Made by a program: the position numbers and the translations under genes. Below the pieces are notes generated by a model that searched no databases, was not told the DNA's origin, and saw only the letters and a list, made by a program, of their open reading frames with translations. Shown one piece after another: positions 1-52,310 of a stretch of DNA of 52,310 bases (the first letter of the stretch is position 1; each line of letters begins with the position of its first letter). Source of the DNA: Paludibacter sp. (GTDB taxonomy: Bacteria; Bacteroidota; Bacteroidia; Bacteroidales; Paludibacteraceae); assembly GCA_017882285.1 (NCBI GenBank), contig JADGPS010000011.1, positions 1 to 52,310 of the forward strand. Reading direction: 5' to 3'.

Positions 1-1
1 C

Positions 2-901
2 CAAAACAAAAAAGTGTTGGTAACTACCGATTTATTATTGGAAGGAATTCATTTCGATTTGGTGTATGTTCCGTTGATGCATTTGGGATACAAAGCGGCC
101 GTGGTAAACTTTTCCGATATTTATGCCATGAATGGTGAGCCAAAACAAATTACAGTTTCTATTGGCGTTTCCAAACGTTTTTCGGTGGAAGATATGGAGC
201 AATTTTATGCAGGAATAGAACTTGCCTGCAAGAAATACGGCGTTGATTTGATAGGTGGCGATACTTCCGCATCTTTGACCGGTTTGACAATTAGCATTAC
301 TTGTATTGGCGAAGGTGAAGAAGGAAAAATTACGTATCGCAACGGAGCAAAATCGACTGATTTAGTATGCGTTACAGGCGATTTGGGTTCGGCATATATG
401 GGTTTGCAATTACTTGAACGAGAAAAAATTGTTTTCTCAGGCAATGCTGAAGTTCAACCCGATTTTGAAGGGAAAGATTATATTCTGCAACGTCAATTAA
501 AACCCGAAGCACGCAAAGATATTGTAGAACTCCTTCGTGAAAAAGGCATTGTTCCAACAGCTATGATGGATATTTCGGATGGTTTATCGTCTGAATTAAT
601 GCATATTTGCTCGCAAAGTAATGTGGGCTGCCGCATTTACGAAGATAAAATACCGATTAATTATCAGGCAGCAGTTATGGCTGAAGAACTGAATATGAAT
701 ATTGTAACAGCTGCTTTAAATGGTGGAGAAGACTATGAGTTACTCTTTACTGTTTCACTCGAAGATTATGACAAAATTGTAACATTGGAAGGCGTTGCCA
801 TTGTTGGTCATACCACTAAACCCGAATTGGGTTTGCATTTAGTTGGTCGCGAAGGAGAAGAAATTGAACTGCAAGCACAAGGATGGAACTCTTTGAGTTA
901 G
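2..901 (+). CDS. thiL: Thiamine-monophosphate kinase, 5'-truncated by window start
   Basis: ThiL phosphorylates thiamine monophosphate to thiamine pyrophosphate, the last step of cofactor synthesis, in the cytosol. The visible 299 residues match the family: the TTDLLLEGIHFD segment near the start, GGDTSASLTG, DLGSAYMGLQLLE, the MMDISDGLSSEL motif and GGEDYELLFT toward the C-terminus. These are the ATP- and Mg-binding features of the PurM/ThiL fold. Family members are usually about 320-345 residues, so roughly 45 N-terminal residues, including the first GDDAA-type motif, lie outside the window. The reading frame is open to base 2. The gene ends in TAG and faces the antiporter gene, with a hairpin between the two. 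Identification is confident. Confidence 0.93.
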   Translation, partial: QNKKVLVTTDLLLEGIHFDLVYVPLMHLGYKAAVVNFSDIYAMNGEPKQITVSIGVSKRFSVEDMEQFYAGIELACKKYGVDLIGGDTSASLTGLTISITCIGEGEEGKITYRNGAKSTDLVCVTGDLGSAYMGLQLLEREKIVFSGNAEVQPDFEGKDYILQRQLKPEARKDIVELLREKGIVPTAMMDISDGLSSELMHICSQSNVGCRIYEDKIPINYQAAVMAEELNMNIVTAALNGGEDYELLFTVSLEDYDKIVTLEGVAIVGHTTKPELGLHLVGREGEEIELQAQGWNSLS

Positions 902-953
902 TAGTGGGTAGTTTATAGTAAGTAGTCGACTGAACAATAAAACTTTCTAACAG

Positions 954-984
954 TTAGGGCTACATTTCAAAAATGAAGCCCTAA
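954..984. terminator. Bidirectional hairpin between thiL and the antiporter gene
   Basis: TTAGGGCT (954-961) pairs with AGCCCTAA (977-984), and after one mismatch the stem continues as CATTT/AAATG. The hairpin sits between two convergent genes and is followed by a T-rich stretch on the + side, so it probably ends transcription from both directions. Confidence 0.6.
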
Positions 985-1006
985 CAATTTCTTAACTACC
1001 GACTAA

Positions 1007-3385
1007 CTAAAGATTTTCCGAAACCGGATCAATTGAGATATTGGATACAATTTTATTTCTTGCTCCGGTGTGGAATCTACTCACTTTTTTGTTGATAATA
1101 AGTGTAGAAGGGATATTTCCCAACTCTTTTTTATCGGAAGTTGAGAGTATATTCCAGGTCTGGTAACTAATCAACATAAAACTTTGTTTGGCAAGTGCAC
1201 CGGAATTTAACCGTGTTGATTTGCTTACTTTTACTTCATTAGGGAATTGTACCCGTAAATCATTTATTCCCTGACGAATAATTTGGCTTGTTGAAGATAG
1301 TTTGTTAATATCCAGAATATTGATGGTCACTTCGCTATTATTCCGGATTAAGCGACGCGCATAACGTAATAAAAACTCATCCGATTCACTTTGAAGCAAT
1401 ACCAGCGTGGAAGTAATGCTTGTGAAACCACGATTTACAAATACTCCCACACTGCAATTACTGTTTTCAATAAAATAGCGGGTTTTATCTTTTATCAGTG
1501 TTCCGGGATAGAAAAACGTTTGTTGGTTCGAAATATTATTGATAATCTCGTTCAGCCATTTAACGTTACGGAACATAGAACTTTCTTTAAAAAACGGTAT
1601 GCCGGATAATGAAAGACCTGCGCCGACTAATAAAAAGTCAAAATTATTATGATTCACGGATTTCACAATTTCCAATTCAATGTTATCTGTTACTTTATAT
1701 TCAGTACTGATAGGAATACTGAGTGCAGATGCCTCATTTTTAACGTTTTTGAAGCTGTCAACCGAAAATTGTTCTCCATATATCGGATTCGTATCTGTAC
1801 CCGGTGTAATATGTAAAACAGTCACGGCCAAACTATTTTTAGTGCCGTCCAAAACCGTTTTAGCTACATTAAGCATCGCTTTTCCGTTTTCAGGATTTCC
1901 CAACGCAATCAACGCTTTGAAAATACCTTGAGTTTGCTGGATAATATATTCTTCTTCCACATCTTTTTCGGGGAAAAGACGATTGATGATGGATAAAATC
2001 GGAGTTGTCATAAAGGTAGTAACCAAAGCCATAATAACCAACATGACGAAAATGGACGGTGGAAGAATGCCCATTTCGTAACCAATATTCAGCACGATTA
2101 ATTCCATCAAACCGCGTGTGTTCATCAATACACCAATAGAAAGGCTATCTTTCCATGTTTCGCCTAAAATTCGTGCTGTAAAAGCTCCACCAGCAAACTT
2201 GCCGGTAATGGCAACCAAAATAAAAATTCCACAAATTGTCCACAAATAAGGCGTATTCAGCAATCCAATTTCGGTACGCAAACCAGTAAATACGAAAAAC
2301 AGCGGCAAAAGCAATGTAACAGCAACATCCTCAATTTTATCAATAATCAATTTTCGGAAATTTGGCAACTGCGGCATAACCACACCAGCCAGAAATGCAC
2401 CAAAAAGAGCATGAATACCAATCACTTGTGTAAGCCAAGCAGAAAGAATTAAAATTAACAACAAAAAAGCGACAATACTCTTATTCAACACTTCGCTGTT
2501 GCTATAAATTTCGCCCACACGTTTAAGAAAAGGACGAACAATGAACAACATAACTAATACATATAAAACAGAAAAGCCAATGGTGTATAAAGAACTAACA
2601 AAACTTCCAGTTTTGGAAATGGCAATAACTGCAGCCAAAATACACCATGCTGTTACATCATCATTCGCAGCACTAGCAATGGCTATAGTTCCCAAATGAG
2701 TTTTAGATAGTCCTTTCTCCTGGACTATTCGGGCAAGCACCGGAAAAGCCGTTATACTCATGGATATTCCTATAAACAAGGCAAAAGAGAGAAAATCGGT
2801 ATGAGCTGCTGCAAATTCTTCGTAAACAAAATAAGCCAAAAGCATTCCTAAAAAATACGGAATTAATATACTTGCGTGACTGATTACATAAGTTTCTCCA
2901 ATTTTTTCTTTCAGCGCACCTAGATTCAAGTCCATTCCAACTGTAAACATGAATAGAATAAGTCCCACCTGACTTAAAATATAGAGATTACCGAGTGATT
3001 TGGCTGCAAATAAAAAATGAAAAGCTTCGGGATAGAAATAACCCAACAAGGATGGTCCCAACACAATACCGGCCAGAATCTCACCAATAACGGTGGGTTG
3101 ACCTATTTTGGCAAATAAAAATCCGAAAATACGAGAAACAATTAGGATGGAGATTATTTGAAGCAATAACATGGCTGCCGGTTCGGCAATGTTATTCAAA
3201 ATTGAAAGTTTAAATTGGTGAAAATTTTCTAATTCTGAACTTTGTCCTGTCTGAACAAGATGCTGATTTGAAGCGTTATGTCCCTGAAATGAACTTGAAT
3301 TATTGAACAAAATATATGTAAAGATGCCGAATAAAACCAACATCAATGCGTAAAAAATCCAGGTTTTCAGATACGAGCTTTTCAT
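1007..3385 (-). CDS. CPA2-family Na+(K+)/H+ antiporter with cytosolic C-terminal domain
   Basis: This 792-residue inner-membrane protein has an N-terminal hydrophobic helix (about 10-28), a short extracytoplasmic stretch, then the Na/H exchanger fold from about residue 65 to 470. Recognisable segments are [30 protein letters not shown], an [11 protein letters not shown] ion-binding segment with paired Asp, [16 protein letters not shown] and [15 protein letters not shown]. The ND-D type motif in the discontinuous helix is typical of CPA2 exchangers. The remaining 320 or so residues are soluble and resemble a tandem universal-stress-type regulatory domain rather than a RCK/TrkA-N domain. It probably exports Na+ or K+ in exchange for protons; the ion cannot be told from sequence. 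It is monocistronic, convergent with thiL and divergent from the TerC gene. Confidence 0.85.
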
Positions 3386-3505
3386 GAAGTTCTGTTAAAT
3401 AGTCGAACAAGTTAAATCTTTTTGATTAAACGGAGATTCAAACGCGAAAAGAAAGCAATATATTCATTTGTCGACATTTCAATATCCAACAAAGATTTTA
3501 CATGA

Positions 3506-3513
3506 CAAAGATA
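3506..3513 (-). promoter_or_regulatory. Bacteroidota -7 promoter motif for the antiporter gene
   Basis: On the minus strand this reads TATCTTTG, matching the Bacteroidota consensus TAnnTTTG, about 120 bases before the antiporter start. No clear -33 TTTG was found at the usual distance. Confidence 0.4.
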
Positions 3514-3578
3514 GTGATTTTTTCACTTTTAAAACTCCGTTTTTTATGAAAAATTTTCTTTAGACAGGAGTTCATCTT

Positions 3579-3586
3579 TAATTTTG
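3579..3586 (+). promoter_or_regulatory. Bacteroidota -7 promoter motif for the TerC gene
   Basis: TAATTTTG matches TAnnTTTG and lies 87 bases before the chosen start at 3673. Transcription would begin around 3592, which supports the internal ATG over the upstream in-frame TTG at 3592. Confidence 0.4.
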
Positions 3587-3672
3587 CATATTTGCGATTT
3601 ATTGATTTACTTTGTAAGTCTTTTCAAACGTTAACGGTTGAAAGTGGAAATTTATTAATTCAGCCTAAAAAA

Positions 3673-4623
3673 ATGGAAATAAGAATTAGTTTTTGGGTCG
3701 GTTTTATTGCATTTGTGATGGTCATGTTGTGTCTCGACCTGTTTGTTTTCCATAAACATAACAATGTTGTAAAGATAAAAGAAGCACTGCTGTGGAGCTT
3801 GTTTTGGATACTGCTTGCAGTAGCCTTTAATGCAGGAGTTTACTTTTTTCTGGGCAAAATAAAAGCATTGGAATTTCTTACGGGTTACCTGATTGAAGAA
3901 TCGTTAAGCGTTGATAATTTGTTCGTGTTTATTCTGATTTTCGGTTTCTTTAAAATTGAACCAAAATATCAACACAAAATTTTGTTTTGGGGAATAATTG
4001 GAGCTATTATAATGCGGGCAGTTTTTATTTTTGCTGGAGTTGCACTCATCCAACAGTTCAATTGGATAATGTATGTTTTCGGCGCATTTTTGGTTTATAC
4101 CGGCATAAAATTACTTTTCGAAAAGGAAGATACAGAATATAATCCGAATAGAAATTTCTTTATTCGTTGGTTCAAAAAAGTTTTTCCGGTAACGAATGAC
4201 ATGTCGAAGCCACATTTTTTTGTCAGAACAAATAAAATCCTATATGCTACTCCTTTTTTTATTGCTTTGCTGGTTATCGAAGCTTCCGATTTGATTTTTG
4301 CAGTCGATTCCATACCTGCCGTGCTTTCGGTTTCAAAAGATGTTTTTATCGTTTATACATCCAATATTTTCGCCATATTGGGGTTGCGTTCGCTCTACTT
4401 TGCGCTGCACGGAATCATGTCGTATTTTCATTACCTGAAATATGCACTTTCAGGAATTTTGACCTTTATTGGCGTAAAAATGTGTGTAAATGAGTTTATG
4501 TCGAAGCCAGGTGAACAAGCTCTTATTTCGAATTTTGCATCGCTTGGTGTGATAGTAAGTTTACTCACCGTTTCAATTGTATTGTCAATAATTGTAAAGA
4601 AACACACGGCATCACACCGTTAA
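3673..4623 (+). CDS. TerC-family integral membrane protein
   Basis: This is a 316-residue polytopic membrane protein of the TerC/Alx family. Members are linked to tellurite resistance and to manganese homeostasis or metal loading of exported proteins. Visible family features are the opening FWVGFIAFVMVMLCLDLFVF, the acidic membrane motif EESLSVDNLFVFILIF and the second motif EASDLIFAVDSIPAVLSVSKD, whose buried Asp/Glu residues are thought to bind metal. About eight or nine hydrophobic segments are present. The reading frame is open upstream to a TTG at 3592, but TerC proteins start just before the FWVGF segment, so the ATG at 3673 was chosen. No tellurite gene cluster surrounds it, so a metal homeostasis role is more likely. 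Confidence 0.88.
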   Translation: MEIRISFWVGFIAFVMVMLCLDLFVFHKHNNVVKIKEALLWSLFWILLAVAFNAGVYFFLGKIKALEFLTGYLIEESLSVDNLFVFILIFGFFKIEPKYQHKILFWGIIGAIIMRAVFIFAGVALIQQFNWIMYVFGAFLVYTGIKLLFEKEDTEYNPNRNFFIRWFKKVFPVTNDMSKPHFFVRTNKILYATPFFIALLVIEASDLIFAVDSIPAVLSVSKDVFIVYTSNIFAILGLRSLYFALHGIMSYFHYLKYALSGILTFIGVKMCVNEFMSKPGEQALISNFASLGVIVSLLTVSIVLSIIVKKHTASHR

Positions 4624-4788
4624 TATTTCTTTTTCTACCTGTTTAAAATTTCTTCTCAGAAATTAAGCTAAATAGAGAAAATCATCTTTTTTTGTATCAT
4701 TAAAGGCAATTGTTTGTGAGAGAATACAATTTGAAGCATGATCAAAATGAAAAAGCCTATCAAAGTATTCATTATGCATATCCGTTTA

Positions 4789-7101
4789 TTAATTTAATGC
4801 AATTTCATCCACAAAAAGGTAACCGGGTTTTCCTTTTCCCACGTGCCAGTCGGGAATCAATTTTTCTGAAGTAACGATTACTTTCACGTAACGGGTATGA
4901 ACGGCATTAAAATTCAGTTTGTGTGTAAAAATTCCATTCGGATCCTGTTGTTTCATTGCAGGATAATCTTCCGAAGCTACGCGGGTGAAGTTCACCCCAT
5001 CATTTGAAGCTTCAACAGCAAAACTGCGTGCATTGAAAAGCCAGTCTCCTTGGCTTACAAAGGTATTGATTTCAGCAGATTGAACATCCGTAACTTTTTG
5101 TAAATCAATTACGACTTCCAGATCATTGCCATAAAAAGCAATCCAACTACCGGCTTTGTAATTGTTGTTTCCTCTCAAACCGTCCACTAAAGTATTGATT
5201 CCTTTGAATTCATAGGACTTATTCACAGGTTGTAAAGCTGTAATCGGTTTCAGACTGGCTTTATTGAAAGAAATATCCTGTGACAACAAACGGCTGGATT
5301 CACTGCCTCGAAATATAATTGCCTGTAATTTTGCATTTTCTTTGATCTTCAACGTCCCCGAATAAACCGGAGATTTTTCAGATGGAGTTGTTCCATCGAG
5401 TGTATAATAAATTGGTGCGCTATCCATCGTTGACAACGAAACATCGAGTGTTCCATCTGTAGGATTGGAAGTGAAATCAGCTGAAATGTCATACAAATGT
5501 TTGGCGTAATTATATTGGTATAATTTATATAAATCAATGATTTTCGGTACACGAATCAAGAAATCGGCATAATTTTTTTGCTCTGCTTTTGTCCATTGTA
5601 CTTCACAAAGTGCGGCCATACGTGGCAACACCATGTATTCTGCATGTTTAAAAGTAGGAATATATTCTGTCCATAGATTGGCCTGTGCTCCAATAATGTA
5701 TTTTTTTTCATCGTCAGAAAGTGATGCTGGCTGAGGATCCCAGCTGTAAACTGTTTTTACAGTTGAATATCCACCAATAGCCAACGGTTCCGATTCTGTG
5801 TCATTTGTTTGATAATGATCAAAATAAACATACGAATTGGGTGTCATAATCACATCGTGTTTTTGTTTGGCGGCTTCAATGCCTCCACCCATTCCGCGCC
5901 ATGACATAATCGTTGCATTCGGAGCAATGCCGCCTTCCAGAATTTCGTCCCAGCCAATCATTCTGCGACCTTTTTCATTCAGAACCTTTTCGGCATACGA
6001 AATCACATAGCTTTGCAAACGTTCTTCGGCAGTATGTTTAGCATCGGCAACCAAGCCAAGGTCTTTGATGCGTTGCTGGCATTTCGGGCATTTTTGCCAG
6101 CTGGTTTTCGGACATTCATCACCACCGATATGGATATATTTCGATGGAAAAATTTCAGTCAGTTCAGTCAGTACATCTTTGATAAAAGTTAGCGTTTTAT
6201 CGTTGCCAGCACACAGCACATCTTCGGAAACACCCCATTGACGCCAGATAGCATACGGACCTCCGGTACAGCCTAATTCGGGATAAGCAGACAAAGCTCC
6301 CAACATGTGACCCGGCATATCAATTTCCGGAACAATGTTAATGTAACGGTCTTTGGCATAAGCTATGACATCCTTAATCTGTTCCTGAGTGTAAAAACCT
6401 CCGTAAGGAATGCCATCATATTTTCCTGTGTTTTTCCCAATTACAGTCTCAGGTCTTTTCGAACCGACTTCTGTCAAAAGCGGATATTTTTTAATCTCAA
6501 TTCTCCAACCCTGATCATCGGATAAATGCCAGTGAAAATTATTGATGTTATGCAAAGCCAGAATATCGATATAGGTTTTCACTTCATCAACAGTAAAGAA
6601 ATGGCGTGAAACGTCGAGATGCATTCCACGATAGACAAAACGCGGTGCATCGTTTATAACAGCTGCGGGCAATTCAACCTTAGCAGCTTTGACAACCGGA
6701 ATGGACTTACGCAGAGTCTGAATTCCGTAAAAAACGCCATTTTCTGTTGAGCCAGAGATGACAATTTGTTTGGAATTCACGTCGATTCGATAGGCTTCAG
6801 GATTTCCGTTTTTTAATTCCAGATTCAGAATAATCGACCTCTTGTTTGACTTTGTTGTGGTTTTGAACTTTATACCGGTAATATCTTTCATATATTGAGC
6901 TAAAAATGCAGCATTTTTCTGCATTTTTTTGTTTCCGGCAGGATAAACAATTTTCACTGAGCCATCTAATTGAAAGGCTTTTCCATTTAGTAAATTAATT
7001 TCATTCGGCAGTGGAACGATTCGATAATTTATCTCCGGACTGGTGGCAAAGAGACTTGTAAGATACAATAATCCTGCAAGTTGAAGAAGAGTTTTTCGCA
7101 T
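4789..7101 (-). CDS. Secreted beta-N-acetylhexosaminidase, GH20
   Basis: This 770-residue exported enzyme removes terminal beta-linked GlcNAc or GalNAc from glycans. An N-terminal signal peptide (1-20) is followed by a GH20b-type alpha/beta domain (about 25-150), then the GH20 catalytic barrel (about 155-505). The barrel carries RGMHLDVSRHFF, NNFHWHLSDDQGWRIEIKKYP and the catalytic HIGGDECPK near residue 325, with the Asp-Glu pair used in substrate-assisted catalysis. After the barrel come a chitobiase-C/HEX_C-like segment (YYTLDGTTPSEKSPVYSG) and a C-terminal F5/8-type C carbohydrate-binding domain. There is no lipobox, so it is probably periplasmic or exported. It is divergent from the GPH symporter operon across a long spacer and could share its control. 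Identification is strong; the natural substrate is unknown. Confidence 0.93.
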   Translation of the reverse strand: MRKTLLQLAGLLYLTSLFATSPEINYRIVPLPNEINLLNGKAFQLDGSVKIVYPAGNKKMQKNAAFLAQYMKDITGIKFKTTTKSNKRSIILNLELKNGNPEAYRIDVNSKQIVISGSTENGVFYGIQTLRKSIPVVKAAKVELPAAVINDAPRFVYRGMHLDVSRHFFTVDEVKTYIDILALHNINNFHWHLSDDQGWRIEIKKYPLLTEVGSKRPETVIGKNTGKYDGIPYGGFYTQEQIKDVIAYAKDRYINIVPEIDMPGHMLGALSAYPELGCTGGPYAIWRQWGVSEDVLCAGNDKTLTFIKDVLTELTEIFPSKYIHIGGDECPKTSWQKCPKCQQRIKDLGLVADAKHTAEERLQSYVISYAEKVLNEKGRRMIGWDEILEGGIAPNATIMSWRGMGGGIEAAKQKHDVIMTPNSYVYFDHYQTNDTESEPLAIGGYSTVKTVYSWDPQPASLSDDEKKYIIGAQANLWTEYIPTFKHAEYMVLPRMAALCEVQWTKAEQKNYADFLIRVPKIIDLYKLYQYNYAKHLYDISADFTSNPTDGTLDVSLSTMDSAPIYYTLDGTTPSEKSPVYSGTLKIKENAKLQAIIFRGSESSRLLSQDISFNKASLKPITALQPVNKSYEFKGINTLVDGLRGNNNYKAGSWIAFYGNDLEVVIDLQKVTDVQSAEINTFVSQGDWLFNARSFAVEASNDGVNFTRVASEDYPAMKQQDPNGIFTHKLNFNAVHTRYVKVIVTSEKLIPDWHVGKGKPGYLFVDEIALN

Positions 7102-7229
7102 AAATTTTTTGTTATAAGTTTGTCTGATATGTTTAATGTTGATTTTATATTGACTGTCTTTTTGAATCAGCGATGAACTGATGATGATTTTTTTCGTTTG
7201 CCCGGGCTGAAATCAAAAAAATTGTTCAT

Positions 7230-7246
7230 TACGAATAGGATTCGTA
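7230..7246. promoter_or_regulatory. Perfect dyad, possible operator
   Basis: TACGAAT (7230-7236) and ATTCGTA (7240-7246) are perfectly inverted around AGG. The site lies 129 bases before the GH20 start and far upstream of the symporter promoter. A 7-3-7 dyad fits a dimeric repressor or activator site, but no regulator gene lies next to it. The function is inferred. Confidence 0.3.
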
Positions 7247-7510
7247 TATTTAACTGTCGAACAAACAATTAAAACCATGAACAACTTTTATACAAAGTAC
7301 GAGAAAATTCTCGAGATATAAAAGCAATTTGAAACAAAAAATAACTTTTTGAATCAAAGCCACGTTTAATTCGTGTGTGACGATTTTGGATAAAGGTTAT
7401 TTAAATGCTAAATAACAACTTGATTGATTCAAACGGACTAATAATTATATATGCTGTGTTTTTGAGAACCACTTTTGTCAAATTATCGTATTTTTGTGTG
7501 GTAAAATATT

Positions 7511-7540
7511 TTTGTTTATCAAATCAAGTTTCTATATTTG
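7511..7540 (+). promoter_or_regulatory. Consensus Bacteroidota promoter of the symporter/GH94-like operon
   Basis: TTTG at 7511-7514 and TATATTTG at 7533-7540 match the -33 and -7 elements with an 18-base spacer. This is among the best two-part matches in the window. It would leave a leader of about 175 bases before the symporter ATG. Confidence 0.6.
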
Positions 7541-7721
7541 CACTGTTCAAATTCCTTATTCTATCACTAAAACTTAATTTATGAATTTGATTTATATTTT
7601 CTGATTTTTTTTCTTCCTCAACTTCTCGTAAATTATCAACTAATGAAAAGTCAAAATGCTTTTGTCTTGATTTTTAGCTCTAAATATAAACTAATTGTAA
7701 TAACTTTCTTTTAAAATCAGT

Positions 7722-9131
7722 ATGGGAAACGCAAATGTAAAATTATCTTTCAAAGAAAAAGTAGGATACAGTTTGGGCGACACTGCCTCCCATTTTGTTT
7801 GGGACATGGTCGGCTTTTGGCTATTGTTTTTTTACACCGATGTGTATGGCATTTCGGCTGCTGCTGCCGGAACAATTATGTTGGTGGCGCGTTTTTGGGA
7901 TATGGCAATTGACCCTGTTATTGGAATAGTTTCCGATAGAACCAATACTCGCTGGGGGAAATTCCGGCCGTATATTTTATTCGGAGCAATTCCGTATGCC
8001 GTGTTGGCAATTTTGACTTTCACCACGCCGAATTTTGGCGAAGTAGGCAAAATCATTTATGCCGGTGCAACCTACGTTCTTTTAATGACGGCTTATGCAG
8101 CTATCAATTTGCCGTATTCGGCTTTGGGTGCTGTTATGACTGACGACACCTACGAACGTGCCGGACTGAATACGTATCGATTCATCGCCGGTTTCTCCGG
8201 ACAATTTATTGTTACCGGACTGGCACTTACTTTGGCAGAGTTTTTTGGTCACGGCAATAAAGCACAGGGATTTCAATATACCGTTTTGATGTTTGCTGTT
8301 CTAAGTTTGATTTTCTTTTTTATTACATTTCAAACAACCAAAGAACGGGTTCAACCGCCCAAAGAACAGAAAAATTCGTTGAAAGAAGATTTGAAAAACC
8401 TCTTTGCCAATAAAGCCTGGCGTATTTTGGCCATTGTCGGTATCATTTCGTTTATTATGTTTGCCATGCAAAATGCAGCGATTGCCTATTATTTTAAATA
8501 TTATCTTGGACGCGAAAATAATGTCCAATTATTTAATGTGATAGGAACTGTGGCTCTGATTGTTGCATTGCCTTTATCCAAACCATTGGCCAAAAAGTTT
8601 GGCAATAAAAATGTATTTATCGGAAGTTCGTTGATTTCGGGTTTGTTTTTTATACTGATTTATTTAATGAGTGCAGTTAATAAAACCACTGTGTTAAATT
8701 TGAATTTTGTAGTTATTACTTTACCAAATGTAAATCTAACTTTAATTTACGTCTTTAATATTATAGCAAAAATGGCTTACGCTCCCGCAGTTCCGTTACT
8801 TTGGACAATGATTGCCGACTCAGCCGATTATGGCGAATGGAAAACCGGCCGCCGGGCAACAGGTTTGTATTTTTCGGCTGCGGTTTTTGCTCAAAAAGCA
8901 GGTTGGGGAATTGGAGCTGCCATTGCCGGTTGGATTCTTGCCTTTTCGTCGTTTGTTCCCAATGTAGTTCAAAACGAAACTGCAATTACCGGTATCAAAT
9001 TGCTGGTTTCGGTGATTCCTGGCATTCTCTATATGTCGTGTGCTATTTTCATGATTTTCTACAAAATCGATTCGAAAACTACCGATTTAATGAAAAAAGA
9101 TTTGGATGCTAAACGTGCTTTGGAACAATAA
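7722..9131 (+). CDS. GPH-family sugar:cation symporter (MFS)
   Basis: This 469-residue inner-membrane protein has about 12 hydrophobic segments and belongs to the glycoside-pentoside-hexuronide:cation symporter family (MelB/XylP-like). Characteristic parts are the opening KVGYSLGDTASHFVWDMVG, the cation-site region FWDMAIDPVIGIVSDRTNTRWGKFRPYIL with the DP..G..SDRT..RWGK signature, and MIADSADYGEWKTGRRATGL in the second half. Such proteins import oligosaccharides or glycosides with Na+ or H+. The gene starts the operon and is followed after 33 bases by the 1135-residue GH94-like gene, so the transported sugar is probably that enzyme's substrate. The exact sugar cannot be read from sequence. 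Confidence 0.9.
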   Translation: MGNANVKLSFKEKVGYSLGDTASHFVWDMVGFWLLFFYTDVYGISAAAAGTIMLVARFWDMAIDPVIGIVSDRTNTRWGKFRPYILFGAIPYAVLAILTFTTPNFGEVGKIIYAGATYVLLMTAYAAINLPYSALGAVMTDDTYERAGLNTYRFIAGFSGQFIVTGLALTLAEFFGHGNKAQGFQYTVLMFAVLSLIFFFITFQTTKERVQPPKEQKNSLKEDLKNLFANKAWRILAIVGIISFIMFAMQNAAIAYYFKYYLGRENNVQLFNVIGTVALIVALPLSKPLAKKFGNKNVFIGSSLISGLFFILIYLMSAVNKTTVLNLNFVVITLPNVNLTLIYVFNIIAKMAYAPAVPLLWTMIADSADYGEWKTGRRATGLYFSAAVFAQKAGWGIGAAIAGWILAFSSFVPNVVQNETAITGIKLLVSVIPGILYMSCAIFMIFYKIDSKTTDLMKKDLDAKRALEQ

Positions 9132-9164
9132 TATTTAGTTAATATTTTATTTTAATATTTAGAA

Positions 9165-12100
9165 ATGAGTAATTTATTTATTGGAAACAATCCTGTAATT
9201 TCAGGAAAGCAAAAAGTGAAAGGACAATTTGTCCAAATTGATGATGAAAAATATTATCAGATAAAAAATTACGACTACATGTTGCCGTTTTTTATCAGTC
9301 TGGCGAGTGATTCCAATCATTGGATGTATATTTCGAGTACCGGAGGTTTGTCTGCCGGCCGTAAAAATCCCGATCAGGCACTGTTTCCATATTACACCGA
9401 CGATAAAATCAACGAATCGTCCGAAATCACTGGTAGCAAGACCATTTTACATGTTACCAAAGCCGGAAATCAATATTTATGGGAGCCATTTTCCGACCGG
9501 AATAAAGGCATTTATACCGTCGAACGCAACATTTCCAAAAGCACAATCGGTAATAAAATTGTTTTCAGCGAAAAGAATCTTGATTTAGGATTGACTTTCA
9601 GTTACGCATGGATGAATGCCGACGATTTTGGTTGGATTAAGAAAAGTGAGTTAAAAAATGACACCAGTGAATCGATGGAAGTTTATATGGTCGATGGTTT
9701 ACAGAATATTTTGCCTTCAGGCATCGATAAATTTACTCAAAACACATTTTCTACCCTTGTGGATGGTTATAAAAAAACCGAATTGATTGAAAATTCTCCG
9801 TTGGCACTATTCCGCATGGAGGCAATTTTGGTCGACCGGGCTGAGCCGAGCGAATCGCTCAGAGCCAATACCGTTTGGAATACAGGACTTGAAAATGCAA
9901 CTTATTTATTGAGTTCATCGCAACTGGATTCTTTCAGAAACGGTCAAAAACCAACGTATGAAACAGAAGCAAAAGGAGTTCGAGGAGCCTTTTTTGCCTG
10001 TGCCGAAATTAATCTGAAAGCTTCGGAAGCAAAAAACTGGTATTTTATAGCCGAAGTAAATCAGGATGCGGCTCAGGTGAATAATTTGCTGAAATTAATT
10101 TCCGAAACTAAAAATATTGCAACCATTCTCGAACAAAATATTGAAAAAGGAACCAAAAACCTGCAAAATATTGTGGCTCAGGCCGACGGAATTCAACAAA
10201 CAGCTGACGAAAACGGCGTTGCACGTCATTTTTCCAACGTGTTATTTAACACCATGCGCGGTGGTATTTACAGCGAAAATTACACCATTTATGCTGCCAA
10301 TTTCAGCCAGCACGTAAAACATTTTAATGTTGCACTTTGGGAAAAACAGGCTAATTTTCTGACAAAACTACCTGTCTCAATTGATTATTCGGAACTTGAC
10401 AAGTTGATTCACGAACAAAACGATGCCAATTTATACCGGTTGTTTCAGGAGTATTTGCCGTTGACTTTCAGCCGCCGCCATGGCGATCCGAGCCGTCCGT
10501 GGAATTCGTTCGATATCAAGGTTAAAGATGAAAATGGAAATAAATTGCTCGGATATCAGGGAAACTGGCGCGATATTTTCCAAAACTGGGAAGCGTTATC
10601 GTTGTCTTTTCCCGGTTATATCAATGGAATTATTGCCAAATTTGTGAACGCAACCACTGCCGATGGTTACAATCCGTACAAAATTACCGAACAGGGAATT
10701 GACTGGGAAACCATTGAACCTGAAAATCCGTGGTCGAATATTGGTTATTGGGGCGATCATCAGATTATTTATTTATTGAAACTCATGGAGGTTTCACATA
10801 ATCATTATCCCGAAAGTCTGCTTTCATGGCTCGACAAGGAAATGTTTGCCTTTGCCAATGTGCCTTACAGGCTGAAAAGCTACAACGAAATTGTTGCCAG
10901 TCCAAAAAATTCGATTCGTTTCGATGCCAAACTTCATCATTTCATTGAAAAACTCGAACAAACCTTTGGTTCTGATGCCCGATTGATCCTGACTTCAACA
11001 AACGAAGTAAAATTAGTGACTTTCACAGAAAAAATACTGGCCACGTTATTGGCAAAATTAAGTAATTTTGTTCCCGAAGCCGGCATTTGGATGAATACGT
11101 TGCGCCCGGAATGGAACGATGCCAATAATGCGTTGGTTGGAACAGGAGCATCTATGGTAACTTTGTATTACATGCGGCGGTTTGTGACTTTTATGCAGGA
11201 ACTTTACAAAAGTTCACCGCTTGAAAAATATACTGTTTCTGAAGAAATGTATTCGTTTTTCGTAGAATTATTTAATGCATTCAAATCTCATGAATTTTTA
11301 CTTGAAAAAGGTTTTGACAATATACAACGACGCCAGATTGCAGACGAATTAGGTAAAGCCGGTGAAAATTACCGAACTAAAATTTACAGCGAATCTTCAT
11401 CAAAAAAAGAAGTTCTTGCTAAACAGGATTTAAAGTATTTCTTTGAAGTTGTATTGAAATTTATCGATCAATCTATTTCGGTAAACAAACGCGAAGACAA
11501 ACTCTATCACGCTTATAATCTGGTTAGTTTCACCGATAATGAAGTTGCTATCCGTCATTTGTACGAAATGCTTGAAGGTCAGGTTGCGGTCTTGACTTCA
11601 GGAAAGCTAACACCGGTTGAAGCCGTTGAATTGCTCGATGCTTTACGCAACAGTTCGCTTTATCGCGCCGATCAGCTGAGTTATATTTTATATCCAAATA
11701 AGAAATTGCCGTTATTTTTAGATAAAAACCACATTCCATCTGAAGACGTAAAACGCATTCCGCTTCTTCAACAATTAATTGCAGCCGGAAATACCAACAT
11801 TATTTGCAAGGATAACAAAGGAGAATTTCATTTCAATGCCAATTTCAATAATGCCGGATTCCTGACTGTCGCTTTAAATAAATTAAAAGCAGGTTCTGCT
11901 TTTGAAGTTTCTGATAACGAACAACTTAAAATCGAACAATTATACGAAAAACTGTTTGACCATCAATCATTTACAGGTCGTTCAGGGACTTTCTATAAAT
12001 ATGAAGGGTTGGGTTGCATTTACTGGCACATGGTTTCGAAACTGTTGTTAGCAATAGGCGAAAATATTAAAAAAGCTATTTCAGAAAAAGCTGATACTGA

Positions 12101-12572
12101 AATCATTGAAAAGCTTAAACACCATTATGCCGAAGTAAAAACCGGTATTGGAGTTCATAAATCTCCGGCAGATTATGGTTCATTTCCTTTTGATCCGTAT
12201 TCACACACACCCATGATGGCCGGCGTTCAGCAACCGGGTATGACAGGTCAGGTGAAAGAAGATATTATCAGTCGCTTTTTCGAATTGGGCGTGCTGGTTG
12301 AAAATGGTTATTTGATGATAAAACCGATGATTCTGAAAGCGGAAGAATTTATTCAACCAACAAACGAGAATCCACATCCGCATTTGTCATTCAGTTATTG
12401 TTCCATCCCTTTTATTTATCAAATAGACGGAACAGAAGGAATGGAAATGATTTATATCGATGGAAAAACAGAAAAGACAATCGATTATTCGTTAAGTAAA
12501 GCTCAAAGTCACGCTGTTTTCAACCGCGATAAGAGGATTGATAAGATAATTGTACATTTAAAGAAACTATAG
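9165..12572 (+). CDS. Large GH94-like (clan GH-L type) putative glycoside phosphorylase or hydrolase
   Basis: This 1135-residue protein has no signal peptide and should be cytosolic. It is not a family I can name with certainty. The N-terminal 300 or so residues look like the beta-sandwich domain of GH94-type enzymes (SSTGGLSAGRKNPD, YLWEPFSDRNKGIYTVERN, VDGLQNILPSG). The middle looks like an (alpha/alpha)6 barrel with SRRHGDPSRPWN near residue 436, GYQGNWRDIFQNWEAL, ENPWSNIGYWGDHQIIYL and RPEWNDANNALVG near 648-660. The last resembles the DWND segment holding the catalytic acid of cellobiose phosphorylases. A helical insertion (about 690-830) and a later KYEGLGCIYWHMVSKLLLAIG and PFDPYSHTPMMAG region follow. 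The gene sits 33 bases behind a sugar symporter, which fits intracellular phosphorolysis of an imported oligosaccharide. GH149, GH161 and an unclassified family are alternatives. The terminator at 12591-12634 follows it. Confidence 0.6.
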   Translation: MSNLFIGNNPVISGKQKVKGQFVQIDDEKYYQIKNYDYMLPFFISLASDSNHWMYISSTGGLSAGRKNPDQALFPYYTDDKINESSEITGSKTILHVTKAGNQYLWEPFSDRNKGIYTVERNISKSTIGNKIVFSEKNLDLGLTFSYAWMNADDFGWIKKSELKNDTSESMEVYMVDGLQNILPSGIDKFTQNTFSTLVDGYKKTELIENSPLALFRMEAILVDRAEPSESLRANTVWNTGLENATYLLSSSQLDSFRNGQKPTYETEAKGVRGAFFACAEINLKASEAKNWYFIAEVNQDAAQVNNLLKLISETKNIATILEQNIEKGTKNLQNIVAQADGIQQTADENGVARHFSNVLFNTMRGGIYSENYTIYAANFSQHVKHFNVALWEKQANFLTKLPVSIDYSELDKLIHEQNDANLYRLFQEYLPLTFSRRHGDPSRPWNSFDIKVKDENGNKLLGYQGNWRDIFQNWEALSLSFPGYINGIIAKFVNATTADGYNPYKITEQGIDWETIEPENPWSNIGYWGDHQIIYLLKLMEVSHNHYPESLLSWLDKEMFAFANVPYRLKSYNEIVASPKNSIRFDAKLHHFIEKLEQTFGSDARLILTSTNEVKLVTFTEKILATLLAKLSNFVPEAGIWMNTLRPEWNDANNALVGTGASMVTLYYMRRFVTFMQELYKSSPLEKYTVSEEMYSFFVELFNAFKSHEFLLEKGFDNIQRRQIADELGKAGENYRTKIYSESSSKKEVLAKQDLKYFFEVVLKFIDQSISVNKREDKLYHAYNLVSFTDNEVAIRHLYEMLEGQVAVLTSGKLTPVEAVELLDALRNSSLYRADQLSYILYPNKKLPLFLDKNHIPSEDVKRIPLLQQLIAAGNTNIICKDNKGEFHFNANFNNAGFLTVALNKLKAGSAFEVSDNEQLKIEQLYEKLFDHQSFTGRSGTFYKYEGLGCIYWHMVSKLLLAIGENIKKAISEKADTEIIEKLKHHYAEVKTGIGVHKSPADYGSFPFDPYSHTPMMAGVQQPGMTGQVKEDIISRFFELGVLVENGYLMIKPMILKAEEFIQPTNENPHPHLSFSYCSIPFIYQIDGTEGMEMIYIDGKTEKTIDYSLSKAQSHAVFNRDKRIDKIIVHLKKL

Positions 12573-12590
12573 GTACAAAGCTGACAAAAT

Positions 12591-12634
12591 CTACAAAAAA
12601 AACCGTGAGTGGCAACTCACGGTTTTTTTTGTAG
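12591..12634. terminator. Strong bidirectional intrinsic terminator
   Basis: A perfect 20-base stem, with arms at 12591-12610 and 12615-12634 and the loop GGCA, has eight A on one side and eight T on the other around a GC-rich core (CCGTGAGT/ACTCACGG). It works in either direction between the convergent 1135-residue enzyme gene and the pectate lyase gene. Confidence 0.92.
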
Positions 12635-12648
12635 AAACATATCAAGTT

Positions 12649-14208
12649 TTAATTTATCAAAATCTTTCTTGTGGTTGATTCTCCATTTTGTGAAATTACA
12701 CGTACGAGACAGATGCCTTTATTCCAGTTTGATACCGGAATATTTAAATTGTCGGAGGAGATGCGTTGTGAATATATTTTCTCTCCTGTTAACTGATAAA
12801 TTTCAATAGAAGCTATTGAACCATGAATGACAATTTCTTTTTCTGCGGAAAAATAATACACTTTCAAATCTGTTTGTGAAATTGAAGGAGTTGCAGAAAT
12901 CGCGGAGTATTCGAATGCTCCAAGGTCGGGGGCCAACCCGGAGAACGCAAATCCCACATCAGTTCCTATATCAATCAATCCGCTTGTTGGAGTTAAATGA
13001 AGCAACGTGATTTCGGGTAGCGAACCGTCACTTTGACGCGGATTTAGCATTTGTGTGAAATCCAAACTTGTAAAATCAGTCGAGACACAAGAAAATCCGG
13101 TGTTCCATGAATTATAAGCTTGTGTAACCGAATTGCTGTTGAAACTGTTAGAACCTTTACTGCTTAATGATGCACAATTTTTGATAATCAACGTGCCATA
13201 AGTACTATTAGAGAATCCGTAATTATTTCCATTGTTATAACTGGTACAATTATAAATGGTCATTACACCGGCATTGTTATTTTGATCAAAACCCTTTACT
13301 TTGTTTCCTACAGAAATACAATTGTGAAGTGTGGCATTGTGTAAAGTATAAAGTCCTCCCAATTTGAATCCATTTCCGTTTCCATAATTGGTCATCATAT
13401 AACGACCTGAGGAATTTTTGAATTGATAAAACCAACTTGCACTATCGGTTTTAAATCGAATATTATCTGTCATGTCAAATGAAGCTGGAGCCATTGAATA
13501 ACACCAGCAACTGTCATACACCGTGTTTCCGACCTTTTGATAACTGTCCCACCCGTCATCTCCATTTCTCCACGAACGACATCCTTTATAGGTATTGGTT
13601 CCGGTGTTAGTATATTGTTTGTCGGCAAAACCATCTGCGTTTCCACCATAATCCGGACTGGTTATTCCACCCGATTTGTAATCGAAATTTTCGTAGGAGT
13701 CGCAATTAAGAATAAAATTATTACTTCCGGTTTTCATTTGAGTTCCCGAATCACAATTCCATCGGGTAGTGCAATTTTCAATCGTATTATTGCTTCCGGT
13801 TACCTGCAATCCATTATCGCCGGCTCCCTGAATAATAATTCCTTTAAAATGAACATAACTCCCTGATATTTTAATTCCCTGATTGCTGCTGTTATATGGC
13901 TCTGTACGAAAATCAAATATTGGTGTTTCGCCCGGATAATTCACTATATGAATGAAGCCTGTTGCTGATCCTGATTTTGAGTACTGTTGAATGCTGTTGA
14001 AACTATACATGCCGCCACGAATAATCAACGAATCTCCTCCAGTTAAAGATTTACCAATAGCAGTTGTAAAGCTTAACGGATCAGAAATGCTTCCACTTGC
14101 TGTAGAAGTGCCGGTTGGAGAAACATAGTAAGTTGTTGCAGAAGCTGTGCCGGTAATTGTCGTACAACTCAGGACAATTAATAGTAATAGAGTAATTGAT
14201 TTATTCAT
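12649..14208 (-). CDS. Secreted pectate lyase-like protein (PL9 type) with T9SS sorting domain
   Basis: This 519-residue protein has a signal peptide (about 1-24, ending ASA), a right-handed beta-helix (about 30-430), and a C-terminal domain of about 80 residues. In the helix, NADGFADKQ near residue 190 and RNGDDGWDSY near 219 match the calcium-binding Asp cluster of PL9 pectate lyases, in which an ADGF segment precedes a DDGWD motif by about 25 residues. These enzymes cleave polygalacturonate by beta-elimination. The C-terminal part (VYYFSAEKEIVIHGSI, GEKIYSQRIS, KGICLVRV, STTRKILIN) looks like a type A sorting signal of the type IX secretion system, so the protein is probably displayed or released at the cell surface. 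The nearest genes are not obviously pectin-related. Confidence 0.82.
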   Translation of the reverse strand: MNKSITLLLLIVLSCTTITGTASATTYYVSPTGTSTASGSISDPLSFTTAIGKSLTGGDSLIIRGGMYSFNSIQQYSKSGSATGFIHIVNYPGETPIFDFRTEPYNSSNQGIKISGSYVHFKGIIIQGAGDNGLQVTGSNNTIENCTTRWNCDSGTQMKTGSNNFILNCDSYENFDYKSGGITSPDYGGNADGFADKQYTNTGTNTYKGCRSWRNGDDGWDSYQKVGNTVYDSCWCYSMAPASFDMTDNIRFKTDSASWFYQFKNSSGRYMMTNYGNGNGFKLGGLYTLHNATLHNCISVGNKVKGFDQNNNAGVMTIYNCTSYNNGNNYGFSNSTYGTLIIKNCASLSSKGSNSFNSNSVTQAYNSWNTGFSCVSTDFTSLDFTQMLNPRQSDGSLPEITLLHLTPTSGLIDIGTDVGFAFSGLAPDLGAFEYSAISATPSISQTDLKVYYFSAEKEIVIHGSIASIEIYQLTGEKIYSQRISSDNLNIPVSNWNKGICLVRVISQNGESTTRKILIN

Positions 14209-14236
14209 GACTTAAATTTACAGAATTTTGATGCTG

Positions 14237-14244
14237 CAAATTTA
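14237..14244 (-). promoter_or_regulatory. Bacteroidota -7 promoter motif for the pectate lyase gene
   Basis: On the minus strand this reads TAAATTTG, matching TAnnTTTG, 28 bases before the start codon. No -33 element was recognised. Confidence 0.4.
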
Positions 14245-14375
14245 AATCATATAATCGAATTCTATGTGGATTTATTTACCTATCTTGTGGATATTCTGCT
14301 AATTGACAATAATAAACAGTTTGGGAATGGATTTTATTTGTTTTTGATAATTATCAGGAAATCATTGATTCCATA

Positions 14376-14413
14376 AAAAAAGCAAAGTCAACATCCGGTA
14401 ACTTTGCTTTTTA
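14376..14413 (-). terminator. Intrinsic terminator of the galK-galM unit
   Basis: AAAAAGCAAAGT (14377-14388) pairs perfectly with ACTTTGCTTTTT (14401-14412) around a 12-base loop. On the minus strand the stem runs into a tract of T, directly downstream of galM. Confidence 0.75.
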
Positions 14414-14471
14414 AATGGTAAATCGTAAAACTTGGCCGACTTTTGGCGGATGAACCAATGGTCAATTCATT

Positions 14472-15512
14472 TTATTCCACACTGAATTTATAAATGCACC
14501 ATTCGTCGTATTTTTCTCCCGGGCGAAGTACCGGACTTGGGAAATGTGCCACGTTAGGTGAATTCGGAAAACCCTGAGCTTCGAGGCAAATAGCGTCCTG
14601 GCGGTCGTAGATTTTGCCTTCTTTACCGGTTACGTTTTTCACCCAGTTAGCTGTATAAACCTGCATTCCCGGTTTTGTTGTGAATGTTTCCATTTTACGT
14701 CCGGTTTCCGGTTCATAAACGGTTGCAGCCAATACCAAATCACCCATTTGTTCTTTGCGCAAGCACCAGTTGTTGTCAATTCCCCAACCCGGAACGAATG
14801 CTTCGTCGTCGATACGTTCGCCGACAACTATGGGTTTGTTGAAATCGAAAGCTGTTCCTTTTACCGGGCGGATTTTGCCTGTTGGAGCAAACGATTCGTC
14901 CAAAACAGTATAGAAATCGGCATTGATTTGCAACACATGGCCTTTGATAGTCCCGTTTCCCGCCCCTTTCAGGTTGAAGTACGAGTGATTTGTCAATCCG
15001 ATAACGGTTGGTTTATCAGTAGTGGCTTCGTAATGGATTTTTACTTCGTTTTCGTCCGACAGCAAATAGGTAGCAGTAACTGTCAGATTACCCGGATAAC
15101 CTTCTTCGCCATCGGGAGAGAAAAGTTCCAGTACCAGTTGCTGTTGCGCAACCGATTTAACAGTCCATACTTTTTCGTTGAAACCTTGTACACCACCGTG
15201 CAATGAGTTTGTTCCGTTGTTTATTGGCAATGTGTATTCCACACCATCGATGCTGAATTTACCGTCTTTTATACGGTTGGCAAAACGTCCGCAAATAGCT
15301 CCGAAGTAGATTTCTTTTTCCATCACTTCTTCAAGTGTATCGAAAGAAAGCACAACATCATCGAATTTGCTGTTTTTGTCGGGAACCATCAGGCGGATAA
15401 TTTTCGCACCGTAATTGGTGATATCCACCGACATACCTTTTTTATTGAACAAAGTGTAAAGCGATACAGGTTTACCGTTCAATTCTAATTCTAATTCTTT
15501 TACTGTTTTCAT
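14472..15512 (-). CDS. galM: Aldose 1-epimerase (mutarotase)
   Basis: GalM interconverts the alpha and beta anomers of galactose or glucose, giving galactokinase its alpha-D-galactose. The 346-residue length is normal. Family segments visible are GAKIIRLMVPDKN near the start, GAICGRFANRIKDGKFSIDG, NNGTNSLHGGVQGF with the conserved His, GLTNHSYFNLKGAG with the second catalytic His, and EAQGFPNSPNVAHFPSPVL with the catalytic Glu near the C-terminus. There is no signal peptide, so the enzyme is probably cytosolic. It lies 81 bases downstream of galK on the same strand, forming a galK-galM operon, and is followed by a terminator. A hairpin lies in the spacer between the two genes. Confidence 0.94.
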   Translation of the reverse strand: MKTVKELELELNGKPVSLYTLFNKKGMSVDITNYGAKIIRLMVPDKNSKFDDVVLSFDTLEEVMEKEIYFGAICGRFANRIKDGKFSIDGVEYTLPINNGTNSLHGGVQGFNEKVWTVKSVAQQQLVLELFSPDGEEGYPGNLTVTATYLLSDENEVKIHYEATTDKPTVIGLTNHSYFNLKGAGNGTIKGHVLQINADFYTVLDESFAPTGKIRPVKGTAFDFNKPIVVGERIDDEAFVPGWGIDNNWCLRKEQMGDLVLAATVYEPETGRKMETFTTKPGMQVYTANWVKNVTGKEGKIYDRQDAICLEAQGFPNSPNVAHFPSPVLRPGEKYDEWCIYKFSVE

Positions 15513-15540
15513 GTTGGGTTATTGGTTCATCTGTTCATTA

Positions 15541-15586
15541 GTTAATTGGTTGAAGAAGTCCACAACCAATTAACCAGTTAACCGAT
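15541..15586. repeat. Hairpin and 24-base dispersed repeat in the galK-galM spacer
   Basis: GTTAATTGGTTG (15541-15552) pairs perfectly with CAACCAATTAAC (15563-15574) around a 10-base loop. The 24 bases at 15563-15586 recur with two differences at 41656-41679. It may be a processing or attenuation site inside the galK-galM transcript, or simply a repeated spacer. Confidence 0.5.
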
Positions 15587-15593
15587 AAACTGT

Positions 15594-16754
15594 TTAATCT
15601 ATTTTACAAGCTCCATCACCAATTTCAGCAATGTAAAATTCGGGTTTGATACCGATTTTTGCTTCGTAAGCGGCTCCTACTTCTTTTATAAACGTATCGA
15701 TTGCTTCGTCTTTTACCAACGAAACCGTACAACCGCCAAAACCTCCACCGGTCATACGTGAACCGATCACGCCATCGATTTTCCATGCTTCAGAAGCCAT
15801 GCAATCCAGTTCCGGGCCTGTTACTTCATAGTCGTCCCTTAACGAAACATGTGAAGCATTCATCAATTTTCCAAATAATTTCAAATCACCTGCTTTCAAT
15901 GCTTTTACAGCATCAGAAGTACGCTGAACTTCACCAACAACGTGACGGGCACGTTTGCGGGCAACTGGATTGGTAATAGCCGATTCAATTGATTTGAATT
16001 CAGCTTCGGTCAGTTCAGCAAGATATTTAATCGGACGAACTTTATTCAACTGTTCAACAGCCAGTTTACATTCGGCAACACGTTGGTTGTACGCGCCTGA
16101 ATCCAGTTTGTGTGGGCTGTGTGTGTTAGAAATTACTATTTTTACACCCTCCAATTTAACCGGTACCAATTCAAATTCAAGTGTATCGCAATTTAAGTGA
16201 ACAGCGTGATCTTTTGCACCATTAGCTGAAACAAACTGGTCCATGATTCCGCAATTTACCAACGCAAATTCGTGTTCTGCTTTTTGACCGATTTGTGCCA
16301 GAACGGTACGGTTGAAATTAGTTCCGAGTTGGTCGTTGAATGCGAAAGCAGTAACTACTTCCAAAGCTGCAGAAGAAGAAAGTCCTGCACCGTTAGGCAC
16401 GTTGCCCCAGATCAATATGTCATACCCTTCGGTGATTGCCACACCGCGTTTCACGAATTGAGCAATAACGCCAAGCGGATAGTTGACCCATGATTTGTTC
16501 AACGGAGTAGTCAGTTGTTCGAAACCAAGCGAAACAATTTCAGGTTGGTTCAACGATTTGAAGTTCATTACTTTTTTATCGTTTTTAGCTAACAACAAAT
16601 AAGTTCCAAAACTTAATGCACATGGAAATACTGAACCACCATTGTAATCGGTGTGTTCACCGATTAAGTTTACACGACCCGGAGAGAAATACACTGCATC
16701 TGCGGCTTTACCGTATGCAGATTCAAAAGCTAATTTTAATTCTGGAACTGTCAT
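15594..16754 (-). CDS. galK: Galactokinase
   Basis: GalK phosphorylates alpha-D-galactose to galactose 1-phosphate, the first step of the Leloir pathway, in the cytosol. Its 386 residues carry the galactokinase signature PGRVNLIGEHTDYNGG near residue 25, the GHMP ATP-binding motif PNGAGLSSSAALEV near 115, and the third motif GSRMTGGGFGGCTVSLV near 330. The reading frame continues upstream to 16817, but the conserved family start (MTVPELKLAFESAYG) begins at the ATG at 16754, so that start was chosen. The gene is first in a galK-galM unit. galT and galE are not in this window. Confidence 0.96.
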   Translation of the reverse strand: MTVPELKLAFESAYGKAADAVYFSPGRVNLIGEHTDYNGGSVFPCALSFGTYLLLAKNDKKVMNFKSLNQPEIVSLGFEQLTTPLNKSWVNYPLGVIAQFVKRGVAITEGYDILIWGNVPNGAGLSSSAALEVVTAFAFNDQLGTNFNRTVLAQIGQKAEHEFALVNCGIMDQFVSANGAKDHAVHLNCDTLEFELVPVKLEGVKIVISNTHSPHKLDSGAYNQRVAECKLAVEQLNKVRPIKYLAELTEAEFKSIESAITNPVARKRARHVVGEVQRTSDAVKALKAGDLKLFGKLMNASHVSLRDDYEVTGPELDCMASEAWKIDGVIGSRMTGGGFGGCTVSLVKDEAIDTFIKEVGAAYEAKIGIKPEFYIAEIGDGACKID

Positions 16755-16781
16755 ATTATTTTTTTTTGTTGATTTTCGATG

Positions 16782-16789
16782 CAAATATA
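16782..16789 (-). promoter_or_regulatory. Bacteroidota -7 promoter motif for galK
   Basis: On the minus strand this reads TATATTTG, matching TAnnTTTG, 27 bases before the galK start. This placement also supports the internal ATG as the start. Confidence 0.45.
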
Positions 16790-16941
16790 ATAGATAAACT
16801 GCTATTTTATGTGCCAAAGAATAATGTTGTAAAACACAAATATTTAAGTTGTGTTTGAATAATTGACAAAACGTATTTTCAACTAATAATTTGACAGAAA
16901 TATGTTTTATAAATTCTTCTTTAAGGGAGATAATAGGGTTG

Positions 16942-18049
16942 TCAATCGGGAAACTCCATCAAATAGGCTTTGATAAAGGCGTCAATATCGCCATCCATTA
17001 CGCCTTGCACGTTCGAAGTTTGATAATTAGTACGGTGATCCTTTACACGGCGGTCATCGAACACGTAACTGCGAATTTGTGAACCCCACTCGATTTTCTT
17101 TTTGCCGGCTTCCACTTTGGCTGTTTCAGCACGACGTTTTTCGAGTTCCAGTTCGTACAGTTGCGATTTCAATAAGCGTATAGCGTTGTCTTTATTCCCA
17201 AACTGTGAGCGGCTTTCGGTATTTTCAATCACAATTTCGTCCATGAGGTTTGTTACCGGATTTTTGAATTTGTAATGACAGCGAACGCCGGTTTCCACCT
17301 TATTTACATTCTGCCCACCCGCTCCACTCGACCGGAACGTATCCCATGTCAGGTTGGCCGGATTGATTTCAATTTCAATGGTATCATCTACCAACGGAAC
17401 TACATAAACCGATGTAAATGAGGTCATGCGTTTGCCCTGAGCATTGAAAGGTGATACGCGGACAAGGCGATGCACACCGTTTTCGCTTTTCAGGTAACCG
17501 TAAGCCATTTCGCCTTCAATTTGCATTGTTACGGTTTTGATTCCGGCTTCGTCGCCTTCTTGCAGGTTAGTGATTTCGCATTTGTAGCCCTGACGTTCGC
17601 TCCAACGTTGGTACATGCGGAATAGCATTTCTGCCCAATCCTGCGCTTCGGTTCCACCGGCTCCACCCACAATTTTGATTACTGCTCCCAGTTTATCTTC
17701 CTCGTGCGAAAGCATATTTTTCATTTCGAGCGTATCAACCAGTTCCAGTGCATGGCGATACGCTTCGTCCACTTCTTGTTCGGTTACAGCATTTTCCTTG
17801 TAAAAATCGAAAAACAACTGGAGTTCATCGGCAGCCGTTTTCACTTCATTGTAGCCAACTACCCAGTTTTTTAATTCTTTTACTTTGCGCATCTGAGCTT
17901 CGGCAGCTTTAGCATCATTCCAGAAATCGGGAACCTGCGTACGCAATTCTTCTTCTTCTATTTGGATTAATTTCGTATCGACGTCAAAGATACCTCCTCA
18001 ACGCGGACTCGCGCTCCAACACATCTTTCAGTTGGTCTATCGTTATCAT
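16942..18049 (-). CDS. prfB: Peptide chain release factor 2, with programmed +1 frameshift
   Basis: RF2 ends translation at UGA and UAA by hydrolysing peptidyl-tRNA. The gene is read in two frames. From the ATG at 18049 a 21-codon leader (MITIDQLKDVLERESALRRY then Leu) ends at an in-frame TGA (17986-17984). Slipping forward one base at CTT-T gives GAC and continues as DVDTKLIQIEEEEL into the long frame. The site reads AGGAGG-TAT-CTT-TGA-C, the classical RF2 recoding signal with an internal Shine-Dalgarno-like sequence and a poor stop context. The main frame has the GAGGQNVNKVETGVRCHY catalytic GGQ loop and the stop-recognition region around RVSPFNAQGKRMTSF. RF2 autoregulates its own synthesis this way. 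The total product is about 368 residues. Confidence 0.96.
17980..17999 (-). promoter_or_regulatory. RF2 programmed frameshift site
   Basis: Read on the minus strand, the site has AGGAGG, then TAT CTT TGA C. The Shine-Dalgarno-like hexamer stands three bases before the slippery CTT, and the UGA is the stop that RF2 itself reads. Low RF2 lets the ribosome pause and shift forward by one. Confidence 0.95.
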
Positions 18050-18102
18050 TCTTTTTTAGTTTATTTGATGAGTTGTTAATTTGATTATTTGTTGGAGATA
18101 TC

Positions 18103-18131
18103 TTTTCCAACGTTCAAAACTTTGGAAAAGT
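18103..18131. repeat. Imperfect palindrome, copy A of a dispersed repeat
   Basis: CTTTTCCAACGTT (18103-18115) pairs with AACTTTGGAAAAG (18119-18131) with one mismatch around a CAA loop. It lies just downstream of the PAP2-like gene and upstream of prfB. A related copy lies between zwf and pgl at 40077-40107. It may act as a weak terminator or an mRNA-stabilising hairpin, though no T-tract follows on the minus strand. Confidence 0.55.
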
Positions 18132-18140
18132 TATTAGTAA

Positions 18141-18746
18141 TTAAAAGAAAAAGCATGGCGTAAATACTGCAGCAAAACCTATTACAAATCCTGCAAGTAC
18201 CTGTCCCAGCGTGTGGGCTTTCAGTTCGATGCGCGACAAAGCAACTAAAGCTGAAAAAGTCAAAATCAGAACGAATAACCAAACCGGATTAATCGCGGTA
18301 CGGTAGCAAACGCCAAAGATTGAACCAGTCAGACCGCCCATTCCGGCTGCATGAGCACTGATTTTCCATTTCAGATTGATGAACAAAATGATAAAAACAG
18401 AAGCTGCCGAACCCATTCCCATTGCGACAATGAACATAGGAAATTGCATTGTGCGCCACATAAACATCGACCAGAAAACATACGCCAAAAATGAGAAAAG
18501 ATACGGCATAGTTCGTTCTTCTTTTTTCGAAATAAACAAATCGTGAACTTCTCCTCTTTTCATCATCAGCCAAATAGGAATGGCCGGAAGTATTCCGGTA
18601 AAAAGCAGTGTTCCGATAATGGCAATCCAACGCCACAACAATGGCATGGGCGAAAAAATGTCCATGTTCATAAGCAGTAGTATGGCATAAGTTGGCATCA
18701 ACAACGGTTGAAAAACCAGCGAAATTATGTTATAGAAAGTCTTCAT
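18141..18746 (-). CDS. PAP2-like integral membrane protein with degenerate active site
   Basis: This 201-residue membrane protein has about six hydrophobic segments. Its layout follows type 2 phosphatidic acid phosphatases: a basic loop KKEERTMPY where motif 1 (K-x6-RP) is expected, ISAHAAGMGG in place of the PSGH motif 2, and SRIELKAHTLGQVLAGFVIG matching motif 3 (SR-x5-H-x3-D) but with Gln instead of the final Asp. The His of motifs 2 and 3 is kept. It could dephosphorylate a lipid such as undecaprenyl diphosphate or be a catalytically altered relative; the sequence alone does not decide. It lies 107 bases downstream of rpoN and 91 bases upstream of prfB on the same strand. Confidence 0.65.
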   Translation of the reverse strand: MKTFYNIISLVFQPLLMPTYAILLLMNMDIFSPMPLLWRWIAIIGTLLFTGILPAIPIWLMMKRGEVHDLFISKKEERTMPYLFSFLAYVFWSMFMWRTMQFPMFIVAMGMGSAASVFIILFINLKWKISAHAAGMGGLTGSIFGVCYRTAINPVWLFVLILTFSALVALSRIELKAHTLGQVLAGFVIGFAAVFTPCFFF

Positions 18747-18853
18747 CTAAAAGAATTTACAATTTATTCATCCGCCAAAAGTCGGACAAGTTTTACTTTT
18801 TACAATTCAACCGCAAACACGAAACACGGAACATGAAACTCTTCAAACGGTTT

Positions 18854-20305
18854 TTATATTTCTCTTCGCATTCTTGCCACCGGAATATTCAGTTGTTCGC
18901 GGTATTTGGCAACGGTACGGCGGGCAATAATGTATCCTTTTGTTTTGAGGACAGCAGCCAATGTTTCGTCAGTTATTGGTTTATTTTTATCTTCGTTTTC
19001 AATACATTGAATTAATATCTGTTTTATTTCGCGAGTCGATACTTCTTCGCCAACATCGTTTGTCATCGATTCCGAAAAGAAATATTTCACCGGAAAAATA
19101 CCGAATTCAGTTTGAATATATTTGCTGTTGCTCACTCTCGAAATAGTGGAAATATCGTATCCTGTGCGGTCGGCAATGTCTTTCAGAATCATCGGTTTCA
19201 GATAGGTATCATCGCCTTCGATAAAGAATTCACGCTGAAAATCCACAATCGCCATCATGGTAGTTAGCAAAGTTTGCTGTCGCTGTTTGATGGCGTCGAT
19301 AAACCAACGCGCGGAATCAATCTTTTGTTTAACGAACATCACAGCATCTTTCATTTCCTTACTTTGGTTTTGTTTGTTTCCGGCGTAATCCTGAAACATT
19401 TCGTTATAGGTGCTGTTCACCCGAAGTTCAGGCACATTGCTGCTGTTGAGCGAAACGGTCAGCTGATTTTCATCATTTTCCAAAATGAAATCGGGAACAA
19501 TGGTCGCCATCGATTTTTCCAGAATATTTCCACTCCAGGCATTTCCGGGTTTCGGATTCAAGTGAATGATTTCGTTCATCACTTTTTTCAGCATGGCGTC
19601 GTCCATGTCCAATCCGCGAAGGATTTTATCGTAATGTTTCTTCGAAAATTCTTCGAAATATTCCGCTAACAGTCGTTTGGCGAGTTTCACCGAAACAGTT
19701 TGATCTTTCCGTTCGAGCTGAAGCAAGAGGCATTCCTGAAGGCAAGAAGCGCCCACGCCGGTCGGATCGAACTGACGCACAAGGTTAATGATGCGGCGCA
19801 TTTCTTCGTCGGTGGTTTGTACACCCGACTGAAAAACAATATCATCAACCATGGCTTCGGGTGTGCGGCGGAGGTAACCTTCATCATCGATATTGCCAAT
19901 CACATATTCAGTCAGCAGCCTGTCTTTTTCCGATAATTGCAACAAACCGACCTGATCAACCAGAAATTCGTGAAAAGTCATTCCCACCGAAAACGGAATA
20001 TCTTCGTGTTTATCTTCTTTGGACGTGTTGTTAGCTTTAAGTTTATAATCGGGGATATCATCGTCGGCTATGTATTCATCAAAATCAATGTCATCGTTGT
20101 TTCCGCCATCATCCAAACTCAACTCATCCAACTCATCTGTTTCGCTATCCGCTTCAGCACCTTCTTCCAAAGCCGGATTTTCCTCCAATTCCTGACGAAT
20201 ACGTTCTTCCAGCTCCAAAGTAGGCACTTCGAGCATTTTGATAACCTGAATCTGCGCAGGCGAAAGTTTTTGCTGTAACTTAAGTTGTAATTGTTGCTTT
20301 AACAT
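18854..20305 (-). CDS. rpoN: RNA polymerase sigma-54 factor
   Basis: RpoN directs RNA polymerase to -24/-12 promoters that need an AAA+ activator. The 483 residues show the Gln- and Leu-rich activator-interacting region (QLQLKLQQKLSPAQIQVIKM, 1-50), a long acidic region II (about 50-105), the core-binding domain (about 110-300), the helix-turn-helix region with DIADRTGYDISTISRVSNSKY near 375, and the RpoN box ARRTVAKYREQLNIPVARMR at the C-terminus, which reads the -24 element. Length and order of domains are normal. No sigma-54 activator gene is in the window. The gene is divergent from dnaG and probably starts the minus-strand group rpoN, PAP2-like, prfB. Confidence 0.97.
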   Translation of the reverse strand: MLKQQLQLKLQQKLSPAQIQVIKMLEVPTLELEERIRQELEENPALEEGAEADSETDELDELSLDDGGNNDDIDFDEYIADDDIPDYKLKANNTSKEDKHEDIPFSVGMTFHEFLVDQVGLLQLSEKDRLLTEYVIGNIDDEGYLRRTPEAMVDDIVFQSGVQTTDEEMRRIINLVRQFDPTGVGASCLQECLLLQLERKDQTVSVKLAKRLLAEYFEEFSKKHYDKILRGLDMDDAMLKKVMNEIIHLNPKPGNAWSGNILEKSMATIVPDFILENDENQLTVSLNSSNVPELRVNSTYNEMFQDYAGNKQNQSKEMKDAVMFVKQKIDSARWFIDAIKQRQQTLLTTMMAIVDFQREFFIEGDDTYLKPMILKDIADRTGYDISTISRVSNSKYIQTEFGIFPVKYFFSESMTNDVGEEVSTREIKQILIQCIENEDKNKPITDETLAAVLKTKGYIIARRTVAKYREQLNIPVARMRREI

Positions 20306-20341
20306 AAACGAAAAAACCGGCTATTGACCAATAATAGAGCG

Positions 20342-20349
20342 CAAAGATA
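20342..20349 (-). promoter_or_regulatory. Bacteroidota -7 promoter motif for rpoN
   Basis: On the minus strand this reads TATCTTTG, matching TAnnTTTG, 36 bases before the rpoN start. No clear -33 element is present. Confidence 0.45.
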
Positions 20350-20536
20350 CGCTTTTTTTAGAAGAAAATAAAGAAAAGAGGGGGTGCTTTTTAATTTTCG
20401 TATCTTAGGAATGAGGGTACTTCATTTATTCACTGGGTGAATCTAAAGAATCCCTTCGTAGTAAGAAAATTGGATTTCAAAAAGAACTGCCCCAATTTTT
20501 TAATTATCTACTGATAGATTTGTAGAATAAAATCAG

Positions 20537-20544
20537 TAGTTTTG
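20537..20544 (+). promoter_or_regulatory. Possible -7 promoter motif for dnaG
   Basis: TAGTTTTG matches TAnnTTTG and ends 23 bases before the dnaG ATG at 20568. A TTTG at 20519-20522 is only 14 bases upstream, shorter than usual, so the -33 element is uncertain. Confidence 0.35.
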
Positions 20545-20567
20545 TATCCTGTTTTTTGCATACAAAA

Positions 20568-22520
20568 ATGATCGACCAAGCCACCATAGACCGCATTACC
20601 GAAGCTGCACAGATACAAGATGTGGTGTCGGATTACGTTACCTTGAAGAAACGCGGGGTGAATCTGTTGGGTCTGTGTCCATTTCATAACGAGAAAACAC
20701 CTTCTTTTACCGTTTCGCCTGCCAAAGGTATTTTCAAATGTTTTGGCTGCGGAAAGGGTGGTAACTCCGTGCATTTTATCATGGAGCACGAACAGATTTC
20801 GTACTACGAAGCACTGAAATATTTAGCCAAAAAATACAATATTGAAGTTCAGGAACGTGAACTTTCGCCCGAAGAAATGGCGGTGCGTAACGACCGCGAA
20901 AGTATGTTGCTGGTCAACGAATTTGCACAAAAACATTTTACACACTTGCTCCACAATCACATCGACGGCAAATCCATCGGTCTTAGCTATTTCCACGAAC
21001 GTGGTTTCCGCGACGACATTATCGATAAATTCCAACTCGGCTACAGTCTCGATCAGCGTGATGCCTTTACGCAAGCCGCTATCAAAGCGGGATATAACAA
21101 AGAATATCTACTGAAAACGGGGCTTACACTCGAAGGCGACAACAATTATCTCACCGACCGTTTCCGTAGTCGCGTGATGTTTCCAGTGCTTTCGCTTTCC
21201 GGTAAAGTGGTGGCATTCGGTGGTCGTATCCTCAAGAAGGAAGACAAGATGGCGAAGTACGTAAACTCACCTGAATCGGAAATTTACCACAAAAGCAACG
21301 AGTTGTACGGCATTTATTTTGCCAAGCAAGCCATCGTGAAGCAAGATCGCTGCTTTCTGGTGGAAGGTTACACCGATGTAATTTCGATGCACCAGAGCGG
21401 CATTGAAAACGTCGTGGCTTCGTCCGGAACTTCACTTACACCGGGACAAATCCGACTGATTCACCGCTTCACCGAAAACGTAACAGTGATTTATGACGGT
21501 GACCCTGCCGGTATCAAAGCATCCATTCGTGGAATTGATTTATTGCTGGAAGAAGGACTAAATATCAAAGTTTTATTGTTGCCCGATGGCGACGATCCCG
21601 ATTCCTTTGCCCGAAAACACAATGCTTCCGATTTTATTGAATACGTTCAGCAAAATTCTTCAGACTTTATACGTTTCAAAACCAATTTGCTGTTGGCTGA
21701 TGCAGATAATGACCCCGTAAAACGTGCCGGACTGGTGCTGGATATTGTTCGAAGTATTTCCATTATTCCGAATTCGGCAGTGCGTGGTGAATATGTAAAA
21801 GAATGCAGTACATTGCTGAACGTGGAAGAGCAAATGCTTTATTATGAGATAAACAAACTCAAAAATAATGAACAGGAGAAAAACGATGTTCGCCGACAAA
21901 CCGAAGCAACCAACTTGCCTTCGATTGATGAAGCTGACAATAGTAATAAAAGAGCCATTTCAGGAACAAAATTTGAAGACCAGGAACGGAGTATTTTACA
22001 AGTGTTGATAAAATATGGCGATGCAGTGCTGTATTATGCCGATGAAGAAAAGCAACAACCTGTAACCGTAGGTGCCTATATTTTGGAGGAACTGGAAAAA
22101 GATCAACTCACATTCGATAATTCATTGCATTCGTTGATGTTGGAAGAATATAAAAATCATTATAAGCAGGAAAATTTTGCAGTAGAACATTTTTTTCTGT
22201 ACCATTCACAGAGCGAAATCAGCAATATAACCGCTGATTTGATTTCGGAAAAATACACTCTGAGCCGCATTCATTCCAAGATTAAGAAAATTGAAGCAGA
22301 TTCGGATAGGCTGCTGGAATTGGTTCCACGAGTCGTATTTGAATTTAAAAATAGTCTGATTTTGGAAATGATCAAACAAAAACTCATCAATTTAAAAACT
22401 GCAAATGATAACAAAAATAATGCGCTGGTGGATGAAATTATGCAGGAAATGAGCCAACTGGAAGTTACAAAAAAACAACTTTCGAAGAAACTGGGGGAAA
22501 GAATAATAATTAAATTGTAA
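20568..22520 (+). CDS. dnaG: DNA primase
   Basis: DnaG makes the RNA primers for lagging-strand replication. The 650-residue protein begins MIDQATIDRITEAAQIQDVV. An N-terminal CHC2-type zinc finger is visible (CPFHNEKTPSF followed by FKCFGCGKGG), then the primase core with YFHERGF and FRSRVMFPVLS, the TOPRIM Glu in LVEGYTDVISM and the acidic YDGDPAGIKA motif. The C-terminal 200 residues are less conserved, as expected for the helicase-binding domain. The frame is open upstream to a TTG at 20556, but the ATG at 20568 gives the conserved family start and was chosen. It is divergent from rpoN and followed by a radical SAM gene after 42 bases. Confidence 0.97.
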   Translation: MIDQATIDRITEAAQIQDVVSDYVTLKKRGVNLLGLCPFHNEKTPSFTVSPAKGIFKCFGCGKGGNSVHFIMEHEQISYYEALKYLAKKYNIEVQERELSPEEMAVRNDRESMLLVNEFAQKHFTHLLHNHIDGKSIGLSYFHERGFRDDIIDKFQLGYSLDQRDAFTQAAIKAGYNKEYLLKTGLTLEGDNNYLTDRFRSRVMFPVLSLSGKVVAFGGRILKKEDKMAKYVNSPESEIYHKSNELYGIYFAKQAIVKQDRCFLVEGYTDVISMHQSGIENVVASSGTSLTPGQIRLIHRFTENVTVIYDGDPAGIKASIRGIDLLLEEGLNIKVLLLPDGDDPDSFARKHNASDFIEYVQQNSSDFIRFKTNLLLADADNDPVKRAGLVLDIVRSISIIPNSAVRGEYVKECSTLLNVEEQMLYYEINKLKNNEQEKNDVRRQTEATNLPSIDEADNSNKRAISGTKFEDQERSILQVLIKYGDAVLYYADEEKQQPVTVGAYILEELEKDQLTFDNSLHSLMLEEYKNHYKQENFAVEHFFLYHSQSEISNITADLISEKYTLSRIHSKIKKIEADSDRLLELVPRVVFEFKNSLILEMIKQKLINLKTANDNKNNALVDEIMQEMSQLEVTKKQLSKKLGERIIIKL

Positions 22521-22562
22521 ACAACCAGCCAATTCAACAGTTACACAATTCAACAAAAAACA

Positions 22563-23333
22563 ATGATTCTCTTTGATCAAATTATTTTCGGACCAATTCA
22601 CAGTCGCCGACTGGGGCTTTCGCTGGGTGTAAACCTGCTGCCGATTGATGCCAAAATATGTTCGTTCAACTGCATTTATTGTGAATGCGGTTTCAATACC
22701 ACCATGCAGGATTCGCCCATTCCTACACGTGAGCAAGTGCGTGAAACATTGGAAGCGAAATTGCAGGAAATGGTTGCCGAAGGACAAATCCCCGATGTGA
22801 TTACCTTTGCAGGAAACGGCGAACCGACACTCCATGCCGAGTTCGAAGGCATTATCGATGACACCATTGCATTGCGAAATCAATATTGTCCAACGGCAAA
22901 AGTCAGCGTATTGTCTAACTCCACGCGTATTTACAAACCACATGTTTTCAGTGCACTGAACAAAGTGGATAACAATATTCTGAAATTCGATTCGGCTATC
23001 GACCGCACCATGCAATTGATGGATCAACCTGTTGGAAAAGAAATTAATGTAGCTTGGTTTATTGAGCATTTGAAGAAATTTGAAGGTCGACTGATTATTC
23101 AAACCATGTTTTTGCGTGGAGTTGTGAATGGTGAAACGATTGACAACACTACCAATGAAGAAGTGGAAGCATGGCTCAAAGCATTGGAAGAAATTCGTCC
23201 CCAGCAAGTGATGATGTACTCTCTCGACCGCGAAGCACCCACTCAAAATCTCCAGAAAGTAAACGTTGATGAACTAAACACCATTGCCGAAAAAGCAAGA
23301 AAACGTGGATTTGAAGTGTCGGTAGCAGGATGA
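22563..23333 (+). CDS. Radical SAM protein (COG0731-like)
   Basis: This 256-residue protein is a member of the radical SAM superfamily. The cluster motif is CSFNCIYCECGF near residues 33-44, giving the CxxxCxxC pattern that binds a 4Fe-4S cluster and SAM. It is preceded by GPIHSRRLGLSLGVNLLP, typical of the small COG0731 Fe-S oxidoreductases. TFAGNGEPTLHAEF resembles the GGE-type SAM-binding segment, and SVLSNSTRIY continues the barrel. The substrate is unknown. It lies 42 bases after dnaG on the same strand and may be cotranscribed with it. It is followed by a 108-base inverted-repeat element. Confidence 0.85.
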   Translation: MILFDQIIFGPIHSRRLGLSLGVNLLPIDAKICSFNCIYCECGFNTTMQDSPIPTREQVRETLEAKLQEMVAEGQIPDVITFAGNGEPTLHAEFEGIIDDTIALRNQYCPTAKVSVLSNSTRIYKPHVFSALNKVDNNILKFDSAIDRTMQLMDQPVGKEINVAWFIEHLKKFEGRLIIQTMFLRGVVNGETIDNTTNEEVEAWLKALEEIRPQQVMMYSLDREAPTQNLQKVNVDELNTIAEKARKRGFEVSVAG

Positions 23334-23334
23334 T

Positions 23335-23442
23335 GACCCCCAACCCCTAAAAGGGAGTAAGGTGATGCTTTCTTATCAAGTTAATTTCATAAATTTTATT
23401 TGCAAAGATACTAACTTAAAGCCCCTTTAGGGGTTTGGGGTC
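23335..23442. repeat. 108-base element with terminal inverted repeats
   Basis: The left arm at 23335-23356 begins GACCCCCAACCCCTAAAAGG, and the right arm at 23421-23442 is its near-exact inverse (CCTTTAGGGGTTTGGGGTC). About 64 AT-rich bases separate them. The right arm ends one base before the glycosyltransferase ATG. The interior holds CAAAGATA at 23403-23410, a minus-strand -7-like motif. The layout suggests a small mobile or REP-like element. Confidence 0.6.
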
Positions 23443-23443
23443 T

Positions 23444-24382
23444 ATGAAAATTCTTATTTGTCCGCTAAACTGGGGATTAGGTCACGCAACGCGCTGTGTG
23501 CCGATTATCCAACGACTGAAGGCTGAAGGTCTCGAGCCGGTGGTGGTGGCGGATGGTTTTCCGTTGGCTTTTTTGCAACAAGAATTTCCTTCACTTCGTT
23601 TTATTGAATTTCCTTCCTACTCGGTTTATTATGCTGCAGGCAAATCGCAGGTAGGTGCTATGATATTCAATTTCCCGAATATTATCAGTGGAATATTCAG
23701 AGAACATTTTTGGTTAAGAGATTTACTGCAGTCCGAGCATTTCGACCAAGTAATTTCCGATAACCGCTTTGGGATGTGGAATAAGCGGGTTCATTCCATT
23801 TACTTGACACATCAGTTGATGGTGAAAATGCCGATGAATTTGAGGTTTCTTGAACCACTGGCTCACCTTATTCATAAAGCATTTATAAACCGCTACGACG
23901 AATGCTGGATTCCCGATCGCGAAGAAAACGGTGGTTTGTCGGGTGATTTGGCGCACAAATATCGGTTACCATGCAACGCGAAATTTATCGGAACACTTTC
24001 CCGTTTTCAGGGCATGGGAAATACAATACCGAACACAGATTATGAACAAGTGGCTGTAATTTCGGGCGTGGAACCGCAAAGAACTATTTTTGAGAAAAGT
24101 CTGATCGAGAAATATTGTAACAGTGCGAAAAAAACACTTTTGGTTTGCGGTCAACCGCAAACTGAGAGGAAAGAAAACAAGATAGGAAATTTAACCGTAG
24201 TTTCACATCTGTCAGATTTTGAACTGGCTGCGGTTTTACTTGGAACAAAGAAAATTATTTGCCGTTCGGGATATTCGAGCATCATGGATTTGGATGCGCT
24301 AAACTGTCTGCCCAAAGCCGAACTCATTCCCACACCCGGACAAACGGAACAAGAATACCTTAAAATAGTTCACAGTTCATAG
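23444..24382 (+). CDS. MurG-like glycosyltransferase, possibly shortened at the C-terminus
   Basis: This 312-residue cytosolic or membrane-associated protein has the GT28/MurG-like two-domain layout. The N-terminus MKILICPLNWGLGHATRCVP has the family's GxGHxxR-type glycine-rich loop. LIEKYCNSAKKTLLVCGQP begins the second Rossmann domain, VVSHLSDFELAAVLLGTK follows, and CRSGYSSIMDLDAL is the nucleotide-sugar binding segment. The protein ends soon after PTPGQTEQEYL, where related proteins usually run on for several tens of residues. The last codons (KIVHSS) come from a spacer-like repeat, so the gene may have lost its natural end. The frame is open to a TTG at 23435; the ATG at 23444 is preferred. 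The sugar and acceptor are unknown. Confidence 0.72.
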   Translation: MKILICPLNWGLGHATRCVPIIQRLKAEGLEPVVVADGFPLAFLQQEFPSLRFIEFPSYSVYYAAGKSQVGAMIFNFPNIISGIFREHFWLRDLLQSEHFDQVISDNRFGMWNKRVHSIYLTHQLMVKMPMNLRFLEPLAHLIHKAFINRYDECWIPDREENGGLSGDLAHKYRLPCNAKFIGTLSRFQGMGNTIPNTDYEQVAVISGVEPQRTIFEKSLIEKYCNSAKKTLLVCGQPQTERKENKIGNLTVVSHLSDFELAAVLLGTKKIICRSGYSSIMDLDALNCLPKAELIPTPGQTEQEYLKIVHSS

Positions 24383-24450
24383 TTGACAGTTGACAGCGAA
24401 AATCAAATAATTATTTAATTGTCAATTGTTAACTGACAAATATCAACTAA
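24363..24450. repeat. Low-complexity spacer repeats at the 3' end of the glycosyltransferase gene
   Basis: AGTTCACAGTTCATAGTTG and GACAGTTGACAG are short direct repeats of an AGTTnAnAG-like unit, followed after an AT-rich gap by partial inverses (AATTGTCAATTGTTAACTG). The stretch covers the last codons of the glycosyltransferase gene and the whole spacer before the convergent nitroreductase gene. It may also fold as a terminator. Confidence 0.45.
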
Positions 24451-25363
24451 CCCTGTGTATATCAGCAAATGTCCATTTCACACCTTTATTGTAATGAACA
24501 TCGGCATACCCAAAGATGACGAATAATCCTTCGCGTGAAGGATATTTAATTCCCCATTTTTCTCGAAAAATTCTTGCTTTTTTGCCGTTTTGAATAAATG
24601 GATGCACAGCGCCTAGCATACAAGTTCCGAGTCCAAGTGATTCGCCGGCAAGCATGGCATAAGTAGCAGCAATAATCGGATCGGCAGGATCGGTATAAGG
24701 TGAGCCGTAAAAATACATGGCAAGCGGCGCATCATAGTTTATCCAATTATCGCCTTTCTCCATACTATCAACGTAAATATCAAAAACAGGTTTGATAAAT
24801 TCACGCATCATTTCGTCGGTTGGTTTTCCCCAAAATGGGCGCATCAAGGTCATAAACCAGTTGGAAGCCATCCAGCGAATGGTAGTTAGATATTTCGAAA
24901 ATTCTACGGCAAAAGTTCGTACTTGCGTTTTGTTTTCCAATACCAACACATGCACATCCGAAGGCGGCAAGCCCATAGGTGCTGTTTGAGCAGCTTCCAG
25001 AATTTGGTCGATTTTTTCTTTTTCTACCGGTTTATCTTTAAATTCGCGAATACTACGGCGACGCTGAAGCATGGAGAGCAAACTTTCGTAGCTTGGAACA
25101 GTGCTTTTATCGGGCAAATCGAATAATTGAACCGGCGATAATGTGCGTCCTTCAATCGCAATCACACCGGTTGGACAAACCATCATGCAATGTCCACAAC
25201 CCACGCAACCAAATATCGATTTGTTGGATTTTACAACTTTGTGATTGACAATTTCTAACCCAAAATCTTTGCACACATCTATACACAGTCCACAACCGGT
25301 ACATTTTTCAGTGTCGATAAAAATATTTGCGGGCACATTTACTCGTGAAGTTGGAATTGCCAT
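24443..25363 (-). CDS. Ferredoxin-nitroreductase fusion protein
   Basis: This 306-residue protein joins two domains. The first 70 or so residues hold two 4Fe-4S motifs, CTGCGLCIDVCKDFG and CVGCGHCMMVCPTG, of bacterial ferredoxin type. From about residue 95 a nitroreductase-like FMN domain begins with RRRSIREFKDKPVEKEKI and continues through AAQTAPMGLPPSD and MLAGESLGLGTCMLG. Such fusions pass electrons from ferredoxin clusters to FMN to reduce nitro compounds, quinones or unknown substrates. The frame is open upstream to 25429, but that extension is hydrophobic and poorly supported; the ATG at 25363 places the protein start just before the ferredoxin domain. A -7 motif lies 46 bases upstream. 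Confidence 0.88.
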   Translation of the reverse strand: MAIPTSRVNVPANIFIDTEKCTGCGLCIDVCKDFGLEIVNHKVVKSNKSIFGCVGCGHCMMVCPTGVIAIEGRTLSPVQLFDLPDKSTVPSYESLLSMLQRRRSIREFKDKPVEKEKIDQILEAAQTAPMGLPPSDVHVLVLENKTQVRTFAVEFSKYLTTIRWMASNWFMTLMRPFWGKPTDEMMREFIKPVFDIYVDSMEKGDNWINYDAPLAMYFYGSPYTDPADPIIAATYAMLAGESLGLGTCMLGAVHPFIQNGKKARIFREKWGIKYPSREGLFVIFGYADVHYNKGVKWTFADIHRVS

Positions 25364-25409
25364 ATAATTGGTTAATAATGAACAATTAATAATTAGAAAA
25401 ATACTGTTG

Positions 25410-25417
25410 CAAAAGTA
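25410..25417 (-). promoter_or_regulatory. Bacteroidota -7 promoter motif for the nitroreductase gene
   Basis: On the minus strand this reads TACTTTTG, matching TAnnTTTG, 46 bases before the start at 25363. It supports the shorter start, because it lies inside the longer reading frame. Confidence 0.45.
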
Positions 25418-25451
25418 AGAAATATTCATTTGATTATTGAATTATTCTCAC

Positions 25452-25482
25452 AAAAAAATCGCTGAGAATTTTCTCAGCGATT
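25452..25482 (-). terminator. Intrinsic terminator of the Asn/Arg-rich protein gene
   Basis: AATCGCTGAGAA (25457-25468) and TTCTCAGCGATT (25471-25482) form a perfect stem. On the minus strand it runs into seven T, downstream of the gene ending at 25522. Confidence 0.8.
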
Positions 25483-25521
25483 AATTGTTAACTAAACAGA
25501 CATCACAGATTTATACCTTAA

Positions 25522-26841
25522 TTATCTTCTCTTTGATTCATTGTTTGACGAACGACTTTCAGTTTTAGTTCCCGATCTCTGTTCGTTACTACGCGTGTTT
25601 TCTGATTGTCTTTGCACTGCAGGTTTTGATTCAACGGTTCTAGTTGGTTGATTTACAATAGGTGCAGTTCTTGTGTTTGTGTTTCCGCGATTAACAGAAT
25701 TGTAATTTCTGTTACCATTATCGGTATTTGGGCGTGGTTGATAAGTATTATTGCGTTGAATATTATTATTTACATCCGAGCTTCTGTTATTTGTTGGAGG
25801 TGTATATTTTTGATTATTTGTATTGCTCTGATTCCGATAACCTCCGGAATTTTGCCAACTTCTATTACCCGATTCATTATTGTTTGTTCTGTTTTGAAAA
25901 GTATTTCCATTTCGGGTACTATTCGAATTCCTTGAATCGGATGGTGTAGTGTAAGTTCTTTGATTTGAATTACGTTGATTCAAACCGTTCGATTGAGAAT
26001 TTCTTTGTACGTTTGAATTGTCCCAGGTTCTGGTCGGTCTGGTCCCGGTAGAATTTCCTTGATAAGATTGTCGGGTTTGATTATTTTGTATTACTCTATT
26101 CCGATTGAACTCAAAATCACGTTTATTGCGAATATTTTCATTTCGAGTGCTGAAATTACGTTCAGGATATCTGTTGCCATAATCGTTACGACTTATTGAT
26201 TGATGAATTCTTTGGGCATAATTGTCAAAATGGTTTTGTGTGTAATAGTAGTTGTGATTATAATTAATATGATTTCGTATATTACTCAAATACATATTAA
26301 TACCAATCGGACTATGATATCTGTAATAGCTTGGATAATAACCCCAATAATAGGGTGAATTCCAGCTATAATAATTTGATCCCCAAAAGAATGAAAAAAT
26401 AAAAGGAGTGTACGAATAAGTCGGTTCAATAACATAATTGGCTCCGTAAAGATAGGGATCGCCAACAATCTGAACGGTTGGATTGTTGTTCTGATCTTTT
26501 TCAACTACAATTGATGCCACATCCTGATAAGCATTTTTGTCTAAAACTGCCTGAATAACAACTACATGAACATCATTTTCCATCTTTTCAATTACACGTA
26601 AATAATCTACTTGTCCGTCATTATTCAAATCCAGGTTTGAAATTCCACTGTCATAATCATTCAGTTTCTGTTCAAATTCTTCCATATTTTTTGATTCCCC
26701 AAACGCAGTAGCCACAGCTTTTAAATCAAGATTGTTGCTAATGTCATTGTTTTGAGCTTCAACTGTAATCCTTTCTTGTGCCATAAATTGAGTGGTTGCA
26801 ATTAAAATAACCACTAACAGGCTTGTTACTTTTGTTTTCAT
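25522..26841 (-). CDS. Exported Asn/Arg/Ser-rich hypothetical protein
   Basis: I do not recognise a named family. The 439-residue protein has a signal peptide (about 1-21, ending TQFMAQE). Residues 25-150 form a compact domain with the calcium-loop-like DLNNDGQVDYLRV and a VVVIQAVLDKNAYQDVASIVVEKD segment, a domain seen in other Bacteroidota exported proteins. A Tyr/Trp-rich stretch (about 150-185, SYTPFIFSFFWGSNYYSW) follows. The last 210 residues are low complexity, dominated by Asn, Arg, Ser, Gln and Thr, and are probably disordered and very basic. A function cannot be given; cell envelope binding to an acidic polymer is a guess. The gene is alone and ends at a good terminator. Confidence 0.75.
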   Translation of the reverse strand: MKTKVTSLLVVILIATTQFMAQERITVEAQNNDISNNLDLKAVATAFGESKNMEEFEQKLNDYDSGISNLDLNNDGQVDYLRVIEKMENDVHVVVIQAVLDKNAYQDVASIVVEKDQNNNPTVQIVGDPYLYGANYVIEPTYSYTPFIFSFFWGSNYYSWNSPYYWGYYPSYYRYHSPIGINMYLSNIRNHINYNHNYYYTQNHFDNYAQRIHQSISRNDYGNRYPERNFSTRNENIRNKRDFEFNRNRVIQNNQTRQSYQGNSTGTRPTRTWDNSNVQRNSQSNGLNQRNSNQRTYTTPSDSRNSNSTRNGNTFQNRTNNNESGNRSWQNSGGYRNQSNTNNQKYTPPTNNRSSDVNNNIQRNNTYQPRPNTDNGNRNYNSVNRGNTNTRTAPIVNQPTRTVESKPAVQRQSENTRSNEQRSGTKTESRSSNNESKRR

Positions 26842-27156
26842 AATCGTAAATTTTTAGCGGTGAATATTATTGTTTCTGATTTAAAATCAGAAGTATTTCT
26901 TTTTGTGCCATGATATCACCAATTTCTATGCCAAAATGTTATGTTAATAATTTATACAATCAAAATGCTCTTTTTTATACTGATTTTAATACGCCTAAAA
27001 TCCACAAAAACAAAACAATAAGACAATCGCACTTTGTTTTTTTAGAAAACTCCTGATCAAAATTTTAAGGTCATATAGACATTCTACCAAAACAGGATTT
27101 TCAAAAATAGTTATTTCCATCTTTTTGTTTATCTTTGCAACAATCAATTTTGAAAA
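26842..27156. other. 315-base divergent spacer
   Basis: It lies between the Asn/Arg-rich protein gene and cvpA. Apart from the cvpA -7 motif at 27130-27137 I see no gene, hairpin or clear site; the sequence is AT-rich. Confidence 0.5.
27130..27137 (+). promoter_or_regulatory. Bacteroidota -7 promoter motif for cvpA-rnhB
   Basis: TATCTTTG matches TAnnTTTG, 19 bases before the cvpA start. No -33 TTTG is evident. Confidence 0.45.
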
Positions 27157-27708
27157 ATGAATACTCTTGACCTGATCATCTTAATTCCAATCGCCTTAGG
27201 TTTTGTTTTTGGATTGTTTAAAGGGCTGATTAAAGAGCTTGCATCACTGGCTGCCATTGTGTTAGGTATTTTTGGCGCAAAAATGTTTGCTCCATCTCTT
27301 TCCGGTTTCCTAATAAATAAATTTGACTTTTCTGAAAAAACTGCACTACCTACAGCCTATCTTATTTTATTTATTTCCATTGCCATTTTACTCCTTTTGC
27401 TTGCCAAAACACTCGACAAAATATTTGATTCCATTGCGTTGGGCGGATTAAATAAATTTCTGGGTGGTTTGTTTGCTGCATTAAAATATGCCCTGATTGT
27501 GAGTGTCTTATTAAATGTGTTTGACGCGTTGGATAGTCGTTTCCCGATTATTAAAGCCAAAACCAAAGCCGAATCGATAGGTTACAAGCCGATAATGAAA
27601 TTAGCACCCACTTTGTGGGAAGAAACAAAAAACGGCAAAGTTTTGAATTTCAAGCCTAAATCAACCAATGAAGCGGAAAAAGTCAGAAACAACCGATACC
27701 GAAATTGA
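27157..27708 (+). CDS. cvpA: CvpA family membrane protein
   Basis: This 183-residue inner-membrane protein has four hydrophobic segments and the CvpA layout: [30 protein letters not shown] at the N-terminus (first helix plus the conserved GLFKGLI), [24 protein letters not shown] in the middle, and a polar C-terminal tail. CvpA is linked to colicin V production and envelope robustness in other bacteria; its molecular role is unresolved. Its 3' end overlaps the start of rnhB by 41 bases in another frame, so the two are probably translated from one transcript. Confidence 0.85.
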
Positions 27709-28360
27709 ACTTTTTCAAGAAACTTCAGGGCTAAAAGGCAACTTTTCAAAGTTTACATTCGAATGTGGTTGCGACGAGGCCGGTCGTGGTTGTCTGGCTG
27801 GGCCGGTTGTGGCGGCTGCCGTTATTTTGCCTGCTGATTTTTATTGCCCTTTACTCAACGATTCCAAACAACTGACCGAAAAAGAGCGAGATATCCTTCG
27901 TCCGATAATTGAAAAAGAAGCATTAGCATGGGCGGTGGCTGAAGTTGATAATAATGAAATCGATGAAATTAATATTCTGAATGCATCCATAAGGGCGATG
28001 CACAGGGCGATTGATAAACTTTCCATCCGTCCTGAATTTATCATAGTAGATGGTAATAAATTCAAACCATATTCGGATATTCATCATCAAACCATTGTAA
28101 AAGGTGACTGTAAATATCTTTCCATTGCTGCAGCTTCGGTACTTGCCAAAACACATAGAGATGAACTTATGCAACAATTACATGTCGAATTTCCAGTATA
28201 CGACTGGAATAAAAACAAAGCATATCCAACTCTGAAACATCGAGCAGGCATTAGAACAAACGGTACAACACCTTATCACAGAATGACCTATGATTTGTTG
28301 GGAGAAAGAAAGGCGGAGGCAAAGGCAAAGACAGATGCAAAGAAGCTGAACAAAAAATAA
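27668..28360 (+). CDS. rnhB: Ribonuclease HII
   Basis: RNase HII cuts RNA in DNA-RNA hybrids and removes single misincorporated ribonucleotides. The 230 residues show the catalytic start [20 protein letters not shown] with the DEAGRG motif, [22 protein letters not shown] and [21 protein letters not shown] with the remaining acidic residue. The ATG at 27668 lies within cvpA and gives an N-terminal tail of about 30 residues before the domain, somewhat longer than usual. The C-terminal tail is Lys/Ala-rich and low complexity. Its stop lies only 11 bases from the convergent BamA/TamA-like gene, with no obvious terminator. Confidence 0.94.
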
Positions 28361-28371
28361 TTTTGAATGAA

Positions 28372-30651
28372 TCAGAATGGATACCCAATTGCAAAATGCA
28401 AAGCAAAATCATCGTTCAGATTTGGACTTACCCGCCATTGTTCACGGCGACTCAACACAGGATTGAATAATTTTACGCCTAAATCGACACGCGCAATAAA
28501 GAACGAAAAATCGAAACGAATTCCCAATCCGTAAGCTATGGCAATCTGATTCATAAACGTGTCAAATTTGAAAGTACCACCTTGTTGTGTGCTGTAATCT
28601 TTTATAGTCCAGACATTTCCGGCATCTAAAAAAAATGCACCTTCCATCAGCCAAAACAATTTAGTGCGATATTCCATGTTCATATCCAGTTTTATATCAC
28701 CTACCTGATTAAAATCTCTTGGCAAGCCTTTGATTCTATTATAAACTCCAGGACCTAATGTGCTTTCGCTCCAACCTCTTACGCTGTTTGCCCCACCGCT
28801 GTAAAATCGCCTTTCGAACGGAATTACATCTCCATTGCCATACGGAACACCAATTCCGACATCTAAATGATACACAAAGCGATTGTTTTGGTCATAAATC
28901 TGATGATGTGTTATTACAAATTCTCCTTTGACATATTGTGAATAACGGATCTTAAAAAGCTGATATGCACCTGTTGAATCCGGAACACCTCCTGTCAGGT
29001 GACTCAAAGCGTTTAATAAATTTCCTGAAGTTTCAATTGAATAACGGGCAATTGAATAATTTTGCAAAGGACGATTTGCATTAAAGGTTGTATATGAACC
29101 GGCATAACCCATGCGCATAATAAAGTGATCCTGATAGTTATACGGGTTAAATATCGGTTTTTTCGGATTTAAAAAACTGTCGCGGAAAGCAGGTTCAACA
29201 TGAAATTGTACATAGCTTAAATCAAACAATTGAAAGCTATGTCGATATTGTTTTCGATTCCACGAATAATTAATACCCGCACCCACATTGGTTGTGGTAA
29301 ATTCTTTCGGGCGGAACTGATAACTGAATGCACCAGTAAATTCAGTATTTGCATGAATATTTCTTTTGAAATCATAACTTCCGAATGGCAGCATAAATCT
29401 GGGAAATTTCAGCCCTACTTGTCCGCCATACTCTTGAGCCAACACTCCATCTTGCCATTCAAAAGCACCTCGAGCTAACAATGATAAGCTTTCTGCTCCT
29501 TTAAATCTGTTTCGATCAACATAGTTGACATTTCCGGCAACTCCCCAATAACCGCCGGTGTAAGTGCCTTCCAGTTCTGTCGACAGTGAAATTGTCTTTG
29601 AAGGGTTGATAATAATATAACAATCCAAAAGATTATTTTCAGTTTCTTTGAACGATATGTTGACGTATTTTATTGGTCCTAAAGAATTAAGTGCAGAATA
29701 GGTTTTTTCCACTGCATCATCACTGTACAATGATTTTGGATTGATATATGTGTTTTGTACTAATGCATCGAGTTTTAAAATACGGTTTCTAGGTGTAACC
29801 AATAAAAAATCCTGAAACTGAATGGTATCTAATTCAACTTTATTTGCCAAATCAGTAGTAATATTTGCATCATTATTAGTATAAAAAATAACCTTTCGAA
29901 TGCTGAATTGCTTGAAAATAACTTTGTTAATAGAATCGTAAGAACGTTTGATATAATCACGCAATTCAAGTGTGACATTCACCTGATGCGAATACAATGA
30001 ACTATCAGCCGTATAATTCAGGAATTCCTTATTAAAGTTGTAATAACCCTGATGACGAAACCGAGTACTAATGCGTTCACGTTCAGCATTAAAAATATCG
30101 GTATCAAACAACATATTGGGTCTAATCAACGATTTTGAAGTATCCGATGCTATTTCTGTCAGCAAATCATTTTTTAAATCAATCTTATAATCGTGTAATC
30201 TGTATGGAACATTTGAAATTATAACATATTCTACAGCGGCTTTTTTGTCTTTAGTGGTTACGTTACTTTGCACTTTGGCGTTAATATAACCTTTGTTTTC
30301 AAACAAACGTTGAAGTTGTTGAACGGTGAGTGAAGTAAGTGCGGAATTATAAATCACCGGAGGATCACCAATTTTTTTTAAAGTTTTACTCAGGCCTTTA
30401 CTCAGCCATTTTGTAGTATCTTTAGGAGCCCAATTATATAATCCCAATTGCATGCGGAAAACCCCAAAAACAGCAGCATTTGGTGTCTGTCTTAAATATT
30501 CTTTTAAGTCGTCTCGTTTAATATCTTTGTTGTCGGTTTTTATGCTTACTTTATTCAATAAATACTCTCCATCGGGCACAAATTTAGTAGTATTGCATGC
30601 CGAAAACAGCAAAACGACTACAATAAAACGAATCAAAACACGCAACTTCAT
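28372..30651 (-). CDS. BamA/TamA-family outer membrane lipoprotein
   Basis: This 759-residue protein has a lipoprotein signal (MKLRVLIRFIVVVLLFSAC, lipobox LFSAC) and the D15/Omp85 layout. The first 330 or so residues contain POTRA-like repeats (VPDGEYLLNKVSI, VQQLQRLFENKGYINAKV, RKVIFYTNNDA). The remainder is a beta-barrel with FYSGGANSVRGWSESTLG, the conserved loop-6 VRG-type motif of the superfamily, and an aromatic C-terminus (FALHFAIGYPF). It resembles the Bacteroidota TamA-like lipoproteins that take part in outer membrane protein or surface lipid assembly. The frame opens at 30687, but the ATG at 30651 starts the signal peptide and was chosen. Its own cargo is unknown. Confidence 0.87.
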   Translation of the reverse strand: MKLRVLIRFIVVVLLFSACNTTKFVPDGEYLLNKVSIKTDNKDIKRDDLKEYLRQTPNAAVFGVFRMQLGLYNWAPKDTTKWLSKGLSKTLKKIGDPPVIYNSALTSLTVQQLQRLFENKGYINAKVQSNVTTKDKKAAVEYVIISNVPYRLHDYKIDLKNDLLTEIASDTSKSLIRPNMLFDTDIFNAERERISTRFRHQGYYNFNKEFLNYTADSSLYSHQVNVTLELRDYIKRSYDSINKVIFKQFSIRKVIFYTNNDANITTDLANKVELDTIQFQDFLLVTPRNRILKLDALVQNTYINPKSLYSDDAVEKTYSALNSLGPIKYVNISFKETENNLLDCYIIINPSKTISLSTELEGTYTGGYWGVAGNVNYVDRNRFKGAESLSLLARGAFEWQDGVLAQEYGGQVGLKFPRFMLPFGSYDFKRNIHANTEFTGAFSYQFRPKEFTTTNVGAGINYSWNRKQYRHSFQLFDLSYVQFHVEPAFRDSFLNPKKPIFNPYNYQDHFIMRMGYAGSYTTFNANRPLQNYSIARYSIETSGNLLNALSHLTGGVPDSTGAYQLFKIRYSQYVKGEFVITHHQIYDQNNRFVYHLDVGIGVPYGNGDVIPFERRFYSGGANSVRGWSESTLGPGVYNRIKGLPRDFNQVGDIKLDMNMEYRTKLFWLMEGAFFLDAGNVWTIKDYSTQQGGTFKFDTFMNQIAIAYGLGIRFDFSFFIARVDLGVKLFNPVLSRREQWRVSPNLNDDFALHFAIGYPF

Positions 30652-30684
30652 ACCAACACTCAAAAAAGAATAAAAAATATTTTG

Positions 30685-30692
30685 CAAATATA
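30685..30692 (-). promoter_or_regulatory. Bacteroidota -7 promoter motif for the BamA/TamA-like gene
   Basis: On the minus strand this reads TATATTTG, matching TAnnTTTG, 33 bases before the chosen start at 30651. It supports the internal ATG. Confidence 0.45.
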
Positions 30693-30856
30693 GCTTTTTA
30701 AAGTTTTCTTTGTTAGCTTTGTGTCATTAAATTTTTATCATTTTACAAAACCTTTTAGCGAGCAAAGTACTTAAAAGAGTTTTGAAAGAACGAGTTTTTA
30801 AATTCTCATAGGTGCTGCATTCTCTTTGAGTTTTAATTTGAATTAAACTTAAAACC

Positions 30857-31609
30857 ATGATTCCCAAAAACAAAATAAAACTGATTAACAATCTTTCGCA
30901 AAAGAAATTTCGTGACAAAACCGGATTTTTTATTGCAGAAGGAACCAAGCTGGTGCTCGATTTAGCTCAGGCTTTTTGTTGTTCTTTGTTGGTTGCAACT
31001 GTCGATTGGTTGAATGAACATCCCTATTTCAAAACCAATGAAATAATTGAAGTTAAAGCTGAAGAATTCATCAAAATATCCAATCAAAAAACACCGCAAG
31101 GGGTGCTGGCAGTTTTTGAAAAGCCTGTCTATAATTGGAATACACAAGAATTAAGAAATAAATTGAGTTTAGTTTTGGACGATGTGCAGGATCCGGGAAA
31201 TCTGGGAACAATCATTCGCATTGCCGATTGGTTTGGCATTTTCGATATTTTTTGCTCGGAACGTTCAGCCGATGCGTTTAATCCAAAAACCGTTCAAGCA
31301 AGCATGGGTTCATTGGCACGGGTACGCGTTCATGTGGTAAATTTAGCTGAATTTCTTCAAAGTTGTCCATCTGAATTGTCCATTTATGGCACTTTTATGA
31401 ATGGTGAAAATATTTACTCCAAAACCCTTACCCAGCAAGGAATTATAATCATGGGAAACGAAGGTAACGGAATTTCAGACGAAATAGAAAAACTCGTTAC
31501 CGAACGATTGTTGATACCTAGTTATCCTCTCGGTAATTCCACTGCTGAATCCTTAAACGTAAGTGTTGCTACAGCTTTAGTCTGTGCCGAGTTCAGAAGA
31601 AGAATTTAG
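30857..31609 (+). CDS. SpoU/TrmH-family RNA 2'-O-methyltransferase
   Basis: This 250-residue cytosolic enzyme transfers a methyl group from SAM to a ribose 2'-OH in rRNA or tRNA. The N-terminal substrate-binding domain starts KIKLINNLSQKKFRDKTGFFIAEG. The SPOUT fold shows motif 1 in VQDPGNLGTIIRIADWFG, motif 2 in IIMGNEGNGIS and motif 3 in IPSYPLGNSTAESLNVSVA, the knotted SAM site. The exact target nucleotide cannot be told; RlmB-like 23S and TrmH-like tRNA enzymes are alternatives. The gene is alone, divergent from the BamA/TamA-like gene and convergent with the TonB-receptor-like gene. Confidence 0.92.
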   Translation: MIPKNKIKLINNLSQKKFRDKTGFFIAEGTKLVLDLAQAFCCSLLVATVDWLNEHPYFKTNEIIEVKAEEFIKISNQKTPQGVLAVFEKPVYNWNTQELRNKLSLVLDDVQDPGNLGTIIRIADWFGIFDIFCSERSADAFNPKTVQASMGSLARVRVHVVNLAEFLQSCPSELSIYGTFMNGENIYSKTLTQQGIIIMGNEGNGISDEIEKLVTERLLIPSYPLGNSTAESLNVSVATALVCAEFRRRI

Positions 31610-31673
31610 AAAAACCCCACAGATATAGCACGAAAAAGCAGAACTAAAATTTGCTTTAACTGAGGGGATTTTT
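31610..31673. terminator. Long hairpin between convergent genes
   Basis: AAAAACCCCACAG (31610-31622) pairs with CTGAGGGGATTTTT (31660-31673) with small interruptions, and an inner AGCA/TGCT pair may extend it. It follows the methyltransferase stop directly and faces the outer-membrane protein gene. Confidence 0.45.
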
Positions 31674-31689
31674 AAATTAATAGACAATA

Positions 31690-34206
31690 TTAATCACCAC
31701 CTTCCATATTCAAATCTGGTACAGTTCCTTGTTTTTTCATATCGGCTGGTTTTGGTTTCATATTACCAAAATTGTAACTTACAGATAAACCAATCATCCT
31801 GCCATGGAAATAAGAAGAGGAATTTTGAGTAAAACCGCTTCCGGAAGTTGTTTGATTGTGACGATCTGAATTCAACAAATCTCTTACATTTAAGCTGACA
31901 CTCAATTTGCGATCCATAAATGTTTGACGAATTCCAAAATCAACCGAGTATTTTGCATTTTCTGTTCCTTGAGCAATTAACTCAGGCGATTCGTATTCGG
32001 CAGTAATTTGTCCGGAGAACGTTTTGCTGAGCATAAAGTTAGCCATGATATTTGCACTCCATGAAAAATTGCTTTGACCCGGAATAGGTGTTGTTATTGC
32101 TGGATTATAAGGATTTACATAAGTAGCTGAATCTAATTTGCTGTAATACATATTTAAAGTAGAAGTAAGGCTGAGGATTTTAAACAATCGGTTTTTTGAA
32201 ATAAGTTCCAAACCGGTATTTAGCGATTTGGCAATATTCAAAAATGTATTTTCCATCATACCGTTGTGAAGAAATCGCACATTTTCAATTACATTATCCG
32301 TGTTATGATAATATAATGAGGCAGATAGCGTTTGAGCTTCCCAGGTTTTAATGTAGTTCAACTCCAATGAAGATGAATATTGGGGTGCCAAATCGGGATT
32401 TCCATACGTAATATTAGTAGAATCGGCGAAGTTCCTGTACGGATTAATTTGGTTACCACGAGGTCGATTTACACGGTTACTGTAATTAAATTGCAACTCG
32501 GCGTCGTTTGGCAAACTATAGGACAAATAAAAACTCGGGAAAATATGGAAAAATGTTTTTTGTGGGATTAACTGAACTGTATCGGTTTGGGAATTTCCAA
32601 TTTTTGTTGTGTTGGTGGATTCTTTCATAAATAATTCGCCACGTAAACCGAGTTGAAAAGTCAGTTTATCAATTTTATTTCCGTAAGTCAGATAACCGGC
32701 ATGAATCTGTTCGTTGTAATTGAAGTTATCGTAATAAGAAGGAATATCAGTTGGATGGCTAATCAAAGAATTGCTAATCAAAGAATTTGAAAGATAAATT
32801 AAATGTAAATTGTCAACCCCGGATGAAGTACTCAACCTGTTACTCAACGTACTTTCCCAGCCGGCTTCCAGCTTGCTGGTTTCGCTCAATTTATTGGTAT
32901 AATCCAACTTGAAATCCCATTCAGTATTCTTGCTGTCAGCAATTTGAGTTATATTTGATTTTGCATTCGTAATTGAATCAGCTTGAGCATAAATTGTATT
33001 TCCACCCCGATTATGTGAAGAATAAGAGGCAGATCCTGTTAAGAATGTTCCTTTTTTATCGAAATTGTGTCGGTAATCAAAATTAAGATTCAAACTTGGA
33101 CGGGTTCCGGTTCCTGTGTTATCCTGAATGTAGTTTCTCAAAATTGTAGAATTATTATACAGATTTTCCGAAAGCAAATTATGTGTACTAGAATTTTGAA
33201 TGCCGCTTCCAGCCATTCCAAATCCAGAAAGACTTAATGTATTTTTTTTATCCAAATGATAATCAAATCCGGCACGCAGAAATAATCCGGAGAAAGCCAT
33301 TAATGAAGAATAGCTTTGATTCAACAAAGTTGTATCTTTTCCAATATAATTATATCGGTTTGTTTTACCACCACCTTGAAATGACATGGCACGGTAACCC
33401 AAATTGAGGTATGCATCCACTTTGCTACTGCTGTAATTAATGCTGGCTCCTAAATTCTCACCCAATTTTCCACCGTCTGGATAAGTTACACCGGCCGAAA
33501 CACTGCCGTAATAACCTGCTTTATGTTGTTGTTTCATTACAATATTAATGATTCCGGCTGAACCTTCCGGACTATATTTTGCTGAAGGATTTGTCATGAT
33601 TTCAATGGATTCTATGCTTTCGGCAGGCATTTGTTGAAGCACTTGCGCTCGGTTATCGGCAGTTAAGCCTGACGCTTTTCCATTTATCCAAACCTCCACG
33701 TTCCCATCTTTACGAAGTGAAACATTCCCTTGATTATCAACCGTTACTGAAGGAATATTTTTCAAAACATCCGAAGCAGAACCTCCCGCAGCAGCAATAT
33801 TTTGATCGACAGAAAATACTTTTTTATCGATATCAAAATGCATTTGCGAACCTTGACCGACTACTTCAACTTCGCCTAATTTTTTGCTATCCTCTTCCAA
33901 CTTGATTGTACCAATATTGATAGGTTTACCCACAATAGCAATTGATTGATTAATAGTTGCATAACCGACATAACTTATCTGCAAAGTATAGTTGCCATTT
34001 TCAACCGTAGGAATAAAAAATGTCCCGTTTGTGTCGGTAACTACTCCGGTTATTGGTTTTTTTACGCCTTGCTTGAATAACGCAACATTTACATAGTCGA
34101 GTGGAGACTGATCTCCGGCATCCACAATGGTACCTTTAATCCCAGTGACTGCAAAAAGTGATAAAGTGAAAAAATAAAAACAAATAATACCTACAATCTT
34201 TTTCAT
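31690..34206 (-). CDS. TonB-receptor-like outer-membrane beta-barrel protein
   Basis: This 838-residue protein has a signal peptide (1-20), an N-terminal carboxypeptidase-regulatory-like domain (about 22-105, GIKGTIVDAGDQSPLDYVNVAL), a TonB-receptor plug (about 115-225, ASDVLKNIPSVTVDNQGNVS and PSAKYSPEGSAGIINIV) and a beta-barrel of about 600 residues of the OMP_b-brl_3 type. Such proteins import large ligands or act in envelope roles in Bacteroidota. There is no SusD partner nearby, so it is not a typical polysaccharide-utilisation receptor. The ligand is unknown. Its upstream neighbour on the same strand is the pyk cluster, separated by a terminator-like hairpin. Confidence 0.88.
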   Translation of the reverse strand: MKKIVGIICFYFFTLSLFAVTGIKGTIVDAGDQSPLDYVNVALFKQGVKKPITGVVTDTNGTFFIPTVENGNYTLQISYVGYATINQSIAIVGKPINIGTIKLEEDSKKLGEVEVVGQGSQMHFDIDKKVFSVDQNIAAAGGSASDVLKNIPSVTVDNQGNVSLRKDGNVEVWINGKASGLTADNRAQVLQQMPAESIESIEIMTNPSAKYSPEGSAGIINIVMKQQHKAGYYGSVSAGVTYPDGGKLGENLGASINYSSSKVDAYLNLGYRAMSFQGGGKTNRYNYIGKDTTLLNQSYSSLMAFSGLFLRAGFDYHLDKKNTLSLSGFGMAGSGIQNSSTHNLLSENLYNNSTILRNYIQDNTGTGTRPSLNLNFDYRHNFDKKGTFLTGSASYSSHNRGGNTIYAQADSITNAKSNITQIADSKNTEWDFKLDYTNKLSETSKLEAGWESTLSNRLSTSSGVDNLHLIYLSNSLISNSLISHPTDIPSYYDNFNYNEQIHAGYLTYGNKIDKLTFQLGLRGELFMKESTNTTKIGNSQTDTVQLIPQKTFFHIFPSFYLSYSLPNDAELQFNYSNRVNRPRGNQINPYRNFADSTNITYGNPDLAPQYSSSLELNYIKTWEAQTLSASLYYHNTDNVIENVRFLHNGMMENTFLNIAKSLNTGLELISKNRLFKILSLTSTLNMYYSKLDSATYVNPYNPAITTPIPGQSNFSWSANIMANFMLSKTFSGQITAEYESPELIAQGTENAKYSVDFGIRQTFMDRKLSVSLNVRDLLNSDRHNQTTSGSGFTQNSSSYFHGRMIGLSVSYNFGNMKPKPADMKKQGTVPDLNMEGGD

Positions 34207-34300
34207 ACAATATTTTAATAGAAAGTGAGAGAGAAAAGTGTCAACACATAGACAAATTAAACTTGTAAAAGTTTAAACTTCTATCTGTAAAGTTTGTTAA

Positions 34301-34329
34301 GAAAACCAAAGACATTAAAAACGTCTTTG
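34301..34329 (-). terminator. Terminator-like hairpin downstream of pyk
   Basis: CAAAGAC (34307-34313) pairs with GTCTTTG (34323-34329), extended by two or three inner pairs. On the minus strand it is followed by GGTTTTCTT. It separates the pyk cluster from the outer-membrane protein gene. Confidence 0.5.
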
Positions 34330-34340
34330 AAAGAATCAGT

Positions 34341-35783
34341 TTAAAAATTTGGAAGGAGATATTTTTCGCGCGATTCCAAAATTTTATCAACTCTATTTAC
34401 TTCTAAAAAAGAGGTACCAAAACCAGATCCAAAGCTGCCACTTAAATAACTTACAAAATCTTCTGGTTGAAGCATTCCCAGTTTAATAAATTGCATCAAT
34501 CCTGCGATGAAATATTTTTGAGTATTTCCTTTTTCTTCCTGGTAAATTGGAAAAACGCCGTATGACAATGCTAATTGACGGGTTGAACGTTCATGATAAC
34601 ACAAAGCTAAAATTGGATTTGTACTACGATATGCCGATAAGTTCAGTGCCGTTTTGCCTGTATAAGTATCTGTAATCATGGCTTTTGTCCCAAGTTTAAT
34701 ACTTGCTTCGTTAGCTGCATTTGCCAAAAATGAAGTGATATCGTTTGTTTCGATATTCACCGGAATATCATTTTCAATCATTTTGGTTTTTTCTGCTTCT
34801 TCTGCCACTTTTGCCATAGTCCGAACCGCTTCGACCGGATATTTCCCATAAGCCGTTTCTCCGCTAAGCATCAGAGCATCAGTGCGATAATAAATGGCAT
34901 TCGCAATATCGGTAATTTCCGCACGTGTAGGGCGTGGATTTTTAATCATTGTGTGAAGCATTTGTGTTGCCACGATTACTGGTTTACGTGCCATAACACA
35001 TTTACGGATCAACCGTCGTTGAATGCCCGGTATTTTTTCCTGTGCTACTTCAATTCCCAAATCGCCACGGGCAATCATAACACCGTAAGTATATTCCAGA
35101 ATTTCATCTATATTATCAACACCTTCCTGATTTTCAATCTTCGAAATAATTTTTATTGGACTATTATGTTCATCCAGAATTTTCTGAATATCAAGCAAAT
35201 CGTGTTTGTTTCGAACAAATGAATGCGCTATAAAATCAAGATTATTTTCAATGGCAAAAAGAATATTTTTTCTGTCTTTTTCAGTTAGAGAAGGCAAATT
35301 GATGCGAACTCCAGGAACATTCACACTCTTTCGACTTCCTAAAGCACCATCGTTTAACACTTTGCAATAAAGTGCATTTTTATCTTTCGATTCAACTTTC
35401 AAATCAATTTCACCATCGTCAAAAAGAATGTCGTCATCTATTTTTAAGTCGCGAACAAAAAACGGATAATTTACAGCTATACAATCACGGGTAGAAATCA
35501 AATCTGGATTTCCAACCACTTTGACAACATCGCCGGTATGTAATTCAATTTCGTCATTTTGTGCTAAAGTTGTTCTGACTTCCGGTCCTTTGGTATCCAT
35601 TAGAATGGCTATCAGATTACTAACAGCACGAACATTATTGATGATTTTTGTAAATCCTTCGGCCTGCAAATGAGCCGAATTCATTCTTACAACGTTCATT
35701 CCTTCGTCATAAAGTGACTGGATAAAATCCACATCACAACGTTTGTCGCTAATTGTAGCAACTATTTTTGTTGATTTCGACAT
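34341..35783 (-). CDS. pyk: Pyruvate kinase
   Basis: Pyruvate kinase converts phosphoenolpyruvate and ADP into pyruvate and ATP, the last glycolytic step. The 480 residues carry MSKSTKIVATISDKRCD at the start, RMNSAHLQAEG with the active-site Arg, LMDTKGPEVRT, KIISKIENQEG with the catalytic Lys, MIARGDLGIEV, VATQMLHTMIKNPRPTRAE and LSGETAYGKYP. The C-terminal allosteric domain follows. The reading frame extends to 35921, overlapping aroQ, but the ATG at 35783 starts the conserved protein and lies 65 bases after the aroQ stop, so it was chosen. In family members the first segment often reads NTSH or NFSH; here it is MNSAH. Confidence 0.96.
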   Translation of the reverse strand: MSKSTKIVATISDKRCDVDFIQSLYDEGMNVVRMNSAHLQAEGFTKIINNVRAVSNLIAILMDTKGPEVRTTLAQNDEIELHTGDVVKVVGNPDLISTRDCIAVNYPFFVRDLKIDDDILFDDGEIDLKVESKDKNALYCKVLNDGALGSRKSVNVPGVRINLPSLTEKDRKNILFAIENNLDFIAHSFVRNKHDLLDIQKILDEHNSPIKIISKIENQEGVDNIDEILEYTYGVMIARGDLGIEVAQEKIPGIQRRLIRKCVMARKPVIVATQMLHTMIKNPRPTRAEITDIANAIYYRTDALMLSGETAYGKYPVEAVRTMAKVAEEAEKTKMIENDIPVNIETNDITSFLANAANEASIKLGTKAMITDTYTGKTALNLSAYRSTNPILALCYHERSTRQLALSYGVFPIYQEEKGNTQKYFIAGLMQFIKLGMLQPEDFVSYLSGSFGSGFGTSFLEVNRVDKILESREKYLLPNF

Positions 35784-35848
35784 ACAACTTTTTTTATTTT
35801 TAAAAAATAATTTGAGGAAAGTTTGGTTTTGAGGTTCTGAAAAATTTT

Positions 35849-36271
35849 TCAGAAATGTAATACTGCTTCTACTGCCAATCGGTATGAATCCATTCCAAAA
35901 CCGACAATGCAGCCTTTGCATGCTTCCGAAAGAAATGAATGATGGCGATAATCTTCACGTTTAAACACATTGGAAATATGAACTTCGATAACCGGAACAG
36001 TGATAGAGCGAATAGCATCGGCAATGGCAATGGAAGTGTGCGTGTAAGCTCCGCCGTTGAGCACAATACCGTCGTAGGAAAATCCAACTTCGTGAATTTT
36101 ATCAATCAGAGCACCTTCTGTATTCGACTGGAAATAATCCAGTTGCGTATCAGGGAAAAGTGTTTTAAGTTCTTGAAAATAGGCTTCAAAAGTCTGGTTA
36201 CCATAAACAGTTGGTTCACGTTTCCCCAGCAGATTCAGGTTTGGTCCGTTTATTATCTGAATTCTTCTCAT
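35849..36271 (-). CDS. aroQ: 3-dehydroquinate dehydratase, type II
   Basis: AroQ dehydrates 3-dehydroquinate to 3-dehydroshikimate in the shikimate pathway. The 140-residue length is typical. The catalytic start INGPNLNLLGKREPTVYGN carries the active-site Arg and the flexible-loop Tyr. YFQSNTEGALIDKIHE, LNGGAYTHTSIAIADAI and EVHISNVFKREDYRHHSFLS with the catalytic His complete the family motifs. It starts at the ATG of an ATGA overlap with the SemiSWEET gene upstream, so its translation may be coupled, and it is followed by pyk after 65 bases. Confidence 0.96.
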   Translation of the reverse strand: MRRIQIINGPNLNLLGKREPTVYGNQTFEAYFQELKTLFPDTQLDYFQSNTEGALIDKIHEVGFSYDGIVLNGGAYTHTSIAIADAIRSITVPVIEVHISNVFKREDYRHHSFLSEACKGCIVGFGMDSYRLAVEAVLHF

Positions 36272-36549
36272 AATGTTTCTTTATTTGTTCTGAGAATATT
36301 GCGAATTGTAATGTAAAGGATATAAATTGACGGGAGTAAACACACACCGTTGGCTAAAATCATTGGCATGTCGGGAATTAGTAAACCATAAGTGAACCAA
36401 AAGAAAATTCCAAAGGTCATAATAATATACATCCCAAGAGAAATACTTTGAGTATCGCCAGTCTTAATCACCTTAATTGCCTGCGGAAACTGAGCTATTG
36501 CAGTACAAAACCCTGCTAAATATCCGATAATAACAATATTAAAAGTCAT
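36268..36549 (-). CDS. SemiSWEET-family small sugar transporter (PQ-loop/MtN3-like)
   Basis: This 93-residue membrane protein has three hydrophobic helices. VIIGYLAGFCTAIAQFPQAIKVIKTGDTQSIS shows the PQ motif of SemiSWEETs, and a later FGIFFWFTYGLL and ANGVCLLPSIYILY complete the three-helix bundle. These proteins pair to make a sugar pore, often for sucrose or glucose. The frame opens at 36636, but the ATG at 36549 gives the normal family length and was chosen. It has a promoter 16 bases upstream and overlaps aroQ by ATGA, so it appears to be the first gene of SemiSWEET-aroQ-pyk. Confidence 0.85.
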   Translation of the reverse strand: MTFNIVIIGYLAGFCTAIAQFPQAIKVIKTGDTQSISLGMYIIMTFGIFFWFTYGLLIPDMPMILANGVCLLPSIYILYITIRNILRTNKETL

Positions 36550-36564
36550 ACATATTATTTTTTG

Positions 36565-36596
36565 CAAAAGTAGCAAAAATATACGAGTTGCACAAA
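36565..36596 (-). promoter_or_regulatory. Bacteroidota promoter of SemiSWEET-aroQ-pyk
   Basis: On the minus strand TACTTTTG (36572-36565) fits the -7 motif, and TTTG (36596-36593) lies 20 bases upstream as the -33 element. A second match, TATTTTTG, lies at 36581-36574. The placement requires a short leader and supports the ATG at 36549. Confidence 0.5.
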
Positions 36597-36739
36597 AACA
36601 AATAAATTGAGTGCCTGATAATGACTTGATTTCCATTAAAACAATTGAAATATTAGGTGTTCGTTTTTACTCGTTATGATTTTTTACTCATGAATTCTCA
36701 AAAACTAATTGTATTTTTACATATCAAAAATTCAATGCA

Positions 36740-37231
36740 ATGAACTCATTAAATAAAATCCTTAAAGCAATTAAACCCGGCATTCCCAAACGGTATTTAC
36801 TTTTTGTTGCTGCTTTTATGTGGACTTTTGGCGGCGGAATGTTGTTTCTCAGAGGCTTTAGCATGTTGATTCTCTTTCCCCGCTTACTTTGGATTAAAAT
36901 TTTAATAAGCATTATCAACGGATTAATTTTCTATATTTTATTGTTTTCAAAAATTTCATTGAAACATACGCAACGTATTCTGAAAATGGAGATTGAAAAA
37001 CCTTGCTTCTTTTCTTTTTTCAATTTCCGGAGTTATATTATGATGGTAATAATGATTTGCATAGGTGTAACTTTACGTAAAACGGGGATTGTGCCGATTG
37101 AATATCTGTCAGTTTTTTATGTTACCATGGGAATTCCGCTCTCCATGTCAGCTTTTCGGTTTTATTATAATGGCTTCAGGTATCAAAAAATTCATAAAAA
37201 ATTATCGAAAACAAAAAAACCTGAGTTTTAG
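36740..37231 (+). CDS. Small polytopic membrane protein, unknown function
   Basis: I do not recognise the family. The 163-residue protein has about four hydrophobic segments: YLLFVAAFMWTFGGGMLFLR, LWIKILISIINGLIFYILL, YIMMVIMICIGVTL and EYLSVFYVTMGIPLSMSAF. A PRLLWIKI loop and a basic C-terminal tail (YQKIHKKLSKTKK) are present. The GGG within the first helix is unusual. It sits alone between the divergent SemiSWEET gene and corA on the same strand, 128 bases upstream of the latter. No function can be proposed. Confidence 0.7.
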   Translation: MNSLNKILKAIKPGIPKRYLLFVAAFMWTFGGGMLFLRGFSMLILFPRLLWIKILISIINGLIFYILLFSKISLKHTQRILKMEIEKPCFFSFFNFRSYIMMVIMICIGVTLRKTGIVPIEYLSVFYVTMGIPLSMSAFRFYYNGFRYQKIHKKLSKTKKPEF

Positions 37232-37321
37232 AAAGCCAAATCATTGAACTGAATTTAGTTCCTGTTTATTTTAAAATAGAAAGTGATTACAAACCTATTA
37301 AACATTTCTAAAATTTTTTTC

Positions 37322-37329
37322 TATCTTTG
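37322..37329 (+). promoter_or_regulatory. Bacteroidota -7 promoter motif for the CorA-like gene
   Basis: TATCTTTG matches TAnnTTTG, 30 bases before the start codon. No clear -33 element is present. Confidence 0.45.
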
Positions 37330-37359
37330 TGAATCAAGCAAATTAAAAATTAAAAATAT

Positions 37360-38424
37360 ATGTCCCGGTTAACAAAAAAGAAAAAAGAACATATTGGCTT
37401 GTCGCCTTATGCACTGGTTTTTCGTGGTCAAAAGAAAACCGAGAAAAGTGTTCTAAGAGGCATGAGTTTCGATTTGGAGGAGTTGATCGAACTCGATGTG
37501 AAAACGCCTGAACAACTTAACATATTCAAGAAACCCAATAAAGTAAACTGGTTGAATATCTATGGTTTGGACAATGTGACAATTATGGAGGAATTGTCCA
37601 GTGTGTTTAAACTGGAAAATAATATTCTGTCGGATGTGATGAATCCTTCTACACGGCCAAAAGTTGAGGAATTGGATAACGGTATTTTTATTACCATTAA
37701 AATGCTGCAATACGATGAGCATAACGAGAACTTGTTGGTCGAAAATTTGAGTTTAATTATTGGTAATCATACCCTTATTTCGTTTCAGGAACAGTCAATT
37801 CATGCATTCGAACCGATACGTGAAAGAATCCGCAAACACAAGAATAAAATTCGAATTTCCGGTCACGATTACTTGGCTTTTGCTTTGCTCGATGTGGTGG
37901 TGGATAATTACATTTATATTATTGGTATATTGGGCGACAAAATTGAAAGTCTGGAAGAAGAAATGACCAGCGATCCAAAAAAGGAATTGCTTGAAAGTAT
38001 TAATACGTATAAGCGTGAACTTAATTTCCTTCGGAAAAATATTAAACCTGCTCGCGAAATGATTCTAAATTTAGTAAAGTTGGAATCGGAGTTTATTCAT
38101 GATGAGAATCGTATTCATTTTCGTGAGTTACAGGATAATATCAACGAAGCTTCCGAATTATCAGATAGTTACCGCGAAATTTTGTATGACCAACTGAATA
38201 TTTATCATTCGTCCATGAGTACCAAATTGAACGAAATTATGCGTGTACTCACTGTTTTTTCGGTCATTTTTATTCCGCTTACTTTTATTGTAGGTGTTTA
38301 TGGCACAAATTTTGAAAATCTACCGGAACTGCATTGGCAACATGGTTATTTTATAATGTGGGGCGTGATGTTAATTGCCACATTAGTGATGCTTTGGTAT
38401 TTCAGGCGGAAGAAATGGTTTTAA
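37360..38424 (+). CDS. corA: CorA-family divalent cation transporter with GTN in place of GMN
   Basis: This 354-residue protein is a pentameric CorA-type channel for Mg2+ (or Co2+/Ni2+). A long cytosolic domain (about 1-285) with an extended helix region (DKIESLEEEMTSDPKKELLE and RKNIKPAREMILNLVKLE) precedes two C-terminal helices. The first ends in FIVGVYGTNFENLPELHW. In well-studied CorA proteins this signature is YGMNF with MPEL following; here the Met is Thr, giving GTN. The basic RRKKWF end is typical. The altered filter could change selectivity or may be a normal variant in this phylum. It is monocistronic with its own -7 motif. Confidence 0.88.
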   Translation: MSRLTKKKKEHIGLSPYALVFRGQKKTEKSVLRGMSFDLEELIELDVKTPEQLNIFKKPNKVNWLNIYGLDNVTIMEELSSVFKLENNILSDVMNPSTRPKVEELDNGIFITIKMLQYDEHNENLLVENLSLIIGNHTLISFQEQSIHAFEPIRERIRKHKNKIRISGHDYLAFALLDVVVDNYIYIIGILGDKIESLEEEMTSDPKKELLESINTYKRELNFLRKNIKPAREMILNLVKLESEFIHDENRIHFRELQDNINEASELSDSYREILYDQLNIYHSSMSTKLNEIMRVLTVFSVIFIPLTFIVGVYGTNFENLPELHWQHGYFIMWGVMLIATLVMLWYFRRKKWF

Positions 38425-38519
38425 ACTGAACGAATCCTTCGTTAATTTGTTTAAAGAATAACGTTTCAATGATCAAAAGACTCGTTTAATTAGTCAAAAT
38501 TCATCTTAATAGCAGTTAA

Positions 38520-40061
38520 ATGGGAGAAATAATTCATAAATCAGCTCGGAAAAATACTGTCGAAAATCAAATTCTGGTAATTTTTGGTACGAATGGTGAT
38601 CTGGCAAAACGGAAACTTTTGCCGGCTATTTTTCAGCTTTATCTCGATAATTTATTACCCGAACGCTTTGCGGTAATCGGAGCTGGAAGTCAGGAAAAAA
38701 CGGAGGAAGTAAATCGGGAAGATGTGCAAAATTCGATGCTCGAATTTGCCAAAACCGGTGCACACGAAAATCCTAAAAAATTACAAAGTTTTATTGAACA
38801 TATTTATTATCAAAAAGTTAATAACCAAAGCGAAAATGATTTTGGTACTCTGAAAAATTATATCGACCAACTTTCTATAAAACTTGATATTCCGAAAAAC
38901 ATTATTTATTATTTCTCTATTCCACCATTCCTATATGAAGTAGTGGCTGCTCATTTAATAAAATTCGGTTTAAATACAGAAGCCGATGGCTGGAAACGTA
39001 TCATTGTGGAAAAACCTTTCGGTTATAGTTTCGATACTGCTGTTGAGTTGGATAAAAAACTTCGTAACGGTTTCAACGAAGAACAGATTTACCGCATTGA
39101 CCATTATTTGGGCAAAGAAACGGTTCAAAATATCATGGTTACGCGCTTCTCAAATGGGTTTTTTGAACCTATTTGGAACCGAAAATACGTGGATAGAGTG
39201 GAAATTACTGCTTCCGAAAAAATTGGCGTAGGCAATCGTGGCGGTTATTACGACACTTCGGGAGCCTTGCGCGATATGATTCAAAATCACTTGTTACAAG
39301 TGCTGGCTGTTGTGGCAATGGAACCGCCCGCTATTTTCGATTCTGAATCCATCCGAAACGAAAGTGTAAAGGTTTTACAGGCATTGCGTCCAATAAAACA
39401 AACAGAAATTATAGAGAATGTCGTTCGTGGACAGTATATCGAAACCCTGGTCGAAGACCAGATTCAAAAAGGTTACCGACAGGAAAAAGATGTTTCACCA
39501 AATTCCAAAACCGAGACATTTGTTGCCATGCGTGTTTTTATTGATAATTGGCGTTGGAGTGAAATCCCATTTTATATCCGAACCGGAAAACAATTACCCG
39601 AACGAGTCACCGAAGTGGTTATCCATCTGAAACCGGCTCCACATCAGCTTTTTAAACAACGTTGCGTGGCACAATCTACCAATATGATTATTTTGCGGAT
39701 TAGCCCGGATGCCGGTGTAGCAGTCGATTTTGGTATGAAAATTCCCGGTGCCGGTTACAAGGTTCAAAATGTGAACATGGCATTTCATTATTCCGATTTG
39801 GCTTCAAATAAAATCTCCGAAGCGTACGAACGTTTATTATTGGATTGTATGATAGGCGATTCAACGCTCTATGCTCGTGCCGATGCCGTTAAAGCCAGTT
39901 GGAAATTTGTTGACCCGATTCTTCAAACATGGAAAACAAACTCAGATATTCCGTTGTATTTCTACGAATGTAATACGTGGGGACCAAAAGAAGCAAACGC
40001 TTTGTTTGGGAACAAAGAGCTGAAATGGAGAGCCCCATTTAATAAATTTAAAAACGAATAA
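38520..40061 (+). CDS. zwf: Glucose-6-phosphate 1-dehydrogenase
   Basis: Zwf oxidises glucose 6-phosphate to 6-phosphogluconolactone with NAD(P)+, the entry to the oxidative pentose phosphate pathway. The 513 residues contain the nucleotide-binding start IFGTNGDLAKRKLLPAIF, IIVEKPFGYSFDTA, and the active-site signature RIDHYLGKETVQN with the catalytic His, followed by RWSEIPFYIRTGKQL. It is followed by pgl after 62 bases, with a palindromic repeat in the gap. A gnd gene, which often accompanies this pair, is not adjacent here. The start ATG is well placed and the family length is normal. Confidence 0.97.
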   Translation: MGEIIHKSARKNTVENQILVIFGTNGDLAKRKLLPAIFQLYLDNLLPERFAVIGAGSQEKTEEVNREDVQNSMLEFAKTGAHENPKKLQSFIEHIYYQKVNNQSENDFGTLKNYIDQLSIKLDIPKNIIYYFSIPPFLYEVVAAHLIKFGLNTEADGWKRIIVEKPFGYSFDTAVELDKKLRNGFNEEQIYRIDHYLGKETVQNIMVTRFSNGFFEPIWNRKYVDRVEITASEKIGVGNRGGYYDTSGALRDMIQNHLLQVLAVVAMEPPAIFDSESIRNESVKVLQALRPIKQTEIIENVVRGQYIETLVEDQIQKGYRQEKDVSPNSKTETFVAMRVFIDNWRWSEIPFYIRTGKQLPERVTEVVIHLKPAPHQLFKQRCVAQSTNMIILRISPDAGVAVDFGMKIPGAGYKVQNVNMAFHYSDLASNKISEAYERLLLDCMIGDSTLYARADAVKASWKFVDPILQTWKTNSDIPLYFYECNTWGPKEANALFGNKELKWRAPFNKFKNE

Positions 40062-40076
40062 GAATTTATTTTGTTT

Positions 40077-40107
40077 ACTTTCCCAAAGTTCAAAACTTTG
40101 AAAAAGT
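40077..40107. repeat. Imperfect palindrome, copy B of a dispersed repeat, between zwf and pgl
   Basis: ACTTTCCCAAAGTT (40077-40090) pairs with AACTTTGAAAAAGT (40094-40107) with two mismatches around CAA. The central GTTCAAAACTTTG is identical to copy A at 18103-18131, and about 25 of 28 bases align. Inside the zwf-pgl unit it could modulate transcript stability. Confidence 0.55.
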
Positions 40108-40123
40108 TTTAATTTGATTGATA

Positions 40124-40852
40124 ATGAATTCGAACATTCACATATTCGAAACTCCCGAAGAAACTGCACGTGCTGTGGCTGAGGTAATTCTGGAGAAAGC
40201 GAAAGAAAAAACCAAACTATCACTTCCGCTCAATATTGCTTTGTCGGGTGGGAATACACCCAAATTGTTGTTTAGCATTTTGGCAAACGAATATGCCGAC
40301 AAAATGCCGTGGCATATTGTACGACTTTTCTGGGTCGATGAACGTTGCGTACCTCCAACAGATGCTGATAGTAATTTTGGTATGACTTACACTAATTTGT
40401 TGAAGTACGTTCCAATTCACGATTCCAATATTTTTCGAATACTTGGCGAAGTTGATTCTCAAAAAGAAGCAAACCATTATCAGACATTGCTCGATGTTCA
40501 ACTAGTTAAGAAAAACGGCATTCCTAAATTCGATTTAATGCTCCTTGGCATGGGCGAAGATGGTCATACTGCGTCCATTTTTCCTGATAATCTGAACTTA
40601 TTACATGCCGAACAAACTGTTGCGGTGGCTGTTCACCCAATTAGTGGTCAGAAGCGAATTACACTTACCGGAACAGTTATCAATCACGCTGATCAAGTTA
40701 TTTTTTTGATTACCGGTGTATCTAAAGCTACTGTTTTGCGACAAATTTTTAAACGTGAACCTGCTTTCGAAAAATATCCGGCTTCCTATATTCATTCTCA
40801 ATCGGGAGCAGCTGACTTTTATCTGGATAAAGCTGCAGCAAATGAGCTTTAA
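40124..40852 (+). CDS. pgl: 6-phosphogluconolactonase
   Basis: Pgl hydrolyses 6-phosphogluconolactone to 6-phosphogluconate, directly after Zwf. The 242 residues fit the DevB/SOL type: LNIALSGGNTPKLLFSILA with the phosphate-binding SGGxTP loop, RLFWVDERCVPPTDADSNFG, and LMLLGMGEDGHTASIFPDN with the catalytic region. The frame begins with a TTG at 40118, but the ATG at 40124 was chosen. It is part of a zwf-pgl operon and is followed by a tiny ORF two bases after its stop. Confidence 0.95.
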   Translation: MNSNIHIFETPEETARAVAEVILEKAKEKTKLSLPLNIALSGGNTPKLLFSILANEYADKMPWHIVRLFWVDERCVPPTDADSNFGMTYTNLLKYVPIHDSNIFRILGEVDSQKEANHYQTLLDVQLVKKNGIPKFDLMLLGMGEDGHTASIFPDNLNLLHAEQTVAVAVHPISGQKRITLTGTVINHADQVIFLITGVSKATVLRQIFKREPAFEKYPASYIHSQSGAADFYLDKAAANEL

Positions 40853-40854
40853 AA

Positions 40855-40995
40855 ATGACATTATACGAATATCAAGTACTAATTGTTAGTTTGTCAACCT
40901 TTGTGGTAATTTTTTTTGTATTTTTAATGTTAACCAATATCCAGAAAAATTATTCACTAATTTTGAGATTATTCCGAAATAATAAAACTTTATAA
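40855..40995 (+). CDS. Candidate 46-residue single-helix membrane protein
   Basis: An ATG-started ORF begins two bases after the pgl stop. It encodes 46 residues: a short polar start (MTLYEYQ), one hydrophobic helix (VLIVSLSTFVVIFFVFLML) and a polar, basic tail (NIQKNYSLILRLFRNNKTL). The tight spacing to pgl suggests translation from the zwf-pgl transcript. It is short enough to be chance in AT-rich sequence, and no family is recognised. Confidence 0.35.
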   Translation: MTLYEYQVLIVSLSTFVVIFFVFLMLTNIQKNYSLILRLFRNNKTL

Positions 40996-41008
40996 TTCTT
41001 ATATCCTC

Positions 41009-41674
41009 ATGAAATCAAATCGAAAAGGCTTATTTTCACTACTTTTAGTAGTTATTTTTATTACTGGTTTTGCACAGAAAACCAAAACAGTAAGAACAGA
41101 TGGTCATCGTTCGTTTTTTTATCAACCGGATGAAAAGAACTGGGTATATGTCCTTAAAGATAAGAATATTGATGTTTCTCAAGTATTTAAAATGGATTAT
41201 GGTGTTTTGAGAATATCAGGCGAATCCAGTGGTTATTTAAGAACAAAAAGCATTTATTCAAATTACGAACTTAATTTGGAATGGCGTTGGACGAAATCGC
41301 TTGGAAATAGTGGCGTATTGGTGCATATTCAACCCAAAGATACGATTTGGCCTGTGTGTTATCAAGTTCAGCAAAAGGCTGACGCTGCCGGTGATATTAT
41401 TTGTATGAACGGACTTTTGGCAAAAGAATGTACTGATTCAGTGAAGTTTACGATAAAAAAATTGCAAGCTTCCAACGAAAAACCTCTTGGGGAATGGAAT
41501 ACGATGAAGGTGATATGCAAAAATAATACACTCAAAGTTTGGATTAACGGAGTTTTACAAAATAATATTACCGGACTCACCGCTTCAAATGGTTTTATTG
41601 GTTTTCAGAACGAAGGAAAACCGCTCGAATTTAGGAACTTAATGATCAAAAGCATCAACCAATTAACGAATTAA
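41009..41674 (+). CDS. Exported DUF1080 (3-keto-disaccharide hydrolase-like) protein
   Basis: This 221-residue protein has a signal peptide (about 1-22, ending GFAQ) and one DUF1080-type concanavalin-like domain. Typical parts are SGYLRTKSIYSNYELNLEWRW, LGNSGVLVHIQPKDTIWPVCYQVQ, GEWNTMKVICKNNTLKVWINGV and NGFIGFQNEGKPLEFRNLMI. Members of this fold bind or cleave glycans, some as 3-keto-disaccharide hydrolases. Its stop codon TAA shares TTAA with the stop of the convergent HAD phosphatase gene. The final codons fall in a 24-base repeat also present in the galK-galM spacer. Confidence 0.85.
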   Translation: MKSNRKGLFSLLLVVIFITGFAQKTKTVRTDGHRSFFYQPDEKNWVYVLKDKNIDVSQVFKMDYGVLRISGESSGYLRTKSIYSNYELNLEWRWTKSLGNSGVLVHIQPKDTIWPVCYQVQQKADAAGDIICMNGLLAKECTDSVKFTIKKLQASNEKPLGEWNTMKVICKNNTLKVWINGVLQNNITGLTASNGFIGFQNEGKPLEFRNLMIKSINQLTN

Positions 41675-41679
41675 CCGAT
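41656..41679. repeat. 24-base dispersed repeat across two convergent stop codons
   Basis: The segment begins CAACCAATTAAC and ends TTAACCGAT plus three bases, matching 15563-15586 at 22 of 24 positions. It covers the last codons and stop of the DUF1080 gene and the stop of the HAD phosphatase gene. Confidence 0.5.
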
Positions 41680-42324
41680 CACCAATTTATACAACTCCTC
41701 TGTGTTTTCCACAAAGGTAGTTCCTCCAACTTCTTCCATTTCTTTACGTGAACGAAAGCCCCAAAGTACGCCAATAAAATCCACTTTTGCATTATAAGCT
41801 GTTGCAACATCTACTCCTGAATCACCAACATACAGCACTTTATCTTTTTCAACTCCTGCAATCCTGATAATTTCTTCTAAAATTGCAGGATTTGGTTTTA
41901 CCGGAAAACCTTCGCGTTGACCGAGAATGGCTGTAAAGCTAATTTTGGGGAAAAACCTGTTTACCAACTTCAAAGTAGCTTCTTGCACTTTGTTTGAAGC
42001 TACGGCTAATTTTATACCTTTCGTTTGAAGATGAGAAAGTAATTCTGAAATGCCTGAATACTGACGTGTAGATTCTTCGGCATGAGCAAAATAGTGGGTA
42101 ATAAAATCAACTTTTAGCATCGAAACAAAGTCTATATTCCGTTTGTCTTCGGGTAAAGCTCTTTCCAACAGCTTATTTACGCCATTGCCAATAAACTGAC
42201 GATATGATTCTAAGGGATGAGTAGGATAATTATACTTTTGTAGTGCATAGTTTACGCTATTCGCCAAATCCTGAATAGTATCGAGCAAAGTACCATCTAA
42301 ATCAAAAATTATCAGTTCGGGCAT
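41671..42324 (-). CDS. HAD-family phosphatase (phosphoglycolate phosphatase-like)
   Basis: This 217-residue cytosolic HAD hydrolase shows all motifs: IIFDLDGTLLDT with the nucleophilic Asp, LAVASNKVQEATL (motif II Ser), KPNPAILEEII (motif III Lys) and LYVGDSGVDVATAYNA (motif IV acids). The cap region after motif I is helical, as in phosphoglycolate phosphatases (Gph) and related sugar phosphatases; the substrate cannot be assigned. The frame extends to 42414, but the ATG at 42324 gives the canonical start. It is convergent with the DUF1080 gene, the two stops overlapping in TTAA, and has its own promoter. Confidence 0.88.
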   Translation of the reverse strand: MPELIIFDLDGTLLDTIQDLANSVNYALQKYNYPTHPLESYRQFIGNGVNKLLERALPEDKRNIDFVSMLKVDFITHYFAHAEESTRQYSGISELLSHLQTKGIKLAVASNKVQEATLKLVNRFFPKISFTAILGQREGFPVKPNPAILEEIIRIAGVEKDKVLYVGDSGVDVATAYNAKVDFIGVLWGFRSRKEMEEVGGTTFVENTEELYKLVIG

Positions 42325-42369
42325 GTTTTTTAAATTAGGCAAGATATAGAAATATATATAACACAACTG

Positions 42370-42400
42370 CAAAGGTAGGGTTATTTCGTTTACACTGCAA
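42370..42400 (-). promoter_or_regulatory. Bacteroidota promoter of the HAD phosphatase gene
   Basis: On the minus strand TACCTTTG (42377-42370) fits the -7 motif and TTG (42400-42398) lies 20 bases upstream. It lies inside the longer reading frame, supporting the ATG at 42324. Confidence 0.45.
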
Positions 42401-42486
42401 GAAAAAGAATTCAATATTAATCCTTTCAGTTTAAAGAATCTTTTATTACTTTTACATGTAAATTTTTATCCCCAAAACAATTAAAA

Positions 42487-43311
42487 ATGAAACGTTTCAA
42501 ATTACTTTTAGCTACTCTTTTGCTTTTTCAATTTGCTTTTTCACGTGTACAGGTAGATACTATATCAATGGTTTCGGCGAAGATGAAAAAGGAAATAAAA
42601 AGTGTGGTGATTGTGCCTGAAAATTATTCCGAAAAAAAACATTATCCAGTTGTGTATTTACTTCATGGGTATAGTGATAATTATTCAAAATGGGTGAAAA
42701 CTGTACCTTCCATTAAAAGTTTTGCCTCGCAATATCAACTTATTTTGGTTTGTCCGGATGGTGGATACAGCAGTTGGTATATGGATAGTCCTATTGACAT
42801 TGCTTTTCAATATGAAACTTATATAATTAAAGAATTACTGCCGTATATTGATGCTCATTATAATACAATTCCTGATCGTGCGGCCCGTGCCATTACAGGA
42901 TTGAGCATGGGTGGTCACGGAGCTTTGTATCTGGCAATCAGAAATAAAAATTTATTTGCAAATGCAGGAAGCATGAGCGGTGGAGTAGATTTACGCACTT
43001 CAACTAAGAAATTTGATATCGCAAAAAGAATTGGGAGTATTGAAAGCAATCCAAGAGAATGGGATGACCGCTCGGTGATAAACATGGTTGAATCTTTAAA
43101 AAATAATGAACTTAATTTGATAATTGATTGTGGAGTTTCTGATTTTTTTTATCAAATAAATGCCGGTTTACATCGTCGTTTACTTACATTGAATATTGAT
43201 CATGACTACATTGAACGACCCGGAGCTCATAACTGGGAATATTGGACTAATTCAATTCAATATCAACTAATTTACTTCAACAAATGTTTCGATAAAGCAA
43301 AGAAAAAATAA
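42487..43311 (+). CDS. Exported esterase of the esterase D/antigen 85-like fold
   Basis: This 274-residue alpha/beta hydrolase has a signal peptide (about 1-20). YPVVYLLHGYSDNYSKW is the oxyanion region, TGLSMGGHGALYLAI is the nucleophile elbow with the active-site Ser, an Asp follows near DCGVSDFF, and RPGAHNWEYW provides the catalytic His. The sequence layout fits esterase D-like proteins, which include acetyl xylan or feruloyl esterases and S-formylglutathione hydrolases. The signal peptide argues for a periplasmic carbohydrate esterase. The gene ends at a bidirectional terminator shared with pckA. Confidence 0.87.
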   Translation: MKRFKLLLATLLLFQFAFSRVQVDTISMVSAKMKKEIKSVVIVPENYSEKKHYPVVYLLHGYSDNYSKWVKTVPSIKSFASQYQLILVCPDGGYSSWYMDSPIDIAFQYETYIIKELLPYIDAHYNTIPDRAARAITGLSMGGHGALYLAIRNKNLFANAGSMSGGVDLRTSTKKFDIAKRIGSIESNPREWDDRSVINMVESLKNNELNLIIDCGVSDFFYQINAGLHRRLLTLNIDHDYIERPGAHNWEYWTNSIQYQLIYFNKCFDKAKKK

Positions 43312-43363
43312 CTAAAATTGAAACGTCTAAAAGGACAATAATTCTTGGATGATTGTTAAATAG

Positions 43364-43399
43364 AGAATGAGCTGTTCGAAATTTCGGACAGCTCATTCT
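43364..43399. terminator. Bidirectional terminator between esterase and pckA
   Basis: AGAATGAGCTGT (43364-43375) pairs with ACAGCTCATTCT (43388-43399); the enclosed CGAAATTTCG is itself self-complementary, so the stem is long. A T-rich stretch follows on the + strand. It separates two convergent genes. Confidence 0.75.
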
Positions 43400-43445
43400 A
43401 TTTATTAAAAAAATTATAGTCTTTGATCTTTGTTTTTGGCTCTTC

Positions 43446-45041
43446 TTATAATTGAGGACCGGCAGCTTTCATCGCAATAGCATCTGCATTGTCGCAATAT
43501 TGCTCAAAATTAGTAATATATTTAACGGCCAATTGTTTCGCTTTTGAAGTCCAGTCAGCTTCAGTTGCATAAGTATCGCGTGGATCAAGGATTCCTGCAT
43601 CGACACCGTTCAATGTTTTAGGAGCAACCAGGTTCAACACAGGAATATTTACAGTTTCAACATTTTCGATAGAACCGTCGATGATAGCATCAATGATTGC
43701 TCGGGTGTTTTTCAATGAAATACGTTTTCCTGTTCCGTTCCAACCTGTGTTTACCAAATATGCTTTTGCATTGTGTTTTTTCATTTTGTCAGCCAATACT
43801 TTTGCATAAATAGTTGGGTGCAAAGTCAGGAATGCTTCACCAAATGCAGGCGAGAAAGAAGGAACGGGTTCTGTTATACCACGTTCTGTTCCGGCTAATT
43901 TTGAAGTGTAACCGCAAAGGAAGTGGTATTGAGCTGATTGTTCGTCCAAAATAGAAACCGGAGGTAATACACCAAATGCATCAGCCGACAAGTAAATAAT
44001 TTTGCTTGCGTGACCTGCTTTCGAAGGTAGAACGATTTTGTTAATATTATAAATCGGGTAAGAAACACGTGTGTTTTCGGTTTTGGAAGCTTCTTTCGAG
44101 AAGTCAGGAGTTCCATCTTCCAAAACAGTTACGTTTTCCAACAAAGCATCACGTTTAATAGCACGCCAGATATCAGGTTCGTTTTCTTTACTCAGGTCAA
44201 TAACTTTTGCATAGCAACCTCCTTCGTAGTTGAACACACCGTGATCATCCCATCCATGTTCGTCGTCACCAATCAAATATCGTTTAGGGTCAGCTGATAG
44301 AGTTGTTTTTCCTGTACCGGAAAGTCCAAAGAAAACGGCAACATCTTTATCTTCACCTACGTTAGCAGAGCAGTGCATTGAGGCAATGCCTTTCAAAGGT
44401 AAATAAAAATTCATCAAAGAGAAAATACCTTTTTTCATTTCACCACCGTACCACGTTCCACCGATAACAGCCATTCTCAGACCTAAATTAAAGAGAACAA
44501 ATACTTCAGAGTTCAAACCTTGTTCTTTCCATTTTGGGTTTGTTGCTTTCGATCCGTTCATTACCACAAAATCAGGTTCACCGAAGTTTGCCAGTTCGTA
44601 GTGAGAAGGACGGATAAACATGTTAGTAACAAAGTGAGCCTGCCATGCAACTTCCATAATGAAACGTACTTTCATGCGTGTATCCGCATTTGTGCCGCAG
44701 AAACAGTCAACTACATATAATTTTTTAGTTGAACCTAATTTTTCGCTAACCAAACCTTTGCAATAATCCCAAACTTCCTTATTGATTGGACGATTGATCG
44801 TGCCATCCCACCACATGTTTTTTTCAGTAATCTCGTCTTTAACGAAATACTTATCTTTAGGTGAACGACCTGTAAAAATACCTGTATCAACCGATACCGC
44901 ACCAGTATTAGTTAATACTCCTTTTTCAAAACCTTCGTTTTTTTGGTCTACTTCAGCTTGGAAAAGAACTTCATAAGAAGGATTGTGAACTACTTCGATA
45001 TTGCCCGAAATACCATACTTTGATAAATCTAAATTTGCCAT
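43446..45041 (-). CDS. pckA: Phosphoenolpyruvate carboxykinase (ATP)
   Basis: PckA interconverts oxaloacetate and phosphoenolpyruvate with ATP/ADP. In fermenting Bacteroidota it often runs in the carboxylating direction toward succinate or propionate. The 531-residue protein carries [12 protein letters not shown], the kinase-1a P-loop [16 protein letters not shown] near 243, the metal-binding [34 protein letters not shown] and [19 protein letters not shown]. Length and motif order are normal for the ATP-dependent type. It has its own -7 motif and a shared terminator with the esterase gene. Confidence 0.97.
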
Positions 45042-45366
45042 TTTTTCTAAAATTAATTGATCTTATTTTGTTTTTTGCTATCTCTTTTATTCTTATACCT
45101 ATTTTTGACGCGACAAAAGTACTACTTTTTTTGGGAGTAAAAAAATGAATTAAAGAAATATTTCTTTAATTAAACCAAATAAAAAACCAATAGACCTGTA
45201 ATATCATTTTGTAAGACAAAAAACAAATATACATTCAGTTTGTAAACAAATTTATTTTTAAAAGGTTCATATTGTCAGTACAATTAAAAATAAAAGCTAT
45301 CATGATTAATAACACAAAATTATTTATTCATTTGCAATATTAGTAGAGACGATGCATGCATCGTCT
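45042..45366. other. 325-base spacer between pckA and the sensor gene
   Basis: It holds the pckA -7 motif at 45114-45121 and, at its end, most of the palindromic repeat at 45344-45369. The rest is AT-rich with no ORF or structured RNA that I can support. Confidence 0.5.
45114..45121 (-). promoter_or_regulatory. Bacteroidota -7 promoter motif for pckA
   Basis: On the minus strand this reads TACTTTTG, matching TAnnTTTG, 72 bases before the start codon. No clear -33 element is present. Confidence 0.4.
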
Positions 45367-45369
45367 CTA
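45344..45369. repeat. Perfect 26-base palindrome overlapping the sensor gene stop codon
   Basis: TAGAGACGATGCA (45344-45356) is followed directly by its exact inverse TGCATCGTCTCTA (45357-45369). The last three bases, read on the minus strand, are the TAG stop of the sensor gene. The sequence belongs to the recognisable type AGAGACG...CGTCTCT palindromic repeats common in intergenic DNA of Bacteroidota and cyanobacteria. It may also act as a terminator. Confidence 0.7.
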
Positions 45370-48300
45370 TTGATTTCGGTATTCCTTGGGTGTCAAATGA
45401 TATTTCTTTGCAAATTCGCGATAGAAGTATGCTTTGTTGTTAAAACCACAATTATACATGATTTCCTGCACAGTTTTGTTTGTAGTTTTAAGCAGCTTTT
45501 CGGCTTGTTTTAATCTAATGGAACGTATATATTCAGTTGGAGTGAGCCCGATAACTTCTTTCATTTTCCTATATAATTGCATTTTACTGTGTGTTGTTTG
45601 GCTGGCAATAAAATCTAAACTAAGTGCATCGTTGTCAATTTGTTCCTGAATAATTTTTGTAATCAGCAACATAAGTTCCTTATCTTCTTTGTGAATTAAT
45701 TTTCCTTCAAACTGTTCTAAAGCTGCGTAAGCAGATTCACTATAATCCAATATCGCTTTGTTACGATGCAGCATATTTTCAACTAAAGCTTCCAAATGAC
45801 GTGGATGAAATGGCTTGCTTAAATAGGCGTCGGCTCCAACTTCCAACCCCTCAATTTGATTCTCTACAGTCCCTTTCGAAGATAGGAGAATAATTGGAAT
45901 ATGCTTGGTAAGTTCTTGCTGTTTCATTATTTTTACAAATTCCACCCCGTTCATTATGGGCATAATTATGTCACAAATAATTATGACTGGCATCCTAATA
46001 CGCATAAGTTCAATGGCTTCCTGACCATTCGCAGCTTCGGCAATTTCATATTTTCCAGACAGAAAGTCGTTCAATAATTCCCTGATTTCTTTTTCATCGT
46101 CTATTATCAATACAAGCCCTCCTTTCTGGTTATCAGGAATTGAAATTCGGTCTTTTACCAGCTGTTTTTCTTCATTAATCTCAATTGAAGGATTTATTTT
46201 AAGATTCTTCGGTTGTGCTAGCGGCAAAATCAATTCATCAAGCTTCTGTTCAGGAAGTCTTACTTTAAAAGATGTAAAAGTATCACCATCACTTTCAACC
46301 TCAATGGTTCCTTGCAGAACTTCCACTATATTTTTACACAGTGCCAGACCAATTCCGTTGCGTGTTTCCAATCCTTTCGATACTTGCCTTTCGAACCGAT
46401 CGAGTACTTCAAACCGGTCAAAGATATTTTGCTGATACTCAGGTTTTATTCCCACACCCGTATTGGTTACTGAAATAAAAAGCCGATCGTTGCTTATTTC
46501 AATCCGTACATCTATGTTTTCTTCTTCGGGAGTATACTTTACAGCATTGGATATAAGGTTAAACACAATTTTTTCAATACTTCCTCTGTCGGTTTGCCAG
46601 ATAATTTCATTCGACGAAGACGTAATATTGAAGTGTATCTTTTTCTGTTCCAGCATATCCATGAAATTGTCAACGACAAATTTCACCAGTTCAGTTACAT
46701 CCACCCGTTCAATTTCGAGTTTCAAATGACCTGTTTCAGCTTTTCTAAAGTCGATCAACTGTTGAATAAGCGTTTGCATCCGTTCGGAATTGGATTTGAT
46801 AATATTGATATATTTACGGGTGTACGCATCGGTGGCATGTGTACGCAGTAGCTGTTCGCATGGACCATAAATGAGTGTCAGTGAGTTGGAAAATTCGTGG
46901 GCAATGTTGGTAAAGAACCGTAACTTAGCCTGATGAATTTCTTCTATCTTTTGTTTTTCAAGTTCTTTGAATTGTATCTGGTTGTGGGCCTGTATCTGAT
47001 TTTTGACAGAACGTCGGATGACAAAAAACAACAGAACAGCCAAAACGAAATAGCAAATATAAGCAAGGGTACTGGCCCACCACGGAGGTAACATGGTAAT
47101 GGGAAGTGTGTAATACTGCTCGCTCCAGATTTTATCGGCATTGCTGCAACGCACTTTCAACAAATAATCGCCGGTTGGTAAATTACTAAATACAATGGTG
47201 TTCGAAGTTCCCAGTTGTATCCAGTCTTTTTGATAACCTTCCAGTAAATAGGAAATTTCGCATTTTGCTCCGGAAAGATAATCCAGCGGAATAAACCGAA
47301 AGCTGAACGATTTATTTTTGTACGACAATTGCAAGGCCTCCCGGGTCTGTTTCATTTTAAGGTGATCCGAAATATTACTTTCAACATTATCCACATAAAA
47401 TGCATCTAACAACAGGGATGGCATATAACTGCTGTGCGAAATTTCCAGCGGATTGAATACATTGAAACCACTTATTCCGCCAAAGTAAAACTGATGGGAA
47501 TACGGGCTTTCGTAAACAGCACCATCCGAAAATTCGTTGTTTTGCAAACCATCCTTTTTGAAATAAGAAATAATCCGGTAGTTCTTCTTGTCGTGAACAA
47601 GTTTGGCAATGCCCCGGTTGGTACTAAGCCACAAATTGTGTTCTTTATCTTCGAGTATCCCGTGAATGGTGTTATTAGGCATTCCTTCCCTTTCGGTGAA
47701 GTGTGCAAACAGAGGTTTCCCGTTTTCGAACCGGAGGAGCTTGTTCAATCCCATACTCGTCCCGGCCCACAAAAAGCCTTTTGTATCTTTATAAAGGCAA
47801 AGGATATCGTCGCTACTTATAAAGTCGGGGTTATTGGACGAGAACCGGTAAGCCCTGAAATGACTGGTTTGTGTGTTGAACCGGTTCAACCCTCCACCGC
47901 GTGTAGCTATCAATAAATGCGTATCATCATCCCGTATAATTGAATAGACTATGTTGTTGCTGAGCGATGAAGACCGGTCGTTTGTAAAAATATATTGTTT
48001 GTATGATTTAATGGAATAAGGTGTGGTGCTGCGGTCAATTTCCAGTTTGCATATGCCGTATCCGCTTGTCCCAACCCAGAGAATATTACCATTCGAAGGT
48101 AAAATGGAGTAGATGGATGACAGGTTCACTTTGCGTTGCAGACTATCGTTCACGTACAGGGTATGTATTTTTTTATTTCTCGTATCGAAATAATTTATTC
48201 CGCGTCCATCAGTCCCAATCCAGTACTCACTGTTTTGCCCTTCTACAATGGTAAATACCGAATTACTCAGTAATCCGTTGGCGGTAGTCAAATGCTGAAC

Positions 48301-49428
48301 AAATTTTGATTCCAGCCTGTCTCCTTTGTAAGCAAAAGTAAAAATGCCGTTACCTTTGGTTCCTACCCAAAGTGTACGGTTCCGGTCTTCGAAAAATGTA
48401 CGAACGGCGCTTTTGCCAAATAGCGGGATATTATCGGTCGAATAAGTATTGAATTTTTCACGCGAAGGAGATAATTGCCAAATGCCCTGCATATCGGTGC
48501 CCACCCAAATAATTTGTTGCGTTCCGGCATAAAGTGATAAGACCGAAATATTGGACAAAACAGACTCCACCTGCTTCGATTTCAGATTGAACCGGAACAG
48601 TCCGTTTGCCGTTCCCCATAACTGGTAATCGTCGACAAAAGCAATGGCTCTGATCGTTCCGGTTTTCGGTGAAGCCGAGGAATAATCGGTAAGTATACCT
48701 TCCGATATCCGATAGGAGTACATCTTCTCGTCTCCTGTTTGCATCCATATCTCGTTATTTTTTTGATAAAAAACCGCTTCGATATCTTTCAAATGTTCAA
48801 ATTGTACTACAGCTTCTACTTGCGGCGAAGCGTAAGTTCCTTTTCGGAAAACGATTTTATGCAATACTTTCTCATCGGAATAAATCCAGAGATTGTCGTC
48901 CAAATCGAAGAATATTTTTCTTATTCGTAAGTTTTTAACGGCTTTGATTTGTACAAATTGATGGACTTGTTTATCGAAATAAAACAATCCCTGATCATAA
49001 ACCGCTGCAAATATCAAATTGGAACTATTTTTAGCAATAAAAAAGGAATGTTCGTTTGAGATAATTTGATTGCCGGCATCGACAAAAAAACGTTCGAATG
49101 TGTTTTGCTTTTTATCCAGACGATTTATACCGCGGTCGGTGGCTATCCAATGAATATCTTTTTTTTCTTCTACAATGTCGCGTATAATATTATTACTGAT
49201 ACTTTGCGCATTGGCGGGGTCGGGCTTATAAACTTTGAATTCACGCCCGTTATAGAGGTTGAGGCCATCCCAGGTCCCGATCCAAATCAGACCATTGGAA
49301 TCCTGGTTAATGGTATTGATGGAACTGTTCGAAAGTCCATCATTATTTGTCAGATTGACAATATCGTAGTTCTTTGCATTTAAAGAGAACGCAAGGAATA
49401 AGCAAAAAAAGTAGAGTGAATTCTTCAT
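45367..49428 (-). CDS. Hybrid two-component system sensor/response regulator (HTCS)
   Basis: This 1353-residue membrane protein joins a sensor kinase and its response regulator, as in Bacteroidota glycan-sensing systems. A signal peptide (1-18) is followed by two seven-bladed Reg_prop propellers (about 25-670; repeated IWIGTWDGLNLY-like and LWVGTKGNGIF-like units), a Y_Y_Y domain (about 690-765), one transmembrane helix (about 783-803), a HisKA domain with the phospho-accepting His in FFTNIAHEFSNSLTLI near 846, a HATPase domain (NLISNAVKYTPEEENI, RNGIGLALCKNIVEVL), a receiver domain with phospho-Asp in IICDIIMPIMNG near 1151 and a C-terminal AraC-type helix-turn-helix (about 1255-1353). The periplasmic half probably binds an oligosaccharide. 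It is divergent from the GH130-MFS-lipoprotein unit, which it likely controls. The H box has SNS where RTP is normal. Confidence 0.95.
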   Translation of the reverse strand: MKNSLYFFCLFLAFSLNAKNYDIVNLTNNDGLSNSSINTINQDSNGLIWIGTWDGLNLYNGREFKVYKPDPANAQSISNNIIRDIVEEKKDIHWIATDRGINRLDKKQNTFERFFVDAGNQIISNEHSFFIAKNSSNLIFAAVYDQGLFYFDKQVHQFVQIKAVKNLRIRKIFFDLDDNLWIYSDEKVLHKIVFRKGTYASPQVEAVVQFEHLKDIEAVFYQKNNEIWMQTGDEKMYSYRISEGILTDYSSASPKTGTIRAIAFVDDYQLWGTANGLFRFNLKSKQVESVLSNISVLSLYAGTQQIIWVGTDMQGIWQLSPSREKFNTYSTDNIPLFGKSAVRTFFEDRNRTLWVGTKGNGIFTFAYKGDRLESKFVQHLTTANGLLSNSVFTIVEGQNSEYWIGTDGRGINYFDTRNKKIHTLYVNDSLQRKVNLSSIYSILPSNGNILWVGTSGYGICKLEIDRSTTPYSIKSYKQYIFTNDRSSSLSNNIVYSIIRDDDTHLLIATRGGGLNRFNTQTSHFRAYRFSSNNPDFISSDDILCLYKDTKGFLWAGTSMGLNKLLRFENGKPLFAHFTEREGMPNNTIHGILEDKEHNLWLSTNRGIAKLVHDKKNYRIISYFKKDGLQNNEFSDGAVYESPYSHQFYFGGISGFNVFNPLEISHSSYMPSLLLDAFYVDNVESNISDHLKMKQTREALQLSYKNKSFSFRFIPLDYLSGAKCEISYLLEGYQKDWIQLGTSNTIVFSNLPTGDYLLKVRCSNADKIWSEQYYTLPITMLPPWWASTLAYICYFVLAVLLFFVIRRSVKNQIQAHNQIQFKELEKQKIEEIHQAKLRFFTNIAHEFSNSLTLIYGPCEQLLRTHATDAYTRKYINIIKSNSERMQTLIQQLIDFRKAETGHLKLEIERVDVTELVKFVVDNFMDMLEQKKIHFNITSSSNEIIWQTDRGSIEKIVFNLISNAVKYTPEEENIDVRIEISNDRLFISVTNTGVGIKPEYQQNIFDRFEVLDRFERQVSKGLETRNGIGLALCKNIVEVLQGTIEVESDGDTFTSFKVRLPEQKLDELILPLAQPKNLKINPSIEINEEKQLVKDRISIPDNQKGGLVLIIDDEKEIRELLNDFLSGKYEIAEAANGQEAIELMRIRMPVIIICDIIMPIMNGVEFVKIMKQQELTKHIPIILLSSKGTVENQIEGLEVGADAYLSKPFHPRHLEALVENMLHRNKAILDYSESAYAALEQFEGKLIHKEDKELMLLITKIIQEQIDNDALSLDFIASQTTHSKMQLYRKMKEVIGLTPTEYIRSIRLKQAEKLLKTTNKTVQEIMYNCGFNNKAYFYREFAKKYHLTPKEYRNQ

Positions 49429-49456
49429 GAAGGTTCTGTTTTGCCAAATGCTAACG

Positions 49457-49464
49457 CAAATATA
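49457..49464 (-). promoter_or_regulatory. Bacteroidota -7 promoter motif for the sensor gene
   Basis: On the minus strand this reads TATATTTG, matching TAnnTTTG, 28 bases before the start codon. A TTG lies about 22 bases further upstream. Confidence 0.4.
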
Positions 49465-49593
49465 CTATAATATAAGTTCACTTAGTCAATTTGAAGGTAT
49501 CTATTTCTTTCAAAAAGGTATCTAATAGCCAAAACCTGACATACATGTACTCAATTGTTTGAATAAGATACTCAAATGACGATGCTGATACTG

Positions 49594-49601
49594 TATATTT
49601 G
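49594..49601 (+). promoter_or_regulatory. Bacteroidota -7 promoter motif for the GH130 operon
   Basis: TATATTTG matches TAnnTTTG, 30 bases before the ATG at 49632. No -33 TTTG is at the usual spacing, which fits a promoter that needs an activator such as the AraC-type output of the adjacent sensor. Confidence 0.45.
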
Positions 49602-49631
49602 ACCTCGATAAATCTTAAAACAAAATACATT

Positions 49632-50678
49632 ATGGATATTGCAAAACGAAGTAACAGCAATCCTTTGCTTCGACCCGGTGATTTGACTGCCAGAATAAAA
49701 GGAATGGAAATTACCTGTCTGCTCAACCCCGGCGTTTTTCGTATGAATGGCAAAACCTGGCTCTTGCTGCGCGTTGCCGAGCGTCCCACACAAATTGAAA
49801 ACAAAATCAGTTTTCCTATTTATAATAATGACAAAATCGAAGTGCTCAGCTTTGATAAAAACGATCCGCAACTTGATGCCACCGATCCACGTATCATCCT
49901 TTACAAAGGCAAAAACTATTTAACCACACTTTCTTATCTTCGACTGGTTTGCAGCGATGATGATATTCATTTTTACGAAGATCCTGCTTACCCGCCAATT
50001 TTTGGTAAAGGTAATCTGGAGGCTTTCGGTATCGAGGATTGTCGCGTTGCTACTATGGAAGATGGTTTTTACCTCAGTTTTACCGAAGTTTCATCGGTGG
50101 CCGTTGGAGTTGGTCTTATCATTACTAAAGATTTTCAACATTACGACCGTAAAGGAATGATTTTTCCTCCTCATAATAAAGACAGTGCATTGTTCGAAGA
50201 AAAAATCAACGGTATGTACTACGCTTTTCACAGACCAAGCAGCCCCGAATTAGGTGGCAATTATATATGGCTCGCACAATCACCCGATCGCTTGCATTGG
50301 GGAAACCACAAATGTGTAGCCATTACACGCGAAGGAAGCTGGGATTCGGCCCGCGTTGGAGCAGGTGGTGCGCCGATTAAAACATCCGAAGGTTGGTTGG
50401 AAATTTACCATGGAGCCAATAAAGATCATCGCTATTGTTTAGGTGCTTTATTGCTTGATTTGAATGATCCATCCAAAGTGTTGGCCCGAAGTATAGAACC
50501 AATAATGGAACCGATCGCCGAATACGAACAAACAGGGTTCTTTGGCAATGTTGTTTTCACTAACGGACATTATGTAAAAGGCGATACGATAAAAATATTT
50601 TACGGAGCAAGCGACGAAGTTATTTGTAGTGCTGAGTTTTCCATTACCGAAATTTTGAAATCATTAAAAAAGAACTAA
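49632..50678 (+). CDS. GH130-family beta-mannoside phosphorylase or mannosidase
   Basis: GH130 enzymes phosphorolyse or hydrolyse beta-linked mannosides. The 348-residue protein lacks a signal peptide, so it probably acts in the cytosol. Five-bladed propeller features include LEAFGIEDCRVATMEDGFYLSF with the catalytic Asp region, HNKDSALFEEKINGMYYAFHRPS, YIWLAQSPDRLHWGNH, GAGGAPIKTSEGWLEIYHGA and GFFGNVVFTNGHY plus IKIFYGASDEVI at the end. The usual EDPR is EDCR here. Whether it uses phosphate cannot be settled by eye. The frame opens at a TTG (49599), but the ATG at 49632 follows the -7 motif and was chosen. Its stop overlaps the next start by one base (TAATG). Confidence 0.88.
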   Translation: MDIAKRSNSNPLLRPGDLTARIKGMEITCLLNPGVFRMNGKTWLLLRVAERPTQIENKISFPIYNNDKIEVLSFDKNDPQLDATDPRIILYKGKNYLTTLSYLRLVCSDDDIHFYEDPAYPPIFGKGNLEAFGIEDCRVATMEDGFYLSFTEVSSVAVGVGLIITKDFQHYDRKGMIFPPHNKDSALFEEKINGMYYAFHRPSSPELGGNYIWLAQSPDRLHWGNHKCVAITREGSWDSARVGAGGAPIKTSEGWLEIYHGANKDHRYCLGALLLDLNDPSKVLARSIEPIMEPIAEYEQTGFFGNVVFTNGHYVKGDTIKIFYGASDEVICSAEFSITEILKSLKKN

Positions 50679-51994
50679 TGGCAAATAAATTAACCGGAGA
50701 ATTTACCTTCTTTAGAACTCAACCGAAAAACATACGTACACTATTGATTACCAATATGCTGTATGCACTGATATTGCCCATCATCGAAATTTTTGTTGGA
50801 GCATATATCATGCGTAACACCGGAAATTCATCCTACGTGGCTATTTATCAACTTTGTATGTATATAGGAGTGGTGAGTACTTCGATACTGAACGGTGCTT
50901 TGCTGAAGATTTTCAAAGTAAATATGCTTTATAGTTTTGGGATCATTCTAACCGCTATCTCCTTAATGGTGATGATGTTTGTACAATCGTTGGGAATCGT
51001 GCAATTGGGAATCGCCGGTTTTGCCTTGGGTGCATCAACCGGTTTTTTCTGGACTAACCGTTATTTGCTGGCACTCAATTCGACAAATGATGCAAACCGG
51101 AATTATTTCTTCGGATTGGAATCCTTTTTCTTCTCTCTTTGGAGCATTGTCATTCCATTAATTGTAGGAGTATTTTTGGCAAGTCTCGATGGAAAAGTGT
51201 GGTTTGGTCATGCCATTAGTGTAAATATGGGTTATCAGATCATTACAGTGGTTGTATTTTTTATCGCTATCGGTGCCTGTCTGGTTTTAGCAAAAGGAGA
51301 TTTTACCAATCCGGTTCAAAAGAAATTCATTTATTTCCGCTATCATAGTTTGTGGCAAAAATTCCTTGCTTTAGCCAGTCTGAAAGGAATGGTGCAGGGA
51401 TTTTTAGTTACGGCTCCTGCCATTTTAGTGATGCGCCTTGTTGGAAATGAAGGCTCGCTGGGTTTGATTCAGGGAATAGGCGGAGGTATTACAGCTATCA
51501 TTGTTTATGTGTTGGGACGGGTAGCAAAACCCGAACACAGAATGAAAATATTCGGATTTGGATTATTGGTGTTTTTTATCGGAACATTGTTTAATGGAAT
51601 TATGTTTTCGGCTTTAGGAGTCATCATTTTTGTACTTTGTAAAGTATTGTTCCAACCGCTTCACGATTTGGCGTATTTTCCTACTTTGATGAAAACGATA
51701 GACGCAGTTTCGGGCATTGAAAAACGAAATGAATATGCATATATTTTAAGTCATGAAGTCGGATTATTCTTTGGACGTGCTTTAGGTATGATTTTGTTTA
51801 TTTCACTGGCTTATTTTGTTTCTGAAAACTTTGCATTGAAATATGCCTTAATCATTGTGGCGGCTTTACAATTGATTTCGTTGCCATTGGCAAAACATAT
51901 TATTAAGGAAGTTGATACGAAATACACAAAGAAATCAGTGAATCCAAAAATTGAAACCGTTGTTAAGCCTATCGTGGTTGAGTTAAAAGATTGA
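50678..51994 (+). CDS. MFS transporter, probable oligosaccharide importer of the GH130 locus
   Basis: This 438-residue inner-membrane protein has about 11-12 hydrophobic segments and the general MFS layout, with VQLGIAGFALGASTGFFWTNRYLLAL and a large central loop after the sixth helix (AKGDFTNPVQKKFIYFRYHSL). The second half contains LVGNEGSLGLIQGIGGGITAIIVYVLGR. It does not look like the GPH symporter earlier in the window. The start codon overlaps the GH130 stop by one base, so the two are cotranslated. Import of the GH130 substrate is the simplest role. The C-terminal tail is polar and variable. Confidence 0.82.
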   Translation: MANKLTGEFTFFRTQPKNIRTLLITNMLYALILPIIEIFVGAYIMRNTGNSSYVAIYQLCMYIGVVSTSILNGALLKIFKVNMLYSFGIILTAISLMVMMFVQSLGIVQLGIAGFALGASTGFFWTNRYLLALNSTNDANRNYFFGLESFFFSLWSIVIPLIVGVFLASLDGKVWFGHAISVNMGYQIITVVVFFIAIGACLVLAKGDFTNPVQKKFIYFRYHSLWQKFLALASLKGMVQGFLVTAPAILVMRLVGNEGSLGLIQGIGGGITAIIVYVLGRVAKPEHRMKIFGFGLLVFFIGTLFNGIMFSALGVIIFVLCKVLFQPLHDLAYFPTLMKTIDAVSGIEKRNEYAYILSHEVGLFFGRALGMILFISLAYFVSENFALKYALIIVAALQLISLPLAKHIIKEVDTKYTKKSVNPKIETVVKPIVVELKD

Positions 51995-52068
51995 GAATGC
52001 TTTTCTTCCCAATCTATAATTCATAATTAATCTGTTGAAGTCATTAAAGTAAAAAGTACTGTAAATCA

Positions 52069-52310
52069 ATGAAAACCTTTAAATCAAGTCTATTCCTCAT
52101 TTTCTTTGCGGCGATAATAGCGTCTTGCGGGGCAAATGATAACTACGGAAAGCCGGTTGCACAAACTCCCATTCCGCGGATAGAATTGATGCCAAATGCT
52201 CCCCAACCCTATAAGATTATTGATTGGAAGCAAAAGGCCAAAGATTACGATGCGTATGTTTTCGATTTTAATCCGGATGTTCCGGCAGGAAGGATGATTT
52301 GGCTGGATAA
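52069..52310 (+). CDS. Lipoprotein of the GH130 locus, 3'-truncated by window end
   Basis: The open frame starts at the ATG at 52069, 74 bases after the MFS stop, and runs off the window. The visible 80 residues begin with a lipoprotein signal peptide (MKTFKSSLFLIFFAAIIASC, lipobox IASC), then a linker GANDNYGKPVAQTPIPRIEL and the start of a folded domain (YKIIDWKQKAKDYDAYVFDF, VPAGRMIWLD). The family is not recognised. Its position suggests a surface or periplasmic glycan-acting protein under the same sensor. Confidence 0.7.
   Translation, partial: MKTFKSSLFLIFFAAIIASCGANDNYGKPVAQTPIPRIELMPNAPQPYKIIDWKQKAKDYDAYVFDFNPDVPAGRMIWLD

Follow-up and report, generated by a model that had tools for sequence, protein, structure and literature searches.

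A GH149-family phosphorylase gene paired with a GPH-family symporter gene in Paludibacter sp.

We analyzed a 52,310-nucleotide stretch of DNA from Paludibacter sp. (contig JADGPS010000011.1), referred to below as the window, in which a putative sugar transporter gene is followed on the same strand by a gene encoding a protein of 1135 residues (Table 1). Both open reading frames were present as claimed in a preliminary description made from the sequence alone, and the ORF list places them on the plus strand with a gap of 33 bases (9132-9164). The product of the upstream gene matched the Pfam-A family PF13347 (MFS_2; E 2.5e-113, 379.3 bits against a cut-off of 27) and also scored above the cut-off of the NCBIfam GPH model TIGR00792 (383.8 bits against 231.35), which agrees with its earlier labelling as a GPH symporter. 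Neither a laminarinase gene nor a SusCD pair was found beside the two genes among the flanking genes scanned. The neighboring GH20 gene (4789-7101), a pectate-lyase-like beta-helix gene (12649-14208), galM, and galK were excluded from the unit because they lie on the opposite strand and no link to it was found.

Table 1 Genes and active-site motifs of the symporter-phosphorylase pair. Base coordinates of the motifs are derived from residue numbers; motif roles follow the available portions of PMC6771811.
Feature	Position	Strand	Basis
GPH-family (MFS_2) cation:sugar symporter gene	7722..9131	+	469 aa, ATG start; PF13347, TIGR00792
GH149 beta-1,3-glucan (oligosaccharide) phosphorylase gene	9165..12572	+	1135 aa, ATG start; NF058639, PDB 6hq6, 6hq8
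RD motif R469, D470, sugar 1-phosphate recognition	10569..10574	+	aligns with Pro_7066 R470/D471; role from PMC6771811
Catalytic WND motif W650, N651, D652	11112..11120	+	D652 aligns with Pro_7066 D653; role from PMC6771811
E947-H955 stretch, donor and phosphate site	12003..12029	+	align with Pro_7066 E951, H959; roles from PMC6771811

Other features of the window were recorded along the way. The beta-helix protein at 12649-14208 (minus strand) carries a type IX sorting tail, and its best NCBIfam model, PelN, reached 183.8 bits, well under the 740-bit cut-off. A second phosphorylase-plus-transporter pair is located at 49599-51994 (plus strand) and consists of a GH130 protein (PF04041) and an MFS_1 transporter, with the last base of the GH130 gene overlapping the start of the MFS_1 gene. 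The best NCBIfam model for the GH130 protein was NF050092, at 408.6 bits under a cut-off of 550. An ORF of 439 residues at 25522-26841 (minus strand) was matched by no NCBIfam model within an E of 0.001 and by no Pfam family within 1e-5.

The 1135-residue protein matched no Pfam-A family at E up to 10. This covers PF17167, the Pfam model of GH94, as well as GH65 and GH15, both of which have models in Pfam-A. The protein did match NF058639, an NCBIfam equivalog model named '1,3-beta-D-glucan phosphorylase, GH149 family', reaching 1597.3 bits over residues 15-1132 where the cut-off is 1150. A PDB sequence search at E up to 10 returned three matches. The bacterial beta-1,3-oligosaccharide phosphorylase Pro_7066 (6hq6) aligned end to end with residues 11-1131 at 1168.9 bits, while 9qqk (GH161) and 9h8v (deposited as a cellobiose phosphorylase) scored about 58 bits each, so that by sequence GH161 is not the closest family. 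At the sequence level, the alignments to 6hq6 cross the regions of Dom 1 and Dom 2, the two domains inserted in Pro_7066, with printed gaps of at most 2 residues. We also aligned the protein with 27 homologues taken from the best 80 of 592 named ones; identity to the window protein ranged from 46 to 74%, and all 28 aligned sequences matched NF058639 at E up to 0.001.

The preliminary description had found no family that it could name for this protein and had left its substrate as an unknown oligosaccharide. Neither statement holds, as the protein is a clear member of GH149, a characterized family whose assayed enzymes act on beta-1,3-gluco-oligosaccharides according to the available text of PMC5827456. 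A match of this kind is what the preliminary description had itself named as refuting its claim. The protein likely seemed nameless because no Pfam-A model matches it, whereas NCBIfam and PDB entries do. We accordingly rejected a new family, and the missing Pfam-A match represents a gap in that library. The families that had been put forward for comparison fared differently: GH149 was recovered by its profile, GH94, GH65, and GH15 gave no Pfam match, and GH161 was reached only by the weak sequence similarity above. The product of the downstream gene is almost certainly a GH149 phosphorylase and, taking the substrate from the family, most likely acts on beta-1,3-gluco-oligosaccharides. One supposedly unknown phosphorylase is explained in this way, by an assignment that is routine to specialists.

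We built an AlphaFold2 model on the 28-sequence alignment (mean pLDDT 83.6, pTM 0.84). The model consists of a strand-rich N-terminus (to about residue 300), a helical linker, a large and mainly helical domain, and a strand-rich C-terminus (from about residue 1043), with pLDDT falling below 50 in the catalytic loop (649-651) and around the donor site (937-950). Foldseek matches to the model were re-examined with VIA-align. The top match was 6hq8 (Z 46.0, rmsd 2.9 over 1103 residues, with 1138 residues in 6hq8, and 47% identity), followed by GH161 (Z 31.2) and a GH94 laminaribiose phosphorylase (Z 28.1). The barrel was also shared, at a greater distance, by one chain from GH65 (Z 16.2) and one glucoamylase of bacterial origin (Z 15.9). 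In Foldseek itself, 6hq8 had a TM score of 0.92. The Foldseek alignments to GH161 and GH94 had rmsd of at least 8.4, which leaves this GH149 structure as the one that fits closely from end to end. The protein is thus predicted to have a GH94-like fold along the full length of Pro_7066. The GH94-type phosphorylase features noted earlier from the sequence are in keeping with this model.

To the extent available, PMC6771811 lists the active site of Pro_7066 as W651, N652, D653 (the predicted catalytic residue), R470, D471, H959, and E951. All seven residues are identical in the window protein (W650, N651, D652, R469, D470, H955, and E947) and invariant across the 28-sequence alignment. A WND segment near residue 650 had already been picked out in the preliminary description, which proposed to look for an aspartate in the catalytic position at about 652, and both were found at exactly these residues.

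The surface site that binds laminarihexaose in Pro_7066 was conserved to a much lesser degree. Of its eight residues, seven were mapped by script, and one was identical (E994), one was conservatively replaced (K831 to R), and five were changed. The surface-site residue R1062 of Pro_7066 aligns by eye with K1058 of the window protein. This loss is not unusual, since the motif is reported in the available part of PMC6771811 to be less conserved in bacterial GH149 sequences with lower identity to Pro_7066. Because the site is mostly replaced, the chain-length behavior of the window enzyme may differ from that of Pro_7066.

We then looked at how widely the pair is distributed. The observation goes well beyond chance: of 60 near genomes, 18 had GH149 relatives (E up to 0.001), and so did 33 of the 295 genomes searched in the order, with the window's own genome counted in both; one of the 33 was detected solely at E 6.5e-4. 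Adjacency was scored on aligned extents and required a spacing of between -30 and 300 bases, a GPH score of at least 150 bits, and at least 700 bases of flank. By this rule, a GPH gene was located directly upstream on the same strand at 13 of the 15 testable near-genome loci including the window (12 of 14 without it). The two loci without one were L013, where the gap had been 314 in an earlier stop-to-stop frame count, and L017. All near-genome loci came from the window's genus except L014, which belongs to another family of the order. At L004 the GPH gene is cut off at the contig end and the flank was too short for counting, and L006/L019 and L015/L020 are, judged by score and coordinates, apparently the same places entered twice.

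The pairing was less frequent among more distant loci. An upstream GPH gene was found at 10 of 75 testable named loci (from the best 80 of 592 homologues) and at none of the 27 testable among 28 further loci of the order, L114 with its 62% identity being among these. Tight upstream pairing is therefore a trait of the window's genus and some relatives. A conserved pairing across Bacteroidota, as had been suggested for follow-up, was rejected in that general form: it holds just in the near relatives and in a minority of others. Directly downstream, a GPH gene was found at 0 of 17 near-genome loci, 0 of 77 named loci (again from the best 80 of 592), and 4 of 25 further order loci; the association thus recurs in another gene order at a minority of other loci. 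The GPH gene lies directly downstream of the GH149 gene at L120, L126, L127, and L135, all from the same order.

We searched the same genome with profiles for other carbohydrate genes and found six GH16 stretches, ten GH3, two PGM_PMM_I, 18 SusD, and one GH94. The sole match to PF17167 was a different gene, encoding 811 residues on contig C25 (L113; 544.5 bits). A GH17 search of the genome gave no matches, and as the control likewise gave none anywhere, this result is uninformative. On contig C97 (L142, 1-14000), a one-strand run encodes an MFS_2 transporter, two GH16 proteins, a protein with a sorting tail, a GH2 protein, and a PF11790 glycanase that carries a CBM6 and a sorting tail, and a SusD gene adjoins the run. 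One of the two GH16 proteins had 28 PDB sequence matches (E up to 1e-10), many of them named laminarinase or beta-1,3-glucanase, and its best match was 5nbo, which we take to be a mixed-linkage glucanase. Contig C60 carries GH16, GH2, SusD, and TonB-plug genes, and one of its GH16 proteins had a single PDB match, LamCAT, at 9.2e-11. The GH16 stretch on contig C15 was set aside, as a frame scan at E up to 1e-8 showed just a carbohydrate-binding domain there. The run on C97 is plausibly a candidate beta-1,3-glucan utilization locus that would feed the pair. Because this locus has an MFS_2 transporter of its own, import need not use the window symporter.

These genes can be placed in a proposed pathway. 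The GH16/SusD-type locus, whose genes are present but unlinked to the pair, may carry out the extracellular step. The window symporter is probably the importer, and beta-1,3-gluco-oligosaccharides are a reasonable guess for its cargo; it would, in our assessment, quite likely carry them across the inner membrane. By analogy with assayed relatives, the GH149 enzyme would then split off one unit of the chain as alpha-glucose 1-phosphate, using inorganic phosphate. D652 is the presumed catalytic acid in this phosphorolysis, a role taken from the GH94/GH149 literature. The glucose 1-phosphate would enter glycolysis via phosphoglucomutase, for which the two PGM_PMM_I genes are candidates. The import-and-phosphorolysis module of the preliminary description remains plausible in its role, and the symporter neighbor is real, but its 'unknown oligosaccharide' is wrong given GH149. 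A more specific version is possible, yet we lean slightly against it: a minimal two-gene scavenging unit in the genus and a few relatives, apart from a PUL, in which a dedicated GPH symporter imports intact beta-1,3-gluco-oligosaccharides and the GH149 enzyme, having lost its surface glucan site, prefers short chains.

Two alternatives concern the enzyme itself. The shared fold and the weak GH161 similarity (58 bits) would also suit a phosphorylase of another family or linkage, either a GH94 of the cellobiose/cellodextrin type or a GH161, acting on another beta-glucan. The probability of this is close to negligible, with 1597.3 bits to the GH149 model and 1168.9 bits to Pro_7066 against about 58 bits for GH161, a fold Z of 46.0 for GH149 against 31.2 and 28.1, and no Pfam match. 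It is also very improbable that the protein is a GH149 enzyme with a shifted preference for acceptor or linkage, perhaps toward mixed-linkage beta-1,3/1,4 oligosaccharides that the symporter would then carry. Such drift would fit the mostly replaced surface-site residues, the 47% identity to Pro_7066, and the best PDB match of the C97 GH16 protein, the presumed mixed-linkage glucanase 5nbo. However, the catalytic and donor-site residues are kept at seven of seven positions, and surface-site variability is itself reported for GH149 in the available part of PMC6771811.

The remaining alternative touches the import step alone and is compatible with the GH149 assignment: the symporter could serve another sugar while the oligosaccharides reach the cell by some other transporter, for instance the MFS_2 protein of C97. 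The presence of that transporter and the finding that most distant GH149 loci are without an adjacent GPH gene point in this direction. We nevertheless consider it unlikely, given the common strand, the 33-base gap, the upstream GPH gene at 12 of the 14 other testable near-genome loci, and the published GH149 clusters with a pfam13347 transporter (available text of PMC5827456). Our preferred reading remains a GH149 phosphorylase that is probably supplied by the neighboring symporter.

Among known enzymes, Pro_7066 (6HQ6, 6HQ8) resembles the window protein in its end-to-end alignment, its fold (Z 46.0), and all seven active-site residues, and differs in the 47% identity and in the laminarihexaose surface-site residues, mostly replaced in the window protein. 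The GH161 beta-1,3-glucan phosphorylase (9GY9, 9QQK) shares the fold at Z 31.2 over 880 residues but shows 18% identity in the fold alignment and about 58 bits by sequence. The GH94 laminaribiose phosphorylase PsLBP (6GGY, 6GH3) is similar in fold (Z 28.0-28.1) but has 12% identity, and GH94 has no Pfam match in the window protein. In the portions of PMC6771811 available, the active-site motifs are described as conserved between GH94 and GH149, and two inserted domains of GH149 as missing from GH94. The founding paper (PMC5827456, in part) reports that both of its assayed GH149 enzymes, EgP1 and Pro_7066, act on beta-1,3-gluco-oligosaccharides, and excerpts of PMC6484121 list the two as assayed beta-1,3-glucan phosphorylases. 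The latter excerpts also give GH149 acceptors from glucose upward, whereas the GH161 enzyme PapP needs at least 2 glucose units and does not phosphorolyse laminaribiose.

GH149 genes near transporter genes have been described before. The available text of PMC5827456 reports Type II GH149 clusters, mainly in Alteromonadales, that contain genes for a TonB receptor, an MFS transporter of pfam13347, GH16, and GH17. It also places GH149 in Bacteroidetes PULs. Laminarin loci of Formosa (PMC6246565) and Muricauda (PMC13188888) carry GH149 and MFS transporters, according to the accessible parts of both papers, and PMC11573768, a full-text match for GH149 with symporter, mentions Na-symporters in PULs generally in the part available. 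The window pair differs from the published GH149 clusters (PMC5827456, PMC6246565, PMC13188888) in standing without adjoining glucan genes, with the GH16/SusD locus on a separate contig, and is like them in having an MFS transporter in the GH149 locus. The GH149 gene and its GPH symporter gene form an unremarkable pair, of a type that the literature already contains.
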